A stretch of DNA of 64,000 bases from Candidatus Nitrospira nitrosa (GTDB lineage: Bacteria; Nitrospirota; Nitrospiria; Nitrospirales; Nitrospiraceae): positions 992,001 through 1,056,000 of the forward strand of contig NZ_CZQA01000001.1 in the NCBI RefSeq assembly GCF_001458735.1, given 5' to 3'. The notes below the pieces were generated by a model. That model was not told where the DNA came from. It did no database searches and worked only from the letters and a program-made list of their open reading frames with translations. Positions 1 to 64,000 of this stretch are shown here, piece after piece. The translations under genes and the position numbers were made by a program. Position 1 is the stretch's first letter; each line of letters begins with the position of its first letter.

Positions 1-186
1 CCTCCTCAAGGATCAGAGTCGCAGATGGCCGTCGCGGAACTTGCCTCATCACTTGCTTTTCTTGGAGTCTGGGTCGGCTATGGAAGATTGAAGACGAAGA
101 ACTATGGTAAGAAACTGGAAGAATGGAAAGAGACGACGGCCGCAAAATTTCTGTGTCTCAAATGCAGCCACTCGTTTGAAAGTTAG
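1..186 (+). CDS. C-terminal end of an unrecognised protein (partial)
   Basis: An open frame enters from the left edge and stops with TAG at 184-186, giving 61 visible residues. The visible part has a hydrophobic stretch (LASSLAFLGVWVGY) followed by a basic, lysine-rich segment and ends in a CLKC pair close to the stop (KFLCLKCSHSFES). A CxxC at the end could be half of a zinc-binding site, but the partner residues would be outside the window. I do not recognise the family. The next gene is on the other strand 400 bp away. Confidence 0.5.
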   Translation, partial: PPQGSESQMAVAELASSLAFLGVWVGYGRLKTKNYGKKLEEWKETTAAKFLCLKCSHSFES

Positions 187-587
187 TCTTCCTGCAGTAG
201 CTTGCGCCATGCTGGTGTTCTGGTAGGTACGTCCTGCGCGCTTGTTTATTCATACTCTGGATCTTGAGCCTGTGGCACATCCGACCAGTTCCCAACGATG
301 GGCTGTGGACGAATACCGTGAGGTAGCATAGACCCTGATCTGGTTATCCTGTGACGAAGTGGATGCGAAGTCGAGGTAGCATGCAGGCTGGAGTGTGGTA
401 AACCGCTTACCACCGCCTACTACCCAGAGCCCAATCGGAATGTGAGCGGGTCAATGTTATTGCAGGCTCATCTGATCGTCCAATTTTTGAGAGAACTTCC
501 GGCCCTCGCCGCGTAATGCCACCAAAGAGCAGCATCGGAACGGTCTGGGCCGGAGATTCTTTTGGCGTGTCGATCAGGACGAACTAC
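187..587. other. Intergenic stretch without a recognised gene
   Basis: About 400 bp between the partial left-edge ORF and the stop of the RRM gene. I see no convincing coding frame, tRNA or terminator. The segment around 495-590 (cttccggccc then agattct and ttaccagcgatcg) is partly repeated near 1432-1470, where a broken copy of the RRM gene end lies. Confidence 0.4.
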
Positions 588-911
588 TTACCAGCGATCG
601 CGCTTTCCACCACGGCCACCGCCGCCGCCACCACCGAAACCACCACCACCGCCGCCAGAACGTTCCATTGGTTTCGCTTCATTGACCGTTAACGTGCGGC
701 CACCCATCTCTGACCCATGGAGTGCCGTGATTGCCGCGGCTGCCTCAGCATCCGAAGACATCTCCACGAAGCCAAATCCACGCGACTGTCCCGTGAACTT
801 ATCCGAGATGATCTTTGCCGAGGCCACCGTGCCATGGGCCCCGAATGTGTCAGACAATTGCTGCTCGGTCACCGAATACGGCAACCCACCGACGTAAAGC
901 TTTGAACCCAT
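588..911 (-). CDS. Glycine-rich RNA-binding protein (single RRM)
   Basis: A 107-residue protein made of one RNA-recognition motif followed by a glycine-rich tail. RNP2 is LYVGGL (residues 5-10) and RNP1 is RGFGFVEM (44-51); residues 85-102 are almost all glycine, ending in GKRDRW. This layout matches the small bacterial RRM proteins related to cyanobacterial Rbp, which bind RNA and are often cold-inducible. ATG at 911 was chosen over an upstream in-frame start because an AGGAGGA-type ribosome site lies just before it and the fold begins at once (MGSKLYVGG). A truncated relic of the same gene lies near 1432-1550. A hairpin at 1067-1101 lies upstream and could affect expression, which is inference. 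Confidence 0.9.
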   Translation of the reverse strand: MGSKLYVGGLPYSVTEQQLSDTFGAHGTVASAKIISDKFTGQSRGFGFVEMSSDAEAAAAITALHGSEMGGRTLTVNEAKPMERSGGGGGGFGGGGGGGRGGKRDRW

Positions 912-1066
912 CTTGGGCTCCTCCTGTGATGATGATATTGTCCATGACGCGAGAGGGTATCGTAAAAGGAAGGCGCGACCCAAGGATGGTCCGGTGTAAC
1001 GGGGCTCAGGCTCGACGTCCAATCACAGTCTCGGCAGGCACAACATCGATAATAGGCCGTCTTACG

Positions 1067-1101
1067 CTTGTTTCATGCGAGGCCTGACGCGATGAAACAA
1101 G
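1067..1101. promoter_or_regulatory. Inverted repeat upstream of the RRM gene
   Basis: CTTGTTTCATgCG and CGCGATGAAACAAG face each other across an 8-nt loop (aggcctga), a near-perfect stem of about 13 bp. There is no U-tract on either side, so a classical intrinsic terminator is not certain. It could be an operator or a transcript hairpin in the leader of the RRM gene, whose start is 156 bp away. Confidence 0.45.
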
Positions 1102-1189
1102 TCTAGTGTATCAAGATACGACGGCAATAGATAGCGTTCCTTATGGCGCGGGATTTCAGTGACTCCTCGGAGGTGAACAGCAGTCAAGA

Positions 1190-1207
1190 AGGCCTCCGGT
1201 CAGGCCT
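1190..1207. repeat. Short palindromic repeat, copy 1 (18 bp)
   Basis: AGGCCT-CCGGTC-AGGCCT, a self-complementary hexamer pair around a 6-nt loop. The identical 18 bp recur at 5971-5988. Both copies lie in non-coding sequence of the tRNA-Glu-linked accessory region. Confidence 0.6.
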
Positions 1208-1342
1208 GATCATAGGGGATGAGCGACGGCTTTCTAGGAAAAATTAAGCCTTCCAGGCTACGCCGGTGAGCAAGCTAAAGGGAGAGAAGGTCTACCGCTT
1301 TGAAGGCGAAGCTGCAGTGAATTGATTTTTCAATAGGTTAGC

Positions 1343-1394
1343 GTGCATTGAAAGGTGTGGTGTCCCCAAACCGGACATACACCTTTCAATGTCA
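1343..1394. repeat. tRNA-Glu-derived attachment-like site, copy R1 (most diverged)
   Basis: Contains GTGCATTGAAAGG and the tRNA-Glu 3'-end piece ggtgtccccaa (1359-1369). The core is bracketed by a perfect 11-bp inverted repeat, CATTGAAAGGT at 1346-1356 and ACCTTTCAATG at 1381-1391. The 50 bp to its left (gctttgaaggcgaagctgcagtg...) are a diverged version of sequence left of R2 and R3. Read as the boundary between two integrated cassettes; the tRNA homology and arms are seen, recombination is inferred. Confidence 0.7.
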
Positions 1395-1429
1395 CGTTGG
1401 GGGTATCCCGTCATCGCTCTTTCGGGGGA

Positions 1430-1550
1430 AATTCCGGCCCGAGAATCGTCGCAGGTTACCAGCGATCGTGCCTTCCACCATGTGACTGTCCCGTGAACTT
1501 GTCGGAGATGATCTTTGCAAAGGCTACCGTGTCATGGGCCCCGATGTCTC
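1430..1550 (-). pseudogene. Relic of the RRM-protein gene
   Basis: The stretch ttaccagcgatcgtgccttccacca is near-identical to the 3' end of the RRM gene at 588-612. It then jumps to sequence matching about 784-850 (gactgtcccgtgaactt, gagatgatctttg, tcatgggccccga). The central part, including the glycine-rich tail and RNP1 region, is deleted. Homologous non-coding sequence (gaaattccggccc) precedes it. No usable reading frame remains. It lies directly beside R1, so cassette movement or recombination between tandem copies probably created it. Confidence 0.7.
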
Positions 1551-1707
1551 GGTCTTTCCTGCGCAGCCGATACACACCACAAGCTTTAACATGAAGGGCC
1601 AAACAACGGCGCCGCCAAAATCAGCCGTATGGACAAGGCTCCGACGACTACACTACGGTAATAATGAGAGTGGCAAAGGCAAAGGCGTCAGGACCATGTG
1701 GTGCGTA

Positions 1708-2235
1708 TCAATGAACTCCGATTGTTCCTCCCGCATAGTTGCAGTTTGGGCGGATATCAGTAAATTCTGCACCAGTTGCCTGACCGTTCTGGTTCGGCTC
1801 AACTGCAAGGCGAATGTCAAAGGGCGTATCAGTGCATTCAGTTACTAGGATAGTTTGCCACTTCTTTTCATTAAAGCATGTCTCATAATTCTCGTTACAT
1901 GTTCTACATGTCTTAGGGATGCTAAACCATTTCCCGTACTGGCCGTTTTGAGGTTTAATCGATGCTCGGACAATGCAGTCCGATGTCATGTTAAGTAGGT
2001 TAAGCTTCCACGGGTTATCCTTTGCTGCTTGAGACTCTTGAATTGATTCGACTTCTGTAACGTCCATTGGTGTAAGAGACTTGAGATCATCGATTCCCGA
2101 TGTAAAACCTGTGGATGCGGCTTTAGAGCCAACGGAGTTTGTGCCAGCCATTTCCATCGAATTACAGCCGACAAAAGTAGTTGTACAAAGCATCATTACA
2201 GCCATTGGCCAAGATGTGACACGCCTAAAAATCAT
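1708..2235 (-). CDS. Small cysteine-containing lipoprotein, unknown function
   Basis: A 175-residue protein when started at the ATG at 2235, which follows GGAGGTG by six bases; an upstream in-frame ATG overlaps that ribosome site and is unlikely. Residues 1-25 are a lipoprotein signal with basic n-region, hydrophobic core and a lipobox ending FVGC. The mature part has an acidic linker, then a compact domain with several cysteines (SDCIV, KTCRTCNENYETCFNEKKW, TECTD, RPNCNY) that could form disulfides in the periplasm. I do not recognise the family. It is cargo of cassette B next to the FRG gene; its composition looks more AT-rich than the housekeeping genes. Confidence 0.75.
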   Translation of the reverse strand: MIFRRVTSWPMAVMMLCTTTFVGCNSMEMAGTNSVGSKAASTGFTSGIDDLKSLTPMDVTEVESIQESQAAKDNPWKLNLLNMTSDCIVRASIKPQNGQYGKWFSIPKTCRTCNENYETCFNEKKWQTILVTECTDTPFDIRLAVEPNQNGQATGAEFTDIRPNCNYAGGTIGVH

Positions 2236-2569
2236 TTTTAACACCTCCATTAGTTGAGCAAGAACATCTACTTATTAACAGGCCAATCTAGCTGCTTGTT
2301 GAAGATGTGTCCAGTCCTCTTCAGACTAAGGACATTCATGCCGTATTAAGTAGACCTTGATGGCCTAATCTTCATCCGTTTCTGTAGCTAGGGAGTGAAG
2401 GAGGCGAACCTACGGCCCGCTGATTAAGAGTCCCGCCCCTATTCAATCTCAGAACACTCAGGATACCCAAAACACCGAATCTCCATCGGTCAGCGAGGAT
2501 GAGACATGAAAGGATGTCATCCTAGTTGCCTGGCTCAGTGCGTTTGGCACCAGCTTGGCACCAAGCTTC
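2236..2569. other. Intergenic stretch carrying a tRNA-Lys fragment
   Basis: This 334-bp gap between two minus-strand genes has no credible ORF. Its one recognisable content is the 28-nt tRNA-Lys piece listed separately at 2405-2432. Confidence 0.4.
2405..2432 (-). repeat. 28-nt fragment of tRNA-Lys(CTT)
   Basis: Read on the minus strand this is identical to the tRNA-Lys at 12487-12562 from the anticodon arm through the variable region into the T-loop (GACTCTTAATCAG, then CGGGCCGTAGGTTCG). The rest of the tRNA is missing. Such a 3'-half fragment is the usual footprint of an integrative element that used a tRNA gene. It is inverted relative to the intact copy, so the two cannot be the simple direct-repeat ends of one element. 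Confidence 0.75.
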
Positions 2570-3409
2570 TCACGTTGAGTGGAACATTTCCCATCCATCT
2601 TTTGCTTGGTCGAAGATTACAGTCCTCTGTCTTTGCCGATTTCTTGGTAGGCCGAACGTTTCCATGAGGCTTTCCTCGCTCCCAAACAACGAGGATGCTG
2701 TCACATTCATACGTTGCAAACTTATCAAAACTTTCTCTCGCTCAGTCGTGGGAAGAATGTATTTTATCATTACGTCTTGCGGGCCCCCGCCGGTGACAAT
2801 CCCGATCTGATGGCTTTCATAGAAATCACCCTCCTGGTCAGCGACTTTGCAGATTGTATATTCGCACTGTTGAGCATAGTGGCGCTTGTGGCTGATTACA
2901 TAGGGGCCCAACCCATGAATGCTAGGAATGTCTGATGCCCAACCTTTGGCTTCGCCTATATATTCAGTAAACGCGTAGATGGCAACCTTTTCTTTCTCTG
3001 GGCTCCCGTTTGGTCTGAAGGCAAAGTATGCGGCGACGTAAGGTGAGCGGGTCCAATCAAGCAACGGTGATGGAAACCCATGATGCCGCAGATAAATCAT
3101 GAATTCGTACCCGGATGGAACAGAATCTTCAGGATCGAAGCTTTGAGGGAGGTCCCACTCTTTTCCGGTGAGTGAAATGACTGCTGGTCTTACAGCACGA
3201 ATGGCGGCGAAGTATTCTTCTCTTCCAAATCTTCGTTTCGCGAAGCGATCTAACGTCGTTTCTAGCTCCCAGGTTGCATCCGATTGTCCTCTAAAAATTG
3301 GCGTGGAAACGTGCAACGGCTTTTGGGTCTTCCTGAATTCCTCTATCCGACTGAATAGGCTTGTGATCCTAGCTTCAAACTTTTCCCAACTATCGAGTTC
3401 CATCTCCAT
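2570..3409 (-). CDS. FRG-domain protein
   Basis: A 279-residue protein. The FRG domain (PF08867) is clear: IFRGQSDATWEL near residue 40 and YLRHHGFPSPLLDWTRSP near residue 105, followed by VAAYFAF. No signal peptide or membrane segment is visible. The biochemical activity of FRG proteins is not settled; they are frequent in mobile and defence islands. ATG 3409 follows AAGGGGGTG; a GTG one codon upstream and another ATG two codons downstream are alternatives. It is cargo of cassette B with the lipoprotein downstream. A defence or anti-element role is inference from context only. Confidence 0.85.
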   Translation of the reverse strand: MEMELDSWEKFEARITSLFSRIEEFRKTQKPLHVSTPIFRGQSDATWELETTLDRFAKRRFGREEYFAAIRAVRPAVISLTGKEWDLPQSFDPEDSVPSGYEFMIYLRHHGFPSPLLDWTRSPYVAAYFAFRPNGSPEKEKVAIYAFTEYIGEAKGWASDIPSIHGLGPYVISHKRHYAQQCEYTICKVADQEGDFYESHQIGIVTGGGPQDVMIKYILPTTEREKVLISLQRMNVTASSLFGSEESLMETFGLPRNRQRQRTVIFDQAKDGWEMFHST

Positions 3410-3568
3410 CACATTGCACCCCCTTGGGTTTGGAATAAACCTGAGGAGATGGGACGATCATAGCGGCAGGGCCTCAATGCCTGCAATGGTTGGCCCGTTG
3501 ATTGCCTATCATAGGAATGGTCATTGCATACTTCATGGGGCGTGGCTCCAAAGGCCTGTAATGTCACC

Positions 3569-3899
3569 TGTATACATCCCCCCAAGCCTCAGCATACGAT
3601 GGTCCCGCGTCCTGCTTGTGACGTGGAGACCCGAGCGAAGGGCTGATCCCTCCGTGTCGGCGACCGGAACCTCACCGGACGCGGGGTTGTCCTTTTTCCA
3701 TACGGATCTGTGGGGGAGAGGGGCATGGACCGACCAACAAAACCACTGTGCACCAGCTCACACCACACATGCCCCCGCGCTGCGCCCACGGTGCGGGCTC
3801 GCGACTGGCGACACACAACAAAGGAGCCACGCGATGAGTGACCGCTACCTCGACGAAGACGAAAGCTTTTCGGCTACAGTGATGATGAGGTGAGAGGTA
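3569..3899 (+). repeat. ~330-bp cassette-end leader, copy 1
   Basis: Aligns along its whole length with 7127-7453 (diverged in the first two thirds, almost identical from the gactggcgacacac segment onward). It ends with a ribosome site, a 19-codon mini-ORF and the GTGAGAGGTAGAGACG sequence that runs into R2. It lies at the same place in both cassettes, just before the tRNA-derived site. GC-rich inverted segments (cctcaccgg...) suggest structured RNA. Confidence 0.7.
3834..3893 (+). CDS. 19-residue mini-ORF in the cassette leader, copy 1
   Basis: ATG at 3834 follows AAAGGAG by eight bases and encodes MSDRYLDEDESFSATVMMR, then TGA. A second copy at 7389-7448 keeps the ribosome site, length and all but two residues (DENKS instead of DEDES). 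It could be a leader peptide, a tiny cassette protein, or the truncated start of a longer gene cut by recombination at the adjacent site. Only the repeat and good ribosome site support translation. Confidence 0.4.
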   Translation: MSDRYLDEDESFSATVMMR

Positions 3900-3956
3900 G
3901 AGACGCGTTATTGCTTCAAGGAGAAGCCGCTGTGGGTAAACCTCTCAATTGCTTAG

Positions 3957-4009
3957 GTGCATTGAAAGGTATTGGTGTCCCCAATCGGAATGTCAGCCTT
4001 TCAATGTCG
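3957..4009. repeat. tRNA-Glu-derived attachment-like site, copy R2
   Basis: GTGCATTGAAAGG then ATTGGTGTCCCCAA (the tRNA-Glu 3' end, core 3974-3984). A perfect 10-bp inverted repeat, CATTGAAAGG at 3960-3969 and CCTTTCAATG at 3997-4006, brackets the core. The left flank from 3890 onward matches the left flank of R3 (8731-8826) almost base for base. Interpreted as the junction between cassettes A and B. Confidence 0.75.
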
Positions 4010-4233
4010 CCATTGGCCCACTTCGTGGTCCCATTTTCTGGGACAGTCACGACGGCGGCATGAACATTGGCGCAGCCCCTTTCAAATCCCAGGATCCAAC
4101 TGTACAGAATGAGACTATCCAATACTAAAGCGACCAGGTTTAAGACTGCCGATCGCAGGATGCTACCAAGGATGAATTTACCGGGATAGACTGGCAGCAA
4201 GGCGGTTTGCCAATGGTTGCTCTCGAAGTCACA

Positions 4234-5769
4234 CTAAAATGAGCGAGTCATTCGTTCATAATTGAAACTTCCAACTATCATCAGAATGAGCCCCATGCAA
4301 AATAGCGGTATAACATATAGTAGCGTCCCATAGAAGTAGTAGAAGGGCAGAATAATCAAATGCCATCCCAGCATAAGGGTTCCCGTTCCATGTAGAAAGA
4401 GACCCCAGTAGCGCATATGATAATAGCCAAAAATTCCCGCGAGTGACAAAAGTACGAATAGCCACTGATTCAGAGGCTTGAGGAAATATGTAGCTGATCC
4501 AAATGGTTGTGAAATCATTAAACCCGCATAGCCGGAGACAAGGAGTAGATTGCACAAAGATAAGATCGTTATGGAGCGAGGCCTTTGAACCTGTAATAAC
4601 GAGTTGCTATCAGTGGAACTATTTGGCAGCTGATCTCGAGAATAAACTATATCAGTTGTTTCTTGCTGGCGAGTATTCAGGTTCTGGAGTATCTGCAAGA
4701 CACTCCTTCGAAAGAAAATCCTAAAGCGAAAACTTACCTGTTGAACGGCTGCAACCTTACCAGACACATCAAAGGTAAACAGCGCCCCCTTCTTTTTGTA
4801 TTCAGGGAGAGTTATCCCTTCCTTGCTGAGTTCTGTTGTTGCTTCCTGCCATAGGTTGACCCAGTACTGTGTCCTTGTTTTCTCCGGCGGCATGACATAA
4901 ATACACTTACGAAACATGCCGTTGGATTTCAACCAACTGATTTCCCACAACGTCCCTGCGCGACTAGAAGGTAGTATCAATATGACTGAAGCTGTTCTTG
5001 CGAGTAATATAAACTTATTGTGCCAATCTTCCTCCGCAACATACACTCTGCCAGCACCTACATTTTCTCCTGGTTTACCCAGTGCAACCATGGGACCTAT
5101 GTTCTTGAGCGCGCTAGCAAAATAATCCTCTAGCTCGTATGTGTTAATCCTAAGGCTGAATGGGCTAGCGAACAATGACGGTGCTTGTAACTGTCCGGTG
5201 CTACTAAACGGTCTGAGAAAGAGAACAAATGACGTTTTGGTGGTCAAAGATGAGTCCTGAATATTTGCCAGCACTTCGGCAGCCAATCGGTCTCTTGCTG
5301 TTTGTTCGACTAGCAAGAAAAGTGTAACCGGAACGATCGCCATCAATCCTATCGGCCTAGCAATGTTCTGAGCATCTATTTGCAGAATCATAGCGTCAAA
5401 GTCGCCTCTGAATTTGAGCACATCGAAAAACCTAAGAATTCTTGAAGGCAACGTTGATTTTCCTCCATACTCACCACTGAAGGGCCCATAATAATCGTCA
5501 AAAATTCCGTATACTCCACCCAAATTAGAGCTGTTAGCCAATAGCCAATAACTTATCAGAGATGTGCTACATCCAATATAAGCTAGGAACAATAGTGACC
5601 GCTGACGTGGAGTATCAAAGAGCACAGGGAGTCTTTCTCGTACGAAGGCCAATCTTGGTGAACGCAGCAAGAAGTTCTGTTGCGCCCTAATAGCCCAAGA
5701 ACCGAACCAAAAGAGGACAGGGAGAACCAGAAGCCAAAAAATGACAAATTCCTGCAAATCACTAAGCAT
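4234..5769 (-). CDS. Multi-pass membrane protein with a TIR-like Rossmann domain
   Basis: 511 residues from ATG 5769 (a TTG five codons upstream is possible). Two to three N-terminal membrane helices (FVIFWLLVLPVLFWFGSWAI, then LLFLAYIGCSTSLISYWLL and MAIVPVTLFLLVE) precede a soluble domain of about 200 residues. That domain has VLFLRPF, a GKPGENVGAGRVYV loop, AEEDW and a strand VILILPSS followed by LWEISWL. This pattern recalls TIR/SEFIR-like nucleotide-binding folds of membrane proteins. At least three more C-terminal helices follow. It is AT-rich and cargo of cassette A. A role as a membrane effector is inference; I cannot name a characterised family. Confidence 0.7.
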   Translation of the reverse strand: MLSDLQEFVIFWLLVLPVLFWFGSWAIRAQQNFLLRSPRLAFVRERLPVLFDTPRQRSLLFLAYIGCSTSLISYWLLANSSNLGGVYGIFDDYYGPFSGEYGGKSTLPSRILRFFDVLKFRGDFDAMILQIDAQNIARPIGLMAIVPVTLFLLVEQTARDRLAAEVLANIQDSSLTTKTSFVLFLRPFSSTGQLQAPSLFASPFSLRINTYELEDYFASALKNIGPMVALGKPGENVGAGRVYVAEEDWHNKFILLARTASVILILPSSRAGTLWEISWLKSNGMFRKCIYVMPPEKTRTQYWVNLWQEATTELSKEGITLPEYKKKGALFTFDVSGKVAAVQQVSFRFRIFFRRSVLQILQNLNTRQQETTDIVYSRDQLPNSSTDSNSLLQVQRPRSITILSLCNLLLVSGYAGLMISQPFGSATYFLKPLNQWLFVLLSLAGIFGYYHMRYWGLFLHGTGTLMLGWHLIILPFYYFYGTLLYVIPLFCMGLILMIVGSFNYERMTRSF

Positions 5770-6142
5770 TTGTAGGGGTCCCAAGATGGCTAAACGAGCT
5801 GCGATGTTATATCAGAACTACCATTCTGAATAACGAGTAACGCAACATAATGTTAAAGAACTACATGTAAATCAAGAGAGGGAGTTCCGGTCTGCGAAGA
5901 CGGCGGTGAGAGCAGGCTCCAGCGAGGCAGCACGAGCCCTCCCCGTATTGAGTGAGGATCTCGCCCAGTTAGGCCTCCGGTCAGGCCTTACCATGTGAAG
6001 GGCTCGCTCCATCCAGGGGCGGGCCCTTGTATTTTGCGAGATTTCGCGTACCTTTCTTATTTGGTATCATACAAAATGTTGATGGCCTGCGCATTTTGTT
6101 TGATTGGACTTGCTCTCAACGTAGCCTGCAACAGGATAATGA
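5770..6142. other. Intergenic region between divergent cassette genes
   Basis: 373 bp between the minus-strand membrane protein and the plus-strand DUF4238 gene, so it should hold both promoters. It contains the second AGGCCT palindrome (5971-5988) and a GC-rich stretch (gggctcg, gggcgggccc). No ORF is credible. Confidence 0.4.
5971..5988. repeat. Short palindromic repeat, copy 2 (18 bp)
   Basis: Identical to 1190-1207 (AGGCCT-CCGGTC-AGGCCT). Flanking sequences do not match beyond a few bases, so it is a small mobile or regulatory motif rather than part of the larger duplication. Confidence 0.6.
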
Positions 6143-7042
6143 ATGACTAATAACCCTCGCGCCCATCATGTGGTTCCCGAGTCATACCTAGAACGGTTTA
6201 CCGATTCCTCAGGGTTTCTCCATGTGTATGATCGAACTGGTGATAAAAAATATAAGACACGACCAGATAACGTCATGCATCAACGCGACTATTACCGACA
6301 AGAATGGGCGCCAAAAGGCGTCGATCCGAACATATTCGAGAAGAAATTAGGAGAGTGGCTTGAGAATTCGGCCAAGAACACTATCGATCAGGTTATTGGT
6401 AACTCGCCGAATCTAACCGAACAGCAGGGTAGTGAGTTCCTTCTCTATCTAGAACTCCAACGAATTAAGGTTCCTAGGCAAAGCGTAATGGCGACGACCC
6501 TTATGCTTGACACGATCATGAAGTTGGCTCCTTCTGATCTGACGGATGCTGTCCGAACGGGCAAAATCCAACTCACGATAAATAAATCCGCTCACTTTCA
6601 CTACATGCGGATGATGCTGAAACAACTTATTCCCTGGTTCGCCGCTATGGAATGGGAAATCGTTACAGCTGATGAAGAATCATCGTTTATAACGACTGAT
6701 AGCCCAGTGTCTCTTTTTAATGTAGCGTGCCGTCCTCCTGCAGAACCAGGTATGGCATTGGCTGGAACAAAGGTTCTGTTTCCACTGACCTCGAAGCACC
6801 TTCTTATTCTACAACATCCTCGCCATCTTCGATCTAGGCCCCCATTGGAGGTCTTGCCTCATCCGGGGGAAATGGAAGACCATCTGCATCGAATAGATCG
6901 TGGCAGAGTATGGAACAAAAAGGCTGTCACGAGTCACAATCACGCAATGTTCCGGCTCGCGGATCGATTGATTGTGGGTAGTAGCTTGGAACAGCTCGAT
7001 GAATGTATCTTTCTATTATCCCAACCTATAGCCACTACGTAA
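6143..7042 (+). CDS. DUF4238 family protein
   Basis: 299 residues from ATG 6143 with AGGATAA upstream. The N-terminus has the family's hallmark: NNPRAHHVVPESYLERF then LHVYDRTGD and a DYY motif near residue 51. The paired histidines followed by VPxxYLxxF are typical of DUF4238 (PF14022). A later FITTDSPV strand-loop is also shared by members I know. The activity is uncharacterised to my knowledge; the conserved HH could be catalytic or metal-binding. No signal peptide or membrane helix. It is cargo of cassette A, divergent from the TIR-like membrane protein. Defence function is only suggested by context. Confidence 0.8.
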   Translation: MTNNPRAHHVVPESYLERFTDSSGFLHVYDRTGDKKYKTRPDNVMHQRDYYRQEWAPKGVDPNIFEKKLGEWLENSAKNTIDQVIGNSPNLTEQQGSEFLLYLELQRIKVPRQSVMATTLMLDTIMKLAPSDLTDAVRTGKIQLTINKSAHFHYMRMMLKQLIPWFAAMEWEIVTADEESSFITTDSPVSLFNVACRPPAEPGMALAGTKVLFPLTSKHLLILQHPRHLRSRPPLEVLPHPGEMEDHLHRIDRGRVWNKKAVTSHNHAMFRLADRLIVGSSLEQLDECIFLLSQPIATT

Positions 7043-7126
7043 TTGAGTAAGTCCGGGTTGGATAGGGATTCCCTACCGTAGTGCCCTCTTCATTGGATGG
7101 TATGGTGCAGAGCGATCTTGCACTTG

Positions 7127-7453
7127 TGTACATCCCCTCTCGCCCCACCGTACGATAGCTCCCACGTCCTGCTTGTGACGTGAGACCCAAGACGCGGGGG
7201 TCGCTCCCTTGTGGCTGCGACCGGCACCTCACCGGTCGCGGGGTCTTCTCTTCCCCACGAGGACCTGTAGAGGACAGGGGCTATGCCGATCACCACACCC
7301 ACTGTGCACCAGTTCACACGACACCGCCCCCGCGCTGCGCTCATGACCAGGGCCCGCGACTGGCGACACACAACAAAGGAGCCACGCGATGAGTGACCGC
7401 TACCTCGACGAAAACAAAAGCTTTTCGGCTACAGTGATGATGAGGTGAGAGGT
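7127..7453 (+). repeat. ~330-bp cassette-end leader, copy 2
   Basis: Second copy of the 3569-3899 leader. It retains gtcctgcttgtgacgtg, the cctcaccgg segment, gtgcaccag and the cgactggcgacacacaaca block, then the mini-ORF. The IS3-family element is inserted right at its end, separating it from the remainder of the R3 flank, which resumes at 8731. Confidence 0.7.
7389..7448 (+). CDS. 19-residue mini-ORF in the cassette leader, copy 2
   Basis: ATG 7389 after AAAGGAG encodes MSDRYLDENKSFSATVMMR and stops with TGA at 7446-7448. Length and ribosome site match the copy at 3834-3893; the two substitutions (ED to EN, E to K) come from G-to-A changes. The IS insertion lies directly behind the stop, so nothing longer can be read here now. 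Confidence 0.4.
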   Translation: MSDRYLDENKSFSATVMMR

Positions 7454-7512
7454 GGCTCCGGTTGGTTGGACAGTTTTTACCAGTTCATAAGTGGCGCCTG
7501 GCGGATTGCTGA

Positions 7513-8343
7513 CTACGCGGCAGTCCGTCGTGTGGTCAGATTGTCATAATAGACCTGGTCGGGCGTCTGGCCATCAAGCGCCTGATGCGGTCGGGTCTGG
7601 TTGTAGAACAGCAGATAGCGCTCCAGCCCCTGATAGGCAGTGCTGACCGTGTCATACGCGTGCAAATAGACCTCCTCATATTTCAGGCTTCTCCACAACC
7701 GTTCCACGAAGACGTTATCCCGCCAGCAGCCTTTGCCGTCCATGCTGATCTGAATGCCGTGGTCTTTCAAGAGTCCCGTGAACTCCTGGCTGGTGAACTG
7801 GCACCCTTGATCCGTGTTGAAGATCTCGGGGCAGCCATGCTGCGTGATCGCCTCTCGCACGGCGTCGAGACAGAAGTCCGTGGTCAACGTATTGGAGAGC
7901 CGCCAAGCCAACACTCGGCGACTGGCCCAGTCCAAGATAGCGAAGAGATACACGAAGCCGCGTCGCATCGGAATATAGGTGATATCGGCCGCCCAGACAT
8001 GATTGGGACGACAGATCGTGAGATCACGGAGGAGATACGGGTAGATGGTGTGGGCCGGATGCCGCCGACTCAGATGCGGTTTCCGATACAGCGCCTCAAT
8101 CCCCATCCTGCGCATGAGGGTGACCACCTGGCGTCGCCCAATGGCATGGCCCTCCTGCTGTAACAGATCGCGCAGCATCCGAGCCCCGGCAAAGGGATAG
8201 TTCAGATGCAGCTCGTCAATCCGCCGCATCAACGCCAGCGTCGTCTCGGAGGTCGGCGTCAGCTGGTAATAGGCGGTCGAGCGGGCCAGCTGCAGGAGTT
8301 GGCATTGCCGCACAACCGGCAAGGGATGCGTGCGATCGATCAT
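7513..8343 (-). CDS. IS3-family transposase OrfB (DDE integrase core)
   Basis: 276 residues. Retroviral-integrase-like DDE domain: first D in HVWAADITYIP, second in FNTDQGCQF, and the E in FVERLWRSLKYEE. An HTH_21-type segment (NYPFAGARMLRDLL) precedes it. The C-terminus carries FYNQTRPHQALDGQTP, typical of the family. It begins with ATG overlapping the orfA stop (ATGA), so it may be made by coupled re-initiation or by frameshifting to an OrfAB fusion. All catalytic residues are present, so the element looks intact. Confidence 0.95.
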   Translation of the reverse strand: MIDRTHPLPVVRQCQLLQLARSTAYYQLTPTSETTLALMRRIDELHLNYPFAGARMLRDLLQQEGHAIGRRQVVTLMRRMGIEALYRKPHLSRRHPAHTIYPYLLRDLTICRPNHVWAADITYIPMRRGFVYLFAILDWASRRVLAWRLSNTLTTDFCLDAVREAITQHGCPEIFNTDQGCQFTSQEFTGLLKDHGIQISMDGKGCWRDNVFVERLWRSLKYEEVYLHAYDTVSTAYQGLERYLLFYNQTRPHQALDGQTPDQVYYDNLTTRRTAA

Positions 8344-8639
8344 CGCTTTGCGCTCAGCAAGCCGGCCTTGGTGAGCGCGCCTTCTAAAAAATCATTCTCC
8401 AAGGTCAGTTGCCCGATCTTCGCGTGCAGGGTCTTGAGATCCGGAGCCTCCGCTGATGGTTTCGTCCCACCAAATACGTCCGAGGCTCGCGCCAGCAACT
8501 GCTGTTTCCATTCTGTGATCTGGGTGGGGTGGACGCTGAATTGCTCGGCCAATTCGGCCAGGGTCTTATCCCCTTTGACCGCGGCCAACGCCACCTGTGC
8601 TTTAAAGGTGGCTCCGTGATTCCGTCTCGTGCGTTTCAT
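8340..8639 (-). CDS. IS3-family transposase OrfA (helix-turn-helix)
   Basis: 99 residues from ATG 8639 (MKRTRRNHG), preceded by AAAGGAG. The N-terminal HTH of the HTH_8/IS3 OrfA type is seen in [23 protein letters not shown] and [14 protein letters not shown]; the C-terminal half is a leucine-zipper-like coil ([19 protein letters not shown]). It binds the element's ends with OrfB. Its stop codon overlaps the orfB start by four bases. Confidence 0.92.
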
Positions 8640-8730
8640 TGCCTCGCTCCTTTGTGTCGCCACCTTCCGGTGGCGTTGGTGAAGCCAGGCTCCCACTTAT
8701 CACACTGTCCGAATTTCCGAAGCCCTCTCT

Positions 8731-8826
8731 GTGAGAGGTAGAGACGCGTTATTGCTTCAAGGAGAAGCCGCTGTGGGTAAACCTCTCAATTGCTTAGGGT
8801 GCATTGAAAGGTATTGGTGTCCCCAA
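8731..8826. repeat. tRNA-Glu-proximal attachment-like site, copy R3
   Basis: Direct repeat of 3889-3984: GTGAGAGGTAGAGACGCG, ttgcttcaaggagaagccgc, tctcaattgctta, then GTGCATTGAAAGG (8799-8811) and ATTGGTGTCCCCAA, which here is the real 3' end of tRNA-Glu. Unlike R1 and R2, no CCTTTCAATG arm follows, because intact tRNA sequence does. That is what is expected for the junction of the last-integrated element with the tRNA. Confidence 0.75.
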
Positions 8827-8892
8827 CGGGATTTGAACCCGTGTTACTGCCTTGAAAGGGCAATGTCCTAGGCCAGGCTAGACGATGGGGAC
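8815..8892 (-). tRNA. tRNA-Glu (anticodon TTC)
   Basis: On the minus strand it begins GTCCCCA at 8892 and pairs with TGGGGAC at the 3' end, followed by A and an encoded CCA (8815-8817). The anticodon loop is CTTTCAA with stem GCCC/GGGC-type pairing, reading TTC. The T-arm ACGGGTTCAAATCCCGT is canonical. Its 3' end is the target reused in repeats R1 to R3. Confidence 0.95.
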
Positions 8893-9044
8893 ATGACAGC
8901 AAAGGCCAGGACGAAATGGATACCATATTCAGAGCGGTGCTGTCACTAGGGGAGGTAGCCCGCAGGTTGAGGCGGGCTTGTTTGCGAGAGTTGATCTCTC
9001 CCCTCGGTGGCTTGCGGTTGAGTATGCGGGTGCTAGTGTCTCCT

Positions 9045-9605
9045 TCACGCCAAAGGAGCATAGAGCGGCAGGTTTCCCTCGATGGCAGCAAGGGGACGGT
9101 GGGCTTGGTCCTTTTGTGAGAGGATCGGTTGAGTCACCGGCCAGGGAATTCCTAGGGTCGGATCATTCCAGAGGACCCCTCGATCATCTGTAGGGGAATA
9201 ATAGGCTGTACACTTGTAGAGGAAACAGGCGGTGTCGCTGGTGACACAAAAGCCATGAGCGCAGCCAGGGGGAATGTAGAGTTGCTGCACGGTTGACCCA
9301 GACAAAACTATTCCATACCACTTGCCGAAGGTCGGCGAGCCTTTTCGGATATCGAGCACAACATCGTACACCGTCCCTTCCAGGGCCATCACGAGTTTTC
9401 CCTGAGCGTTCGGGTGTTGGAAGTGGAGGCCTCGTACCGTATTTCGAATGGAACGGGAGTAGTTATCCTGGACAAAGTGTTCCGTAATGCCCGCTTCACG
9501 GTATCGCTGTTCGTGATAGGTTTCCGCAAAGGAACCACGATGATCTCCCAGGACGGAGGGTTCCAGTACGAGCACACCGGGAATGTTGATACGGGTCACC
9601 TGCAT
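9045..9605 (-). CDS. rfbC: dTDP-4-dehydrorhamnose 3,5-epimerase
   Basis: 186 residues, the normal length. It converts dTDP-4-keto-6-deoxy-D-glucose to dTDP-4-keto-L-rhamnose for surface polysaccharides. Cupin-family landmarks: DHRGSFAETY near residue 21, NYSRSIRNTVRGLHFQ with the catalytic His, GKLVMALEGTVYDVVLDIRKGSPTFGKW, and IPPGCAHGFCV with the second histidine. The start ATG 9605 lies eight bases after the stop of the upstream gene, so the two are probably co-transcribed. rfbA, rfbB and rfbD are not in the window. Confidence 0.95.
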   Translation of the reverse strand: MQVTRINIPGVLVLEPSVLGDHRGSFAETYHEQRYREAGITEHFVQDNYSRSIRNTVRGLHFQHPNAQGKLVMALEGTVYDVVLDIRKGSPTFGKWYGIVLSGSTVQQLYIPPGCAHGFCVTSDTACFLYKCTAYYSPTDDRGVLWNDPTLGIPWPVTQPILSQKDQAHRPLAAIEGNLPLYAPLA

Positions 9606-9613
9606 CGTGTCGC

Positions 9614-10042
9614 TTATTCCGGATCAGGCTTTCCCCCAGGCCGGAGACCTGGTGAAGGATCGACGCTTCCTGGCGTATCGGGATACAATCGCTCCAAGCG
9701 GTCTATCAACGGTAATGCCTCAGGTGTGCTATTCATCCTAGGGGCACTGACGGGATGGTCCCAAACCAGGGTGGAGATATTGGCTTCTTGGAGTAGAGAT
9801 CGGATGGTAGAGGCACAGGCTTCAAGTGTGAGTTCAGTTCCACCCCGGAGATCAAGAACACGCTCTTGAGGGTTAGTTGGGGGTGGCTCCGTATGAAGGA
9901 GTCTCCAGCAACGATCAAAAATTGTGTGGCGGAGCTCTTTGGATACGTTGATGGTCGTCAGATCTGCAGTGCAAAGTGCCGACACGAATAAGACAAACTG
10001 GAGCTCAGGCATGCTTGGATGCTGAACATCAAGAGACGGCAT
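9614..10042 (-). CDS. Unrecognised protein upstream of rfbC
   Basis: Frame open to 10225; the ATG at 10042 (142 residues, MPSLDVQHPSMPELQF) is preferred because the longer N-terminus would overlap the start region of the divergent ThiS-like gene. The protein has a mixed sequence (LFVSALCTADLTTINVSKELRHTIFDRCWRLLH) and a proline-rich tail (GSVDPSPGLRPGGKPDPE). No signal peptide, membrane helix or known motif. Ribosome site is weak. Its tight spacing to rfbC supports it being real, but the family is unknown to me. Confidence 0.45.
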   Translation of the reverse strand: MPSLDVQHPSMPELQFVLFVSALCTADLTTINVSKELRHTIFDRCWRLLHTEPPPTNPQERVLDLRGGTELTLEACASTIRSLLQEANISTLVWDHPVSAPRMNSTPEALPLIDRLERLYPDTPGSVDPSPGLRPGGKPDPE

Positions 10043-10132
10043 CCGCTCATTATCCGTATGGATGTCGAGCGAGTCAACTGTTGGGCGCTTTAGCCTGCCT
10101 TGTCGACACAGAGTAGGAGGGAGTAAGAGGAA

Positions 10133-10408
10133 ATGGTAACGATAGCTCTGACTGGACAACTCCAAACCATGGATGGGGAGTGTGATCTCGCCTGCGAAAT
10201 CGATCAGGCGCTTTCCGTCCGGCAACTGATCCAGCGGCAGGGTGTTCAGTTACGCCATCTGCTGCAGCTGTTACGCGAGAAAAAAGTGCTGGTCACCATC
10301 AACAAGCGAATCGCGAGCGAAGATTCGCTTGTTCACGATGGGGATGCGATTCGCCTCATCGGCCATGATGGGATGGGTGGAAGTGGGCTTGGCCCCACGC
10401 ACGTGTAG
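10133..10408 (+). CDS. ThiS/MoaD-like sulfur-carrier protein with C-terminal extension
   Basis: 91 residues. The beta-grasp pattern is visible: an LSVRQLIQRQGV helix, VLVTINKRIASEDSLVHDGDAIRLIG, the last part being the classic DGD.I.li strand of ThiS and MoaD. Active carriers end in a free Gly-Gly that is thiocarboxylated. Here GHDGMGG is followed by eight more residues (SGLGPTHV), so cleavage would be needed if it works as a carrier. Ribosome site AGGAGG/GAGGAA just upstream. Divergent from the rfbC unit and followed by a bidirectional hairpin. Confidence 0.75.
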   Translation: MVTIALTGQLQTMDGECDLACEIDQALSVRQLIQRQGVQLRHLLQLLREKKVLVTINKRIASEDSLVHDGDAIRLIGHDGMGGSGLGPTHV

Positions 10409-10428
10409 GCTGAGCGGAGTGAAAATGA

Positions 10429-10465
10429 TGAGGGGATCGAAACTAATAATGCTTCGATCCCCTCA
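10429..10465. terminator. Bidirectional terminator-like hairpin
   Basis: Perfect 13-bp stem TGAGGGGATCGAA / TTCGATCCCCTCA with an 11-nt loop, between the convergent ThiS-like gene (+) and HU gene (-). No long U-tract follows on either side, so efficiency is uncertain, but position and symmetry fit a shared terminator. Confidence 0.65.
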
Positions 10466-10544
10466 TAAACGGAGGCTCTATGCAGCGGAGGGTCAACCCG
10501 GTGGCTGATCAAGCACTGCAGTAACGCCAGGACAGGAGCTCGTG

Positions 10545-10832
10545 TTATTTCTTGCCGAGAATCGCGTCCTTGGCAGCCTTCGCCACCCGGAATTTCACCA
10601 CTCGCTTTGCGGGGATCTTGATCTCCGCGCCGGTTTGAGGGTTACGTCCGATCCGTGCCTTGCGATTGGCCAGCTTGAGTTTGCCGATTCCGGGTACGGT
10701 GAAGACATTCTTGGCTTCACGATAGGCCAAGGCCGCCAGATCATCAAGAATCTGGACCGCCCCTTTCTTGGTGATGCCGGCTTTCCCGGCGATGTAATCA
10801 GCAATCTGGGACTTCGTCATTGATTTTGCCAT
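10545..10832 (-). CDS. HU/IHF-family DNA-binding protein
   Basis: 95 residues from ATG 10832, preceded by an excellent AAGGAGGT. It is a nucleoid-associated histone-like protein that bends DNA as a dimer. Family features: KSQIADYIAGKAGITKKGAVQILDDLA helices, then VPGIGKLKLANRKARIGRNPQTGAEIKIPAKRVVKF, the beta arm with the RNPxTG tip whose proline intercalates DNA. C-terminal AKAAKDAIL. Cannot distinguish HU from IHF by eye, so no symbol is given. Confidence 0.95.
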   Translation of the reverse strand: MAKSMTKSQIADYIAGKAGITKKGAVQILDDLAALAYREAKNVFTVPGIGKLKLANRKARIGRNPQTGAEIKIPAKRVVKFRVAKAAKDAILGKK

Positions 10833-11123
10833 TCGTAAACCTCCTTGAGGGTAAGGAATGAAAAAAATATGGTTCGTGTGACGCGACTCGCACTGAAACA
10901 TTCCGCCCGAGAATTAGGAGCGCCCGAACGTCCGCTCGTGCTCGCCTTGTGAAAGTCGGCGAGAGTGTAGCCAAGAGTCGAAAGCGTGTCAACGAGAAAA
11001 ACGCGCGTCTGGCGCGAAGAAATGCGTCCGAGGCCCTTGCGGATCCTGCAAATGGAAGGGTACAGTAGGGCTGGATGGACTTTCGAGTCAGCGTAAACGG
11101 CTCTTGACCGTGGATCGGGTGAG

Positions 11124-11684
11124 ATGGGTAAAGACCTTCCTATAATATCCGTAGGTACAGAAGGCTCGTCTTCGGAGCAGACTGAGAACTTTCTCTATTC
11201 CCGAGTCTTTTGTCAAAAGGAAAACTCACCTCCGCTCGGCCTGTTACTGGAGTTTCTCAGGTCTCGGGGGCAAAGTCCGATTCTCCCGAGCACGCTCGAG
11301 GAGGGAATGCTTCAGGAGTGGGCCTGGGTTCAAGTGGCGTTGGGCTATCACAAGGATCGGAAACCAATCCAGGTCTTTTGTGTGCGCGATCGCGGAAGTT
11401 ATCGGGATGTCTATGATCAGGAGAAACAGCAATTCCTGGATGTCCTCACGGCCTACGCTGATGTCGAAGCGCAATTGGCTTTGGAGTATGTGAATCGCTG
11501 CCGATTTATTTTGACGACGCGCATGGTTGAGCACGATGTGACGGACGAAGGCTATGATTTCAATGGCTGGATTCTCGAGTTCTACCAAGAACAGTGCAAT
11601 GGGATCGTGCAGATCGATCGGCAGGGGTTCTTTTCTCCGAAGGGAGAATTAATCGTCGACCTGTCGAGTCCAGCCGAGAGTTGA
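11124..11684 (+). CDS. Unrecognised 186-residue protein
   Basis: Starts ATG 11124 shortly after a GGTGAG sequence. The protein is soluble, without signal or cysteine motif: RSRGQSPILPSTLEEG, ALGYHKDRKPIQVFCVRDRG, FLDVLTAYADVEAQLALEYV, TTRMVEHDVTDEGYDFNGWILEF and a terminal VQIDRQGFFSPKGELIVDL. I do not recognise the family. It ends one base before the GTG of the following YkgJ-type gene, so both are almost certainly one operon. Coding is supported by length, even composition and this junction. Confidence 0.7.
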   Translation: MGKDLPIISVGTEGSSSEQTENFLYSRVFCQKENSPPLGLLLEFLRSRGQSPILPSTLEEGMLQEWAWVQVALGYHKDRKPIQVFCVRDRGSYRDVYDQEKQQFLDVLTAYADVEAQLALEYVNRCRFILTTRMVEHDVTDEGYDFNGWILEFYQEQCNGIVQIDRQGFFSPKGELIVDLSSPAES

Positions 11685-11685
11685 T

Positions 11686-12321
11686 GTGGCGCAGGCGCAG
11701 AACCGCCGATCCTTCCCGCTGTTCGAACAAACGTCACGATGGTTTGAGCACGCACACGCGGCCCTCCTCGGCGAATTACCATGTCGCCTGGGCTGCTCCC
11801 ATTGCTGTGTGGGGATCTTTCCCATCACGCTTCTCGATGAGCAGATCATCCGGCTTGGGTTGAACGAGCTTCCCGACCATCACCGGGAACGAATCGTCAA
11901 GACGGCGGCAGCCCAGGTCATGAAACTTACGGAGAGCGTGCCGCAGCTGCTCACGAATCGGTTTGTCGATCACTGGCCGGAGCAGGAAAGTGAACAGGTG
12001 ATTGAGCAGGGGGCAGCATGGCCTTGCCCTGCGTTGGAGAGTGATGGAAGGTGTGCGATCTATCTGTTTCGACCGCTCGTCTGTCGATCCATGGGGATTC
12101 CTTCTGAGGACGAGGGCCTTGTTGATGGTGCTTGTGCGGTGCAAACGGCGGTCCCATTGATCCGGCTCTCAACAGTCCTCCGAGAGGAGGAAGACCGCTT
12201 AGCCGGGCTGGAAGCGGAACAACTCGAGGTCTTCCGTCACCAACAAGGAGTCGAAGGAGAAGAGATACTCCTCCCGTTTGCGTTTATACCGGAAGTAGCA
12301 GCGCAGGTGGACTCGGCCTAG
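11686..12321 (+). CDS. YkgJ-family cysteine-cluster protein
   Basis: 211 residues starting at GTG 11686, next to the preceding stop. The N-terminal ELPCRLGCSHCCVG gives the Cx3Cx2CC cluster of the YkgJ/CxxCxxCC family (PF03692), predicted to bind zinc or an iron-sulfur cluster. Two further cysteines lie in WPCPALESDGRCAIYLFRPLVCRSMG, the usual second half of the site. The remainder is helical. Function in the family is unknown. A second member of the family is at 23892-24692. No membrane segment. Confidence 0.88.
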   Translation: MAQAQNRRSFPLFEQTSRWFEHAHAALLGELPCRLGCSHCCVGIFPITLLDEQIIRLGLNELPDHHRERIVKTAAAQVMKLTESVPQLLTNRFVDHWPEQESEQVIEQGAAWPCPALESDGRCAIYLFRPLVCRSMGIPSEDEGLVDGACAVQTAVPLIRLSTVLREEEDRLAGLEAEQLEVFRHQQGVEGEEILLPFAFIPEVAAQVDSA

Positions 12322-12368
12322 ACAGCATATTTCTAGCTATGCTAAGGTGGACACCCTTGGTTACGGGA

Positions 12369-12445
12369 GCGCCTGTAGCTCAGCTGGATAGAGCATCAGC
12401 CTCCGGAGCTGAGGGCCACAGGTTCAAATCCTGTCAGGCGCACCA
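12369..12445 (+). tRNA. tRNA-Arg (anticodon CCG)
   Basis: GCGCCTG acceptor pairs with CAGGCGC, D-arm GCTC/GAGC, anticodon loop CTCCGGA with CCG at 34-36, T-arm ACAGGTTCAAATCCTGT, discriminator A and encoded CCA at 12443-12445. It lies 42 bp before tRNA-Lys. Confidence 0.97.
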
Positions 12446-12486
12446 AACCGCCGCTTGTGGTCGCAGTGACAATTCAATACCCGGTG

Positions 12487-12562
<76 letters not shown>

Positions 12563-12714
12563 AACTTCTCGTCCGCGTATCGGTGGTTGTTCAAGAATAG
12601 CCACGGAAAAGACTCCCAGTCCATTAGCTGTTTTGCACAGTCCAGTCTCTCTTTTGTCCTGTGGACTCGGCGGGGCACTGGTGTGTTCCCGTCGTGCGTG
12701 CGTGGCAAGAGGGT

Positions 12715-14196
12715 TCAGCGACTGGGCTTGCGCCGAGGGGTTCGCCGGGGTTGAACGGTTCGGCGTGCCTTCTTCGAGGCTTTTTTGCGCGGTAACTTTT
12801 TCGATGCGGGTGCTGGCGGTGGTACTTCCGTTGTGCTCATGATCCGACGGCTGGGCATCTGCGATTCAATATATCCCTTCAGTTCCGGGAACTTAGTAAA
12901 TGCTTCTACCTTATGCCTGGCGGCCAAATCCGTGGCCGCGCGCTCGAACGCGTGCCGGAGTGGGCTTGGTGCAATCGGCGGGGTCACGGCCTTACCACGC
13001 ACGGTGGACCGAGGGCCCGCGAGACGACGCGGCTTCGAATTCTTTGCTGAGAGAGATAGCACGGCGGACACACTGTCGATGTGTTGCGTCCTGCGACCCG
13101 CCACCTCGGGTGAGTACATCTCCCCGGGCTTGCCGAAGCGCTCCGCGATCAGCTGTAGAATGGAGGTATTGTCCAAATTGACGTGGGAGACACCGGCCGG
13201 TGCAAACGGACCCACGACGAGCGTCGGCACGCGCGGGCCTGTCGTTTCAAACGCCACTCCGTTGGGGTTGCGGTATTTGACCGGCAACGGCGGCACGTGG
13301 TCGAAACATCCTCCGTGCTCATCGTACGTCACAATCAACACGGTCCGGGCCCAGCGTTCCCTATCGCTCGACAGGGTCTGATAGACCTCGGCTAAGAATC
13401 GTTCCCCCGGAGCCATCGCGAGTGGAGGGTGATTGTCACAGGGACCTCTGACGTGGATCGGGCTATCAGCGTAGTCTGGCTCGATGAACATGACCTGAGG
13501 CCAGTCCGTGTGGTCGGCTTCGGCAAGATCTTTGGAGAGGTCGCTCAGCGGCCTAAAATGAGACGTCAAAAGCAACGGCGCCACTTTCGGCATGAGCGTG
13601 AAGAATGGGAGACCCGCATAGTACACGCGCCAAGAGACGCCTCGGTCGAGTAACCACTCATAGACCGTCGTCTGGTTGGGTAGAATGCTGCCTGTATCTC
13701 GTATGTCCGAATAGCCGCACATGGACATCAATCGGTTCGGTGCCGTTGAGGTTGGGAGGCAGGCGAACCACCGATCACACACCGTATATTTCGCAGCCAA
13801 CGCCGCCGTTGTAGGAAGACTCGAGGGGCGTAGGAGGCCCATTACGGGGGGCTGGTGAACGGACGTATGGAACGCGTTCTCAAATGCCATGACGAAGCCG
13901 TTCATCAAAAACGTTTTTTTAATGTCTGCGTACGCGAGCTGCGTGGCGATGGCGCTTGGATCATGGGGGAAATCGCTCGTCAATGGTCCGTCATCCGTCC
14001 AAAATGGAGCAATCCCCTGACCGTCGGAATTCGGGTTGAGAAACCGAAGGTCCTGCGGATCCGCGATCCCATCCACGTCCCGTCGATTGCCATACGTCGG
14101 GGAGGTGAGATACCCGAGCACGTGGTCGAAGGAGCGGTTCTCCATCATGACCACGACAATGGTCTCGACGTGTTGTTGTAATTCCTGTGGGGTCAT
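12715..14196 (-). CDS. Phospholipase-C-like phosphoesterase
   Basis: 493 residues from ATG 14196, whose ATGA overlaps the stop of the upstream lipoprotein gene; a GTG seven codons upstream is an alternative. It belongs to the phosphoesterase family PF04185 (PlcC/AcpA type): VVVMMENRSFDHVLGYL near the N-terminus with the metal-binding E-N pair, FIEPDYAD, and LIVTYDEHGGCFDHVPPP-type metal site (YDEHGG...DHV). These enzymes cleave phosphodiesters or phosphomonoesters. No signal peptide is seen. The last 40 residues are a very basic lysine/arginine/proline tail (KKLPRKKASKKARR), unusual for the family. Confidence 0.9.
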   Translation of the reverse strand: MTPQELQQHVETIVVVMMENRSFDHVLGYLTSPTYGNRRDVDGIADPQDLRFLNPNSDGQGIAPFWTDDGPLTSDFPHDPSAIATQLAYADIKKTFLMNGFVMAFENAFHTSVHQPPVMGLLRPSSLPTTAALAAKYTVCDRWFACLPTSTAPNRLMSMCGYSDIRDTGSILPNQTTVYEWLLDRGVSWRVYYAGLPFFTLMPKVAPLLLTSHFRPLSDLSKDLAEADHTDWPQVMFIEPDYADSPIHVRGPCDNHPPLAMAPGERFLAEVYQTLSSDRERWARTVLIVTYDEHGGCFDHVPPLPVKYRNPNGVAFETTGPRVPTLVVGPFAPAGVSHVNLDNTSILQLIAERFGKPGEMYSPEVAGRRTQHIDSVSAVLSLSAKNSKPRRLAGPRSTVRGKAVTPPIAPSPLRHAFERAATDLAARHKVEAFTKFPELKGYIESQMPSRRIMSTTEVPPPAPASKKLPRKKASKKARRTVQPRRTPRRKPSR

Positions 14197-14894
14197 GGGC
14201 GCCCCTCGGCCAGACACTGTGTATTCACGTTAATGACCAACACCGGTGGAATTGTTTCGCAGGTTTGTCCCTCGCCGACTGGCGCCGATAATGTCCAGTC
14301 ACCAGCCAGTGGGGTATCCCGGAAGTCCCCCAGCACCGTTCCGGGTGTGAGGATGGCGGCGCGACCGGCATGCTGCACCGTATAGGTACGCCTATCGTTC
14401 GGGTGTGATAGCACGGTTGACACCTTCACCTGCGGGGAAAAGCGTTTGGCGTGGACGGTCGCCGTAACTCTCCCTTCCGTGCAGCTGGGTGTGGAGGTGG
14501 CATCGCCCAGACTCGCGGTCAAGACCTCACGCCGTGGTGCGCCGGCGGCTACCTCGATCTCTTGCACGCTCCTCGTCGGGTTGCCCAAGAATCGCGTCAC
14601 ATGGAGCTCGACATTTGTTGTGGCATTCGGAGTGATGACGGCGCGACCGTCGTCACTCACCGGACCATCGTGCAGGTGATCACTTGGGGGGCGGACGATG
14701 ATCCGGGCCGACCCGACCACGCTCCACTCGATCTGCACAGGTTCTCCAGCACAGATGTGACGGGGGTCTGCCGTAAATTTCTGTACGTGCGGATGGCAGG
14801 CGGACGACGCGAGCACGAATACCAGGAGGCCGACGACCGGCAGAGTCACGACTCGTTGCTTGCGGTGTGCATTCCTTCGAGGTCTCCTCGTCAT
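14193..14894 (-). CDS. Lipoprotein with Ig-like N-terminal part, unknown function
   Basis: 233 residues. A long basic n-region (MTRRPRRNAHRKQR) precedes a hydrophobic core and a lipobox LASSAC at residues 28-33. The mature part starts VQKFTADPRHICAGEPVQIEWSV, a pattern common in Ig-like or CARDB-like beta domains, then a second domain with paired cysteines (PSCTEGR, QTCETIPP). The ending VLVINVNTQC also suggests beta strands. It overlaps the phosphoesterase start by four bases, so the two are translationally coupled and may act together in the envelope. Family unknown. Confidence 0.75.
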   Translation of the reverse strand: MTRRPRRNAHRKQRVVTLPVVGLLVFVLASSACHPHVQKFTADPRHICAGEPVQIEWSVVGSARIIVRPPSDHLHDGPVSDDGRAVITPNATTNVELHVTRFLGNPTRSVQEIEVAAGAPRREVLTASLGDATSTPSCTEGRVTATVHAKRFSPQVKVSTVLSHPNDRRTYTVQHAGRAAILTPGTVLGDFRDTPLAGDWTLSAPVGEGQTCETIPPVLVINVNTQCLAEGRP

Positions 14895-15473
14895 GTTCGC
14901 TCAGGCCTCTCCTCCCCGATGGCCTCACTTCCTAATAATCATGGCACTGAAACCCGACGATCAGATGCGTAGCGAAACCGGCTCGTCAAATCCGTCAGTC
15001 TTGATTGGTGCCGTACGGGGACTATTATAGAGTATCGTGAGAGTCCATTCCATCGGTCCATTCAGGTTGACGACAAGGGTATCCCTCGGAGGCCCTGCTA
15101 TGGCGAAGCAGCATCTCCACCCATCTATCCCGCAGCGATCAGCGCCCAGTAGGAGAGGGCGCTGCACACCAGCCCCAAGACGGCGCCGCCTATCAATCCT
15201 CCATTGGTCAACCATTTAATGCGCTTGATTGATTCACCATGTTGGTGAAGGGCGGAGCAGTTGGAAAACGAAGCAGTTTCGTATCTTATGCGTGAACGCT
15301 AACTGCCGGTATTAGGCTAAATGGTTCGTGTCGGGCGGTCACTGCTTGCCGCCTGTCAAACCAGTGCGACCCTCGGGTTTCTGACGCTCATCAGGCCTTG
15401 AAGCGGTCTGCTGTTTTGGCCGCTACATCTTGGAGACAGGGTGCGCTCTTGTAGTGTCGTATCGTCAGTCGGT
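14895..15473. other. Long intergenic region with possible gene remnants
   Basis: 579 bp between a minus-strand lipoprotein gene and the P450 stop. No complete gene is convincing. On the minus strand, 15123-15240 translates without a start into a glycine-rich hydrophobic helix (GLIGGAVLGLVCSALSYWAL) ending in a stop. A different frame at 14961-15080 reads LVVNLNGPMEWTLTILYNSP. Either could be remnants of a decayed gene, but neither has a start and ribosome site. Confidence 0.35.
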
Positions 15474-16856
15474 CTAGACGGTGGAAAAGACCTGCACCTG
15501 TCGCGGTTGAAGTGTCATGCGGATGCCACCTTTGGGCCGCAGGGTCACCATCAGGTGAGGCTCAACGCGCTCTTGGGCAAGGTGCAGCTCGTAGCGACGA
15601 CCGATCAAGGCCAGCAGGAGTGGTCCTTCAACAGACGCAAAATGTAGCCCCACACAGGTGCGCGGTCCGGCACCAAACGGCATATAGGCATAACGAGAAC
15701 CGGGCCGCCTGTCATCCAGCCATCGTTCCGGGAGAAATTGTTCAGGACTCGTCCAAAAATCCGGATGCCTATGCAGATTGTATGTGCCCACCAAGACAAA
15801 TGCGCCTTCCGGCAGTGATAACCCACCGACTGTCGTGGTCGTCGCCGCTTTGCGGTGGACAGCCGGAGCTGGTGGATAGAGTCGGAGCGATTCCTCGAAG
15901 ATCGCACGCGTATAGGGGAGCTCTTCAAGGTCCTCCGCATTTGGGGTACGTCCCTGGAGTACTCGGTCCACTTCCTCATGAAACCGCGCCTTCGCCTCTG
16001 GGTGTGTTGCCAGCAGGTACCAGGTCCAGGCCAGGGCGTTCGCCGTGGTCTCGTGACCTGCGGCAAAAATAGTCAGCGCTTCATCGCGCAGCTCTTGATC
16101 GCTCAGTCCCTCGCCGGTTTCTTCGTCACGTGCCTGAAGCAGCAGATCCAGCAGATCATCATGGTGCGCACCGCTCCGGCGTCGTTCCGCGAGCAGGCCA
16201 TACATCAGCCCGTTCATGAACTGCATCACAGAGCGAAATTCACGGTTGCGTGCGGTCGGCACCCATAGGGGAAGGGACAAGGGATTGCTGAACGAGTCGA
16301 AGGCGTACTTGATACTGACTTGTAGCGCGTGGCTGACTCGGTCGATGTGTTGGGTCATGCTGGTGGTGAACATCGTTTGCGAGATGACTTCGAGAGCCAA
16401 CTGCATCATTTCCGCGGCGATGTCGATCGTGCTCCCTGCTTGGTCTTTCCATGAAGCCAGGCGTTGCTCGCCTACGTGAGCCATGCGATCGGCCATCACG
16501 GCTATTCGGGAGCGGTGAAAGATTGGCTGGATGATGCGGCGATGTCGCTTCCAGACCTCGCCTGAACTGGTCACCAATCCATTCCCTAGCACGAGGGCGA
16601 GCCCATGTGGCTTCTGAGGGTTGTAGACCTTCACGAAACGGTCAGATTGTTTGACGAGAACCTCTTCGGCAAGATCGGGGTGACTGAACAGATAGAAGGT
16701 CTTCGGCCCCAGCCGAAAGCGGATCGCATCCCCATGTTGCCGCCACCAGGCCGAGAGGGACTCCAAAGGGCGCTGTCTAAAGACCCAGACGTGACCCAGC
16801 ACCGGCACTGCACCGGGAACGTCGACCAGTCTGAAGGGGTGGGCTGAGTCCGGCAT
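15474..16856 (-). CDS. Cytochrome P450
   Basis: 460 residues from ATG 16856; a TTG 18 codons upstream extends the frame but adds an unlikely cysteine-rich start. All P450 signatures are present: I-helix AGHETTANAL, K-helix EESLRLYPPAP (ExxR), PERW, and the haem loop FGAGPRTCVG with the axial cysteine. A haem monooxygenase needing electron-transfer partners, none of which lie nearby. No N-terminal membrane anchor, so soluble, and the sequence resembles the CYP102/CYP4-like bacterial class that often acts on fatty acids or terpenes; the substrate cannot be told. It stands alone between two long gaps. Confidence 0.95.
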   Translation of the reverse strand: MPDSAHPFRLVDVPGAVPVLGHVWVFRQRPLESLSAWWRQHGDAIRFRLGPKTFYLFSHPDLAEEVLVKQSDRFVKVYNPQKPHGLALVLGNGLVTSSGEVWKRHRRIIQPIFHRSRIAVMADRMAHVGEQRLASWKDQAGSTIDIAAEMMQLALEVISQTMFTTSMTQHIDRVSHALQVSIKYAFDSFSNPLSLPLWVPTARNREFRSVMQFMNGLMYGLLAERRRSGAHHDDLLDLLLQARDEETGEGLSDQELRDEALTIFAAGHETTANALAWTWYLLATHPEAKARFHEEVDRVLQGRTPNAEDLEELPYTRAIFEESLRLYPPAPAVHRKAATTTTVGGLSLPEGAFVLVGTYNLHRHPDFWTSPEQFLPERWLDDRRPGSRYAYMPFGAGPRTCVGLHFASVEGPLLLALIGRRYELHLAQERVEPHLMVTLRPKGGIRMTLQPRQVQVFSTV

Positions 16857-17438
16857 GAGAGAAGGGACGGTATCACAGTAGGTGAGGGGTGGCAAACAGG
16901 CATGGATCAACTCGGACCTTTGATCTGGCTAGCCCAAGAGCCACCGCTTTTGAATCTGTGTGATCTGCTACAAATCTAGTGGGATTGAGATAAACCGCGA
17001 TTGCGGTCATCACGAGTGTATGCATTGAATAGCTCATCGTGAGGCGATGGCCCAATTGGAATTATGCGTTTGGGCGTCAATGTACCGCACAACTCGCCTC
17101 CCTTACCGGCAGGTGTTCTTCGTATCCTCACAACGCTCCACGTTCCTATTTTGGAGCTGTTTTTCGAGGAGAATCAGTATCGATGCACGCACCAATTGTG
17201 TCCAGGCCCATACACAGTTCCAAGAAAAGTCCTTCGCTGTCGAACTAACCAGTGCTGAAGTTTGTCTTCGGTGAGATGGGCTACACTACGTACATGATGC
17301 CTGGTATGGTTTGTCCGGAGAAGACCCAACCGTACGGTAACCATGGATTCGCTTGTAGTCGTGCTCTATCGTGCGTTACGATATCCAAGTAAACAGAGGT
17401 GCTTTGATATTGACGCGACGTAGATTTAGGAGGATGTC
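16857..17438. other. Intergenic region, no gene seen
   Basis: 582 bp between the divergent P450 and secreted-protein genes. Short overlapping ORFs at 17039-17274 lack ribosome sites and look random. The region must hold both promoters. Nothing else is recognisable. Confidence 0.4.
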
Positions 17439-17954
17439 ATGAGGCAAAAGCACATATTGACGGCCTTAGCCATTTTCGCCGCGACCGGAATCGTTAGCCA
17501 TTCCCCGAGCCTTGCCGAAGCGGGGCAGGGGAACGCCATCACGCATTTCAACGGAATGATGAACGCAACAAATTTGAGCGAATCTTGGCAAGATGGCATG
17601 CTCTCCGCGTCGCCGCTCGACCGGTCATCGATCTTCAGAGTGGGGTCCGATAGCTATTCCGGTGGCTATCCAGGGATGTCAGGAGCTGATACGAAGCCTG
17701 GCGTTGCGCCATCCTCGCAGGGGAGTGCGCTAGGGAATCAACCTCGTTCGACGGGGGACTATAGGTTTAGTTCACCCAGTAACGACAGTCGATCTGGCTC
17801 CACCCCTTCCAATCCCTCCGACAACTACTTGAAGAAGGAATCGTCTGGATCCTCGGCTGGACCCTACGGTGGGTCCATCTACGGGGGGACCATCTATGGT
17901 GGTCTCCCATCGACGCCGAGCGCAGATCCCATGATCAAAGATTTGAGCCGGTAA
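17439..17954 (+). CDS. Secreted Gly/Ser/Pro-rich protein
   Basis: 171 residues with AGGAGG seven bases upstream. A signal peptide (MRQKHILTALAIFAATGIV, cleavage probably after SLAEA) is followed by a low-complexity mature region rich in Ser, Gly, Pro and Asn. The C-terminus repeats YGGSIYGGTIYGG before a final short tail (DPMIKDLSR). No domain is recognisable. It is probably disordered and exported to periplasm or surface. Standing alone between two large non-coding gaps, it has no context clue. Confidence 0.7.
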   Translation: MRQKHILTALAIFAATGIVSHSPSLAEAGQGNAITHFNGMMNATNLSESWQDGMLSASPLDRSSIFRVGSDSYSGGYPGMSGADTKPGVAPSSQGSALGNQPRSTGDYRFSSPSNDSRSGSTPSNPSDNYLKKESSGSSAGPYGGSIYGGTIYGGLPSTPSADPMIKDLSR

Positions 17955-18563
17955 TCGTCAATAACGGAGAGAGGGGATTTGGCTTGAGGGGGAGGGAGCT
18001 TCCTCGGATCCGACATCAATCGAGTTTTGTGGTTCTTTCACTTAACCAGATAGGCTTGAGAGCCTCAGCTCCTCAGAAGCCGCATGGTGGTTTTGCTTTC
18101 TTGCCGGCAGGGTGCGGAAAAAGTTCACCAACGGCGTTGTCGCCTCGCTCAGAGGCTCAACGTACGGCACTGAGTACGATTCGCCTCTTCGCTCGCTGTG
18201 GCCTTGCGGGACAGCCTTTTTTCGCATCCTGCTGGGCTGTTCAGAGTCGTTTGACCTCTCGATATCTGTGACAGCGACAGAGGTCAAAACGAGTTTTTTG
18301 CAGCCTGCTAAAGTATGTGTCGCGTGATGCACTAGATTTGCCACGCGTTCTCATCGTGGTCTGGCAGCTTGTCCAGCCAGGAGCTTGTGTGCCTCTTCTT
18401 CCGGAATCTCTTCAGGTACAACCAGGACTGTGATTCGCAGGTCCGTCTACGCGCCCCTTGGGAAATGCATCCTAGGATGGTATCCTGAACTCTCGGTGCC
18501 TATTCGCCTCCACCCGTTGTGTCTGCATGATTATGAGAACCCTGCCCATGAGCAGCAGGATCT
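17955..18563. other. Intergenic region with structured, possibly repeated, sequence
   Basis: 609 bp. The middle (about 18100-18320) contains inverted pieces: GAGGTCAAACGACTCTG-like sequence on one strand against agaggtcaaaacgag further on, and two short T-runs (gcctttttt, gagttttttgc). The complement reads as a peptide-like string seen in several frames, which is typical of dispersed intergenic repeats. I cannot confirm that without a genome search. No gene is called. Confidence 0.35.
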
Positions 18564-19904
18564 ATGGCCGACTCCACACGTACCTCCTCATTTGAAAAGC
18601 ACGACCTCTGGACTAAGGACCTGACGAGCATGTCCAAGTCTCGACGGTTGATCACTCAAGTGATCAGGTTAGCTACTGCCGTCGGTATGGAGTTCCGTCA
18701 CCGCCTGCTCGATGCTCGGGCGGCCGGGCTGGTCTATGCGACGTTGTTGTCGTTGGTCCCATTTCTCGCCGTCATGTTCTCAGTGCTCAAGGCCTTTGAT
18801 GTCCACCACGTCATCGAACCTCTCCTGGCTCAGGTGTTGGAACCGCTGGGTCCAAAGAGTCACGAGATCACAGCCACGATCGTGGGATTCGTCGATAATA
18901 TCAAGATCGGTGTGTTGGGCGTCATTGGCATTGCCGGTCTCTTCTACACGACCTACTCACTCATCGACAAAATCGAACAGGCGTTGAATGCGATCTGGCA
19001 GGTCAAGCAGGGACGTACCTGGGAACGGAAGTTTGCCGACTATTTAAGCGCGGTCCTGGTAGGACCGGTCCTCGTTGTGAGCGCGTTCGGGATGGTGGCT
19101 TCACTCCAGAGCCACAGTCTGGTCCAGCGACTCATGGACATGGAACCATTTGGGACGCTGCTGGTGTGGAGCGGCGAGGTACTTCCGTTGTTGATGCTCT
19201 GCGCGGTGTTCACTTTCTTTTATAAAGTGATTCCCAATACGCAGGTTCATGTTCGTTCGGCTGCTGTCGGTGGCGTCTCGGCAGCCATCCTCTGGATCAT
19301 GGCGGAGGAGATGTTTGCAAAATTCGTGGCGGCTTCCGCTAATTACAGTGCGATCTATTCAAGTTTTGCCGTGCTTATCCTGTTCCTCCTGTGGCTGTAC
19401 ACCGGGTGGATGATTGTGTTGATCGGGGCGCAGTTCTCATTTTTCCATCAATATCCCACAGCCTATTTGTCTCGCCTGCTGTGGGAACAGGGCACGTATG
19501 TCTTTCGTGAACAACTGGCGCTCAAAGTCTTACGAGTTCTGGGACATCACTATCTGAAAGGCGATCGTCCCTTGATGTTGCCGGAACTCTCGAGCGAATT
19601 GTGCATGCCCTTGTCGCTGGTGGAGGAGGAAGTCGAACGTCTCGTGGCCAATGGGTTCGTGGGGCGTCTTCAGGAGCCGCAAGGGTTCAGTCTTCTGAAA
19701 GCACCCGACTTGATTTTCGTCAAGGAGGTACTGAACTCAGTGCGTAATGGAACTCCGCCATGGGTTGTACCCCACCTCGAGACTAGTGATCCGGTGTCTG
19801 CGCTTTTACGCCGTCGTGATCAGGCCGTGGAGCAAGCGCTGGCCGGGGAGACGATACAGTCACTCCTACATGATCGCTCGCCGTCCCAGTCGGCTGAGTC
19901 ATAA
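18564..19904 (+). CDS. YihY/BrkB-family inner-membrane protein
   Basis: 446 residues. The YihY/BrkB region (PF03631) covers roughly residues 45-300, with DARAAGLVYATLLSLVPFLAVMFSVL, a GVIGIAGLFYTTYSLIDKIEQALNAIW segment with the family's conserved N-x-I-W, and about six membrane helices ending WLYTGWMIVLIGAQFSFF. A cytoplasmic C-terminal extension of about 130 residues resembles a winged-helix domain (LSSELCMPLSLVEEEVERLVANGFVGRL). Despite old annotation as RNase BN, the family function is unknown. Start ATG 18564; a second ATG 22 codons later is possible. Confidence 0.92.
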   Translation: MADSTRTSSFEKHDLWTKDLTSMSKSRRLITQVIRLATAVGMEFRHRLLDARAAGLVYATLLSLVPFLAVMFSVLKAFDVHHVIEPLLAQVLEPLGPKSHEITATIVGFVDNIKIGVLGVIGIAGLFYTTYSLIDKIEQALNAIWQVKQGRTWERKFADYLSAVLVGPVLVVSAFGMVASLQSHSLVQRLMDMEPFGTLLVWSGEVLPLLMLCAVFTFFYKVIPNTQVHVRSAAVGGVSAAILWIMAEEMFAKFVAASANYSAIYSSFAVLILFLLWLYTGWMIVLIGAQFSFFHQYPTAYLSRLLWEQGTYVFREQLALKVLRVLGHHYLKGDRPLMLPELSSELCMPLSLVEEEVERLVANGFVGRLQEPQGFSLLKAPDLIFVKEVLNSVRNGTPPWVVPHLETSDPVSALLRRRDQAVEQALAGETIQSLLHDRSPSQSAES

Positions 19905-19992
19905 CGAGTCGCGGAAGAGTCTTATTTCACGCGGTGGGCATAAGGAACGAGTCTACTCCCAATTTCCTCAATGGTCCTGAAAGGGGCGCGGT

Positions 19993-20469
19993 CTATGGTT
20001 GGCGCTCGGATGCCGGTGTAGTTTTATTCTGACCAAAGGAGCGCACGTAGAGCAGGACCTGCCAGGCTTCTTCTTCGGTCAGGATGAGTGGGATAAATGG
20101 CGCCATCGCGGTGCCTTTGCTGCCGTTTTTTAAAATCCAGAGAAGCTCACCATCGGTTCTAGCCGTTTGCCAGTCCTTGTCGGTGAAATTACGAGGCAAG
20201 GGGCCTTTGAGCGTTCCCGGTTCAATATCTGCTCCCAGTCCCTTGCCGTCTCTTCCATGGCAGGTGGTACAGAAGGCTTTCCCCTCAAACAGCTTCTTCC
20301 CTTTGTCAATTGTCTCTTCGGTAGCCGGCAGTGGATTCTTCCATGTGCGTACCTGCTGGAGTTGGTCCACTGGTACTCGGGGTTTCAGGATGGCTTCATC
20401 TGCTCCAAAGGCAGACAAGCCTGGCAACCCTAGTATCGACACGACCGCAACCAGCAGATAGGCACCCAT
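19993..20469 (-). CDS. Periplasmic c-type cytochrome (class I)
   Basis: 158 residues from ATG 20469, preceded by GAGAGGA. A cleavable signal peptide (MGAYLLVAVVSILGLPGLSAFGA) is followed by a single haem c domain: KGKKLFEGKAFCTTCHGRDGKG with the CxxCH site and a likely Met ligand in KGTAMAPF. The spacing fits a small electron carrier or subunit of a respiratory complex. Upstream in the same direction is the DUF1264 lipoprotein gene, but a terminator-like hairpin separates them. Confidence 0.92.
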   Translation of the reverse strand: MGAYLLVAVVSILGLPGLSAFGADEAILKPRVPVDQLQQVRTWKNPLPATEETIDKGKKLFEGKAFCTTCHGRDGKGLGADIEPGTLKGPLPRNFTDKDWQTARTDGELLWILKNGSKGTAMAPFIPLILTEEEAWQVLLYVRSFGQNKTTPASERQP

Positions 20470-20519
20470 GTCTATTCCTCTCGTTTCATAACCGTGCAGG
20501 GTCATCGGCTCAACGCAAA

Positions 20520-20554
20520 GAGTCGACCCGATCCACGAAGGATCAGGCCGACTC
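20520..20554 (-). terminator. Hairpin after the DUF1264 lipoprotein gene
   Basis: On the minus strand GAGTCGGCCTGATCC pairs imperfectly with GGATCGGGTCGACTC around TTCGT, followed by TTTG. It begins 17 bases beyond the stop codon of the gene at 20571-21092. Confidence 0.6.
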
Positions 20555-20570
20555 GCTTCAGCCGACGATT

Positions 20571-21092
20571 TTATTTATCCGAATATCCAGGGAATTTGTG
20601 TCCCAAGGACTGCGGGAAACTCACAGTTCCATCAGGGAATTCCTGCCCATGCTGCCACAGTTGGTACACGATGCCGTCTGTCCCTGCAGCTATTTCTACG
20701 ACCTTGGCGGCCTGGTCAGCAGGCATATCCAGCACTTGAACTCGCCCGGTCGCGACCTCCACCTTATGGTCGTGGAAATGCCGGTGCCATTGAATGGCCG
20801 GGAGCTTGCGTGTGAGGTCCTTGGCGATGAAGTACTCGACCGCGACCAGCGGAGCCTTTGGATCGGTTGATTCGAAGAGCAGACATTGGAGGATCTTCTC
20901 GGAAATACCCTTGCAGTAATGATGGAACGGCCCCCCTGCTTTTCCATCCGCCATCATATGAGGCGCCTGGACATGAATGTCGTATCCGACGGCCGGACCT
21001 GCAGCAGGTTCCCCACTCACGGCTTTTTGTGTCGCAACGCCGCTACATCCGATGGCAACCAGTGCAAATGCGGCTAAGAGTCCCTGTCTCAT
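20571..21092 (-). CDS. DUF1264 family lipoprotein
   Basis: 173 residues. The signal (MRQGLLAAFALVAIGC) ends in a lipobox with Cys16, so the protein is membrane-anchored in the periplasm. The rest matches the DUF1264/OBAP family (PF06884): an IHVQAPHMMADG start, HHYCKGISEKILQCLLFES with two conserved cysteines, YFIAKDLTRKLPAIQWHRHFHDHKVEV, and a KFPGYSDK end. Plant members sit on oil bodies; bacterial function is unknown. Histidine- and cysteine-rich segments might bind metal, which is inference. Confidence 0.82.
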   Translation of the reverse strand: MRQGLLAAFALVAIGCSGVATQKAVSGEPAAGPAVGYDIHVQAPHMMADGKAGGPFHHYCKGISEKILQCLLFESTDPKAPLVAVEYFIAKDLTRKLPAIQWHRHFHDHKVEVATGRVQVLDMPADQAAKVVEIAAGTDGIVYQLWQHGQEFPDGTVSFPQSLGHKFPGYSDK

Positions 21093-21251
21093 TGGAATAC
21101 CCCCCTCGTCAATTTGAGGAGCCCTCTCCTAGCCCATCTAGGTAAAGAACACCCTCAGTATTCGATGGAGCATTAGATAGCACATGGCTGAAAAGGATTC
21201 GAATAACTTCAAGAAAAAAGCTGCCACGCGTGAGCGAAGGCTAGGTGCGGA

Positions 21252-22016
21252 TTACGATGATAGGACTGGAGAAGAAGGTGAGTTCGCCTTGGCCGGAGTA
21301 ATGAGGTGTTGGGCTTGAGACGGAATCTTTCCCTGGGCATCCATCATCTCAAATATCAAACAGCACTTCAGCCTCCCGCAGACCCCGAGCAGGCGGGGAT
21401 CATCGATCGGCAGGTCCATCTTCTTTGCCTGCTTGGCTGTGACCGGTTTTACGTCGGTGAGAAATGACGCGCAACATAACACCAGACCGCAGGTATCGAT
21501 CCCGCCCAGTCGCCTGGCTTCCTCACGGACACCGACCTGGCGCATTTCAATCCGACCGCCAAACCGCCGTGCGAGGTCACGCACGAGCTCTCGAAAATCG
21601 ATGCGTTCATCCGCCGTATAGACAAAGGTGAGCTGTCGGCGATCCATGGCTCCGTAGACCTCGACGAGTTTAAGGTAGACACTGAGATCGGAGGCTTTCG
21701 CCTTGCAATAGCTGGCCGCTTCTTCAGAGAGGCGCTCCAGTCTGGCAATCAACTCCGCTTCTTCAGAGTCTGGCTTACGCAAGATGGATTTCATGGCCCG
21801 CATGGGCGGAGTAAACGGAGCTGAGTAGGGGGGGGTGTAGACGATGCCGTAGGTTACTTCACCGTCGGCCTCGAGTAGAACTGGGTCGCCAGACGACAAG
21901 GCCAGCCCATTCGATCCCAACTTCTTGACTTCTCCCCGGTTCCTTATCTTGATGCCGACAAGCGAGACCCAGGTCGGCCATGGAGTTAACACATCGGGGT
22001 TCACAAGGGATTCCAT
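21252..22016 (-). CDS. PSP1-domain protein (RicT/YaaT-like)
   Basis: 254 residues from ATG 22016; a TTG 24 codons upstream also keeps the frame. The PSP1 region shows VGIKIRNRGEVKKLG, GDPVLLEADGEVTYGIV, then RRQLTFVYTADERIDFRELVRDLARRFGGRIEMRQVGVREEARRLGG. The cysteine set CGLVLCCASFL and GVCGRLKCCLIFE is the conserved iron-sulfur-linked part of RicT (YaaT). In Bacillus RicT works with RicA and RicF in RNA processing; those partners are not visible here. Confidence 0.88.
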   Translation of the reverse strand: MESLVNPDVLTPWPTWVSLVGIKIRNRGEVKKLGSNGLALSSGDPVLLEADGEVTYGIVYTPPYSAPFTPPMRAMKSILRKPDSEEAELIARLERLSEEAASYCKAKASDLSVYLKLVEVYGAMDRRQLTFVYTADERIDFRELVRDLARRFGGRIEMRQVGVREEARRLGGIDTCGLVLCCASFLTDVKPVTAKQAKKMDLPIDDPRLLGVCGRLKCCLIFEMMDAQGKIPSQAQHLITPAKANSPSSPVLSS

Positions 22017-22204
22017 ATCCCGATCATACACAATTCCCAGGTGTGGTGAAAAGGACTGATGATGTGGATCATGTAAAAGTTTCAGCAACGGACTTTTCCC
22101 GAGGAGTTCCGTAACGCATTCATATTATGAAGGAAAAATGCTAACACGGGAGCTATCTGCTTGTGGTAGGCTAACGTCTCGGGGGGAGGAAGAGGGAGTG
22201 AGCC

Positions 22205-22483
22205 ATGGGAACTATGTTGAAAGAGCGAAAGAAGATGCTCCGAATTCCCAATCAAGTTGTCTTGCCGTTCGGCTACCGCATCTCGGTTCGGCAGTTATCG
22301 GATGCCGAGATGGACAAGCGCGATTCGAATGCCGATGGGATCTGGGACGATGATACGAAGACTATTTATGTCCGGAAACGCCTTCCTGTAACCCGCCGCC
22401 GGTATATTCTTGCTCACGAGCTCGGTCATGCCTGGTTGGACTGGCAACATCGATATATGGACGATGGAAAGGCCAGTATCTAA
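22205..22483 (+). CDS. Minimal zinc-metallopeptidase-like protein (HExxH)
   Basis: 92 residues with a purine-rich ribosome site (ggaggaagagggag). The C-terminal half contains RRRYILAHELGHAWLDWQHRY: the HELGH zinc-binding helix, with an Asp/His-rich segment after it. This resembles the ImmA/IrrE (COG2856) core, but at 92 residues the protein is much shorter than usual and a third zinc ligand is not obvious. It might be a single-domain protease or a degenerate one. Adjacent genes are on the other strand; no repressor partner is nearby. Confidence 0.7.
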   Translation: MGTMLKERKKMLRIPNQVVLPFGYRISVRQLSDAEMDKRDSNADGIWDDDTKTIYVRKRLPVTRRRYILAHELGHAWLDWQHRYMDDGKASI

Positions 22484-22495
22484 GACGCCTCCCGG

Positions 22496-22966
22496 TCAGC
22501 CTTCCGCCAGCCGCAGGATATGTTTCCATTCGCCCGAGGTGACGGGCTGAACCGAGAGCCGAGAGCCTTTCTGCAGTAGGACCATGCCTTTCAGTGGAGG
22601 ATCTTTCCGCAAGTCGTCCAATGGTAATAGTTTCGAAAATGTTCTGAGATATTTGATGTCGACCATATCCCATCTTGGTGCAGATGGCTTACTTGCAGGG
22701 TCGTAATGCTTGTCCTTCTTATCGAACTGTGTGGAATCCGGATAGGCGGTCCTGACAACTTCTGCGATACCGACGACCGCAGGGGGATCAGCGTTACTAT
22801 GGTAGAACAGAACGTGATCGCCAATCGCCATTGTACGCATATAATTGCGAGCTTGATAATTACGAACCCCGTCCCAACAGGTCCTCTGGCCTGGGGCTCG
22901 CGCGAGGTCCTCGATCGAGAACGTGGAGGGCTCGGATTTCATGAGCCAATACTTTCTTGAAACCAT
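22496..22966 (-). CDS. EVE-domain protein (PUA-like)
   Basis: 156 residues from ATG 22966 (AGGGAGTG upstream; a GTG three codons earlier is weaker). EVE signatures: KYWLMKSEPSTFSIEDL at the start, WDGVRNYQARNYMR, IGDHVLFYHSN, VVGIAEVV and a C-terminal MVLLQKGSRLSVQPVTSGEW. EVE/thymocyte nuclear protein domains read modified bases in DNA or RNA; the aromatic cage fits. In bacteria they occur both as housekeeping RNA-related genes and in restriction contexts. No restriction gene is adjacent. Confidence 0.92.
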   Translation of the reverse strand: MVSRKYWLMKSEPSTFSIEDLARAPGQRTCWDGVRNYQARNYMRTMAIGDHVLFYHSNADPPAVVGIAEVVRTAYPDSTQFDKKDKHYDPASKPSAPRWDMVDIKYLRTFSKLLPLDDLRKDPPLKGMVLLQKGSRLSVQPVTSGEWKHILRLAEG

Positions 22967-23039
22967 TCCTATCACTCCCTTCTATATGATGCTCAACGGT
23001 ACGGTAGGAAGCGCGGATGAACATCCGCGTTCTGAAGGC

Positions 23040-23426
23040 TCAAGGCCTTTCTCCTGATCGGGACTCGATAAAATCGATCAGGGCATGATAGGTCAGTTCT
23101 CTCATTTTTGCCTTACCTGGACTCTGGCCACCCAGATTTGCCTCCAGCCACACACGGTCCGAGATGGGTGAGAGGGCCTCGTTACAGAGGTCCCACATGT
23201 CATGAAGAAAACTATCCGGCAAGCCCACTTGTATTCCTTCCGATTCGATCCGGTCATCAAGTAAGGCCAACAGATCAGACACCGCCTGATCTGGGCGGTA
23301 GGGATAGGACGTAAATCCAAATTGTTGGTGGGAATGGCTCTCTTGCTCAGCCTGATCGACCAGGTCTCGCATGTACGCTTTGAGCAAACCGATGATGTGG
23401 CCGGAAAAAATTTGCGGCGATCCCAT
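23040..23426 (-). CDS. Unrecognised 128-residue protein
   Basis: Soluble, helix-rich and acidic: LLKAYMRDLVDQAEQESHSHQQFGF, YRPDQAVSDLLALLDDRIES, LHDMWDLCNEALSPISDRVWLEANLGG and a terminal LTYHALIDFIESRSGE. No signal, membrane segment or motif I can name. The start codon and ribosome site are not strong. Called mainly on length and clean composition. Confidence 0.5.
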   Translation of the reverse strand: MGSPQIFSGHIIGLLKAYMRDLVDQAEQESHSHQQFGFTSYPYRPDQAVSDLLALLDDRIESEGIQVGLPDSFLHDMWDLCNEALSPISDRVWLEANLGGQSPGKAKMRELTYHALIDFIESRSGERP

Positions 23427-23879
23427 GCGCCATTATCGAGCTTCTGTGAAGAAGGAGCAAGCTGATCGACGATGACTTGGGACCGGCCAAGATCTCTGTT
23501 GAGAAGGAGAACTTTTCCAAGGCTGGAAGAAACGAGTGGTGGTTGGGCGGGGGTACACCTCGCTGCCTCGATATGAGCGACGATCTCTCATTGGCTATCT
23601 CATGCACGGCAGGGCCGATGTACCCGCGCATTGTAAACTGTACGCCTTTTCCTGCGACTCGCAAGACCCAAAGATGGCCTTATCTGGAAGTCCATTTGGG
23701 GTAGGGTGATTGAACCGGTAGGATCTGCTGTGCGTGATGGAAAAGATCCAATAGTGTTAGGAAGGGGCCTCATGGGCACAATGGCATGATGGGGCGTTGA
23801 CCTCCAGCTCTTGATTCGTCCCGCAGACGCATATTACTGTCTATGCGCAAGTGAGTAGAGGAATGGATCCGATTCTGAA
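23427..23879. other. Intergenic region
   Basis: 453 bp without a confident gene. A plus-strand frame from about 23450 to 23704 (ending WPYLEVHLG) is open and protein-like but has no ATG or ribosome site, so I leave it uncalled; it may be a remnant. Confidence 0.35.
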
Positions 23880-23891
23880 TTGGTTGCGTCG

Positions 23892-24692
23892 ATGATTTCC
23901 CAGGTCAGTGAGCGCTTCGAGATTTCCCTGAACACATCTGCCGGCCAAATCACCACGGCTGTCGATGTGCCGACCGGGTTCGTTCCCATTACGTCTATTG
24001 TGCCGCTCATGAGACGTTTGGGAGAAGAGGCCCAAGCCTTGGAGATTGCACGGGTGGGTGAGCAGGGAAGGGCACTTTCCTGCCAAAAAGGCTGTGCGGC
24101 TTGCTGTCGAATGTTAGTTCCCCTGTCTGCACCGGAGGCGTTTGCGGTCCGAGAGTGGGTTCGTTCTCGCCCTGCTGAGCAACAAGCTCGTATCGTTGCC
24201 CGCTTTACTGAGACAAAAGTGCGTTTGCTTTCCAAGGGGATCTGGCAACAACTATCGGAATTGTGCGGGACCTCTGAGCCCTGCAGCGACGAAATCGTAG
24301 ATGAAGTGAACCATAGGTACTACGCGTTGCGGTTGGCCTGTCCGTTTCTGGAAGAAGAAAACTGCACAATCTATGATGAGCGCCCTGCAGCCTGTCGTGA
24401 ACTGCTGGTGACGTCTCCTGCCGAGCGATGTGAGGATCTCCTTGCGAATCCGGTGGACACGATTGCCGCACCGATGCGGGTCAGTACGGTTCTGGGGTTG
24501 TTGTGGCAGGATGTAACGAGCACGTCGACCAGGTTGATTCCACTTCCCCTTGCTCTGGATTGGGCAGAAGCACATGCGCGAGAGAACGACCGAACCTTGA
24601 AGGGTCCCCAGCTTTTCGACCAAGCGTTGGATAAGGTCTGGCGATTTTTGAGCCAGTCGCTTTCAGATGGAGGTAGAACAGCTGGCAGCTGA
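23892..24692 (+). CDS. YkgJ-family cysteine-cluster protein (second copy)
   Basis: 266 residues from ATG 23892 (a TTG four codons upstream is possible; both lack a good ribosome site). It carries CQKGCAACCRMLVPLS, the Cx3Cx2CC cluster of PF03692, and downstream ACPFLEEENCTIYDERPAACRELLVTSPAERC, completing the presumed metal site. An N-terminal segment of about 60 residues and a C-terminal helical part flank it. Family role unknown. It ends 38 bases before thrH, in the same direction, so the two may be co-transcribed. It differs clearly from the copy at 11686, so this is not a recent duplication. Confidence 0.85.
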   Translation: MISQVSERFEISLNTSAGQITTAVDVPTGFVPITSIVPLMRRLGEEAQALEIARVGEQGRALSCQKGCAACCRMLVPLSAPEAFAVREWVRSRPAEQQARIVARFTETKVRLLSKGIWQQLSELCGTSEPCSDEIVDEVNHRYYALRLACPFLEEENCTIYDERPAACRELLVTSPAERCEDLLANPVDTIAAPMRVSTVLGLLWQDVTSTSTRLIPLPLALDWAEAHARENDRTLKGPQLFDQALDKVWRFLSQSLSDGGRTAGS

Positions 24693-24730
24693 TTGTTTTA
24701 CACGATGGCAGCCAGATGAGAGGAGAAGGA

Positions 24731-25351
24731 ATGCAGAAGCCAGTTGTGGTGTGTTTAGACCTGGAGGGTGTGCTCGTTCCCGAGATTTGGATTAACGTCG
24801 CGCTGAAGACTGGGATTGATGAGTTGAAGGTGACCACCCGGGAGATGCCGGACTATGACCAGCTCATGAAGCAACGAATGGGGATTCTCGATCGACATGG
24901 CTTGAAGATCGGTGAGATTCAAAAGGTCATCGCCGAAATGGGTCCGTTGGAAGGGGCCATTGACTTCCTCGGCTGGCTGCGGGAGCGCGGTCAAGTGGTC
25001 ATCTTGTCCGACACGTTCTATCAGTTTGCTCAGCCCCTTATGCGGCAGTTGGGCTTTCCAACACTCTTCTGTAATCAGCTTGATATTGATGCGCAGGGCC
25101 GAATCGTGAACTACCACATGCGGATGGAGAATCCAAAGAAACATGCGGTCGCCTCGCTGAAGGCATTGAATTTTTTTACCGTCGCTGCGGGGGACTCGTA
25201 CAATGATATTGGGATGTTAAGGGAAGCTGATAAAGGGTTTTTCTTCAGGCCGCCGGGCCATTTGCCCAAAGAATTCCCGTCATTTCCAGTGACGCATACC
25301 TACGGCGAGCTTCAGGAGCGGTTTGTCAACATCGGCTGTTTCTCAGTCTGA
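24731..25351 (+). CDS. thrH: Phosphoserine phosphatase / homoserine phosphotransferase
   Basis: 206 residues, the same length as characterised ThrH. ATG 24731 follows AGGAGAAGGA and gives MQKPVVVCLDLEGVLVPEIW, where the HAD nucleophile is the first Asp of DLEG. Further HAD landmarks: VILSDTFYQF (motif II Ser) and AAGDSYNDIGML (motif IV). The PDYDQLMKQRMGILDRHGLK segment is specific to ThrH. It removes phosphate from phosphoserine for serine synthesis and can transfer it to homoserine. Likely replaces SerB in this organism. The porin gene converges 122 bp beyond its stop. Confidence 0.94.
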   Translation: MQKPVVVCLDLEGVLVPEIWINVALKTGIDELKVTTREMPDYDQLMKQRMGILDRHGLKIGEIQKVIAEMGPLEGAIDFLGWLRERGQVVILSDTFYQFAQPLMRQLGFPTLFCNQLDIDAQGRIVNYHMRMENPKKHAVASLKALNFFTVAAGDSYNDIGMLREADKGFFFRPPGHLPKEFPSFPVTHTYGELQERFVNIGCFSV

Positions 25352-25472
25352 AGCGTGCCAGCTAAATTGAATGAAGTTGTGCGAGGTTTGATCTCGAGGC
25401 CCAGAGTTTCCAGTACAGTACTCCCGATTGCCGAGTCTGTCCATCTCCTCCCTAGGCTGTCGCGGTACTCCA

Positions 25473-27200
25473 TCAGAAGTTGATCCAAAGCTGAGCATAG
25501 GCCCAGTCTTGACCAACTGCTCGTCGCCCGAGATTTTGAGAAATGTACGAACCGGGAAAGAGGTGACCGTACCCTGCCTGAAAGGCAACCATACCTTGCA
25601 TGAAGAAGTGCGTCAAAGCAACGTCCACCTCGTCTCCGATATGGGTCTTGGTATTACCTGGTTGAGAGAAGACGTAGACACCTTGACTGGCTCGGTACCA
25701 ATTGTCCTTCGCATTGGCAAGATGGAGGTTGGTGTACCATATTTCGATATGATCATCCGGAGAGAGACGGGCCTGGAAGTTTCCTGAAAAGCTCATCATG
25801 TTTTTCCATCCCATCACATCCATGTACCCCATATGGATGTGGTTCGTCGGGAAAAAATTTTCAAAGGTATTGGCCGTCTTACATGCTCCGTAGGCTCCGT
25901 TCGATAATGTGCAATTTGCACGACCGTCACCGGACGCATAATCAAAATTGAATGCGATGCGAGGCTTACCGGGCAAGTTAAATGCTGTGTATCCGATCCA
26001 GTTTCTGGTAGCCCAGGCGTTGATGTGGAGACATTTCCCTTCTCCTCCGGGATCACCACAGAGGCTACTGGCACTGCCGGCGGTGTCCCCCATCTGGCCG
26101 AATTGGTAGACCACCTCACTTGAGAAGTCGAAGTAGCCTTTTTTCATGGCAATCCGGTTTCCGATGACATGGCGGGTTTGATTCCCATGCTTGGGAGTCC
26201 CAAGTCCTTGGAAGGAGACATCGCCCCCTCCAAGATTGTTTTTGTAATAGATGTAGAAGGGTTCGATCAGAAAGCCTGGTACCGCCTTGATTTGATTGTA
26301 GAAGATAATAAAATCCGCATCACCAGCCGCATTTCTCGCCTGACCAGTGCCGCCGATATTCGGTCCGCCGCTTCCGAGGGTAGCGCCCTGCAGGAGATCG
26401 GTTTCCGCTGTACGAAACCAGCCGAGGTGCGTATCTATAATATTGGTCGAATACTGCAGCATCACCCCGTCAAATGACCATCCGGTATTGGCCCAATCAA
26501 AGTGACCGAAGAGGCTCTGATCTCCAAAGACGAGGTATTGTCGTCCTGCCTTGAGTCCTAGTCCTTGGACGCCGGCAAAGTTTCGAATCAGCATGTAGCC
26601 GGCTCGGATTCCAAGGGTGCAGGCAGGTCGTACGTTTGCGGGGGTGGATCCAACAAGGGTCGAGCCGCAGGTATGAATGGCAGGATCTCCATTATTTCCC
26701 GCGCCATTCGCACCGACGGGCGTTCCATTCCCACCCCATGTTCTCGAGTCGATGAATTCCATGTAGAAATTGACGTCTGGTGAAAGATCGTACCCGATAC
26801 CTAATCGAGTCATCTGCTGGACGAATTGGTCGTTTGCCTTGCCAGGAAGGTTGTTGGCAACGAGTCCGGGTGCGTTACATTGGCCAGCGGCTCCAATACC
26901 GCCACCAAAGCAGACATTGGTCCGATACTCTGGTCTCACACGCATGTCGGCACGCATCCAGAGATTTTTCAGATTGAAATTGCGACCGATCTTTGGATCG
27001 AACGGCTCATACGCCTCTTTCTGGGGAATACCCCGCCCGATGACGATGGGGTTCGTGATTTTTTCTCCCTCAGGGAGTTGAAAGGCCGCTTGTACTGTGG
27101 AATGACCTGCGAAGAGACTGACCACGGTCAGGAATTGTACAAGTGCGTTCTTTGCGTATCCGGACTTCTTCGGTGTTCCCATACCATTCAGTGTGTCCAT
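25473..27200 (-). CDS. Outer-membrane beta-barrel porin (alginate-export-like)
   Basis: 575 residues from ATG 27200; other in-frame starts exist at 27239 and 27182 and none has a clear ribosome site. A signal peptide (NALVQFLTVVSLFAGHSTVQA) is followed by alternating aromatic/polar strands throughout: LWMRADMRVRPEYRTN, FVQQMTRLGIGYDLSPDVNFYMEFIDSR, GLKAGRQYLVFGDQSLFGHFDW and a C-terminal AYAQLWINF ending in phenylalanine. This fits the alginate_exp family (PF13372), common in nitrite oxidisers. Substrate unknown. It stands alone. Four cysteines in periplasmic/loop segments are slightly unusual for a barrel. Confidence 0.85.
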   Translation of the reverse strand: MDTLNGMGTPKKSGYAKNALVQFLTVVSLFAGHSTVQAAFQLPEGEKITNPIVIGRGIPQKEAYEPFDPKIGRNFNLKNLWMRADMRVRPEYRTNVCFGGGIGAAGQCNAPGLVANNLPGKANDQFVQQMTRLGIGYDLSPDVNFYMEFIDSRTWGGNGTPVGANGAGNNGDPAIHTCGSTLVGSTPANVRPACTLGIRAGYMLIRNFAGVQGLGLKAGRQYLVFGDQSLFGHFDWANTGWSFDGVMLQYSTNIIDTHLGWFRTAETDLLQGATLGSGGPNIGGTGQARNAAGDADFIIFYNQIKAVPGFLIEPFYIYYKNNLGGGDVSFQGLGTPKHGNQTRHVIGNRIAMKKGYFDFSSEVVYQFGQMGDTAGSASSLCGDPGGEGKCLHINAWATRNWIGYTAFNLPGKPRIAFNFDYASGDGRANCTLSNGAYGACKTANTFENFFPTNHIHMGYMDVMGWKNMMSFSGNFQARLSPDDHIEIWYTNLHLANAKDNWYRASQGVYVFSQPGNTKTHIGDEVDVALTHFFMQGMVAFQAGYGHLFPGSYISQNLGRRAVGQDWAYAQLWINF

Positions 27201-27429
27201 AATGTCGTTAGACAGGCGGATATCATCTAGTGCTCTCATCGTCAGGTGGATTTGGTTGCGGTCTCAAAAACCCAAGGGATTTACGTACGAACCCGAGGGG
27301 GAGAACAGCTGGGCCAGGGTGTCCAACCATCGTCACGAAGATCTTGATGAGTGTGAAGCTACGAGATGTGGGTGAGGCGGCTGTCTTTCTCCTTTATGAG
27401 GGTGGTCAAGCTGGGTGAGCCTATTTGGG

Positions 27430-27729
27430 TCATACGGGGCCGGACTTAGATAATGCTGATGGACTCGTCTCTTCAGACTTGGGTTCGGCCGTGAGTTCTT
27501 CTTCGGCTTCTTTGAGGGAGGCCTGAAGGTCTTGTTCTACCATTTTGACTTCCTGCTGTATCATATTGAGCTCCGGCTCGACGGATTTGCGAAGATCTTC
27601 AGCCGTATCTTTAAAGCCCCTGATGGCTTTCCCAACTTGACGACCGACTTCCGGCAGTTCTTTGGGTCCAAAGAGGAGAAAGGCGATGATCAAAATGATG
27701 AGGATCTCGCCTGCGCCCAGTCCAAACAT
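27430..27729 (-). CDS. Tat translocase subunit TatA/TatB-like (copy 1)
   Basis: 99 residues. N-terminal membrane helix MFGLGAGEILIILIIAFLLFGPKELPEVGRQ with the FGPKELP hinge, followed by an amphipathic helix (VGKAIRGFKDTAEDLRKS) and a long acidic coiled tail (EVKMVEQDLQASLKEAEEELTAE). Part of the twin-arginine protein exporter. The E in GAGEI and the longer tail are more TatB-like than the neighbour, but TatA and TatB cannot be separated with certainty. No tatC lies nearby. Confidence 0.93.
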   Translation of the reverse strand: MFGLGAGEILIILIIAFLLFGPKELPEVGRQVGKAIRGFKDTAEDLRKSVEPELNMIQQEVKMVEQDLQASLKEAEEELTAEPKSEETSPSALSKSGPV

Positions 27730-27795
27730 GATTGGTTATTGCGGTAATTGTCTGACGGCGCCCCGTCATTTGTTCATCCACCTGGGGGTGGGCTG

Positions 27796-28080
27796 TCAGC
27801 CTTGTTTCACCTGAGTGGGTTGGGTGGTCGCGGGCCCGGGCGATGGAGTTGGTTCAGTGTGCGTGCCGACCTGAGCAGCAGCGCTAGCCTGAGGGGCACC
27901 ATGTAAAGGCTGTTCGCCTGGCGTGACATCGATCGCGTCGGCTTCATGAACCGATTTCTTAAAACCCTTGATGGCTTTACCGAGCCCTTCTCCCAATTGG
28001 GGCAGTTTCCCTGCACCGAAGATTATCAGCACAATAATCAGGATCAGGAGTAGTTCCATCCAACCAAATGAGCCGAACAT
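27796..28080 (-). CDS. tatA: Tat translocase subunit TatA-like (copy 2)
   Basis: 94 residues. [44 protein letters not shown] is the standard TatA pattern: membrane helix, FGAGKLP hinge and amphipathic helix. The tail is proline/threonine-rich and low complexity ([16 protein letters not shown]). It lies 66 bp before copy 1 in the same direction, so they are probably co-transcribed. Confidence 0.93.
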
Positions 28081-28202
28081 GATTTCCTCTGATCGATAGG
28101 GACTACTGTGTCTGTCGATGACATGACAGAGTAGTGTAATTGCGCACCCGTTATCCCCCCGAGGCTATCTGAATATTCAGGGACAAGTCAAGGAGCAGGG
28201 TT

Positions 28203-29294
28203 TCATGACGAGGGTGGGAAGGGTTGTATGATGCCACCACCAAGAACATCGTCTCCACTATAGAATACAGCCGATTGTCCAGGACTTAATGCTCGCTGGG
28301 GCTGGCTGAATTGGACATGTAAGGCCGACGAGTTCAGCGGTGTGAGTGTTGCGAGCGTCGGCGGCGTTGCATACCGGACCTTCACGTACACTTCTGTACT
28401 CTGAGATGGGAAATCGGGAGCAAACATATTCAGGTCGTTGACGGTGCATTCTGAGTGCAGTCGTTCGGCCGGCCCGAGCACGACTGTATTGGTGGTCGGG
28501 TGTACCTGATGAACGTAAAGACGCTGGCCTGTGGCAATACCAAGGCCGCGACGCTGTCCGGGTGTATAGAACGCAATACCGTCATGTCGACCCAGTGGAC
28601 GGCCCTCCTGGTCAATAAACAATCCCTGCTTCATTGAATGGGGCGCCTCTTTTTCCAGAAACGTTCGATAATCACCCTGACTCACGAAGCAGATCTCCTG
28701 GCTTTCCTTAAGCTCTTCCACGGGGAGGCCCAGCGCCTCGGCTTCTCTCCAGACTGCGGCTTTCTCCATACTGCCCAAGGGAAAGAGGAGACGAGGGAGC
28801 CATTCAGCCCGCAGGCGATAGAGAAAGTATGTTTGGTCTTTTCGAGGATCGACTGACCGTGAGAGGACGAAGAATCTTCGGTGGTCATGCAATCGCGCGT
28901 AGTGCCCGGTTGCCACATAGTCGAATCTGCGTTGTAGCGCCAGCTCAATAAGGGTATGAATCTTTACCCGTTCATTACATCGGACACAGGGGTTGGGTGT
29001 CGTACCAGTGGTATAACCTTGGATGAAGTCGTCGATGACAGCCTGGCGAAATGTATGCCGGGTATCAACGACCTCGTGCGGGATGTCGAGGAGTTTCGCG
29101 ACATGCCGTGCGATTCCAACCTTGCAACAGCCTCGCTCTTGCCACTTCTTTGATGTGGCGGTTGCGTCGTCTTCATGTTCCCATACCTGAAGGGTGATGC
29201 CATGGACGTCATAGCCTTGGCGGACGAGCAATGCAGCGGCGACGGAGCTATCAACGCCCCCGCTCATACCTAAGAGCACAGATTTCCGATTCAT
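28203..29294 (-). CDS. mnmA: tRNA-specific 2-thiouridylase
   Basis: 363 residues, normal for the family. It puts sulfur on U34 of tRNA-Lys, -Glu and -Gln. PP-loop LLGMSGGVDSSVAAALL at the N-terminus, the catalytic cysteine in GTTPNPCVRCNERVK, the second in ESQEICFVSQGDY, and the C-terminal beta-barrel (VRYATPPTLATL). Ends with HVQFSQPQRALSPGQSAVFYSGDDVLGGGII, a typical finish. It is in the same run as the GidA/MnmE pair that modifies the same wobble uridines, 4 kb upstream. Confidence 0.97.
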   Translation of the reverse strand: MNRKSVLLGMSGGVDSSVAAALLVRQGYDVHGITLQVWEHEDDATATSKKWQERGCCKVGIARHVAKLLDIPHEVVDTRHTFRQAVIDDFIQGYTTGTTPNPCVRCNERVKIHTLIELALQRRFDYVATGHYARLHDHRRFFVLSRSVDPRKDQTYFLYRLRAEWLPRLLFPLGSMEKAAVWREAEALGLPVEELKESQEICFVSQGDYRTFLEKEAPHSMKQGLFIDQEGRPLGRHDGIAFYTPGQRRGLGIATGQRLYVHQVHPTTNTVVLGPAERLHSECTVNDLNMFAPDFPSQSTEVYVKVRYATPPTLATLTPLNSSALHVQFSQPQRALSPGQSAVFYSGDDVLGGGIIQPFPPSS

Positions 29295-29558
29295 AGAATC
29301 GACATTGTACCGAGGGTCTAGGGGAAAGGGCTAGTCTACATTATGAGTAGCGATGTCTATCAGAACTTCAGCAATGGTGGCGCGACGGTATCCGTCGCAC
29401 GTCCGGTCATCAAGCATGAAGGGTACTTCGTGTTGGAAGTCCAACCCCTCGTGCAAGACAGTCCATGATGTCTGTGCTTCAGGTGGTGTTGTCCATCGTT
29501 GATATTCGGGACCATGAGTCTGGCGAAAGCGTCCGGACTGTCCCGAGGTTTAGGGAGG

Positions 29559-30002
29559 CTAGAGGCTGGTTGAACGGGCCTTCCCCCGATAGGTGGTGGT
29601 GTCATGAGGGTTTTTGGAGGAGGACTGCTCTTCCACCCATTTATGGGCACCCATATCGCACATGCCATGGAAATGAGCCCCATCCTCGATAGAGATGCCC
29701 GGTGTACGGATATCGCCAATGAGGATGCCTGGTTTCTGGATTTGGATTTTGGCTGTTGCAGAGATGGTGGCATTGACTTTACCGCTTGTGATGAGGACAC
29801 CCGCGGAGATCACCCCTTTCACGATGGCTTGCTCGCCGATAATGAGGGTGCCACTGGTGGTGATTTCTCCTTCCACCCGACCGTCAATTCGTATGGTGCC
29901 GTCAAAATTTAAGCTGCCTCGAAAGTCGACTCCCTTGCTGAGGAAGGTAAAGTTGTCGTCGGGAGCGGTGTCGGTTACTTGTTTTTCTCCGATAGCCCAC
30001 AT
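29559..30002 (-). CDS. Bactofilin (copy 1)
   Basis: 147 residues from ATG 30002. Bactofilins polymerise without nucleotide through a right-handed beta-helix. The repeats are plain: NFTFLSKGVDFRGSLNFDGTIRIDGRVEGEIT, TSGTLIIGEQAIVKGVI, AGVLITSGKVNATIS, KIQIQKPGILIGDI, TPGISIEDGAHFHG. A C-terminal unstructured tail (KWVEEQSSSKNPHDTTTYR) follows. Directly downstream of the second bactofilin and parB. Confidence 0.95.
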   Translation of the reverse strand: MWAIGEKQVTDTAPDDNFTFLSKGVDFRGSLNFDGTIRIDGRVEGEITTSGTLIIGEQAIVKGVISAGVLITSGKVNATISATAKIQIQKPGILIGDIRTPGISIEDGAHFHGMCDMGAHKWVEEQSSSKNPHDTTTYRGKARSTSL

Positions 30003-30123
30003 GAGCGTTCTCTGCTCCTCGTGACAAGCCCGTTGACGAGGAAGTGGTGAACGTAGCACACGGCGTATAAGGCTCGTAGCAAGCTACCGTGCGTCCCTCA
30101 CTCACCACTCCGACGGTATTCCG

Positions 30124-30615
30124 CTAGACGGTCAGCCTGCGAACGGGTGGCTCATTCGCGGTTCCAACGGAATGAATCGGGAGATCTTTGTGCACGGGGC
30201 GGGCCTGTTGTTCCATCTCCAACGTTCCGTTGAATAAGACGCCTTCTTCCATAGAGAGCATTGGAGTGGTGACGCCACCGTTGATTACTGCTGGTGCCCG
30301 CAATTTCATCTTTTCTCGTGCGGTGATATCTCCGGTGATCTTTCCCTTACACACAATAGTCCCGGCCGTAACTTTGGCGTTGAGGATAGCATCTTCGCCA
30401 ACAAGTAAAATGCCGTCCGTATGAATTTCTCCCTCGAGGGTTCCATCAATTCGCACGGTGCCGTTGTAGGAGATGGTCCCCTTGAACACGACTCCTTTAC
30501 CGACGAAGGCGCTGACCTCTTGGCCGGTGTCGGGCCGTGGCATATCGAGTGCCGAGCTCATGGCATCCAAGTCCTTGTCCTCCGTGCGTCTACCATCTTG
30601 CTTATCTTTCCACAT
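30124..30615 (-). CDS. Bactofilin (copy 2)
   Basis: 163 residues from ATG 30615, preceded by GAGGAGGGG. The beta-helix core runs AFVGKGVVFKGTISYNGTVRIDGTLEGEIH, TDGILLVGEDAILNAKV, GTIVCKGKITGDIT, KMKLRAPAVINGG and TPMLSMEEGVLFNGTLEM. The N-terminal 30 residues are charged and disordered (MWKDKQDGRRTEDKDLD). It lies between parB and the other bactofilin with the same orientation. In Myxococcus, bactofilins form a scaffold that positions ParABC; the arrangement here makes a similar link plausible. Confidence 0.95.
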   Translation of the reverse strand: MWKDKQDGRRTEDKDLDAMSSALDMPRPDTGQEVSAFVGKGVVFKGTISYNGTVRIDGTLEGEIHTDGILLVGEDAILNAKVTAGTIVCKGKITGDITAREKMKLRAPAVINGGVTTPMLSMEEGVLFNGTLEMEQQARPVHKDLPIHSVGTANEPPVRRLTV

Positions 30616-30773
30616 ACGAACCCCTCCTCTCACAATGTGGGTAGCCCCAGACAGCACAAACGGTGCGGTGCCGTTATGTTCCATATCGGCTGGTTTGGGG
30701 TAGATATTTAGTGGTTGAAGAGGGGGGAGCAAAATATTGTGGTTTAGGAGGGGCGGGTAGGGTGGGCCCGGTA

Positions 30774-31622
30774 TTAACCCAAGATAGTTTCTACGAGCCC
30801 GTCAAGTTCATCGGAGGAGAAGTACTGGATAACGAGTTTCCCGCCTTGACCTTGGGGGTGGAGGGTCACTTTGGTTCCCAGACGTTTTTGCAGTCTCTCT
30901 TCAAGATCTCGCCATTGTGTGCTGTGGGCGGTGCGTCCGACCTGTTTTTTGCCGATGATGGATCCCTCGACGAGCTTCTCTGTCTCGCGCACAGATAGAT
31001 TTCCTGCTGTCACCAGTTTGGCCACGCGGAGTTGCGATTCTGGTGTGGACAGGCTGAGAAGCGCCTTGGCATGACCGGTGGAAAGGGTTCCGTCTTCCAC
31101 AAGAAGCTGCAGATCGGGGTGGAGATGGGTCAGCCGGATGAAGTTTGCCACCGAAGAACGGTCACGGCCCACCTTGGTGGCAACGGCTTCTTGGGTCAGT
31201 CCGAATTCTTTCATCATGCGTGAATAGGCGCGAGCTGTCTCCATCGGGTTCAAGTCTTCCCGTTGGAGATTTTCCACGAGCGCAAGGAGTAAGGCTTCCT
31301 GATCCGTACAGTTCTTGAGGACAGCCGGGATGACGGTCAGTCCTGCCTCTTTGGAGGCTCGCCAGCGGCGTTCTCCGGCTATTAACTCATAGGTGCCGTC
31401 GCCCTTACGGCGGACCATAATGGGTTGAATAACGCCGCTTTCCTTAATGGATGCCGTCAGCTCAGCAAGTTCTTGCTGAAGGAAGGTGTGGCGTGGCTGG
31501 TAGCGATTCGGAACAATCTTATCGACCGCGATCCGTTGTACGTCCGCGGTGTCTTCGGTCCTGGTCATCCGGGAGGCGGGCAGCAGTGCCTCGAGTCCTT
31601 TACCGAGGGCTTTTTTCTCCAT
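30774..31622 (-). CDS. parB: Chromosome-partitioning protein ParB
   Basis: 282 residues from ATG 31622; TTG at 31628 is nearer to the AAGGAG site and remains an alternative. N-terminal KKALGKGLEALLP box that contacts ParA, then RYQPRH, GVIQPIMVRR, YELIAGERRWRASK with the CTP-binding GERRxRA motif, LVENLQREDLNPMETARAY, the HTH GLTQEAVATKVGRDRSSVANFIRLT, and a C-terminal dimerisation helix. It binds parS, two copies of which flank rsmG here. The start overlaps the end of parA by 23 bases. Confidence 0.97.
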   Translation of the reverse strand: MEKKALGKGLEALLPASRMTRTEDTADVQRIAVDKIVPNRYQPRHTFLQQELAELTASIKESGVIQPIMVRRKGDGTYELIAGERRWRASKEAGLTVIPAVLKNCTDQEALLLALVENLQREDLNPMETARAYSRMMKEFGLTQEAVATKVGRDRSSVANFIRLTHLHPDLQLLVEDGTLSTGHAKALLSLSTPESQLRVAKLVTAGNLSVRETEKLVEGSIIGKKQVGRTAHSTQWRDLEERLQKRLGTKVTLHPQGQGGKLVIQYFSSDELDGLVETILG

Positions 31623-32376
31623 GGGCAATAAACTCCTTAGCTAGTGATACGTAAGATTGGGACCCGGAGGATGCCATGTTATACAAGATGCCTGGACGAC
31701 CGTAACTGGGTGCTTCTGCAAGCGCGACATTGCGGGGGATCACCGATTGGTACACCTTGTGCGCAAAATGAGAGCGTACTTGGTCTGCTACTTGTCGAGA
31801 AAGGCTGATTCGCGAATCAAACATGGTGAGGGCGATGCCCTCAATTTCTAGATGTGGATTATATGATTGACGGACAAGATCGATGCTTCCAATGAGTCTG
31901 GTCAGACCTTCCATCGCATAGTATTCGCATTGAACGGGTATGAGTACAGAATTGGCTGCTGTGAGAGCATTGATGGTCAGAATGCCAAGCGCCGGTGGAC
32001 AATCAAGGAGAATAAAGTCGTACTTGTTTCGTATTTCAGCAATGAGTGACCGAAGATGACCTTCTCGTCCTTCCAGATTCGCGAGCTCCACCTCGGCACC
32101 CGCAAGATCGGCATTGGCCGGCAAGAGGCTGAGTCCAGAAATAGTTGTTTCTATTATTGATTCTTGAATAGTGCTGTTTTTCACAAGACAGCTGTAGGTG
32201 CTGCTTTTCAATGTCCTCTGATCTACACCAAGGCCACTTGTTGCATTTCCTTGTGGATCCATATCAATCAATAATACATTTTTTCCCTCAAGAGCCACTG
32301 CTGTTGATAGATTGATGGCAGTGGTTGTCTTTCCCACACCACCTTTCTGATTAGCAACCGCTATAACTTTTCCCAC
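31600..32376 (-). CDS. parA: Chromosome-partitioning ATPase ParA (Soj)
   Basis: 258 residues starting at GTG 32376; AGGAG seven bases upstream decides this start, the longer frame having no such site. Deviant Walker A KGGVGKTTT at residues 11-19, DMDPQGN, the LLDCPPALG switch II region and a final VSLAKEFIAHGE. It makes ATP-dependent gradients on the nucleoid that move ParB-parS complexes. Lies 20 bp after the rsmG stop. Confidence 0.97.
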   Translation of the reverse strand: MGKVIAVANQKGGVGKTTTAINLSTAVALEGKNVLLIDMDPQGNATSGLGVDQRTLKSSTYSCLVKNSTIQESIIETTISGLSLLPANADLAGAEVELANLEGREGHLRSLIAEIRNKYDFILLDCPPALGILTINALTAANSVLIPVQCEYYAMEGLTRLIGSIDLVRQSYNPHLEIEGIALTMFDSRISLSRQVADQVRSHFAHKVYQSVIPRNVALAEAPSYGRPGILYNMASSGSQSYVSLAKEFIAHGEKSPR

Positions 32377-32396
32377 GAGAAGACTCCTAGGCGAAA

Positions 32397-33089
32397 TTAT
32401 GTTCCACGTGGAACAGCGTGAGGGGATAAGTCGACACGATATGAGAATGTTGAGACAGTTCGAGATCCATAGGCATGAGGTAATTCGAACGTGTAGTCGC
32501 CCGCAAAGTTCCAATCTCGAGGTAATAAGTTTCTATCAAATGGCCTAGCTGAATAGATAATCGCTTTGCCACCTTCATTCAGTAAGTACCGCGCTTTCTG
32601 AAAAATAAGTGAGGGATTAAGTGCTCTGGTTGTTAGATAGTCGTAGGTGATTCCGGCTGGACGTATACTACTGAATCGCTCAATAGTCCCCTGAAAAACA
32701 TCAACGCCTTTTAACCGTAGGAGGCCAACAATGAAATGCAGGAATGCTGATTTCTTGTGGGCTGGTTCAACCAATGTCACGCTAAGATCTGTTCTGATGA
32801 TTTTTAATGGGATTCCTGGAAAGCCTGCTCCAGCACCGACATCAAGAATATGGGAGCCAGCTCCGATATTCACGGCTTTTAGCGCCGCTAGTGAATCAAT
32901 GAAGTGTTTGACAATCACTTCCTCATCTTTAGTGATGGCAGTGAGATTGAATGATTGATTCCAAATCTTGAGCTGTTTCAGATACAGAAGAAATAGTTGC
33001 GCATGGAACGGTTCAATCGTGATGCCAATTTCACTTGCGCCTTCATGAAGTAGCTGCTCAAGTTCTCCAGGTTGTTCCACGTGGAACAA
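32397..33089 (-). CDS. rsmG: 16S rRNA m7G527 methyltransferase
   Basis: 230 residues. SAM-binding core ILDVGAGAGFPGIPLKI, then VTLVEPAHKKSAFLHF, and YDYLTTRALNPSL. The start is uncertain: TTG 33089 or GTG 33080 with no ribosome site, and no ATG in a good position. Strikingly, the first codons (TTC CAC GTG GAA CAA, read FHVEQ) and the last codons (GTT CCA CGT GGA ACA, read VPRGT) are both made of the 16-bp parS palindrome in different frames. It sits between mnmG and parA, in the usual order. Confidence 0.93.
   Translation of the reverse strand: MFHVEQPGELEQLLHEGASEIGITIEPFHAQLFLLYLKQLKIWNQSFNLTAITKDEEVIVKHFIDSLAALKAVNIGAGSHILDVGAGAGFPGIPLKIIRTDLSVTLVEPAHKKSAFLHFIVGLLRLKGVDVFQGTIERFSSIRPAGITYDYLTTRALNPSLIFQKARYLLNEGGKAIIYSARPFDRNLLPRDWNFAGDYTFELPHAYGSRTVSTFSYRVDLSPHAVPRGT
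32400..32415. promoter_or_regulatory. parS site 1 (rsmG 3' end)
   Basis: TGTTCCACGTGGAACA, a perfect 16-bp palindrome matching the bacterial ParB-binding consensus (TGTTNCACGTGAAACA type). It overlaps the last codons of rsmG and lies just ahead of the parA start. Confidence 0.93.
33073..33088. promoter_or_regulatory. parS site 2 (rsmG 5' end)
   Basis: A second identical TGTTCCACGTGGAACA, 673 bp from the first, covering the first codons of rsmG. Confidence 0.93.
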
Positions 33090-33148
33090 TTACGCTGATA
33101 CCGAGAGGAGGTCAATAGAAAAGGTAGCTATCAAGAATTTTCAGGTAG

Positions 33149-35029
33149 TTAAGCATTGTACTCGTGAATTTGCCGTCTATTTTTTTCAATTGCCACGAGC
33201 AGTAAAGAGATGGCGGCTGGGGTAATTCCAGAAATTCGTGATGCCTGGCCGACTGTCTCAGGCTTTACACGGTTAAGTTTTTCACGGACCTCACGTGAAA
33301 AACCAGAGACCATGTTGTAATCAAACGAACTGGGTATCGATTTTTTCTCAAACTTCCTGACCTTTTCAACTTGGCGCACTTGCCTCTGTATATATCCTTC
33401 GTATTTGATTTGAAGCTCCACTTCCTCGGCAATATCATCATCCACTGGTTGTATTTCAAAAATATTCATAAGCTCATGATAACGAGCTTCTTGCCTGCGA
33501 AGTAACTGGGCCATAGATTGGACAGAAGAGGCATTTTCAAGATAGGTGCCCCTTGTCCGCAGGCTAATCTGTTCGGTAAATTTCGGTCTTGAAATCCGTA
33601 GATTTGAAATCTCCGATTCGATCAGTTCCCTTTTACGAACCAATTTTTCATACTCGACGATCGGGATTAGGCCAAGGCCGTATCCGATCTCCATGAGACG
33701 AAGGTCGGCATTCCCATGTCGAAGCAGTAATCGGTATTCAGCTCTTGAAGTGAACATTCGGTAAGGCTCATAGGCATCCTTAGTGATGAGATCATCCACC
33801 AGCACACCTATATAGGCTTGGGAGCGATCCAAAACAAAGGGTGGGCGTTCTCTGATTTTGAGGACAGCATTAATCCCGGCGACCAAGCCTTGCGCAGCCG
33901 CTTCTTCATATCCTGAGGTCCCATTTATTTGACCTGCGTGATACAGCCCAGTCACCAATTTGGTTTCAAGCGTTCGGTACAGTTGCCGAGGAGGAAAATA
34001 GTCATACTCTATCGCATAGCCAGGCTTAAGTATTTTAGCGTGCTCCAAGCCCGGGATGGTTCTGAGTATGGCGGCTTGAACATCGACAGGCAGGCTTGTT
34101 GAAATGCCGTTTGGGTAGAACTCGTTCGAGTCTAGGCCTTCTGGTTCGATAAAAATCTGGTGCCGTTCCTTATCGGCAAACCGTATGACCTTGTCTTCGA
34201 TCGACGGACAATAGCGAGGGCCGGTGGAATCAATCACACCACTGTACAGCGGGGAACGATCTAAGTTTTGCCGAATCAGTTCGTGTGTTGCCTGCCCTGT
34301 ATACGTCAAATGGCAAAGAATCTGCTTCGTGGTGATGGCCTGCGTGCGATAGGAGAATGAAGGAGGCGGTGTATCACCAGATTGGGGAGCCATCACGGAG
34401 AAATCAATGGTTTCTTTGTCTAAGCGGGGCGGCGTTCCGGTCTTTAATCGGCCGAGCTCGAAACCAAGGTCTCGCATGCAATCAGAAAGCCGTTCTGCCG
34501 AGGCTTCGCCGGCGCGCCCAGCCGGGAAATGTTGCATGCCTATATGGATAAGTCCCTTAAGAAAAGTACCTGATGTCAGGATGACGGCTTTCGCGTACAT
34601 CGTCTCGCCCGACCCGGTGACAATTCCGGTCACGGCTCCACCGTGCACCAACAATCGATCGACAACACCCGCCGCCATCGTCAGCAGAGGTTCTAATTTG
34701 AGTGTTCTTTGCATCGCATGTCGATACAGCGCTTTATCACACTGAACCCGTAAAGCACGGACCGCCGGACCCTTGCTGGTATTGATAAATCTAAACTGGA
34801 TGCCGGATTGATCGGTATTTCGGCCCATCTCGCCGCCTAGCGCGTCGATTTCCTTGACGAGGTGTCCCTTGGCAATCCCACCAATGGCCGGATTACACGA
34901 CATCTGGGCAATGCGGGAAAGGTCCATCGTCAAGAGTAAGGTTGTGGCACCCATTCGCACCGAAGCCAGAGCCGCTTCACAGCCTGCATGTCCTCCTCCG
35001 ACCACGATCACGTCAAACGTCTGTGCCAC
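33149..35029 (-). CDS. mnmG: tRNA uridine 5-carboxymethylaminomethyl modification enzyme, FAD subunit
   Basis: 626 residues, full length (GidA). With MnmE it adds the carboxymethylaminomethyl group to U34 of several tRNAs. The dinucleotide-binding [16 protein letters not shown] near residue 8, [46 protein letters not shown] and the C-terminal [18 protein letters not shown] are all family signatures. Nine bases separate it from the mnmE stop. Order mnmE-mnmG-rsmG-parA-parB is the common origin-proximal arrangement. Confidence 0.98.
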
Positions 35030-35038
35030 GAATTCTCC

Positions 35039-36484
35039 CTACTTGCCGATACAAAACTCTGAAAATATTCGCTCCAATACGTCGTCCGAGGTAATACTCC
35101 CAATAATCTCTCCCAAGGCATCTCCCGCATCGTGGAGATCCACGGACAGAAGTTCGGGCTGCGCTTTTCTCTCGATGGAGGATAAGGCTAGTTGAATAGC
35201 AGCGATGGCCTGCTCCAATGCCACACGATGACGGACATTCGTGATCACCACCGCCTCATTGGATTCAAAGGCTGCCGTAAGGAAGCGAGACGTGATGGCC
35301 ATCTTGAGCTGCTCAAGACCCTCACCAGTTTGTGTGGAAATGGGGAGAATGCGCTGGCATAAACGTTTTTCAACCTCCTCACAAAGAGGCTGTATGGTGA
35401 GCGATGTCAATACATCTATTTTGTTTACAACGACCAGATGCTTAGGTTCCAGCTGTGGGAAGGGAAACTCAGAAACTCCGGCCTTCTGAACCTCACCGGC
35501 ATCGACCAGATAGATAATTAAGTCCCCCTGCGCTTGAGCATCCCTAGATCGCTTGATTCCCTCCCGTTCCACCAGATCTACCGTGTCTCGTAAACCAGCG
35601 GTGTCCACCAGTGTGATTGGGAGCCCATTCCAGATAACTGCTTCCTCAATAAGATCGCGGGTCGTTCCAGGGACATCGGTAACAATCGCACGATTGTCAC
35701 GAATGAGGCTATTGAACAAACTGGACTTCCCCGCATTCGGAGGCCCAGCGAGCACTACTCGTACTCCCTCTCGCAAAGCACGACCGGTTCGGGCGGTGTC
35801 CAAGACACTCTGTATCTGGCTCGCGATATGCCGGAGGCTCGTTCTAAGCTCATCTCGAGTGACGAAAGAAATCTCTTCCTCTGAAAAATCGATTTCAGCC
35901 TCAATCCGTGCCTGAAGCGATAAGAGGCTAGTGCGTAATTCCTGCACATAACGTCCCAAATCTCCACGGAGCTGCCGCTGAGCAATGCCAAGAGCAAACT
36001 CAGACTTTGCCTTGATGGTATCTAACACTGCTTCAGCTTGAGACAGATCCAATCGACCATTCAAGAAAGCCCGCTTCGTGAATTCACCAGGTTGTGCCAA
36101 GCGAGCACCAGCTGCAATGCAAGACTCACAGACGCGACGGAGTACCGTCGTATTGCCATGGCAATGGAATTCCACCACATCCTCAGCGGTAAACGAGCGT
36201 GGCCCTTTCATGTAGACAACCAAGCCTTCATCAATAATGTCTTCATGCATCACCGATGGATGGGAATGACCGGCCTGATTGGCATGAGGAGCCGAGATCA
36301 AATCCGCAAGATGGAGAGTATGTGAGGGGAGGGTGATGAGGGTTCCGTTTGTGCGGAGCCTCACAATTTTTGAGGCGATGTCTGTTGCATGCCGACCGCT
36401 AATGCGGATGATCCCAATGCCTCCCTCACCCATCGGGGTTGCAATGGCGCAAATTGTGTCCTCAGTTGCTCCATCGATAGGCAC
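35039..36484 (-). CDS. mnmE: tRNA modification GTPase
   Basis: 481 residues (TrmE). N-terminal folate-binding part begins DTICAIATPMGEGGIGIIRISG; then the helical domain with an inserted G domain: G1 GPPNAGKSS, G2 TDVPGTTRD, G3 DTAGLRD, G4 NKID. The C-terminus ends FCIGK, the family's CxGK with the catalytic cysteine. Partner of MnmG directly downstream. Confidence 0.98.
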   Translation of the reverse strand: MPIDGATEDTICAIATPMGEGGIGIIRISGRHATDIASKIVRLRTNGTLITLPSHTLHLADLISAPHANQAGHSHPSVMHEDIIDEGLVVYMKGPRSFTAEDVVEFHCHGNTTVLRRVCESCIAAGARLAQPGEFTKRAFLNGRLDLSQAEAVLDTIKAKSEFALGIAQRQLRGDLGRYVQELRTSLLSLQARIEAEIDFSEEEISFVTRDELRTSLRHIASQIQSVLDTARTGRALREGVRVVLAGPPNAGKSSLFNSLIRDNRAIVTDVPGTTRDLIEEAVIWNGLPITLVDTAGLRDTVDLVEREGIKRSRDAQAQGDLIIYLVDAGEVQKAGVSEFPFPQLEPKHLVVVNKIDVLTSLTIQPLCEEVEKRLCQRILPISTQTGEGLEQLKMAITSRFLTAAFESNEAVVITNVRHRVALEQAIAAIQLALSSIERKAQPELLSVDLHDAGDALGEIIGSITSDDVLERIFSEFCIGK

Positions 36485-36534
36485 GATCCACCATAGTCGT
36501 GACGCCTAGTCGTATGAGGCCAGCCCAGGGAACT

Positions 36535-38232
36535 TCACTTTTGCTTGCTCGGCTCATCCGCAGTCAGAGCCACTGATCGATTTTTAAGAAAGAACCGGTC
36601 CGTGACAAACTGCTGGGCGATGGACAACACGTTGTTGGTCAGCCAGTACAAGACTAAACCAGCAGGAAAATTAATAAACAGGAACGTCATGACGACGGGC
36701 AGCATCAACATCATCTTCGCCTGGGCTGGATCCATCGTGGTGGGCTGAATCTTCTGCATCACCATCATACTGATTCCCATGATAATGGGCAGAATGTAAT
36801 AGGGATCCTGAACGGACAGATCAGTGATCCAGAGGCCCAGGGGCGCTTGGCGAAGGTCGATCGTCATGTAAAGAATATTGAACAGCGACACGAACACCGG
36901 CATTTGAAGGACCATCGGGAGGCAGCCACCCACCGGATTGACCTTATGGTCGCGGTACAGTTTGATCAGCTCCCTATTCAAACGGTCACGATCATCCTTG
37001 AACTTCTCTTGGAGTGCAGCCACCTTCGGTTGGATAGTCTGCATCTGTTTCATCGACGAGTAGCTCTTGTACTGCAAGGGGACGAATAACAGCTTGATTG
37101 CAACGGTCAATAGGATGATGGTGAGACCGTAATTGTGGGTGTACTCATTAATGGAACGAAGTACAGAGAAGATTGGTTTGGCCACAGCCCGCACCGTGTC
37201 CCAGCTACCGAACAGAAACCATCCGAAATCAATCGTATCCTCAAGTCGGATGTGCAAGTTTTGAAGGGTGTCGAACTCCTTCGGTCCCGCAAATAGCTGT
37301 AACGTGAGCGGGGCGCCTGATGGATCGAGGCCCATGTGAACACCGGTGGATACGAGTTTCTCACCTTGTTTCTTCGGCCAAGCGGAGGCACTCCCTTTTG
37401 GAATAAGCGCGGACATGAAATACTTATCCTGCAAGGCCGTCCAAGCCAAGGCACCTTTACGCTCCGTGTCGGATTCCGGAGCATCGGTAACAAGCTTGTC
37501 GTCGATCAACGACACCGTCCCTACGGAACCGATAAAGCCCTCGCCCCACTCCACGACGCCAAAATTAGTGCCCAATTCGACTTTCAGCGGCCCTGTCAGT
37601 CCTTTGGACGTCAAGCTGATGTCCACGATGTAGCTGTCAGAATGAAAAGTAAGTTGTTTTTCAAGGAGTACGCTGGAACCAGGGTTGCTATAGGAGAACG
37701 TGAGGTGGCCAGTGGGGTGATCCCGGTCCAAGGTCGTAAAATCTTTCTCCACCCTGTAGAAACCTTCCCTCAAATCCTTCGCCAGCGTCGCGTCGTCGGT
37801 TGTAACGGTGAGGGGGGCAGCAAATTTTCCCCCTTGTCGAACGAGCTGGACAAAAGACTTTGCATCAGAGCTGCTGCGATATCGTTTCAGTTCCCAGCTT
37901 GTCAGGATGGCTCCTCTGGAGGTGAACTTGGCACGATAGAGCTCGGTCTCTACCTCAACTGCTTCTGCAGCGACAGACTCTGTGCGAGCGGAGGGCACCT
38001 TTGGGTTATCAATACGTAGGGTGCCAGGTGATTCCGCAGCTTTCCCTGCCGTAGGAGGCGCCGGCTGGTTTCCTGAACTGGTGCCGGGAGCAGAGGCCGA
38101 CTCATCAGGGACTGCTACCGTAGAATCTGAAACGGTTGGTGGCGGCAGCAACCCCAATCCTTTGAGGGCATATTCATATCCAAAGACAATCGCGGCCGAG
38201 AGTATTAAGAAGACAACCAGGCGCTTTTCCAT
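36535..38232 (-). CDS. yidC: Membrane protein insertase YidC
   Basis: 565 residues, typical of the long Gram-negative form. An N-terminal anchor (LVVFLILSAAIVFGYEYAL) is followed by a disordered Ser/Pro/Ala linker, a periplasmic beta-supersandwich domain (YRAKFTSRGAILTSWELKRY) and the conserved five-helix core beginning YTHNYGLTIILLTVAIKLLFVPLQYKS. The hydrophilic groove region LIKLYRDHKVNPVGGCLPMVLQMPVF is clear. It inserts inner-membrane proteins with or without SecYEG. Confidence 0.97.
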   Translation of the reverse strand: MEKRLVVFLILSAAIVFGYEYALKGLGLLPPPTVSDSTVAVPDESASAPGTSSGNQPAPPTAGKAAESPGTLRIDNPKVPSARTESVAAEAVEVETELYRAKFTSRGAILTSWELKRYRSSSDAKSFVQLVRQGGKFAAPLTVTTDDATLAKDLREGFYRVEKDFTTLDRDHPTGHLTFSYSNPGSSVLLEKQLTFHSDSYIVDISLTSKGLTGPLKVELGTNFGVVEWGEGFIGSVGTVSLIDDKLVTDAPESDTERKGALAWTALQDKYFMSALIPKGSASAWPKKQGEKLVSTGVHMGLDPSGAPLTLQLFAGPKEFDTLQNLHIRLEDTIDFGWFLFGSWDTVRAVAKPIFSVLRSINEYTHNYGLTIILLTVAIKLLFVPLQYKSYSSMKQMQTIQPKVAALQEKFKDDRDRLNRELIKLYRDHKVNPVGGCLPMVLQMPVFVSLFNILYMTIDLRQAPLGLWITDLSVQDPYYILPIIMGISMMVMQKIQPTTMDPAQAKMMLMLPVVMTFLFINFPAGLVLYWLTNNVLSIAQQFVTDRFFLKNRSVALTADEPSKQK

Positions 38233-38273
38233 GTGGAGGTTATACTTTCGTTATTGAAGTGAGGCTTGTATCA

Positions 38274-38483
38274 CTACCTGACTGGATCTTCCCCTCCAGG
38301 ATGGAAAGGGTGACACTTCAGCAGTCGGACACAGGCTAACCAGAATCCATGCCAGGCGCCGTATTTGGCGATAGCATCCGAAGCGTAACGTGAACATGAC
38401 GGATGAAAACGACAAGTCTGACCATACATCGGTGAGATCACCAGCCGGTAGCCCTGTAGAACCCATAGAAACACTTGTTTCAT
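38274..38483 (-). CDS. yidD: Membrane protein insertion efficiency factor YidD
   Basis: 69 residues: FLWVLQGYRLVISPMYGQTCRFHPSCSRYASDAIAKYGAWHGFWLACVRLLKCHPFHPGGEDPV contains the invariant CRFxPSCSxYA and PxHPGGxDPV segments. It helps YidC insert substrates. It sits between rnpA (8 bp away) and yidC, the normal place. Confidence 0.97.
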   Translation of the reverse strand: MKQVFLWVLQGYRLVISPMYGQTCRFHPSCSRYASDAIAKYGAWHGFWLACVRLLKCHPFHPGGEDPVR

Positions 38484-38490
38484 GCTAATC

Positions 38491-38883
38491 TCAATCAGGG
38501 CGAAGAAGGCGCATGCGCTCCAGGGACGTCTTCCAGGCGTGAATTAAATCCTTCCGCGACGACAAGAGAACGTCCTTTTTAGGGAAGATGAGGATTCCAC
38601 GTCCGGCAACCAATTCCGAGTAAGAATCCCTCACCAACTCGCGAAACACGCGCTTGGCACGATTGCGTCTGACCGCATTCCCAAATCGCTTTCCAACGAC
38701 AATTCCAATTCGAGTCGGCGCCTCGTTCATATTGTAGGCCTGAAGGTTGAAGAGCACTGTCGATATGCGCCGACCATATTGTTTGACGGCTTGGATCTCT
38801 CGGTGACTCTTTAGGAAAATACCAGCATGTTTGTGTATCTTGGGTGGTACCGGATAAGGGGGTGTGTCTTTGTCGTATCCCAT
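38491..38883 (-). CDS. rnpA: Ribonuclease P protein component
   Basis: 130 residues. The catalytic-RNA-binding RNR motif is RFGNAVRRNRAKRVFREL; the left-handed crossover is preceded by PTRIGIVVGKR. Binds RNase P RNA and helps mature tRNA 5' ends. The N-terminal 35 residues (MGYDKDTPPYPVPPKIHKHAG) extend beyond the usual MxxLxxxxE start, so the true start could lie further in, though no other ATG is suitable before residue 50. Confidence 0.93.
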   Translation of the reverse strand: MGYDKDTPPYPVPPKIHKHAGIFLKSHREIQAVKQYGRRISTVLFNLQAYNMNEAPTRIGIVVGKRFGNAVRRNRAKRVFRELVRDSYSELVAGRGILIFPKKDVLLSSRKDLIHAWKTSLERMRLLRPD

Positions 38884-38995
38884 CCGCTCTTGACCCCGGA
38901 GAAGATCGCAACTGGTAGGTGGGCGTACGCTCTAACGGGAACGCAAGAGATTGGGGAGCGACACGAAGAACACCTGCATAACCCGAGACAACAAC

Positions 38996-39133
38996 TTAGA
39001 CAGTCAGCCGAGCGCGTCCTTTCGCGCGTCGGCGCGCCAAGACCTTACGCCCGTTTTTTGTGCTCATGCGTTTTCGAAACCCATGCTCACGTTTTTTCTT
39101 TAAATTGGACGGCTGCTGAAATGTAAACGACAT
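38996..39133 (-). CDS. rpmH: 50S ribosomal protein L34
   Basis: 45 residues, found by reading the sequence. [21 protein letters not shown] then [23 protein letters not shown] has the invariant [12 protein letters not shown] and GRxVLxxRRxKGRxxLT of L34. ATG at 39133, stop TAA at 38996-38998. It is upstream of rnpA in the same direction, 112 bp apart. dnaA, its partner in most genomes, is not on its other side. Confidence 0.97.
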
Positions 39134-39553
39134 GGTTTCCCTTTCCTTCCCCAACCTTAGCGAAACAAGGATGAAATGAACGGTGGATTATAGGGGAGCC
39201 AATGATGTCTGTCAATTTCATGGCCGTGTGGCTCGTGATGGATCGTAAGGACCCCATATCTATATCTATGCAGTCCGCTCTGCTTCTGTTGAGGCGGTTT
39301 TGTGGTCGCTCACCAGAATGCCACAAAACCCATCGTGACAAGGCAAGCATCTCCTGTACAAGTGGCTGAAACAGAAGGGGGTCATGATTCAAGAACAAAT
39401 ACGACGAGTGGCATTGGGCTTGCTCGCTGTTTTAGGTGTGTTAGTATGCCCCAGTCGAGCGCACTGACCTGTTTATTTAGTGCGCTGACTTATTCAGGAA
39501 GATCGACATATAATTAGGTATAAGAATCGTTTTTATTAAGGAGGACCCACAGC
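39134..39553. other. Divergent intergenic region upstream of rpmH
   Basis: 420 bp between rpmH (-) and a lipoprotein gene (+). It holds a sigma-70-like promoter (separate entry) and an inverted pair (ggcggttttgtgg and ccacaaaaccc, 39292-39342). I saw no TTATCCACA DnaA boxes or 13-mer AT tract, so no origin is called here. Confidence 0.5.
39485..39514 (+). promoter_or_regulatory. Sigma-70-type promoter of the lipoprotein/transpeptidase operon
   Basis: CTGACT at 39485-39490 and a perfect TATAAT at 39509-39514, 18-bp spacing, about 40 bp before the start codon at 39554, which has its own TAAGGAGGA. Confidence 0.6.
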
Positions 39554-40165
39554 ATGGTGAGAAGAGTAGCCCTTGTATCGATAACACTGACCCTTGCCCT
39601 TACCGCAGGGTGTGCAGACCCCCCTACTCAGCAGGTCCAAGAGGCCGAAAAGGCTCTGAAAGAGGCCCAGGAAAGCGGAGCGGCTACATATTCTGCGGAG
39701 GACTATGCCAAGCTGGAAGGGACTCTGGCAGCCATGAGGAAGGAAGTCTCAGATCAAGAAGGGAAATTCGGACTGTTTCGGGACTATGACAAAGCGCAAC
39801 AACTCTCCGCTTCAGCCAAGGCAGAGAGTGACCGAATAAAGGCCGCATCAGCTCAAAAGAAGGAAGAGGCCAAAGCGGCGGCATTACAGGCTCAACAGGT
39901 TGCGGAAGAGGCTGTGAGAGCGACTCAAGATCTAGTTGCCAAGGCTCCTGTTGGGAAGGATCGTGCCGCAGTGGAAGCGATCAAGAATGATGTGGAAGGT
40001 TTAAAGTCGTTGCTCAAACAGGTTCAGGCATCGATCGACAAAGAAGACTTTCCAGCTGCACAAACTCAAGCCAAGGCCATTCACGACATGAGCCAAGCCG
40101 TTTCAACCGAAATACAGAATGCCCTCGCGAAGGTCGGGAGAGGTAAACCTGGACGGAAAAGATAA
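39554..40165 (+). CDS. Coiled-coil lipoprotein, DUF4398-like
   Basis: 203 residues from ATG 39554, after TAAGGAGGA. Lipoprotein signal (VRRVALVSITLTLALTAGC, Cys20). The mature protein is nearly all alpha-helical heptads rich in Ala, Glu, Lys and Gln (QVQEAEKALKEAQESGAATYSAEDYAKLEGTLAAM), resembling DUF4398 periplasmic proteins. Together with the next genes it suggests an envelope/peptidoglycan role. No enzyme motif. Confidence 0.85.
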   Translation: MVRRVALVSITLTLALTAGCADPPTQQVQEAEKALKEAQESGAATYSAEDYAKLEGTLAAMRKEVSDQEGKFGLFRDYDKAQQLSASAKAESDRIKAASAQKKEEAKAAALQAQQVAEEAVRATQDLVAKAPVGKDRAAVEAIKNDVEGLKSLLKQVQASIDKEDFPAAQTQAKAIHDMSQAVSTEIQNALAKVGRGKPGRKR

Positions 40166-40172
40166 TCGCGGC

Positions 40173-41306
40173 ATGGGAGGAGTGCACACATATAAGACAG
40201 TCGCCGCAATGCTCTGTACGGCTTGCTTGGCCGGCTGTGTACAAGCTGTCCCTCCCGATTTGGTTGCCGCTGTTGAAGCCATCGATCAAGATCTCATCGC
40301 CCTGCGCGCTCCAGAAACTGCTCCTGAAGAGTACGGCCAATTTGTTCGACAATGGGCCCTGCTCAAAGCTCGCACCCAGCTGGACGACGATGTGATTCGC
40401 TGGCCTTGGGAGTCAGGCGATCTTGAAAGTGATCTCCGCTGGCTCTACATCATGGGGGAGCGCACCGTTTCACAACTCCACGATCGGCAGGTCTCACAAC
40501 AGAGCGCCATGCAAACGAAGGTGACTCGCCTGGAAAGCCAGCTACGCAGCGTCGCAACCAAGGCCGAGGCGATTGATGGACGCATTCTGCTCGGAGAAAA
40601 AGCCGTTCAGACGGATCTCCTCGTCAAGCAGGCGCGATCATTTCTGGAACAAAAAGACTACCCGCGTGCCATGCAGGCTGCCGAAAAGGCCGATCACGCG
40701 CTCAAAGTACAAACGTCTTTACTCAGCCAAGAATTGGGGCGTTACGCAGACGAAAGTCGAATCGCATACTGGCAGACGCTGGCCAAGCAGACCATCGATT
40801 GGTCGCGTACTCATCAGGCAACCGCGATTGTGGTGAGCAAAGCGGAGAGGGAGCTGAGCCTCTACAAGAGTGGGCGGAGGGTGTTATCATACCCTGTTCG
40901 CTTGGGTTTCAACGGCATGCTTGAAAAGCAATTCCAGGGAGACGGTGCGACGCCAGAGGGGCGCTATCATGTCACCGAGAGACGGGGCCAAGGCCAGACA
41001 CAATTCTACCGGGCGTTGGCGTTGGACTACCCCAACGGCGAGGATCGACGGCGTTTCCAGCTTGCCAAGCGGTCGGGAAAAATCGCACCGTCCAAGGGCA
41101 TTGGAGGGCAGATTGAAATCCATGGTGCAGACAACGAACGGCTGGCGCTCACGCTCGGGTGCGTCATGCTTGATAACCAGAACATGGGTGTTCTCTATGA
41201 GAGCGTCCCCGTTGGGACACCGGTCACCATCGTCGGTGCGTTAAGCAAGCAAAATGCGGTGGCATCGGTCTTGGCACAACTCCATGGTAGCAAAGAAGAA
41301 ATCTAA
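40173..41306 (+). CDS. L,D-transpeptidase lipoprotein (YkuD domain)
   Basis: 377 residues from ATG 40173 (an upstream ATG at 40119 lies inside the previous gene). The signal ends LCTACLAGC, a lipobox. A helical/coiled middle part precedes a C-terminal YkuD domain of about 140 residues: AIVVSKAERELSLYKSG, YPVRLGF, GDGATPEGRYHV, and the active-site region IEIHGADNERLALTLGCVML with His and Cys in place. Such enzymes make 3-3 peptidoglycan cross-links or attach lipoproteins. Overlaps the next gene by 23 bases. Confidence 0.9.
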   Translation: MGGVHTYKTVAAMLCTACLAGCVQAVPPDLVAAVEAIDQDLIALRAPETAPEEYGQFVRQWALLKARTQLDDDVIRWPWESGDLESDLRWLYIMGERTVSQLHDRQVSQQSAMQTKVTRLESQLRSVATKAEAIDGRILLGEKAVQTDLLVKQARSFLEQKDYPRAMQAAEKADHALKVQTSLLSQELGRYADESRIAYWQTLAKQTIDWSRTHQATAIVVSKAERELSLYKSGRRVLSYPVRLGFNGMLEKQFQGDGATPEGRYHVTERRGQGQTQFYRALALDYPNGEDRRRFQLAKRSGKIAPSKGIGGQIEIHGADNERLALTLGCVMLDNQNMGVLYESVPVGTPVTIVGALSKQNAVASVLAQLHGSKEEI

Positions 41307-41955
41307 ACCTCTACCGATGGCGCGAATCCTTCTTGCGACATTCGGGGTCACGCTCATCATCCTGTTGGTGATGAATGTCCCGACGACGACCCCTCCCACA
41401 TCCGGTACAAGTCAAGAGGTTCAGCGACCACTTGCTGAGGATAAAGGCTCCCTTCGTACGCTCCAGGCCAAATACAAAGCGCTTTCCAAACAGTTGGTTC
41501 AGCTCATGCCTAATCAGCCCTATATTTTGGTGGATACAGCTCGAAACCGCCTCTACGTGAAGCGTCAGGATGAAATCGTGCTGGATGCCATTGCGTCAAC
41601 GGGAAGCGGGACAATTCTTGACAAGCCCGGTGAAGGTAACAATCAATGGATCTTCGATACGCCGCGTGGAGAGTTTCTGGTTCAGTCAAAAATCACTCAT
41701 CCCACGTGGATTAAGCCGGACTGGGCGTTCGTCGAAGAAGGACTCGACGTACCCAAAAATGCGGCAGAACGGGCGGAGCCCGGTGTGCTCGGTGACTATG
41801 CGCTGGGGTTCGGCAAGGGGTACTTTATCCATGGAACGCTCTATACTCGGTTGTTGGGAAAGAACGTGACGCATGGGTGCATTCGGCTCAACGACAACGA
41901 TCTGAAAGGTGTCTACAAACTCGCTCGAGTGGGGACGCCGATCATGATCTTTTAA
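41284..41955 (+). CDS. L,D-transpeptidase (YkuD domain), membrane-anchored
   Basis: 223 residues from ATG 41284. Short cytoplasmic N-terminus, one membrane anchor (ILLATFGVTLIILLVMNV), then the YkuD domain: YILVDTARNRLYVKRQDEIVL, STGSGTILDKPGEGNNQWIFDTPRGEF, and the catalytic FIHGTLY...THGCIRL. All active-site residues are present (HG and HGCIR). Overlaps the preceding transpeptidase and precedes the degenerate one, so the three form one operon. Confidence 0.94.
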   Translation: MVAKKKSKPLPMARILLATFGVTLIILLVMNVPTTTPPTSGTSQEVQRPLAEDKGSLRTLQAKYKALSKQLVQLMPNQPYILVDTARNRLYVKRQDEIVLDAIASTGSGTILDKPGEGNNQWIFDTPRGEFLVQSKITHPTWIKPDWAFVEEGLDVPKNAAERAEPGVLGDYALGFGKGYFIHGTLYTRLLGKNVTHGCIRLNDNDLKGVYKLARVGTPIMIF

Positions 41956-41982
41956 TCCACCGAGTACGCGCAGACATTGCCG

Positions 41983-42618
41983 ATGAACCTCTGCGCTATT
42001 CTTCTCCTACTCACGTTTGCCACACCGGGGTGGGGAAAGGAGCCTGAGGCCTTTCCCGATCTGAACCTATCCAACGGCCAGGCAATCAAAGAAGCGACCA
42101 GGGTTCTTGAGGACGAGGTCAAGCTTGCCGCGCGTCCGCAAACCTATATCCTCATCGATCTAGCGACAAAGATCATTCACATAAAGAGCCGAGGGATTGA
42201 TCTTCATCGGATTCCCATCATCTCATGGGCCTCAAATTCACCGGACCATCTAAAGGGCATTCATAAGCTGACGACGAGACCGGCCGTCGTCAGGCGAAAG
42301 ATCGAACCGGGTGCAGGGGCTGAGCAGGAACCGATTTCGGTAGCCGATATGCCGGTCGACTATGTGCTGATATTCACTCCAACCCTTACCATCACGGTTG
42401 TTCCTTCCGCCGCAGAGGATAATCTGTTGAGGGGGGCGTTGTTCCTGAGTAAGGCATGGTGGCGTCAGACCAAGACCTGGGCCGGCACAGTATTTTCTAA
42501 TCCATCCTCCAAGCAGAATGGGCAGCTCCAACTCACTCTCTCCGGTGGCCATTCGCAATCCCTCGCCTGGTCGTTGGTGGATGGAATGGCGGTGGTCATC
42601 AGACGGGCTTCAGATTAG
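41983..42618 (+). CDS. Secreted L,D-transpeptidase relative lacking the catalytic motif
   Basis: 211 residues from ATG 41983 (MNLCAILLLLTFATPGWGKE, signal peptide). Residues 45-75 (PQTYILIDLATKIIHIKSRGIDLHRIPIISWAS) align by eye with the first strands of the neighbouring YkuD domain (PYILVDTARNRLYVKRQDEI). No HG or HGCIR motif follows, so it is unlikely to be a transpeptidase. It may be a structural or regulatory relative. Homology to YkuD is inference. Confidence 0.6.
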   Translation: MNLCAILLLLTFATPGWGKEPEAFPDLNLSNGQAIKEATRVLEDEVKLAARPQTYILIDLATKIIHIKSRGIDLHRIPIISWASNSPDHLKGIHKLTTRPAVVRRKIEPGAGAEQEPISVADMPVDYVLIFTPTLTITVVPSAAEDNLLRGALFLSKAWWRQTKTWAGTVFSNPSSKQNGQLQLTLSGGHSQSLAWSLVDGMAVVIRRASD

Positions 42619-42642
42619 GGAAGCTGGTGGGTTCAAGGTCCT

Positions 42643-43688
42643 AGTGCAACGCCTGTATCCTGGAGATTCCAGGAACCAAGGAGTTGTACATGGGACACTA
42701 TCACCGATTGACTCTTATGGAACGTGAAGAACTCAGTCGCATGTTCGCCGCCGGGTATAGTTTACGTGCAACGGCTCACGCCCTGCAGCGCGCGCCTAGC
42801 ACGCTGTCACGTGAACTCACTCGGCACCGCACCAGCCCGGTGACCTATCGCGCGGTGCCAGCCCATCAACGGGCGACTCGGTGGGCCCATCAGCCACGGA
42901 AACCCCGGAAGCTTGCGGCGGACCTCCGACTCCGCCGAGCGGTCTTGGCCCGACTGGCACAACGCTGGTCGCCAGAACAGATTGCCCACAGTTTGCGCCA
43001 GCAGTATCCTCAAGATCCCGCGAGGCAGATTTCGCATGAAGCCATCTATGGCTATCTCTATGGGTTACCCCCCGACACCGTTAAGCGCGCCCTCACTCGG
43101 CACCTCCGGCGGCGGCATCGTTTTCGGCGGCCCCACAAGGTCCGGCTCTCCTCGCATGCCGTCCAGGAGATGGTCAGCATTGATGACCGACCAGCCGAAG
43201 TAGCTGCGCGTGTCGTGCCGGGCCATTGGGAAGGCGACTTGCTCGTCGGCCATGCCAATGCCTCGGCGCTCGGGACGCTCGTCGAACGCACAACACGGTT
43301 TACCCTGCTGGTCCCGCTGAAGGCCAAGCATGCGACCGCCGTACGACGGGCCTTTGTCCGGGCTATCCGGACACTGCCGCCGCAGCTCCGCCGGTCTCTC
43401 ACGTATGACCAGGGGCAGGAGATGCGCGACCATCGGCGCTTTACCACCCAGACACAGATGCCGGTCTACTTTGCGCATCCCCACTCTCCCTGGGAACGGG
43501 GCACCAACGAAAACACCAACGGGCTCCTACGGCAGTTCTTTCCCGCCGGGACCCACTTTAACAAGGTGTCACGAGGCGAGATCAAGCGAGTGCAGGCAAT
43601 GCTCAACGATCGGCCACGGAAAATTCTGAACTGGCACAGCCCCGCGCATGCATTTCACCACCTGTTGCGTTAGGATCTTGAATGCACC
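42643..43688 (+). mobile_element. IS30-family insertion sequence (approximate ends)
   Basis: One transposase gene with short flanks. Possible terminal repeats are AGTGCAACGCCTGTATCC at the left and, on the complement at the right, GGTGCATTCAAGATCC. Matches are partial and no target duplication could be fixed, so the ends are estimates. Confidence 0.55.
42690..43673 (+). CDS. IS30-family transposase
   Basis: 327 residues from ATG 42690 (AAGGAG upstream). N-terminal HTH of the IS30 type: HYHRLTLMEREELSRMFAAGYSLRATAHALQRAPSTLSRELTRH. The DDE domain has HWEGDLLVG (first D), SLTYDQGQEM (second D) and ERGTNENTNGLLRQFFPAGT (E), with the C-terminal LNDRPRKILNW. All catalytic residues are present, so probably active. 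It lies between the transpeptidase operon and pgi. Confidence 0.95.
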   Translation: MGHYHRLTLMEREELSRMFAAGYSLRATAHALQRAPSTLSRELTRHRTSPVTYRAVPAHQRATRWAHQPRKPRKLAADLRLRRAVLARLAQRWSPEQIAHSLRQQYPQDPARQISHEAIYGYLYGLPPDTVKRALTRHLRRRHRFRRPHKVRLSSHAVQEMVSIDDRPAEVAARVVPGHWEGDLLVGHANASALGTLVERTTRFTLLVPLKAKHATAVRRAFVRAIRTLPPQLRRSLTYDQGQEMRDHRRFTTQTQMPVYFAHPHSPWERGTNENTNGLLRQFFPAGTHFNKVSRGEIKRVQAMLNDRPRKILNWHSPAHAFHHLLR

Positions 43689-43903
43689 GCTTGTGATTTC
43701 TTCCGATTATTGGTCATCCACCTCTCAAAACATTGGAGATTCAACTCCCTTCTCCCTAGACCCTCGTATTAATCAGAGCTTCCTTAGGTAGAGAGACCCG
43801 GTATTCAGTTTGCGTTGCCTTTTCCTCACTGGATCAATAAGATACGATCACAGTCCCCGCCAAATCCGTAATGAGGATTCAATCCGAGAGGAGGCCCGTG
43901 CCT

Positions 43904-45595
43904 ATGCGCAGGAATGACCAGCTTCCACCACTTTTCCAATCTACGATCACTCCCGCTCTTGATGCACTCACTCAGAATCAAGTGGTGGAGCGCATGTGGC
44001 AGAAAGATTACCGTCTCTGGAAACAAGAGCCCACAGAAATTTCTAACCGGCTTGGCTGGCTCACCGTGCATGACCAGATGCGGCAACAACATGAGCAGCT
44101 CACACAATGTGTTGCGGCCGCTCACGATCTGAAAATTAAAGATGTGGTGCTGCTAGGGATGGGCGGAAGCAGCCTAGGGCCTGAAGTCTTCCGCACAGTG
44201 TTTGGAACGCAGAAGGGATCGCCGCGTCTCTGGGTTCTGGACACAACCGTTCCAGGGTGGGTTCGACAGGTGACCAAGAGTATCACCCCAACAAGAACGC
44301 TCTTTCTGGTCGCCAGTAAGTCAGGTGGAACGATCGAGGTCATGTCGCTCTTCGGTCACTTTTGGAACCTCGTGACGAAGGCGAAGGGCAATTATGGGGG
44401 GAAGCACTTTGTCGCGATTACCGATCCAGGGACTAGCTTGGAGCAAATGGCCAAGGAGTATGGATTCGGACAAATCTTTTCGAATCCGCCGGACATCGGT
44501 GGTCGCTATTCGGTCCTCTCGCTTTTTGGCCTGGTACCGGCGGCACTGTTGGGACTCAACATCATGCGTCTCCTCGATCGCGCAGCCGGCATGGCAGAAC
44601 AATGTCGCAAGGCGGATGACGCGCGCTCCAATCCAGGGGCATACCTTGGGGCCGCGATGGGGAGCCTGGCAAAGGCGGGACGGGATAAGGTAACGGTTCT
44701 GTCATCACCGGCTCTGTCAACGTTTGGTCTGTGGGCAGAACAGTTGCTCGCGGAGAGCACCGGGAAGGAGGGCACAGGTCTCATTCCCATCGCACAGGAA
44801 CCGCTTTTGAAACCCGGCGCCTATGGCACTGATCGATTTTTTGTCTATCTCAAGCTGAAAGGGGATAAGAATCAAGCACTGGACCGTGCCGTTCAGGCAT
44901 TGGTCAAGGCCAAGCATCCGGTGCTGCAATTCGATCTCCGAGACCGTTATGACCTCGGGGCTGAATTTTTCCGCTGGGAATTTGCCACAGCGGTAGCGGG
45001 TCACCTTCTGGGTATCCAGCCATTCGACCAGCCGAATGTCCAGGAGAGTAAAGACAACACGAATCGGGTTCTGGAAAGTTTCCACTCAACAGGACGGCTT
45101 CAGGAACAAACGAGTCATCCGGCGAAAGGTGCGGCACAAGCCATCTCAAGCCTTCTCCAGCCAGGCACCTATGTTTCGATCCTGGCCTACACGACTCCAG
45201 GCAAGTTGTTCGAGGCGGCCATACGTCGTCTTCGCCAAGCTCTCATGGCGCGATATAAGATCGCCACCACGTTTGGATATGGACCACGCTATCTCCATTC
45301 AACAGGACAGCTGCATAAGGGCGGACCCAATACGGGTGTCTTCTTGGAACTCGTTGATGGCATGGTACCGGACCTGTCCATTCCGGCAAAGCCCTTCACG
45401 TTCGGAACATTAGCGAAAGCACAGGCGACCGGTGACATCGAATCACTCCGCGCACACCATCGGCAGGCGATTCGTGTTCAATTGGGCCGTGACCAAGCTG
45501 CCACGGTGAAGGCCATTACAGCGGCGCTGACAGGGACGACAACCACCTCACGTCGTACCACCCTAAAGAAGCGCCGGACAATCAATCGCCGCTAA
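43904..45595 (+). CDS. pgi: Glucose-6-phosphate isomerase
   Basis: 563 residues from ATG 43904, where AGGAGG precedes by nine bases (an ATG at 43871 lacks one). Interconverts glucose-6-P and fructose-6-P. SIS-domain features: VVLLGMGGSSLGPEVF, FLVASKSGGTIEVM, ITDPGTSLEQMAKE, SVLSLFGLVPAALLG and the C-terminal LHKGGPNTGVFLELV. Resembles the bacterial Pgi related to the second half of transaldolase-Pgi fusions rather than the E. coli enzyme. Heads an operon with pgl, glk and rpiA. Confidence 0.93.
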   Translation: MRRNDQLPPLFQSTITPALDALTQNQVVERMWQKDYRLWKQEPTEISNRLGWLTVHDQMRQQHEQLTQCVAAAHDLKIKDVVLLGMGGSSLGPEVFRTVFGTQKGSPRLWVLDTTVPGWVRQVTKSITPTRTLFLVASKSGGTIEVMSLFGHFWNLVTKAKGNYGGKHFVAITDPGTSLEQMAKEYGFGQIFSNPPDIGGRYSVLSLFGLVPAALLGLNIMRLLDRAAGMAEQCRKADDARSNPGAYLGAAMGSLAKAGRDKVTVLSSPALSTFGLWAEQLLAESTGKEGTGLIPIAQEPLLKPGAYGTDRFFVYLKLKGDKNQALDRAVQALVKAKHPVLQFDLRDRYDLGAEFFRWEFATAVAGHLLGIQPFDQPNVQESKDNTNRVLESFHSTGRLQEQTSHPAKGAAQAISSLLQPGTYVSILAYTTPGKLFEAAIRRLRQALMARYKIATTFGYGPRYLHSTGQLHKGGPNTGVFLELVDGMVPDLSIPAKPFTFGTLAKAQATGDIESLRAHHRQAIRVQLGRDQAATVKAITAALTGTTTTSRRTTLKKRRTINRR

Positions 45596-45598
45596 TAT

Positions 45599-46348
45599 AT
45601 GCCCAACACCCCGGACATCCGCATTGCCCCCTCCATTCATGAATGGGAGCAGAATGCCGCAGCGCTCATTGCGTCCATCGGTCAACGAGCCATTCAGACC
45701 AAGGGCCGGTTTATCATGGCCCTCTCCGGAGGATCCACGCCCAAGACGATCTATCAAATCCTGGCAACTCCTGAATGGAGCGCGCGGTTCGATTGGTCAC
45801 GAACTATTTTCCTGTTCGGCGATGAACGCTGTGTCCCGCCAGACCATCCGGACAGCAATTTCAAGATGGCTCACGCCATGCTATTTCACCCCCTCAACAT
45901 TCACGCTGATCAGATTTTCCGGATGAAGGGGGAGCTTGGAGATCCAGCAGCCGCGGCTCGAGAGTACGAAGAGAGTATTCGACGTCTGACCAAGAGTCCT
46001 GCTCCACAAGTGCCGTGTATGGATCTTGTCCTCCTCGGCCTTGGCGACGATGGGCACACCGCCTCACTCTTTCCAGGAACCGCAGCATTGCAGGAGCAGC
46101 ACAAGCTGGTCACAGTTGGCCAGGCACCCACAGGGGTTCCGTCTCGTATCACCCTTACTCTAGGTGTGTTGAACCAGGCAGCTGTGATACTGTTCCTGGT
46201 CACCGGTGCCGGTAAGGCGAGCATGGTTCGCCGAGTGATCAAGCCGGAAACGGAGGGGGATCGTTCTTTGCCGGCAGCGCGGGTTGCACCGGAATCAAGT
46301 CAGTTAGTCTGGATGCTTGATCCAGCGGCTGGAGCTCAATCCAAATAG
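45599..46348 (+). CDS. pgl: 6-phosphogluconolactonase
   Basis: 249 residues, starting three bases after the pgi stop. Family signatures: ALSGGSTPKTIYQIL, FLFGDERCVPPDHPDSNF, MDLVLLGLGDDGHTASLFPG (the catalytic His in GHTASLFP). Hydrolyses 6-phosphogluconolactone in the oxidative pentose-phosphate pathway. Neither zwf nor gnd is in the window. Confidence 0.96.
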   Translation: MPNTPDIRIAPSIHEWEQNAAALIASIGQRAIQTKGRFIMALSGGSTPKTIYQILATPEWSARFDWSRTIFLFGDERCVPPDHPDSNFKMAHAMLFHPLNIHADQIFRMKGELGDPAAAAREYEESIRRLTKSPAPQVPCMDLVLLGLGDDGHTASLFPGTAALQEQHKLVTVGQAPTGVPSRITLTLGVLNQAAVILFLVTGAGKASMVRRVIKPETEGDRSLPAARVAPESSQLVWMLDPAAGAQSK

Positions 46349-46373
46349 GATTTCGACAGGAACAAAAACGCAC

Positions 46374-47444
46374 ATGATTCTCGCAGGAGACATCGGAGGA
46401 ACAAAAACGAATCTGGCGCTCTATGACTGGACCACCGAGCGAGTAGAACCACTACGCCTGGAGAGTTTTTCCAGTGCGGATTATACTTCGCTGGAAGATA
46501 TTCTGGTTGAATTTCTCACACCGCCAAGAGCATCTTCCGGCCTTGCATCCCCGTCGACTGAAAATGAGAAGGGCAGCGATACAAGAGACCAACGGCCATC
46601 TGGATCGGTGACGCTATCAGCAGCCTGCTTCGGCATTGCGGGCCCGGTCATCGATAACCATTGCGAGACGACCAATCTCCCCTGGGTCGTGGATGGCCCG
46701 ACGATCGCGGCTCGATTTGCGATTCCTCGTGTGCAGTTGTTGAACGACTTGGAAGCCACGGCGTATGGGATTCTGTCGCTGCGGTCGGACGAGCTGGAAG
46801 TGTTGAATGTGGGGCATCCTCCCAAAAAGCGGCAAGCGCTTGCTCTCATTGCGGCCGGGACCGGATTGGGGGAGGGCATTCTGTTTTGGGACGGCAAATC
46901 GTATCGACCCATGCCGTCAGAAGGTGGGCATGCGGATTTTGCGCCGAACAATGATCAGGAAATCGACCTGCTTCGCTATTTACGAAGCCAGTACCTTCAC
47001 GTGAGCTATGAACGCATTCTGTCAGGGCCGGGGCTCCACGCGATCTATGAGTTCCTACGCGACACGAAGAAGAATGAGCCCACATGGCTTATGGAAAAAA
47101 TAAAGGCCGGTAATCCAGCAGCAGAAATTGCGCAAGCCGGTCTCCAAGGCCAAGCGGAAATTGCCAAGCAGGCCCTGGAACTCTTTGCGTCGATTTACGG
47201 GGCGGAGGCTGGGAATCTCGCTTTGAAGGCGCTCTCACTGGATGGAGTGTACGTGGGAGGGGGGATTGCACCGAAGCTCATCGCAAAACTCAAAGATGGA
47301 ACCTTCATGAAAGGGTTTCTGAACAAGGGGCGTTATAAGAAACTCCTTAATAACATGCCGGTGAAAGTCATTATGAATCAACAGACTGCTCTGCTCGGGG
47401 CCGCATCGGTTGCAGGGGCTCTATCTTTCGCCTCCAGGCCATGA
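46374..47444 (+). CDS. glk: Glucokinase
   Basis: 356 residues from ATG 46374 (start MILAGDIGGTKT, AGGAA upstream). ROK/hexokinase-fold: phosphate-loop AGDIGGTKTNLALYDW, LNDLEATAYGI with the catalytic Asp, ALIAAGTGLGEG, SEGGHADFAPN, and YVGGGIAPK. Phosphorylates glucose with ATP. The glk frame also overlaps the pgl end if an earlier start is used. Its stop overlaps rpiA in ATGA. Confidence 0.95.
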   Translation: MILAGDIGGTKTNLALYDWTTERVEPLRLESFSSADYTSLEDILVEFLTPPRASSGLASPSTENEKGSDTRDQRPSGSVTLSAACFGIAGPVIDNHCETTNLPWVVDGPTIAARFAIPRVQLLNDLEATAYGILSLRSDELEVLNVGHPPKKRQALALIAAGTGLGEGILFWDGKSYRPMPSEGGHADFAPNNDQEIDLLRYLRSQYLHVSYERILSGPGLHAIYEFLRDTKKNEPTWLMEKIKAGNPAAEIAQAGLQGQAEIAKQALELFASIYGAEAGNLALKALSLDGVYVGGGIAPKLIAKLKDGTFMKGFLNKGRYKKLLNNMPVKVIMNQQTALLGAASVAGALSFASRP

Positions 47445-48139
47445 GTGCATTCGATCTCGAAAATCTTAAGAAAGCCGCCGCCCTCAAGGCCCTGGACTTT
47501 GTCCGAGACGGGATGGTGGTCGGACTAGGAACAGGATCGACCGCGAAGCATCTGGTCATCGCGCTCGGGGAACGAGTTCGTGCCGGCATGAAGCTGCGCG
47601 CTGTACCCACGTCGCTGGAAACCGCGGAGCTTGCCAGACAGGTGGGGATTCCACTGATCGATACAGCGAACCGTTGGGAAATTGATGTAGCCATTGACGG
47701 CGCCGATCAGGTCGATCCAAACTTCAATTTGATCAAGGGCGGGGGTGGCGCGCTCTTAAAAGAAAAGATTGTGGCAGCATCGGCCAAACAATTCATTGTG
47801 ATGGTCGATCAGACGAAACAGGTTCCGGTCCTCGGAGGATCATTCCCCTTACCAATCGAAATCATTCCGTTCGGCTGGGGGAGTACCGCCCGCGAGATTG
47901 AATCGCTGACGAGTGGTCGTGTGGCGCTTCGAGAGCGCAATGGCGCGCCGTTCAAGACCGAAGCAGGCCACCTGATTCTCGACGTTCATCTGAACCGCAT
48001 CGATCAACCGGCCGAGCTGGAGACGGCCTTGAACCTGATTCCCGGTGTGGTAGAAACCGGACTGTTTGTCAATCGAACACATATCCTCATCGTCGGCACC
48101 GCGACAGGCGTTCAAATATTGCATGTTGCGGGGAAATAA
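47441..48139 (+). CDS. rpiA: Ribose-5-phosphate isomerase A
   Basis: 232 residues. VVGLGTGSTAKHLVIALGER, VPTSLETAELARQVGIPL, IDVAIDGADQVDPNFNLIKGGGGALLKEKIVAASAKQFIVMVDQTK with the catalytic E and D, and VETGLFVN. Interconverts ribose-5-P and ribulose-5-P. Translationally coupled to glk (ATGA). Confidence 0.97.
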   Translation: MSAFDLENLKKAAALKALDFVRDGMVVGLGTGSTAKHLVIALGERVRAGMKLRAVPTSLETAELARQVGIPLIDTANRWEIDVAIDGADQVDPNFNLIKGGGGALLKEKIVAASAKQFIVMVDQTKQVPVLGGSFPLPIEIIPFGWGSTAREIESLTSGRVALRERNGAPFKTEAGHLILDVHLNRIDQPAELETALNLIPGVVETGLFVNRTHILIVGTATGVQILHVAGK

Positions 48140-48278
48140 GCGCTTGCTCAGCAGACGAGATCTGTTGTTTAGGATCGGGCGACGTACCCGCGTTCTTCTC
48201 TCCCTCTCCATCGCGTATACCGTGCTACCATTGAAATCCGTCTGTGCCACAACAACCACCAGACCACAAGGTGACGAA

Positions 48279-50861
48279 ATGACTATTGAAGATATGTCAG
48301 CCAGTACTGATCCGTATCGACTTCCACGCCACGTAATTCCAACTCGATATGAGTTGCGGCTTGAGCCGGACCTCGCGGCAGCCACATTTCTGGGCCATGA
48401 GACCATCGCCGTGATGGTCACACAGGCGACAAAGACGATTCTGTTGAATGCCGTGGATCTGGTCATTGAATCGGCTGAGGTGAAACGACAGCACGGGTCG
48501 GCACTCAAGGCATCGATCGAGATGGAGCCACAGACACAACGGGCACGGCTGACGTTCGGCGAATCGATCACGCCGGGGGACTGGCAGGTGCATCTCACGT
48601 TTCACGGTAAGTTGAATGACAAACTCCGTGGGTTCTATCGCAGTACGTACAAAGATGCGTCCGGAGCGACGCAGACGTTGGCCGCGACTCAGTTTGAAGC
48701 GACTGATGCGCGGCGAGCGTTTCCTTGCTGGGATGAGCCGGCTTTTAAGGCCGTCTTTGCGACCACACTGGTCATTGATCCACAGCTCACTGCGGTCTCA
48801 AACACCTCTGTGATCTCAGAGACCATCGAGAACAACAAGAAGGTCCTACGGTTTGCGGAGACCATTAAGATGTCGACATACCTTGTGGCCTTCGTGGTAG
48901 GTCGGATCGAGGGGACACCACCGCGCTTCGTTGGAAAGACACCTCTGCGACTCTGGACCATACCGGGCAAGCAGCCCCTCACGCCATTTGGGCACGACAT
49001 TGCAGTCGCCTCGCTCGCATTTTTTGAGGACTACTACGGCGTTCCCTATCCTGGCGACAAGTTGGATCTCTTAGCCATTCCAGACTTTGCGTCCGGCGCC
49101 ATGGAGAATCTTGGAGCCATCACGTTTCGTGAGACCGCGCTCCTCGTCGACCAACGGACAGGTACGCACGCCGAACTGGAACGTATCGCTGACGTCGTGG
49201 CCCATGAGAACGCCCACATGTGGTTCGGCGATTTGGTGACCATGTCTTGGTGGAACGGCCTCTGGCTCAATGAGGCCTTTGCCACGTTCATGGAGATGTT
49301 GGCCGTCGATGCCTGGAAACCGGAGTGGAAGCGGTGGGAGTCCTTTGCGGTGGCGCGAGCGGCGGCGTTTTCCGTCGATGGGCTCGTGAGTACCAGGTCA
49401 ATTGAATATCCCGTGCACGCGCCGAAGGATGCGGACGCGATGTTCGATATCCTGACCTATGAAAAGGGAGCGTCGGTCCTTCGGATGCTTGAGCAGCATA
49501 TCGGCCCGACCGTCTTTCGAGACGGGGTGCGACAGTATCTTCGCACCCATGCCTATGGAAATGCCGATACCAAGGATCTCTGGACCGCGCTCGGTGCAGT
49601 CGCGCGTCAGCCCGTTCCCGAACTGATGGACGGCTGGATCTTTCAGCCCGGGTTCCCACTAATCACGGCGGAAGTGCAGGGGAATCAGCTGAGGCTCTCG
49701 CAACGACGATTCACCTATATCACGGAGGCTTCAACTGCGGGCCAGCTCTGGCAAATTCCGGTTCAGATTCGTCTTACCATCGGAGATCGTACGGAACGCC
49801 GCAAACTGTTGCTGACGGAACGGGAAACGAGTATCAGCCTGCCGGTTGGCGTCACCTCCATTCTTGTCAACGAAGGAGGACATGGGTTTTATCGTGTCCG
49901 CTATCAGGGAATGCTCCTGCAGCAACTTCTCGATCAAGGACTTGAACGTCTCGCGGCCATTGAACGCTTCATTCTCGTCAGCGATGCGTGGGCCACGACA
50001 GTGGCGGGGATCATGCCGCTAGCGGACTATCTCCAGCTCACTGCACATTTCAAGCGCGAACGGGACAAGAACGTCTGGGCCGTATTGCTGGAGTCGTTCT
50101 CGTTTTTGAACCGGATCGTTATACCGGAAAATCGGCCGGCGCTGGAGACCTTTGTGCGCAGTAGGGTCGCACCGGCAGTCAACGACTTAGGATGGGAGCC
50201 AAAGTCAGGCGAATCAGATCTCATCCGGCAATTACGCGGGGATCTCCTTAGTACACTCGGTCGGCTTGGTAATGATCCCGAGATACAGCGGCAGGCAGCG
50301 GAGCGGTATCAGCAATACCAGAAGGATCCAGCAATCATTGATGTGAACATCGTTCCGGCCCTGGTAGCCATCTTGGCCTATACCGGAGATGAAGCTCGTT
50401 ACAACCAATTTTCAGAACGGTACCGCAGCGCGCAGACTCCCCAAGAAGAACGGCGGTACCTCTTCGCGCTCGCGGCATTCCATCCCAAGGAGCTTGTTGG
50501 GCGCACATTAGCCCGGACTATTAACGGCGAGATCCGTACGCAAGACGCTCCCTTCATCGTGGGGTCGTTGATGGCCAACGTGTATGGACGCGAACCGGCC
50601 TGGGACTTTGTGAAAGCGAACTGGGACCAGATGGACAAGCTGTTTCCAAAACAAGGCCTCAGGCGGATGTGCGGGGGCATCGTGGGTTTGGCGACACCGG
50701 AACTTGAGAGGGATGTACGCCAGTTCTTTACCGATCGCAAGATCGATCTAGGAGGGAAAACGCTTGAGCAATACTTGGAGCAACTTTGTGTCGCCGTGTC
50801 GTTCCGAGAACGAGAAAGAACTACTCTTTACACGACACTACTCAACGCGTTGAAGTACTAG
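48279..50861 (+). CDS. M1-family zinc aminopeptidase
   Basis: 860 residues from ATG 48279 (AAGGTG upstream). Gluzincin signatures: GAMENLGAITFRE (the substrate-binding GAMEN), VVAHENAHMWFGDLVTMSWWNGLWLNEAFATFME (HExxH plus second Glu), and YEKGASVLRMLEQHIG. C-terminal ERAP1-like helical domain. A frame extension to ATG 48123 would add a signal-peptide-like segment (RVLLSLSIAYTVLPLKSVCA), so either cytosolic or exported is possible. Confidence 0.93.
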   Translation: MTIEDMSASTDPYRLPRHVIPTRYELRLEPDLAAATFLGHETIAVMVTQATKTILLNAVDLVIESAEVKRQHGSALKASIEMEPQTQRARLTFGESITPGDWQVHLTFHGKLNDKLRGFYRSTYKDASGATQTLAATQFEATDARRAFPCWDEPAFKAVFATTLVIDPQLTAVSNTSVISETIENNKKVLRFAETIKMSTYLVAFVVGRIEGTPPRFVGKTPLRLWTIPGKQPLTPFGHDIAVASLAFFEDYYGVPYPGDKLDLLAIPDFASGAMENLGAITFRETALLVDQRTGTHAELERIADVVAHENAHMWFGDLVTMSWWNGLWLNEAFATFMEMLAVDAWKPEWKRWESFAVARAAAFSVDGLVSTRSIEYPVHAPKDADAMFDILTYEKGASVLRMLEQHIGPTVFRDGVRQYLRTHAYGNADTKDLWTALGAVARQPVPELMDGWIFQPGFPLITAEVQGNQLRLSQRRFTYITEASTAGQLWQIPVQIRLTIGDRTERRKLLLTERETSISLPVGVTSILVNEGGHGFYRVRYQGMLLQQLLDQGLERLAAIERFILVSDAWATTVAGIMPLADYLQLTAHFKRERDKNVWAVLLESFSFLNRIVIPENRPALETFVRSRVAPAVNDLGWEPKSGESDLIRQLRGDLLSTLGRLGNDPEIQRQAAERYQQYQKDPAIIDVNIVPALVAILAYTGDEARYNQFSERYRSAQTPQEERRYLFALAAFHPKELVGRTLARTINGEIRTQDAPFIVGSLMANVYGREPAWDFVKANWDQMDKLFPKQGLRRMCGGIVGLATPELERDVRQFFTDRKIDLGGKTLEQYLEQLCVAVSFRERERTTLYTTLLNALKY

Positions 50862-51474
50862 ACCTCAAGGGATAGAAGCAGAGCTCCCTGCTTCGAAATG
50901 GGGTTGGCCTGTTCATGTCTGTATACTGCAATTGCCTACTATGTTCAAAGAGTTGATAGCTTGCAGGCCGTCACATGATGTCAGGATACGAGCGTCTGAG
51001 GCGTCGGGAAGTCTATCCGGGCGACCACGAGTCAGATGGATCCTGGCGGACTGCAACAGCCCAAAATCCAAGAGCTTCTGAGCTCACTATCGCTGAAGGA
51101 TTCGGATGGTTGCGAATGTATAGGCCATACAAATCCGAAACGGTCAGCCGTACATCTTGTTGTTTACTTGCTGTAACCATCAAGGGTGATCTGTTGTGGG
51201 CGATGAGGTCAGAGTCCGGGCGTACACCGTGATGCCGCTAGGATGCCAGTAGAGAAATCTCCTGGGAGTATCTAATCATGGTGTCTAGCGGACAAGACTA
51301 CTGATCCCATTGTGTATTCGGGTAGGTTTGGCAGATCGAGTATCTACCCTCCGAGATTTATCACACCTCAGTAGGGACGAGAGCCGACTTGAGTGATATC
51401 GAGGAGGTACCGATGGCTTTTTCGATGTTGAAGCAGGACGGGAGACACTCAAGCAGGCGGTTCTATCGCCAGAG
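50862..51474. other. Intergenic region
   Basis: 613 bp between convergent genes. Short ORFs (for example 50975-51232) have no ribosome site and no recognisable protein features. I see no gene, tRNA or clear terminator. Confidence 0.4.
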
Positions 51475-54144
51475 TTACTCATGCCGTAGGACGGCCAGGG
51501 GAGGTTGCCCCAGGATCCGGTAGGTACTGAAAAAACCCACAAGCACGGTTAATATGATAGTAGCCGCGCAGCCCGATGCCAGAATCGCTGGGTGAAGGCT
51601 CCACGAAAGATCGAACACGGTCTCAAGGACTGCCCAGGAGAGAACACTCGCCAGCACGGTCCCTAACAGCCCGCCCAATGCACCGAGTAAAGCATATTCA
51701 ACCGCAAACGACTGGGCAATCACCATTCGAGTTGCTCCCAAGGCTTTGAGAATGACCGACTCATACAATCGCCGATAACGAGTCGCAGCCAATGCTGCTG
51801 CCATCACAAAGCAACCGGACAAGACACAGAACAGGGCCACCGCGCGAATAGCCAGGGAGAGCCGATCGAGCACCCGCGCGAAGCTCTCGAGCATGTCGCC
51901 CATGTTGATAGCCGTCACATTCGGAAAGGCCGTGACCACCGCCTGTTGTAGTACCACTTCTTCGGATGGCGAGACACGAACTGTACCCACATAGGTATGC
52001 GGGGCTCCATCAAGGGATCCAGGGGAAAAGATCATGTAGAAATTTGTCGAGAAGTTTCCCCATTCCACCTTGCGGATGCTCCCGATCTCTCCCATCACGA
52101 AGACCCCTTGGATATCCACCTCTATCGTATCCCCAATGTTGAGGCCGAGCTGCGTAGCTGCCTCCTCTTCGATCGAAATGAGTGGTGTCGTGAAGGTCTG
52201 GCCAGGTTTCCACCACTCGCCCGCGACAACCTGGTTATCTTTGGGAAGCTCCTGCAGAAACGTCAGGACATACTCGCGTGTGAGGTACCATTTTTTTCGC
52301 TGTTCCTTTTTGGCTTCAGACTTTTCTTTCTGTTCTTCAGCCTCGGATAATGCTTCGAGCTTGATGGGTTGGCCCTTGATCGAGGCGAGCCGTGATCGAA
52401 CCAATGGCGTTAATCGAGGAGCTGGGTCGTTGGTCCGTTGATGTAACAGACGAACAAACTCTTCGGTCTGATCGGGTTGGATATCGATGAAGAAGAATGT
52501 GGGTGCATCGCTCGGTCGGTTCTCGCCGACTTGCGCAAGGAGCGACCGTTCGACCAGTGACACAGTCGTTACAACCATCACACCGATGCCGATGGCAATG
52601 GTGATGCTCACCGCTTGACTTCCAGGTCGCAGTACGTTGCCTAACGCTTGGCGAAAGATGAGCAGATCGGGTCTTGGCCATCTTGTGAGGACGCGGAGCA
52701 GAGCGCGGGCCGCGAGCCCCAACAGCACAACAGCTCCGGCAAAAGCTGCGATGAAGAGTGCGCCCACTCGCCAGGATCCGGCTTGCCACACTGACAAGAG
52801 CGCCAAGCCCAGCCCGATCCCGATCGACGTGATGCCTTTCCCTTGATCGATCTTTCGCCAGGCCTTCCACCATGGCTGTGGGTTCTGACTGGCCGGAGGG
52901 GCCATGGGGACAATCTCTCGACGAAAAATCCGCGCGGGCTTCACTTCACGAATGGTTAACAGAGGCCACAGGGTGAAGAGCAGTGTGGACAACAGGCCCA
53001 AGGCCAATCCCTTCACCAGGGGTACAGGCGAAATGCTCAACCCGCCTTCAGTGAATCCCAGTTGGTCCAAGAGGTCCGACGCCATCAAGGCTGCGATCAT
53101 CCATGGAAGCGCTTGCTGGAGTAAGACTCCGACGACCAGACCGATCAGACTACCGGCGAGTCCGAGCATCATGGCTTGAAGGGCATAGGTGCGGATAATC
53201 GTCGGAGAATCAGCCCCGATCGTTTTGAGGATAGCAATGGTCGTCAGCTTTTCTCGCACAAAGGCATGCACAGAGGTCGCCACGCCCAATCCGCCGATAA
53301 ACAATGCGGTCAACCCAATCAGACCAAGATAGCGGGTCAGCTGGTCCAAAAATTGTTTTAGTTGCGGTTGGGCGTCCTTATAACCCGACACGCGAGCGGC
53401 ATCCAATTCCAGACGTCCACGCAGCTCATAGAGCAGCGGATCGGTGGGAAGGTTGGGCGGAATTTTCAGCAAATATCGCTCGCGTATGCGACTGCCCACC
53501 TTCACCAGCTCAGCTGCATGAAGACCTTCTCGAGATATCAACAACCGGGGGCCGAGGCTGAAGGCGTTGGCCATACGATCCGGTTCAGTTCTGACCACCC
53601 CAGTGATACCGAAAAGGCCCTGACCGATTTTGAGGCATTCTCCTATCCGGAGCCCCATCTTGATCAAAAGCGATTCCTGAACGACTACGCCAAAAGTGGG
53701 ACGACCCTGACATCGACCGGCCTGTTGGTCAAGAAGCTCCGCGAGATTGCCCTGGGGTTCCAAGCGAATCGTGCCATAGAGCGGATATTCTGGTTCCACG
53801 GCCTTGAGTTCCACAATTTGTGTCGGCTGCCCGCTTGGGGAGGAATCACTCTTGGCCGCCATCGCGATCAGCTCACTCACATGCGTGAGCGATATCCCGC
53901 GTGGACTCAATGAGTCCAAGATCGCCTGCCCTTGGGGGCTGATGGTGCGAGACAGTCGGATTTCAAGATCGCCGCCCAAAAGACTCCGTGCCTCCTTGTT
54001 CACGGTCTTTTCCACTTCCGCTCCAAAGAGCGACACTCCGGTCAACGCACCGACGCCAATAGCGATACAGACTAAAAAATAGACAAAGTGTCGCCACGCC
54101 GAGCGCGTCTCACGCCATGCCATGGTGAACGTGAAGGGAGTCAT
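51475..54144 (-). CDS. ABC exporter permease, YbbP/FtsX type
   Basis: 889 residues. FtsX-like with periplasmic domain: N-terminal helix (FVYFLVCIAIGVGALTGVSLFGAEV), large periplasmic region, and two FtsX cores (LIGLTALFIGGLGVATSVHAFVREKLTTIAILKTIGA and the C-terminal AVALFCVLSGCFVMAAALAATRYRRLYESVILKALGA). A lysine/glutamate-rich cytoplasmic-looking or periplasmic insert (SEAEEQKEKSEAKKEQRKK) is conspicuous. Starts in ATGA overlap with its ATPase. Probably exports or detaches a lipophilic substrate. Confidence 0.92.
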   Translation of the reverse strand: MTPFTFTMAWRETRSAWRHFVYFLVCIAIGVGALTGVSLFGAEVEKTVNKEARSLLGGDLEIRLSRTISPQGQAILDSLSPRGISLTHVSELIAMAAKSDSSPSGQPTQIVELKAVEPEYPLYGTIRLEPQGNLAELLDQQAGRCQGRPTFGVVVQESLLIKMGLRIGECLKIGQGLFGITGVVRTEPDRMANAFSLGPRLLISREGLHAAELVKVGSRIRERYLLKIPPNLPTDPLLYELRGRLELDAARVSGYKDAQPQLKQFLDQLTRYLGLIGLTALFIGGLGVATSVHAFVREKLTTIAILKTIGADSPTIIRTYALQAMMLGLAGSLIGLVVGVLLQQALPWMIAALMASDLLDQLGFTEGGLSISPVPLVKGLALGLLSTLLFTLWPLLTIREVKPARIFRREIVPMAPPASQNPQPWWKAWRKIDQGKGITSIGIGLGLALLSVWQAGSWRVGALFIAAFAGAVVLLGLAARALLRVLTRWPRPDLLIFRQALGNVLRPGSQAVSITIAIGIGVMVVTTVSLVERSLLAQVGENRPSDAPTFFFIDIQPDQTEEFVRLLHQRTNDPAPRLTPLVRSRLASIKGQPIKLEALSEAEEQKEKSEAKKEQRKKWYLTREYVLTFLQELPKDNQVVAGEWWKPGQTFTTPLISIEEEAATQLGLNIGDTIEVDIQGVFVMGEIGSIRKVEWGNFSTNFYMIFSPGSLDGAPHTYVGTVRVSPSEEVVLQQAVVTAFPNVTAINMGDMLESFARVLDRLSLAIRAVALFCVLSGCFVMAAALAATRYRRLYESVILKALGATRMVIAQSFAVEYALLGALGGLLGTVLASVLSWAVLETVFDLSWSLHPAILASGCAATIILTVLVGFFSTYRILGQPPLAVLRHE

Positions 54145-54917
54145 GAGCGGAATCTTGAGGGGAGGACAGAAGTCGGATGCTCGGTTCCATAGGGTGGATG
54201 ATTGACCAATGCGTCGGGAGCAATCCCGTCGGTGATCTCCACAGGCGAGGGTCGGGTGTCGGACTCAACCCGTCCATCGCGAAGAGACAGCACCCGTTGC
54301 ATCAATGCTGCGAGTGCGACATCGTGGGTCACGAGGACCAAGGTGGTCCCATGATCGCGGTGCAATGACAGCAGCAACTCCACGACCTGTGCCCCGGTGG
54401 CACTGTCAAGATTACCCGTCGGCTCATCGGCCAGGAGGATCGGTGGTCGACAGGCAAAAGCCCGTGCGACTGCGACACGCTGCTGTTCTCCCCCCGACAA
54501 CTGGACGGGATAGTGCCCCATCCGGTCGGACAATCCGACGGCGGAGAGTAGCTCTGCTGCCCGATCCCCGGCTCGCTTCTCCCCGCTCAACTCTAAGGGG
54601 ACCCCGACATTCTCAATGGCCGTGAGGGTAGGGATCAGGTGAAACGATTGGAAGATGTACCCAATTTTTTCCCGCCGAAATTGTGCCATTCGGCTTTCGG
54701 TCATGGTGGTGATATCGGTCCCATCCAGAATAATCGAACCGGATGTTGGGTGGTCGAGCCCGGCCATCAGGCCCAATAGCGTTGACTTCCCACTTCCGGA
54801 CGGCCCCACAATCGCCACCGACTGTTGAGCTGGAATGGTAAAACTGATGCGATCAAGAATCGTGACCGCCTGTCCCGCAGCGACTAAGACCATTGAAACC
54901 TGTTGCACTGAGATCAT
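54141..54917 (-). CDS. ABC exporter ATPase, YbbA/LolD type
   Basis: 258 residues. Walker [14 protein letters not shown]-loop [14 protein letters not shown], signature [16 protein letters not shown], Walker [14 protein letters not shown]-loop LVTHD. The sequence class (MacB/LolD/YbbA) always pairs with an FtsX-like permease, here overlapping by four bases. The tesA-type gene is divergent across an 83-bp gap, the same pairing as ybbA-ybbP/tesA in E. coli. Confidence 0.95.
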
Positions 54918-55000
54918 ACAGCCTTGTGTTTCTTCAGAGGAGAGAACCCTCGGAGTGATAGTATACTGTCTGGGATGTAGGTGCGAGTGATGAGTACGTT

Positions 55001-55687
55001 ATGCTGCTCAGTAGAACTCTTGTTCTAATCGTGTTCGCCCTTGCCATAGTCTCCTGGTACCTTACACCAGCAAGGGCTTCCTCCTCCACGCCGGATACCA
55101 GACCGAGGATCGTGGCCTTTGGAGACAGTCTGACTGCGGGACTTGGGGTATCAGTCGAGGAGTCGTACCCGGCCCAATTACAACGACGGCTCGATGTACT
55201 TGGGTACATGTATCGGGTCATCAATGCCGGGGTGAGTGGTGACACGACCGCCGGAGGCCTGCGACGTGTGTCGTGGATCCTCACGAACAAACCGGACCTC
55301 GTCATTCTTGAATTGGGTGCGAATGATGGACTCAGAGGACTCAGCGTCGACCAAACGCAGCACAACCTTCGCGAGATCATCCTGCGGTTGCGAGGGGCTG
55401 GTGTGGGGATCGTATTGGCCGGGATGAAATTGCCACCGAATTATGGTCAGGACTACACGACGAGATTCGAAGCCATGTATCGGACTGTGGCAAGAGAACA
55501 GCAGGTGCCCTTCATCCCCTTTTTTCTTGAAGGGGTTGGCGGGAGCTCTTCACTGAATCAGGCTGACGGTATTCACCCGACCGGCGAGGGGTACAAGGTC
55601 GTCGTAGAGAATCTACTCAAGACCCTCATACCAATATTAAACGAAAAACCACAGAAGCTCAGCCTCTTACTCAACTCTCGTGAGTAA
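55001..55687 (+). CDS. tesA: TesA-type SGNH esterase/thioesterase
   Basis: 228 residues. Signal peptide (LVLIVFALAIVSWYLTPARA) then SGNH blocks: FGDSLTAGLG (Ser), NAGVSGDT (Gly), LELGANDGLRG (Asn), and DGIHPTGEGY (Asp-His). A periplasmic lipid esterase/lysophospholipase. Divergent from the ybbA-ybbP exporter; the pair is conserved in Proteobacteria. Confidence 0.94.
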   Translation: MLLSRTLVLIVFALAIVSWYLTPARASSSTPDTRPRIVAFGDSLTAGLGVSVEESYPAQLQRRLDVLGYMYRVINAGVSGDTTAGGLRRVSWILTNKPDLVILELGANDGLRGLSVDQTQHNLREIILRLRGAGVGIVLAGMKLPPNYGQDYTTRFEAMYRTVAREQQVPFIPFFLEGVGGSSSLNQADGIHPTGEGYKVVVENLLKTLIPILNEKPQKLSLLLNSRE

Positions 55688-55694
55688 GAGGCTG
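55660..55694. terminator. Hairpin at the tesA stop codon
   Basis: A perfect 14-bp stem CAGCCTCTTACTCA / TGAGTAAGAGGCTG with a 7-nt loop (ACTCTCG). The second arm contains the tesA stop codon. It sits between convergent genes, so it probably ends both transcripts, though no U-tract is seen. Confidence 0.65.
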
Positions 55695-55759
55695 CTCGTC
55701 CAGCTCTCAAGCAACACAAAAATAGCAGACCCTACGGTGGATCCCCAAACCGCGATGGT

Positions 55760-55942
55760 TTAGGACTTCTTAAAAAACGTGTCGTAGACGCCGTAAATGA
55801 GAACGATCGCGATCAGGGTGTAATACAGGCCGGTGACCCCGCTATAATCCGGAGGCCCTTCCGACACATTTGCCATCGCTGGCAATGCTTGGACCAGTAA
55901 GACCCCGGTGAAGAGTCCGGTTCGTGAAAATAACTGCATCAT
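55760..55942 (-). CDS. Small exported single-helix membrane protein
   Basis: 60 residues from ATG 55942 (GGGGGAAG upstream; a second ATG follows directly). A signal peptide (LFSRTGLFTGVLLVQALPAMA) precedes a short polar stretch (NVSEGPPDYSGVTG) and a C-terminal helix (LYYTLIAIVLIYGVYDTFF) with a KKS end. Such small subunits occur in respiratory or secretion complexes, but I recognise no family. Confidence 0.65.
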   Translation of the reverse strand: MMQLFSRTGLFTGVLLVQALPAMANVSEGPPDYSGVTGLYYTLIAIVLIYGVYDTFFKKS

Positions 55943-56064
55943 CTTCTTCCCCCTTCTAAATCCACAGAAGACAAAAAGTGGCCGTATTTTACTGGACATC
56001 GACCGGATGGTGCAAGAGGCAGCACCTGATGGGGAGAAAGGCAAGGAGAAGAAAGAAAAACCCG

Positions 56065-56967
56065 TTATGGTTGAGGAGTGGTCTTGGCTACGGCTTGAAG
56101 TTCCTCGGCGACTTCCTTGAAGGAGGTTGCAACCTTGTCAAAGTGGGACCCTTTCTCTAGAATTTCACGGGCTGCCATACGAATCTGCTCATCGTATTGT
56201 GCTACCTCGTTCGTCAATTCTCCGAGCTTCGTGAGACTGGCCCGGTAGGTGCTGACTTCACGTTCAAGATCACGAGTGGTCGTCTGGGCAGTTTTGAGTT
56301 CTGCCACGGAGGCCTGGAGCTGTTGCGTGAGGCGTCCGGCATAAGCCTTACGATCTCGCAGTTCTGCCTCTAAAGTCGCTAACACATCCTCTGTTTCCCG
56401 GCGCCGATCCTCTAGGCTCTTGATCGCGAGGATCCATGCTGAAACTTCTCCTGCTTCGATGACGGGAGAGGGAGGCAGCGGCTGTTCTTTTTCAATGGCC
56501 TTCATCGCTGGCTGCAACCATTCAACAAATTTCAGGATCTCACTTAGTTTAATATCGGCCACGGACGACTGCAAGGTCAAAGGTGAGGGTTTGTGAGAAT
56601 GGTTGGTCTGTGGCCGGGATGGGGATTCTTTCTGTATGCCCGATGTAGAGGACGCTTGGGGAGTGCTCCATCGATGGTACTCCAGTAAGACTGCGATAGA
56701 GTGGCGGCACAAGGGCTCTTCTGGTACGGAGCAGGAGCATGCTGAAAAGAGGTATCCGTCCTTTAGATTGACGTGTTGCTCGTAGAGACCGGCGTTACCG
56801 ATTACGGTTGACGAGATCTGAGAGTCGCTTGCTTCGGCAATACGGACCCTCTTCTCCGTCACGTATTGGCAGGCGACGTGGTAGGCAGCAGCCTCCGAGA
56901 CCGCCTGAATCATTTGTGGAACCAACAGATTGAGTCGTTCAGCACAGCAGGGAATTTTGTTTGTCAT
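56065..56967 (-). CDS. SWIM zinc-finger protein with long coiled coil
   Basis: 300 residues from ATG 56967. A SWIM-type finger (CxCx8CxH: ACSCSVPEEPLCRHSIAVLLEY) lies near residue 80; the C-terminal half is a coiled coil (DRRRETEDVLATLEAELRDRKAYAGRLTQQLQASVAELKTAQTTTRDLE). SWIM domains bind nucleic acids or proteins and are often found with SNF2 helicases; here it is fused to a coiled coil only. Function unknown. Confidence 0.78.
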   Translation of the reverse strand: MTNKIPCCAERLNLLVPQMIQAVSEAAAYHVACQYVTEKRVRIAEASDSQISSTVIGNAGLYEQHVNLKDGYLFSACSCSVPEEPLCRHSIAVLLEYHRWSTPQASSTSGIQKESPSRPQTNHSHKPSPLTLQSSVADIKLSEILKFVEWLQPAMKAIEKEQPLPPSPVIEAGEVSAWILAIKSLEDRRRETEDVLATLEAELRDRKAYAGRLTQQLQASVAELKTAQTTTRDLEREVSTYRASLTKLGELTNEVAQYDEQIRMAAREILEKGSHFDKVATSFKEVAEELQAVAKTTPQP

Positions 56968-57099
56968 GGGGTGGGTCCTTGATACTCCTCTGAAGGCCAT
57001 GATGGCGTCAGTTTGACGACCGACCTGGAGAGTGTCAATTAGTCTTTAGTAGCGTGCACCTTTACCGTAGGGTAACGGGCAACAGTTGGGGAAATAAGA

Positions 57100-58104
57100 C
57101 TATTTGCAAGGTTTGGTGGGGTTTGGTTTTCCCATCGGGGTCAACCAGATATAGTCTGCGATGGGATCGTCCAGATGGGCTTGAACGTCTTCGGCCCGGC
57201 TTGGTTCGAATGACATCATGTAGACGGTTGTTTGCGTGACGTCGCCGGACAGTCGTCTCGCCACGCGCTTCGGGACTGGGAGACCATATTGGATGTGTCC
57301 GCCCCCTGTGTAGCTCAAGATGATGCGGCGCAACCCGTCTGCAGCACGACGGATTTCTTCCTGTCTCTGGACTAGAGTCTTGGCCATACCCTCATCACGG
57401 ACCATCGACGCCTCATACATCGTTCGATAGTGTTCCTCTGTTCCGCCATGGCACCGACGCAGCTGATCGATGATTTTGGTGTGGTACGCGGGATCATCGA
57501 CAATCTCTTCTTGCGCCATGCCTGATGCCGCCCACTCGGGTTCGAGTTTCACCGGTTCCAGCCCAAATTTTAGGATGCGGCGGATCAGTGGCTTCGGCGG
57601 ATTCATGGCACGGACAGGCAGCTGCCGCTCGCGAGCAAACGTGACGAGCGGCCCATAATCGCTAAACTCCCCCCCCCAGTTTTGCTTCCAACGTACCTCT
57701 TCCAAAAACTCGTCCGACATTGCCTGGATGCCGGAGACATAGGAGTCCAAGGCTTCTTGACCGTCCCACCCAAACATTTCCATGCCGATGGTGGGGTAAA
57801 TCCGATCTGCGAGCAGCTGGTTTAAGACTTTCAAGGCGGCTTCGATATGGTAGGGGTTGTGGTGTTCTTCACCTAGATAGATAATCTCTGCCTGCTCCAG
57901 AGCCTTAATCCATTCAGGAAAGGCGACAACGTGGCCTGTTCGGGTATCGATGATATGCCAGGGCTGCCATGTCACGGCTGGTTCGACTGTCGGTGAGTCA
58001 AGCGGTGGCATGGCACCGCTTGCGGAAGCAATGAGGAGCCAGAGCACGAAACTCAGAGCCAGGACAATCCCCCTACATCGACGCAGGACCAGCCACGCAT
58101 GCAT
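57100..58104 (-). CDS. ChaN-family haem-binding-like protein
   Basis: 334 residues from ATG 58104 (GTAGGAG upstream). N-terminal signal sequence (GIVLALSFVLWLLIASASGA). The ChaN domain (PF04187) is seen in AEIIYLGEEHHNPYHIEAALKVL, TIGMEMFGWDGQEALDSYVSG, and IILSYTGGGHIQYGLPVPKRV. ChaN of Campylobacter binds two haems between monomers. No partner iron genes adjacent. The C-terminus (MGKPNPTKPCK) ends in a lone cysteine. Confidence 0.88.
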   Translation of the reverse strand: MHAWLVLRRCRGIVLALSFVLWLLIASASGAMPPLDSPTVEPAVTWQPWHIIDTRTGHVVAFPEWIKALEQAEIIYLGEEHHNPYHIEAALKVLNQLLADRIYPTIGMEMFGWDGQEALDSYVSGIQAMSDEFLEEVRWKQNWGGEFSDYGPLVTFARERQLPVRAMNPPKPLIRRILKFGLEPVKLEPEWAASGMAQEEIVDDPAYHTKIIDQLRRCHGGTEEHYRTMYEASMVRDEGMAKTLVQRQEEIRRAADGLRRIILSYTGGGHIQYGLPVPKRVARRLSGDVTQTTVYMMSFEPSRAEDVQAHLDDPIADYIWLTPMGKPNPTKPCK

Positions 58105-58231
58105 AGGGCACTCCTACCATACTGCAGCTCAGACGAACAAGCCGCCTTGACGGCAAAGTTGGTGGCCCACTATGCTGGTCCATCGGAAGAGATGTGTGCG
58201 TCCTCACCGTCAATGACCTGTTGCCCTCCCC

Positions 58232-59542
58232 ATGAACTCCGCTGACCCATTCGAGTCATTTCGTCGTCACGTTAGTCGGCAGGCACACCGTGTCCCTAAA
58301 CAGTGGGATGCTTCAAGGGGACTGCTCGAAAAAATGACGTTCACCTCGACGGTTGATCGCCTCATCTCTGCCATTAAAGAACAGCCTCTTCCTGACAGTG
58401 TGAAAGCGATCTTGCTCCAATTGTTTGAGGAGAAACGACCGCAGCGTGTGCAAGATCTCGACGGAGAGTATCTCAAACGGGTGACGGGTCTTCCGCCTGC
58501 CAAAGCCATGCGGGCACTCACCATTGCATTTGGTTTAGTGCCTGCGCCAACCTCGAAATGGCCGATGAGCTCCCTCTCGAGTGAGGCGATAGAGGGATTA
58601 GTGCGTGGCCTTACCAATCCGTTCGATCTCCTCATGCATGCTGATGTGGCCTCTGTGCTCGATATTGGTACGGGGGACCTATCGTTCGCCGAAGAACTCG
58701 CCGATCAGTATGGGCCCCAGCTCCATCAGCGCGATCGGCCGCTTATTCTCCATGGGGTGGATCGGCTCGACCCGCAATCACAGTTAGGCGGCCCCCTTCA
58801 CGCCGATTCAGGTAGACTGCACAGATTACAACAGAGCCAGGAGCTCTCCTTCGCCTTTTTTGGTCATCAAGACGTATTCAACCTGAATGAGCTCGATGGG
58901 CGAGACCTCCTCGCGCCGCGTTATACTGTAGCCACCTGTTGGGCTCCGGCCACGCCGACGTTTGCGTACGAACCGAGTCGGCTCTCGCCTGCGGTCATTC
59001 ACGAGGAGCTGCAACGGACCAAGGGCGCCTTTCGCCTGACGTGCTTTGGGAAAGAACCGGCGTTGGAAGTTCTGCACGGGACTCGTGCCCTGCTCTTCCC
59101 ACCCTGGAAGTTTGATATCATTGGCCCGCTGGCGTTGCTGCAGCTGCTCGTGCAGCGGGGTTCTCTCGTGGTGCTGGGTTCAGTGGACGACCAGGTGTTT
59201 TGGGAAATCCTGGCCCAGTTGCTGGATGATCCACGCTACCGTCCCCAGGACGAACCGTTTCATGCGGGAAACCTTCCTGCCATATTTGGTGGGATCTACG
59301 ATCAGCTTACGAGCCTACCGATTGGTGCGTCGGTGGTGCTCGCCGACCTAGGAATCCTTCGGCGGCGGTGGCCTCTTGCGGATCTGTCGGCTTCCACAGA
59401 TCAATCGACCAGGCTCTTTCGCTACGTTCGCATCAGTCGTGGCGCCACCTTCGCAGGCATGCCTGCCAGCAGTACCGCCCGAAAGTTTTCCGCCATGACT
59501 GAGGAAGTGCCGCCCTGGCTGCTTACGCTTGTTCCGGCGTAA
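58232..59542 (+). CDS. Unrecognised protein with a methyltransferase-like segment
   Basis: 436 residues. The segment VASVLDIGTGDLSFAEELADQYG near residue 140 matches motif I of SAM-dependent methyltransferases (DxGxGxxxF), and a downstream acidic segment (LHGVDRLD) could be motif II. An N-terminal helical part (QPLPDSVKAILLQLFEEKRPQ) and a C-terminal alpha/beta part (GSLVVLGSVDDQVFWEILAQLL) flank it. No motif IV is obvious, so enzymatic activity is uncertain. It precedes moxR by 140 bp in the same direction. Confidence 0.65.
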   Translation: MNSADPFESFRRHVSRQAHRVPKQWDASRGLLEKMTFTSTVDRLISAIKEQPLPDSVKAILLQLFEEKRPQRVQDLDGEYLKRVTGLPPAKAMRALTIAFGLVPAPTSKWPMSSLSSEAIEGLVRGLTNPFDLLMHADVASVLDIGTGDLSFAEELADQYGPQLHQRDRPLILHGVDRLDPQSQLGGPLHADSGRLHRLQQSQELSFAFFGHQDVFNLNELDGRDLLAPRYTVATCWAPATPTFAYEPSRLSPAVIHEELQRTKGAFRLTCFGKEPALEVLHGTRALLFPPWKFDIIGPLALLQLLVQRGSLVVLGSVDDQVFWEILAQLLDDPRYRPQDEPFHAGNLPAIFGGIYDQLTSLPIGASVVLADLGILRRRWPLADLSASTDQSTRLFRYVRISRGATFAGMPASSTARKFSAMTEEVPPWLLTLVPA

Positions 59543-59682
59543 GTTAGGTGGAATTCAGCGTTGGTGCGATCTCACAGACGTGCGAATCACGCGATTCATT
59601 GACCGTCTTCAGGCCCTTTGCTAGACTTCGATCGTGTTCGATCACCACGCGTTTCTCCAGTATTCCAGACTCTAATCCCATC

Positions 59683-60624
59683 ATGACTTCTACGGAGACC
59701 ATCCGGGCCATTCAGGAGAACATTGCCCGGGTGATCAAAGGGAAACCCCATGTCATCGAGATGTGCCTCGTCGCACTGCTCGCTCGCGGGCATCTCCTTC
59801 TCGAAGATGTTCCGGGAGTCGGCAAAACCACACTGGCTCATAGCCTTGCACGATCGTTGGACTGCTCGTTCAAACGCATTCAATTTACAAGCGATCTGCT
59901 GCCGTCTGACATTGTGGGCGTTTCGATTTTCAATCGGCAGAAGCAGGCGTTTGAGTTCATCCCCGGACCCATTTTCGCCAACATTGTCCTGGCAGATGAA
60001 ATCAATCGTACGACGCCGAAGACTCAGAGCAGCCTGTTGGAGGCGATGAGTGAGGCGCAGATTTCGTTCGACAATAAGACGTATCCGCTCAGTCCGCCGT
60101 TTATGGTCATCGCGACACAAAACCCTGCCGAGTATCATGGAACCTTCCCACTTCCGGAGTCACAACTCGACCGGTTCTTGATGAGGCTGCGCATCGGCTA
60201 TCCGGCACCGGAAGAGGAGAAGAAAGTTCTTGAACGAGCCTCATCTCTGCACCCAGCTGAAGAGTTGCTCCCACTGTTGACCGCTCCAGAGGTGGTCCAG
60301 CTTCAGGACCAGGTCGACAAAGTCTTTATGGAGGAAAGCCTGACCGACTATCTCCTAGCCATTGTCCAGAGTACCAGGCAGTCCGAGCTCCTGGCCCTCG
60401 GGGTGAGCACAAGGGGAGCGCTCGCATTGAGTCGCGCTGCGAAAGCCCTGGCGCTCGTGCGCGGACGAACTTATTGCCTGCCGGACGATATTAAAGAGCT
60501 CGCTCCGATCGTGCTGTCTCACCGCATCATGGTGGCACGTCAGGCTGGTCTTCACCAACGAAGTTTTGAGCAAGCTGAACGCATCATCCGCGATTTAGTC
60601 GACACGATTCCTGTGCCGGTCTAG
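59683..60624 (+). CDS. MoxR-type AAA+ ATPase
   Basis: 313 residues from ATG 59683; the frame extends 45 codons upstream but lacks a start with a ribosome site. Walker A EDVPGVGKTTLAHSLAR, Walker B IVLADEINRTTPKTQSSLLEAM, sensor 1 VIATQNP, arginine finger PLPESQLDRFLMRL, and AAA_lid. MoxR proteins act as chaperone-like remodelers with DUF58/VWA partners. Next in the operon is the DUF58 gene, then TgpA. Confidence 0.94.
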   Translation: MTSTETIRAIQENIARVIKGKPHVIEMCLVALLARGHLLLEDVPGVGKTTLAHSLARSLDCSFKRIQFTSDLLPSDIVGVSIFNRQKQAFEFIPGPIFANIVLADEINRTTPKTQSSLLEAMSEAQISFDNKTYPLSPPFMVIATQNPAEYHGTFPLPESQLDRFLMRLRIGYPAPEEEKKVLERASSLHPAEELLPLLTAPEVVQLQDQVDKVFMEESLTDYLLAIVQSTRQSELLALGVSTRGALALSRAAKALALVRGRTYCLPDDIKELAPIVLSHRIMVARQAGLHQRSFEQAERIIRDLVDTIPVPV

Positions 60625-60858
60625 TCTGCATTATTCATGAACAGATCTGTTGCAATTGCCGATTCGCTGTTGCGACAGACCGGTAGCCTGCGGGTTTGTC
60701 CCACGGACTTCCGACGTCCTGCACGAGTACGTCTCAGCTCCTCCGGGCTCCGCGAGATGGGCTTACAACGCGGCTTGGCGATTTCTCGACGAACCGTGAT
60801 GAATGATACGGGACCGTGCGTCTCTGTCCTTTGGTAGCCCTCTCAGAGTTGGTGGGAT

Positions 60859-61980
60859 ATGCCGTTTCAGTTGCCGACGTTCACCCATCGAGTCTTCCGG
60901 TATCGCTCCACACGGATCACGTCAGAAGGGCTCCAATTCCTGATCTTTGTGCTGGCAATCGGTATTGCGGCCATCAATACCGGGAATAACCTGTTTTATC
61001 TGCTCCTGGCCATGATGTTGAGTCTCATTCTGATATCAGGCGTTGCGGCGGAATACTGCTTACGACGACTTGAAGTCCGACGACATCTGCCGGATCTCTT
61101 CTTTATCAACACTCCGGTCACCACTGCGATCGTGGTCAAAAACAGAAAGTCGCGATTAACCAGTTTTTCGCTGACCCTGAGTGATGTCAGAGACAATCAA
61201 TGCCTCTCCCCGAACCTGGAGATTCACTCCCTTCCTCCGGGCGCCAGTCAGGTGCTCTCCTACCAGCTAACTCCTACGCATCGTGGAAAATTGCTGTTGA
61301 ACGGTGTGCGAATCAGCACGGAGTTTCCCTTCGGGCTTTTCACAAAACGGGCGTTCTACCCGCTGGAGGACACCGTCGTGGTGTGTCCTGAGCTCCGGCC
61401 GGTTCATGAACGTCTTCTGCGTGGTCTCTTCGCTGCGGGGTACGAACTGGCCGTTCATCGACGGGGGCACGGCAACGATCTCTACAATCTTCGCCTGTAC
61501 CAGGCAGGAGATGACTCCCGAAGTATTCATTGGCCGACGACGGCACGGACCTCCCAGTTGACCATTCGAGAGACCGAGGCAGAGGAGCAACGCCGCGCGA
61601 TCATCTGTGTTCCCACAAGCGCTCCGGCGAGTCATGACGCCCCGTTTGAGCGCGCAGTCTCGTTAGCTGCGTCTCTGGTTCAGCATTTGACTCACCACGG
61701 CTACTCCATCCAATTGCGTCTAGGGTCAGAGCGCTCGTCGTTTGGCCAGGGAGAAGCGCATCGTCTTGACCTCCTTCGTATGCTGGGCCTCTGCCAACGA
61801 GTCACTCCTACGGCAGAGTCCATGAAGCAGGACAACTGGACGGACGCTCATTCCACGGTTGAAGGAGGCGGAGCGGTGATTGTCATACAAGCCTGGTCTG
61901 AATCTGATGCAGGAGAGACTGAGCTTCCGTATATTCTGATCGATGGGGAACTCATTCCTGGAGCAGGCCATGCTGCTTAG
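60859..61980 (+). CDS. DUF58 family protein
   Basis: 373 residues. Two N-terminal membrane helices (GLQFLIFVLAIGIAAINTGNNLFYLLLAMMLSLILISG) then a soluble part with the DUF58 hallmark GNDLYNLRLYQAGDDSRSIHWPTTAR. The usual partner of MoxR and transglutaminase-like TgpA. The reading frame overlaps tgpA by 11 bases. A VWA fold may be present but no complete MIDAS (DxSxS) is visible. Confidence 0.9.
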   Translation: MPFQLPTFTHRVFRYRSTRITSEGLQFLIFVLAIGIAAINTGNNLFYLLLAMMLSLILISGVAAEYCLRRLEVRRHLPDLFFINTPVTTAIVVKNRKSRLTSFSLTLSDVRDNQCLSPNLEIHSLPPGASQVLSYQLTPTHRGKLLLNGVRISTEFPFGLFTKRAFYPLEDTVVVCPELRPVHERLLRGLFAAGYELAVHRRGHGNDLYNLRLYQAGDDSRSIHWPTTARTSQLTIRETEAEEQRRAIICVPTSAPASHDAPFERAVSLAASLVQHLTHHGYSIQLRLGSERSSFGQGEAHRLDLLRMLGLCQRVTPTAESMKQDNWTDAHSTVEGGGAVIVIQAWSESDAGETELPYILIDGELIPGAGHAA

Positions 61981-64000
61981 TCAGGCTCTTCATTTAACCT
62001 CCATCCTGCTGGCGTCTGCGTCCTTCATTGGACTGACGTTGGGGGCCGGGTTACCGGAGTGGCTGGCCGCACTGACCGGCGCGACGTTGATCGCAGTGCT
62101 CCTACGAAATATGGGAATGAAGCCGGTCGATCGACTGACCACGCAGATGCCCGTGTCAGCAATTGGATGGAATCTGATCGTGCTCGGCGGTTTTGTGGGC
62201 TTTTGGATCGACCTCTTGTGGGTCTCCGGTGATCTACTTCCAGCCGGGCTACACTTCTTGATGATTCTGATGGTCATCAAGCTCTTCAACCTCCGACTTC
62301 GCCGCGACTATCTGCATCTCTATGCGATCAGTCTGGTCGCAATGCTCGCCTCAGGATCTCTCACGACGGATCTGTGGTTCATCCCGATTTTTTCGATCTA
62401 TCTTCTCGCCGGAGTCTGGACCCTTCTTCTGTTTCAGTTGACCAAGACGTCGGAGGTCAGTGGCAATGCCTGGATGCCCGCGTCTATCCGACCTGAGAGT
62501 CATGAAGGAGGCCACCGGGTTTCCCCGCGACTTTTTTGGATAGCGAATGGGTTGGCCTTTGGGGCCTTCCTCATAACCGTGATCATCTTCTTCACCATCC
62601 CACGGGTCAACGCGGGGATTTACCAGAAAGGATTTGGGGAAAATCTTCGCATGTCTGGGTTTTCCGATAAGGTGAACTTAGGTGCGATCGGATCCATCAA
62701 GCGGGACCCCAGTATCGTGATGCGAGTCGAGTTGCCCAGGAGCCCGCTTCATGATGCCAGACCACTCTATATTCGAGGGATGTCTTTCGATCGGTACGAT
62801 GGCAAGGTGTGGACGAATCAACTGAGCTATCGACGGAGTCTCATCGAGGAAAGCCCTGGTACCTTCACGTTTCGGGGAAAACGAACGGTCTCGCGGTCTC
62901 AGCTTGGTGAGGCGATCCAACAGAAAATTCTTCTTGAGCCACTGGATACGACGGTGTTGTTTGCCGCACCGTTTATCGAAAGCGTAACAGGGATGTTCCC
63001 CAGTCTCTTCTTTGACGCAACCGGTGCGGTCTATTTACCCTTTCCGAGTTCGTCCCGAATCGAATATACCGTCGTGTCTCGTTCTAATGTGCTGGTCCCG
63101 GCGGATCTCGGGTCCGAGTCCGGGGTTTATCCCGAATCGGTGGTCAGGCAGTATTTGCAACTTCCCTTTCAGTCGGATCGCATCAAGACATTGGCGGGAG
63201 AAGTGACGGAGAGGCAACAGGGCCCATATGAAAAGGTTACGGCGATTCAAGCGTATTTAACCCGTAACTACCGTTACAGTCTGGATGCACCGCTTGCCGA
63301 GCAGCAGCAACCGCTCGAAGAATTTCTTTTCGCGAGAAAGACCGGGTACTGCGAGCACTACGCCACAGCGATGGTCATTATGCTTCGAACCATTGGAATT
63401 CCCGCTCGTCTGGTGACAGGCTTCATGGCCACGGAATGGAACGAATACGGAGATTACTACGTCGTCAGACAGCAGGACGCCCATGCGTGGGTCGAAGTGT
63501 ATCTGCCGCATTCCGGGTGGATCAGGATGGATCCAACTCCCACCGAAGACAATCCAACGGCTGGAGGCTCGGTATGGAAAGTTCTTGGACCCATCGTGGA
63601 TAACATCAAGCTCCAATGGAACCGATTGTTCGTACAGTATAGCGCAGCCGATCAACTGGCCGTGGTTCGGGAATTAAAAGCCGAAGGGATGTCGGTCCGA
63701 AACAAAGCGCTGGATTCTATGACTGCCCTGTTCGGCGTCTTCATGACGCTTTTGAGTGGGGTCGTGACCCACGATCTATCTCAGGTCAGGATTGGGCTTC
63801 TGGGAGAGTTTCTTGGCTTCGCAGTGATAAGTCTAGCCATCCTTTTCTGGTTACGTAGGAGGCGACCGTGGGCAGCCTGGAGTCCCTGGAAAAAGGATCA
63901 GGACAATGAACTGGTCATCGCGCAATACTACCGTCGCATGCGTACCTATCTGGCCGGGCAGGGTTTTTCAAGCTCTACGGCTATCGCACCACTTGAGTTG
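61970..64000 (+). CDS. TgpA-like transglutaminase membrane protein (3' end off window)
   Basis: 677 residues visible from ATG 61970. At least five N-terminal helices, then the periplasmic transglutaminase core: RKTGYCEHYATAMVIMLRTIGIPARLVTGF with the catalytic Cys, DAHAWVEVYLPHSGWIRMDPTP with His and Asp. A further helix (FLGFAVISLAILFWLRRRR) near the visible end precedes a DUF4129-like tail that continues beyond the window. Characterised TgpA from Pseudomonas is essential for growth. Its start overlaps the DUF58 stop, so the MoxR-DUF58-TgpA unit is one operon. Confidence 0.92.
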   Translation, partial: MLLSQALHLTSILLASASFIGLTLGAGLPEWLAALTGATLIAVLLRNMGMKPVDRLTTQMPVSAIGWNLIVLGGFVGFWIDLLWVSGDLLPAGLHFLMILMVIKLFNLRLRRDYLHLYAISLVAMLASGSLTTDLWFIPIFSIYLLAGVWTLLLFQLTKTSEVSGNAWMPASIRPESHEGGHRVSPRLFWIANGLAFGAFLITVIIFFTIPRVNAGIYQKGFGENLRMSGFSDKVNLGAIGSIKRDPSIVMRVELPRSPLHDARPLYIRGMSFDRYDGKVWTNQLSYRRSLIEESPGTFTFRGKRTVSRSQLGEAIQQKILLEPLDTTVLFAAPFIESVTGMFPSLFFDATGAVYLPFPSSSRIEYTVVSRSNVLVPADLGSESGVYPESVVRQYLQLPFQSDRIKTLAGEVTERQQGPYEKVTAIQAYLTRNYRYSLDAPLAEQQQPLEEFLFARKTGYCEHYATAMVIMLRTIGIPARLVTGFMATEWNEYGDYYVVRQQDAHAWVEVYLPHSGWIRMDPTPTEDNPTAGGSVWKVLGPIVDNIKLQWNRLFVQYSAADQLAVVRELKAEGMSVRNKALDSMTALFGVFMTLLSGVVTHDLSQVRIGLLGEFLGFAVISLAILFWLRRRRPWAAWSPWKKDQDNELVIAQYYRRMRTYLAGQGFSSSTAIAPLEL

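Follow-up and report, generated by a model that had tools for sequence, protein, structure and literature searches.

The window, i.e., the whole stretch of 64,000 nucleotides of Candidatus Nitrospira nitrosa DNA analyzed here, carries an FRG-domain gene (2570–3412, minus strand) that encodes 280 aa when read from a GTG start; an alternative ATG at 3409 had been used in the preliminary description. The FRG-family assignment made there was confirmed both by PF08867 (E 3.2e-19 and 70.1 bits, with a cut-off of 25) and by PADLOC, in which 14 models of the candidate class PDC-S15 matched (best 7.8e-39). Likewise, its claim of a composition unlike that of the surroundings was borne out by GC contents of 48.2% for FRG and 44.2% for the neighboring lipoprotein-like gene, compared to 54.4% for window positions 9000–64000. 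While the core of the FRG protein is intact, its C-terminal ~27 residues were out of register with the relatives in an alignment of 65 sequences, in a frameshift-like manner, and because of this shift the window copy may perhaps be impaired; all residues invariant in the alignment precede this part.

The gene lies in an island anchored at a tRNA-Glu(TTC) gene (8815–8892, minus strand), the integration target, whose 3′ end is the putative attB core. Read towards this tRNA, the island starts with a distal R-end (430–488, plus strand) located beyond a gene for an RRM RNA-binding protein (588–1022, minus strand). An internal junction at 1359 (1269–1426, plus strand), made up of a 3′ relic of a recombinase gene, a core and an R-end, separates this RRM segment from cassette A, and has beside it a degenerate fragment of a second RRM gene copy (1456–1544, minus strand). 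The lipoprotein-like gene (1708–2250, minus strand; 180 aa, 8 Cys) and FRG follow, and then a first copy of a segment here called S (3573–3732, plus strand), which lies between FRG and the next recombinase relic. The junction between cassettes A and B at 3974 (3888–4041, plus strand) is attP-like, with inverted arms, and consists of a recombinase 3′ relic, the TGGTGTCCCCAA core and an R-end. Beyond it, cassette B (4.8 kb), which separates cassette A from the tRNA, holds genes for a 516-aa protein with hydrophobic stretches (judged by eye) and no Pfam family (4234–5784, minus strand) and for a DUF4238 protein (6143–7042, plus strand; PADLOC DUF4238-Pers), and the second copy of S (7128–7288, plus strand). 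Between this copy and the L-end lie transposase ORFs (7513–8696, minus strand), which we take to be of the IS3 family. The L-end itself (8727–8827, plus strand), with its junction at 8816, is the decayed 3′ end of a large serine recombinase (LSR) gene and reaches the tRNA 3′ end.

The repeats at ~1300–1375, 3915–3990 and 8756–8831 all end at the tRNA-Glu(TTC) 3′ end or at a copy of it. A common tRNA core, GGTGTCCCCAA, and a left arm, CATTGAAAGG, were present at the junctions 1359, 3974 and 8816, where att repeats of the target thus bound the element. The right arm, CCTTTCAATG, was found at the two internal junctions only, in the order CATTGAAAGG .. GGTGTCCCCAA .. CCTTTCAATG, and the tRNA-side junction at 8816 has the left arm alone. 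With regard to the recombinase gene, the window holds only 3′ relics. Cassette A is att-bounded cargo devoid of integrase and transfer genes, as in cis-mobilizable elements; recognized within it were the lipoprotein-like gene and FRG (ORFs searched), S, a recombinase relic and the RRM fragment. An integron-like attC array, an idea raised by the inverted arms, was dropped, as the left arm is part of the recombinase 3′ end. By eye, a lookalike of a tRNA anticodon/T-arm half (CTCTTAATCAGCGGG...) recurs beside cargo, at ~2395–2435 (minus strand) in the window and in the loci L132 and L248.

Predicted fold and role of the FRG protein

All 65 aligned FRG sequences share R41, G42, the stretch RHHGFPSP (109–116), D119, S123, A127, F130, A131, R177, H178, Q181 and Y185. 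Structural prediction, which had been proposed earlier as a check, yielded a confident model (pLDDT 91.7); the comparison of this model with known structures gave a mixed outcome. Foldseek matched nothing in the PDB at E ≤ 0.001 (best E 0.032), viral structure models gave no match at the same threshold, and no solved structure was related to FRG by sequence at E ≤ 1. In VIA-align, 49 of the 50 rows shown bore names that we took, by recognition, to be those of ART-superfamily members, with Z values of 3.0–5.8, all of them below the Z of 8 under which the program warns of chance arrangements and too low for fold proof. For the NAD-binding Arg (or His) that ART proteins carry in their first core strand, R41 would be the candidate; it falls in strand 39–43 of the model and, as judged from range starts rather than from a residue-level alignment, lies near Arg7 of the LT/CT rows. 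No Glu is invariant among the 65 sequences, and therefore the canonical catalytic Glu of ART enzymes (R-S-E / H-Y-E) is missing or replaced in this family, Q181 being invariant; as far as the alignment goes, this speaks against a textbook R-S-E transferase. Certain ART clades lack the catalytic Glu. The modelled fold and the invariant Arg would fit the ART superfamily without proving it, so that an ART fold is supported by the model, short of demonstration. This agrees with the available part of PMC9503650, in which the Frg domain is assigned to that superfamily and an NADase or antiviral effector role is proposed. The window gene is a clear sequence member of this group (PF08867, PDC-S15, Frg clade), from which it differs in its shifted C-terminus, and its activity is predicted here from sequence and model.

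In other collections, genome_contigs yielded 95 confirmed FRG relatives, of which 80 were kept, and viral_contigs yielded 11. In three of the viral contigs (L217, L222 and L224), the gene stands directly behind a gpD-like tail gene, with gpU identified in L217. A search of a phage collection gave one weak match, at 25% identity. On balance, a single-gene, NAD-using abortive defense is the role that we predict for FRG, in which the protein would most likely act alone as an NAD-consuming or ADP-ribosylating ART-superfamily enzyme that stops phage growth. Alternatively, FRG might belong to a larger system whose other members are unlinked or vary, or be an accessory toxin independent of ART chemistry. 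This appears rather unlikely, although it would agree with the lack of a significant Foldseek match and of an invariant Glu, and with the occurrence of FRG across many different contigs and phyla. Against it, the relatives are similar in length, ART names dominate the VIA-align rows, and the literature places Frg in the ART superfamily (PMC9503650, in the part available). In addition, the four window neighbors compared (lipoprotein, 516-aa protein, DUF4238 and RRM) never recurred beside FRG relatives, with zero matches among 974 ORFs from 91 FRG loci (median length 9.5 kb, shortest 3.1 kb), a set in which the motif recovered no FRG ORF at 5 of the 91 loci and a partial one at no fewer than 5 others.

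The tRNA-Glu locus across the genus

Across the genus, 35 oriented tRNA-Glu loci were compared, comprising the window, 8 of 10 fetched stretches (the other two being without the tRNA) and 26 further loci, with no flank in G052 and less than 900 bases in G044, G072 and G013. An L-end abutted the tRNA in 8 of them, while R-ends were found at 12, S at 7, an intact recombinase at 3 and the RRM gene at 13. Of the 13 loci bearing RRM, 12 also have an R-end, and this gene may be early cargo since fixed. At three loci (G057, G018 and G044), the next conserved gene lies 133–143 bp from the tRNA, and these look like empty targets. A further count concerned six query proteins, none of which occurred within 13 kb at 11 of the 35 loci, one of these 11 having no flank.

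In G019, a 574-aa recombinase with PF00239, PF07508 and PF13408 runs into tRNA-Glu, and intact large serine recombinases abut the same tRNA in G069 and G074. The translated L-end at tRNA-Glu in G013 corresponds to recombinase residues 462–563 (53% identity, 5e-27) up to the tRNA; the same C-terminal peptide was found in G011, G007, G004 and G058 and, in decayed form, at the three window junctions (frame translations). A related recombinase abuts tRNA-Ala in G013, and a frame-split one abuts tRNA-Arg in G016. In the loci L053, L057, L059, L060, L064 and L072, large serine recombinases of the genus, a frame-split one included, adjoin tRNA-Ala, tRNA-Arg and tRNA-Met, which suggests a recombinase group with a preference for tRNA 3′ ends.

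In G048, the first base after tRNA-Glu aligns with x=4843 of the window, and therefore the 4.8-kb cassette B is missing there exactly at the core. Relatives thus provide both states of the target, as G048 lacks cassette B and three loci appear empty. Given these absences and the intact recombinases at tRNA-Glu, the tRNA-anchored mobile cassette of the preliminary description holds, its junctions ending at the tRNA 3′ end, with the addition that cassette B intervenes between cassette A and the tRNA.

These data support insertion by LSR. In the mechanism that we propose, LSR elements would insert repeatedly and site-specifically into the tRNA-Glu(TTC) 3′ end and so build the island. With every insertion, the 3′ end of the recombinase gene would come to adjoin the tRNA end (the L-end), and an attP half site would mark the opposite boundary (the R-end), so that successive elements would form a tandem array in which attP-like junctions separate them. 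At the window locus, the recombinases would since have decayed to 3′ relics, and the cassettes may persist as units similar to cis-mobilizable elements. While some mobility may thus remain, present mobility is doubtful, since a search of the source genome with the G019 LSR found nothing related at E ≤ 1e-20. With regard to possible carriers, exact R-end and S patterns, which miss diverged copies, had 0 matches in viral_contigs, where no LSR relative was found either, and window positions 1200–4100 had no match in plasmids.

The tandem repeats might instead be segmental duplications of the tRNA-Glu flank that arose by homologous recombination; the RRM fragment at 1456–1544 and the two S copies show that either a duplication or a repeated arrival of the same ends took place. 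We consider an origin of the repeats by duplication improbable in view of the G048 boundary, which falls precisely at the tRNA end, the different cargo enclosed by similar ends, the intact recombinases that abut tRNA-Glu in three genomes and the existence of empty loci.

Cargo at related loci was diverse. In G011, a Panacea-domain (SocA) antitoxin-like gene (Pfam) with a small neighbor is cargo at tRNA-Glu (L041, 8421–9279), and a similar Panacea-like pair was recognized by eye in G007 (L042, 2371–3232). In G012, a DUF5131 gene and its 379-aa neighbor (L045, 5735–7616) lie between two R-end-like sites ~3.96 kb apart, in a fetched stretch without a tRNA. PADLOC gave a match for 0 of 8 cargo proteins from other cassettes.

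Segment S

Segment S, of ~155 nt and present twice in the window, lies between cargo and recombinase relic; it was also seen in the loci L041, L042, L044, L047, L117 and L132. Matches to the window repeat share 3573 as their first base in G013, G011 and G007 despite the differing cargo of these genomes, and in G048 the similarity extends beyond this edge. With regard to its predicted hairpins, 95.3% of the cells pair in an alignment of 11 sequences, and 15 cells carry a two-sided change, compared to 5.3 ± 1.7 in shuffled alignments (0 of 500 reaching the observed value) and at most 8 in slid controls; an 8-sequence set agrees (12 compared to 4.7 ± 1.5). Further pair types were not above the shuffles (155 of 500), and one slide gave 8 pairs with a two-sided change, where 7 were observed. 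Because these tests were weaker and related sequences can beat shuffles, we read the covariation as support for a structure in S and not as proof.

Of the 196 order genomes scanned with a covariance model, under stricter filters by which weak matches are lost, 12 gave S, 11 of them in the genus and one, a weak match, outside it. With G004 added by nhmmer, S occurs in 12 genus genomes, and tRNA-Glu lies beside it in the 11 that could be placed, the remaining one being G083. Against Rfam, S gave nothing at gathering score and a single match with E 8.5. Among 227 loci, none has S beside an intact recombinase. G013 and G007, which have S at tRNA-Glu, also carry an open recombinase frame at another place in their genomes, an arrangement that would allow a recombinase to act in trans on S cassettes. 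As a tentative proposal, to which we give rather low odds, the cassettes marked by S may share descent as mobile units that lack a recombinase of their own and have spread at tRNA-Glu within Nitrospira. In this view, the end of each unit would be constant and consist of S (as a structured RNA or as DNA that folds when single-stranded), the 3′ relic of the recombinase gene and the att half, and a related recombinase would act on it in trans. The cargo, e.g., FRG, DUF4238 or a Panacea toxin-antitoxin, would be swapped behind the outer S edge.

The lipoprotein-like neighbor and comparison with known islands

The lipoprotein-like ORF, so labelled from its N-terminus as judged by eye, matched neither a Pfam nor a PADLOC family at E ≤ 0.1. 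A search of 79 genus genomes placed this FRG subfamily (E ≤ 1e-40) in 5 (G000, G094, G055, G022 and G017) and gave the lipoprotein, at E ≤ 1e-6, in 3 (G000, G048 and G011), so that the source genome, G000, alone has both. Weaker FRG-family matches were more widespread (11 of 59 genomes at E ≤ 1e-5), and the source genome carries a second FRG gene. A place for FRG in core positions of the genus, which the preliminary description had named, along with a lack of co-occurrence, as refuting its reading, was looked for and not seen, as the other four genomes have the gene on other contigs or far from tRNA-Glu.

In G048, the same cassette carries the lipoprotein at 92% identity without a meaningful FRG match, ~300 bases standing at the place where the window has ~970 including FRG; this difference may reflect a gain here or a loss in G048. 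In G011, the lipoprotein is present at 80% identity and FRG is absent. A tblastn search with the lipoprotein against 97 FRG loci (the above 91 and six genus/order loci with 1.5 kb per side) gave no match at E ≤ 0.01, although it recovered both control loci. The co-occurrence in other genomes for which the preliminary description had called was therefore not found, and its suggestion of a lipoprotein–FRG unit was rejected, co-occurrence being limited to one cassette that in G048 retains the lipoprotein without FRG. A two-gene functional unit, e.g., of envelope sensor and cytoplasmic effector, is scarcely credible. In its favor are the common minus strand and cassette, the distance of 319 bp and the low GC of both genes; against it are the joint presence in only 1 of 79 genomes, the G048 cassette, and the absence of a lipoprotein relative from the 97 loci and the 974 ORFs, a comparison that covers linked partners only. 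The adjacency is a coincidence within one cassette, in which the lipoprotein is another passenger.

Taken together, with a probability of roughly three in four, FRG is passenger DNA of an island built by repeated site-specific LSR insertion at the tRNA-Glu(TTC) 3′ end, where it most likely acts alone and the lipoprotein is a further passenger. The Nitrospira island is thereby a further case of the tandem serine-recombinase islands known from Dehalococcoides ssrA. In the available part of PMC3146451, the latter (with the serine recombinase DsiB) are described as tandem and bounded by repeats of the ssrA 3′ end, and 15 islands without an integration module are proposed as possible cis-mobilizable elements that grow by accretion. 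As far as that text describes them, both kinds of island lie in tandem downstream of a tRNA-like target, with repeats of the target 3′ end and a serine recombinase at the boundary. They differ in that Dehalococcoides has ssrA as target, a 20-bp repeat and a six-gene module, whereas the window island has tRNA-Glu, small cassettes, only recombinase 3′ relics and segment S. The likeness to cis-mobilizable elements and tandem accretion, in the terms of the same text, lies in att-flanked cargo devoid of integrase and transfer genes, while for the window cassettes mobilization in trans is putative.

There is also a likeness to the P2-like prophage defense hotspots of PMC9122126, in whose available part a DUF4238 single-gene system protected against T7: FRG relatives stand behind a gpD-like gene in viral contigs, and DUF4238 occupies the neighboring cassette. 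The carrier differs, being here a tRNA-Glu serine-recombinase island and not a P2-like prophage.

In open-licence PMC papers, we found no description of a Nitrospira tRNA-Glu hotspot. The present analysis adds a serine-recombinase hotspot of this kind, documented genome by genome in states that range from empty to stacked, together with a covarying segment that has no Rfam match of meaningful score. In telling a real mobile hotspot apart from a false gene pair, it directs phage tests to FRG, and to DUF4238, singly.

Follow-up and report, generated by a model that had tools for sequence, protein, structure and literature searches.

The closest known system appears to be the ssrA islands of Dehalococcoides (McMurdie et al. 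2011, PMC3146451). There, dsiB, which encodes a serine recombinase of the DsiB/CcrB type, overlaps attL at its 3' end. The islands are stacked in tandem downstream of a stable RNA gene and carry direct repeats of the 3' end of that gene, and many of them are without an integration module. McMurdie et al. suggested that the integrase is perhaps complete only on the circle or beside another island. The cassettes described here, from Candidatus Nitrospira nitrosa and its relatives, share several features with these islands: the 3' end of a large serine recombinase (LSR) gene lies over the att site (attL/attP), the elements are stacked at an RNA gene, the 3' end of that gene is repeated, and there are members without the module. 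In contrast, their target is tRNA-Glu and not ssrA (tmRNA), so the Nitrospira cassettes are not classified as ssrA islands. Most of them are small (0.8–5 kb), their putative attP is palindromic, the integrase has a predicted circle-only tail under purifying selection, and an element of ~95 nt is common to cassettes. SCC elements, as far as McMurdie et al. (PMC3146451) describe them, are likewise site-specific elements that LSR-kind serine recombinases move at a single essential gene, but they use two of these enzymes, CcrA and CcrB, and their target is not a tRNA gene. No paper joining Nitrospira, tRNA genomic islands and a serine recombinase was found in the literature searched.

The LSRs of phages (A118/LI, phiC31, and Bxb1; PMC3783163) have the same set of Resolvase, Recombinase and zinc-ribbon domains, and their attP has inverted motifs where the ZD motif lies. 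They cross over at a central dinucleotide, as is presumed for the Nitrospira site. Unlike in these phages, the proposed Nitrospira attP lies within the integrase gene, and the tandem arrays can arise only if a cassette enters a site that is already occupied, a reaction at which typical enzymes are poor. In archaeal integrases of the SSV type, which are tyrosine recombinases, the att site also lies within the integrase gene, so that integration splits or alters the gene. The Nitrospira LSR is similar in this respect, but would swap its C-terminal tail only and stay nearly full length.

The window, the whole stretch of 64,000 nucleotides that was analysed, contains three cassettes stacked at a tRNA-Glu gene (Table 1). 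The outermost one had been predicted from the sequence-only reading, which expected a further cassette left of position 1343. It was found with a decayed left end, and the host flank beyond it matches that of genomes with an empty site. Cassette 1 is 96% identical in one relative, G032, and is conserved in many others. The RRM gene on an outermost cassette of ~0.9 kb (L040, L043, L044, L124, and others) is kept in many Nitrospira, and this cassette is apparently an old insertion that is now part of the host genome. The start of cassette 2 (1456–1544) repeats part of the cassette 1 RRM gene (588–844), which suggests recombination between cassettes. Some of the cargo resembles candidate anti-phage defence genes: the FRG domain corresponds to PADLOC PDC-S15, and DUF4238 to PADLOC DUF4238-Pers. 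The IS3-family element is flanked on both sides by duplicated GTGAGAGGT.

Table 1. Coordinates of the cassettes, their putative recombination sites and associated features in the window.
Feature	Position	Strand	Description
Cassette 1	432..1358		~0.93 kb; RRM RNA-binding protein gene 588–1022 (-)
Cassette 1 left end (putative P' half)	432..459	+	degenerate, CAATCGGAATGTGAGCGGGTCAATG; outermost junction with host flank
Cassette 1 right end	1283..1357	+	LSR 3' coding remnant, EKVYRFEGEAAVN-stop-FFNRLACIERC, one internal stop
R1, putative reconstituted attP (P·P')	1346..1391		palindrome, 13-bp arms, centre AA
Cassette 2	1368..3973		~2.6 kb; lipoprotein-like ORF 1708–2250 (-), FRG-domain protein 2570–3412 (-)
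Structured ~95-nt element, right part of cassette 2	3594..3690	+	candidate small RNA
Cassette 2 right end	3890..3982	+	LSR 3' remnant bearing the putative P half of the att site
R2, putative reconstituted attP (P·P')	3960..4006		joins cassettes 2 and 3; arms CATTGAAAGG / CCTTTCAATG
Cassette 3	3982..8815		~4.8 kb; 516-aa ORF 4234–5784 (-), DUF4238 protein 6143–7042 (+), IS3-family insertion
Cassette 3 left end	3983..4063	+	LSR C-terminal tail NRNVSLSMSPLAHFVVPFSGTVTTAA-stop, in frame across the junction
Structured element, second copy, cassette 3	7150..7246	+
IS3-family element, interrupts cassette 3 in its right end region	7454..8730 (approximate)	-	OrfA 8340–8696, OrfB 7513–8343
R3, putative attL	8802..8824	+	P half (CATTGAAAGG...TGGTGTCCCC) fused to tRNA half
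tRNA-Glu(TTC)	8815..8892	-	3' end TTGGGGACACCA, putative B' half of the site

The same tRNA-Glu gene is seen empty, singly occupied and stacked among relatives. In G035 (L142), the host flank, ...TATTCGGAATGATATTGGTGTCCCC / ...TCTATTCGGAATGATATTGGTGTCCCC, abuts the intact tRNA-Glu directly. In G007, the homologous host flank (81% over 970 bp) reaches the same base as in G035 and is followed by ...CCCCAATCGGAATGTGAACCTTTCAATG / CAATCGGAATGTGAACCTTTCAATG; the insert ends at the tRNA, and the tRNA side resumes 4.3 kb on. One 0.9-kb cassette is present in G115, and two cassettes each in G042 and G019. Comparison of empty and occupied sites reveals a short core, TGGTGTCCCCAA, common to attB, attL, and attR, as in elements integrated site-specifically by LSRs. 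In G032, cassettes 1 and 2 are followed by the tRNA with the P half directly on it, and cassette 3 is missing. This indicates that cassette 3 entered beside the tRNA, at an occupied site. G032 shows the state preceding this entry, by which R2 (P·P') came to lie behind the new cassette and R3 (P·B') beside the tRNA.

The sequence-only reading had reported perfect inverted repeats at R1 and R2. Both are real, and the length of 10 bp holds for R2 (CATTGAAAGG at 3960–3969 and CCTTTCAATG at 3997–4006, with a spacer of 27 nt), but the arms of R1 are 13 bp and not 11 bp long (1346–1358 and 1379–1391, with a spacer of 20 nt). The centre of R1 is the dinucleotide AA at 1368–1369, the arms are 14–23 bp away from it, and the palindromes span 46–47 bp. 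At R3, only the first arm is present (8802–8811), and intact tRNA-Glu follows, as the same reading had it. Apart from R1 and R2, the 64-kb window contains no perfect inverted repeat of 10 bp or longer whose spacer is 20–30 nt. Shuffled windows contain 0.55 such repeats on average (4 at most), and R2 by itself could therefore be explained by chance; R1 and R2 with identical arm sequence could hardly be. The exact pair CATTGAAAGG...CCTTTCAATG was seen only at R1 and R2 in the 4.4-Mb genome, and the arms were found to be retained at the junctions of Nitrospira relatives. Some P·P' junctions of relatives contain one or two arm mismatches, none of them compensated, which fits a protein-bound duplex site and does not fit obligatory strand pairing. 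A sequence similar to CATTGAAAGG, CCTTGAAAGG in the anticodon arm of the tRNA (8850–8859), was rejected, as about 5 matches with at most one mismatch are expected by chance.

The ends of the cassettes are coding DNA of an LSR. Among Nitrospira relatives with cassettes at the same tRNA-Glu, nearly all left ends encode the protein end NRNVNLSMSxLAHLVIPFSGExxAA, followed by a stop. The common type of right end encodes GEKVYRFEGEAAVNxFFNGLACIERxGVP and continues in frame into the left end. The right end of a cassette corresponds to the last ~30 residues of the LSR, read antisense into tRNA-Glu. In one longer remnant (L053), the upstream part LRGYLKDWSGLAQRHPAQTRQILRKLLP is the LSR C-terminal region, and the remnant matches the C-terminus of an intact LSR in G019, a MAG of Nitrospira sp. 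RSF1 (E=1e-29), with the same GVPN end. The LSR of G019 contains PF00239, PF07508, and PF13408 (Resolvase, Recombinase, and zinc ribbon), and its gene terminates antisense within tRNA-Glu. The genes of other Nitrospira LSRs (L090–L112) likewise run out on the antisense strand of an RNA gene, namely tRNA-Glu, -Ala, -Met, or -Arg, and one LSR has the tail GGGEGS, which is tmRNA-like in appearance. Antisense ending in RNA genes thus seems to be a general habit of this Nitrospira LSR group. The 56-aa conserved junction peptide has no match in Pfam and none in phages, and a single weak, chance-like match in plasmids. Close relatives of the G019 LSR were also sought in phages and plasmids, where only distant LSRs were found, with ~30% identity or less among the matches listed. 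Sequences similar to left ends are seen away from tRNA-Glu (L045, L046, L050; G019, G012, G031), either alone or 4 kb apart, and may be sites that have moved or secondary ones.

Codon comparison leads to the same reading of the ends. Among 25 distinct left ends, pN/pS of the tail codons is 0.49 in frame (bootstrap interval 0.38–0.61), versus 1.16 and 1.14 in the shifted frames. Stops interrupt none of the 25 tails in frame, versus 15 and 3 of them in the shifted frames. The pN/pS signal persists when the left ends of RRM cassettes and the other left ends are treated separately. At right ends, pN/pS is 0.50 in frame versus 1.04 and 0.91 shifted, in a set that includes one row (L041) out of register, a minor flaw. 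Synonymous difference is 0.14 in the first eight codons of the left ends (core and arm) versus 0.56 in the tail, and 0.175 in the right arm versus 0.58 in flanking codons; if only the five arm codons are counted, the interval is broad (0.03–0.38). The cassette ends are coding, and the arms are under further constraint at the DNA level. Few synonymous changes in the arms are as predicted for binding sites.

Taken together, R1 and R2 are best explained as the attP (P·P') of an LSR directed at the 3' end of tRNA-Glu, a site located inside the LSR gene itself; we give this reading a probability of about 0.88. The LSR would be of the Resolvase, Recombinase and zinc-ribbon type, with the 3' end of tRNA-Glu as attB. 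The right end of a cassette would supply the P half with the codons for ...GLACIERxGVP, and the left end the P' half with the codons for the remaining ~26 residues of the LSR tail. Crossover would take place within the common core TGGTGTCCCCAA, its probable point being the central AA, and would bring the P half up to the tRNA (attL) and leave the P' half at the opposite end (attR). With its terminal TGGTGTCCCC, the P half would give the acceptor strand and CCA back to the tRNA. The sequence-only reading had already proposed a recombinase site to which each cassette brings one arm per end, with the full palindrome only where two cassettes meet, and this agrees with R3, a P half followed by the tRNA. 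Also as expected there, a circle of one cassette would rebuild one palindrome from the P' half at its left end and the P half at its right end. The recombinase is now specified as an LSR, by the LSR coding DNA of the ends and by intact relatives in the same tRNA-Glu.

In the solved complex of the Listeria integrase with attP, the ZD motif occupies bp 16–24 of the 25-bp half-site (PMC3783163). The palindrome, with its arms 14–23 bp from the centre, is close in size and layout to an LSR attP, in which motifs lie ~16–24 bp from the central dinucleotide of a site of ~50 bp, and the ~10-bp arms are therefore most likely the ZD (zinc-ribbon) binding motifs of the attP half-sites. Two observations weigh against this reading. 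In G019, with the only intact LSR of this att family, the right arm GGGTAAATAC is not the mirror of the left arm, so that perfect symmetry is not required, and in the attP of G053, which carries a different intact LSR element, no clear palindrome was seen by eye. Nothing clear, again by eye, corresponded to an attB version of the ZD motif, and this did not enter into the evidence.

Stacking can be accounted for if the attP of an incoming cassette recombines with the resident attL (P·B'). The tRNA would then carry a newly formed P·B', with a P·P' palindrome behind it, and the newest cassette would lie nearest the tRNA, which is the order seen in comparison with G032. The serine integrases characterised so far work poorly on pairs of sites other than attP × attB (PMC3783163), so that the attP × attL route would require a less strict enzyme or a different mechanism, for example homologous recombination.

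The complete gene (PF00239, PF07508, and zinc ribbon) is present in the elements of G019 and G053, and the cassettes of the window contain 3' fragments only. On this basis they are not counted among full LSR elements but are classified as derivatives that are non-autonomous. No intact LSR was found in the host genome, which indicates that the array is either non-autonomous or a fossil; it is probably immobile now unless an LSR arrives in trans. It might even be that the junctions are dead relics of repeated LSR insertions, reshuffled now only by homologous recombination between cassette ends. Besides the lack of an LSR gene, this would agree with the decay of the remnants (a one-base insertion at R2 and R3, and a stop at R1), with the right ends of cassettes 2 and 3, identical over 68 bp as after repeat recombination, and with the apparently vertical inheritance of cassette 1 in many relatives. 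Against it, the arms are in many genomes more conserved than the protein code demands, the cargo at the same position varies between close relatives, and the same kind of left end accompanies the intact LSR of G019. We consider a relic array a serious possibility, somewhat short of an even chance. What is at issue here is present activity, and the proposed LSR origin would not be affected.

It is very improbable that a tyrosine integrase acts at the 3' end of this tRNA-Glu with the palindrome as its core site, the arrangement found in most tRNA islands. Tyrosine recombinase cores have an overlap of 6–8 bp, and the arm spacing of 20–27 nt far exceeds it; the sequence-only reading had considered spacers of 24–27 nt to match tyrosine-recombinase arms too. 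Four tyrosine recombinases are encoded in the genome, but all of them elsewhere, so that none lies beside the att site. Although the 3' ends of tRNA genes are usually targets of tyrosine integrases, at least in the account of PMC4383910, the cassette ends here encode LSR C-termini and an intact LSR gene ends in the same tRNA-Glu.

Least probable of all is an integron-like attC recombined as a folded single strand, which had also been suggested: no shuffle folds as well as the DNA hairpins of R1 and R2 (z -4 to -7), but arm differences between junctions are uncompensated (CACTGAACGG/CCTTTCAATG and CATTGAAAGG/CCTTTCACTG), the arms lack the GTTRRRY core, there is no Rfam match, and it is a tRNA, not attI, that anchors the array, whose ends are LSR coding DNA.

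The cassettes also share a structured element of ~95 nt, located upstream of the right end in at least 11 cassettes. It consists of a hairpin and a closed two-hairpin unit ending T-rich, with TACGAT before it, in the window and in relatives (L186–L199). Among 25 consensus pairs, 7 show double-sided changes, although few of the double changes are independent, as the sequences form about two groups. It matches no Rfam family. The element is present in 12 of 79 Nitrospira genomes, on contigs with tRNA-Glu arrays among the matches listed. It is a candidate for a small RNA or a cis-acting site of the cassettes, and appears to be a new, cassette-restricted structured element.

The location of the att site inside the end of its own gene means that insertion at the tRNA alters the tail of the enzyme. 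The LSR of G019 is predicted to be 585 aa long on the circle (...GVPNRNVNLSMSHLSSLMIPFAGTTNIAA) and 562 aa when integrated at the tRNA (...GVPNGI). For the different, 17.2-kb LSR element of G053, the predicted ends are ...GFKDFCNAAFGAWAIPFQGVVQAA on the circle and ...GFEPVLPA after integration. Both circle tails end in IPFxG...AA. Among LSRs located at other RNA genes, the search for circle tails gave a clear second end for G053 only, with less certain candidates in G052 and G058. Beside the tRNA, the LSR gene would run into the antisense strand of the tRNA, stop, and lose its tail, which a stacked element would regain from the neighbouring cassette. It can be speculated, tentatively, that this swap is a built-in switch, in which the tail of ~22–26 residues, present on the circle or a stacked copy and lost beside the tRNA, tunes integration versus excision or entry into occupied sites. 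Small cassettes might then be served by these enzymes in trans, with no more than att halves and their own structured RNA.

A conserved, protein-coding circle-only tail under purifying selection would be a new feature. The question raised by McMurdie et al., whether the integrase is complete only on the circle, is now directly testable with the tails, intact LSRs and empty sites of these relatives. The natural series of zero, one, two and three cassettes at one tRNA shows how serine-recombinase islands stack, a series that the standard attP × attB rules do not explain.
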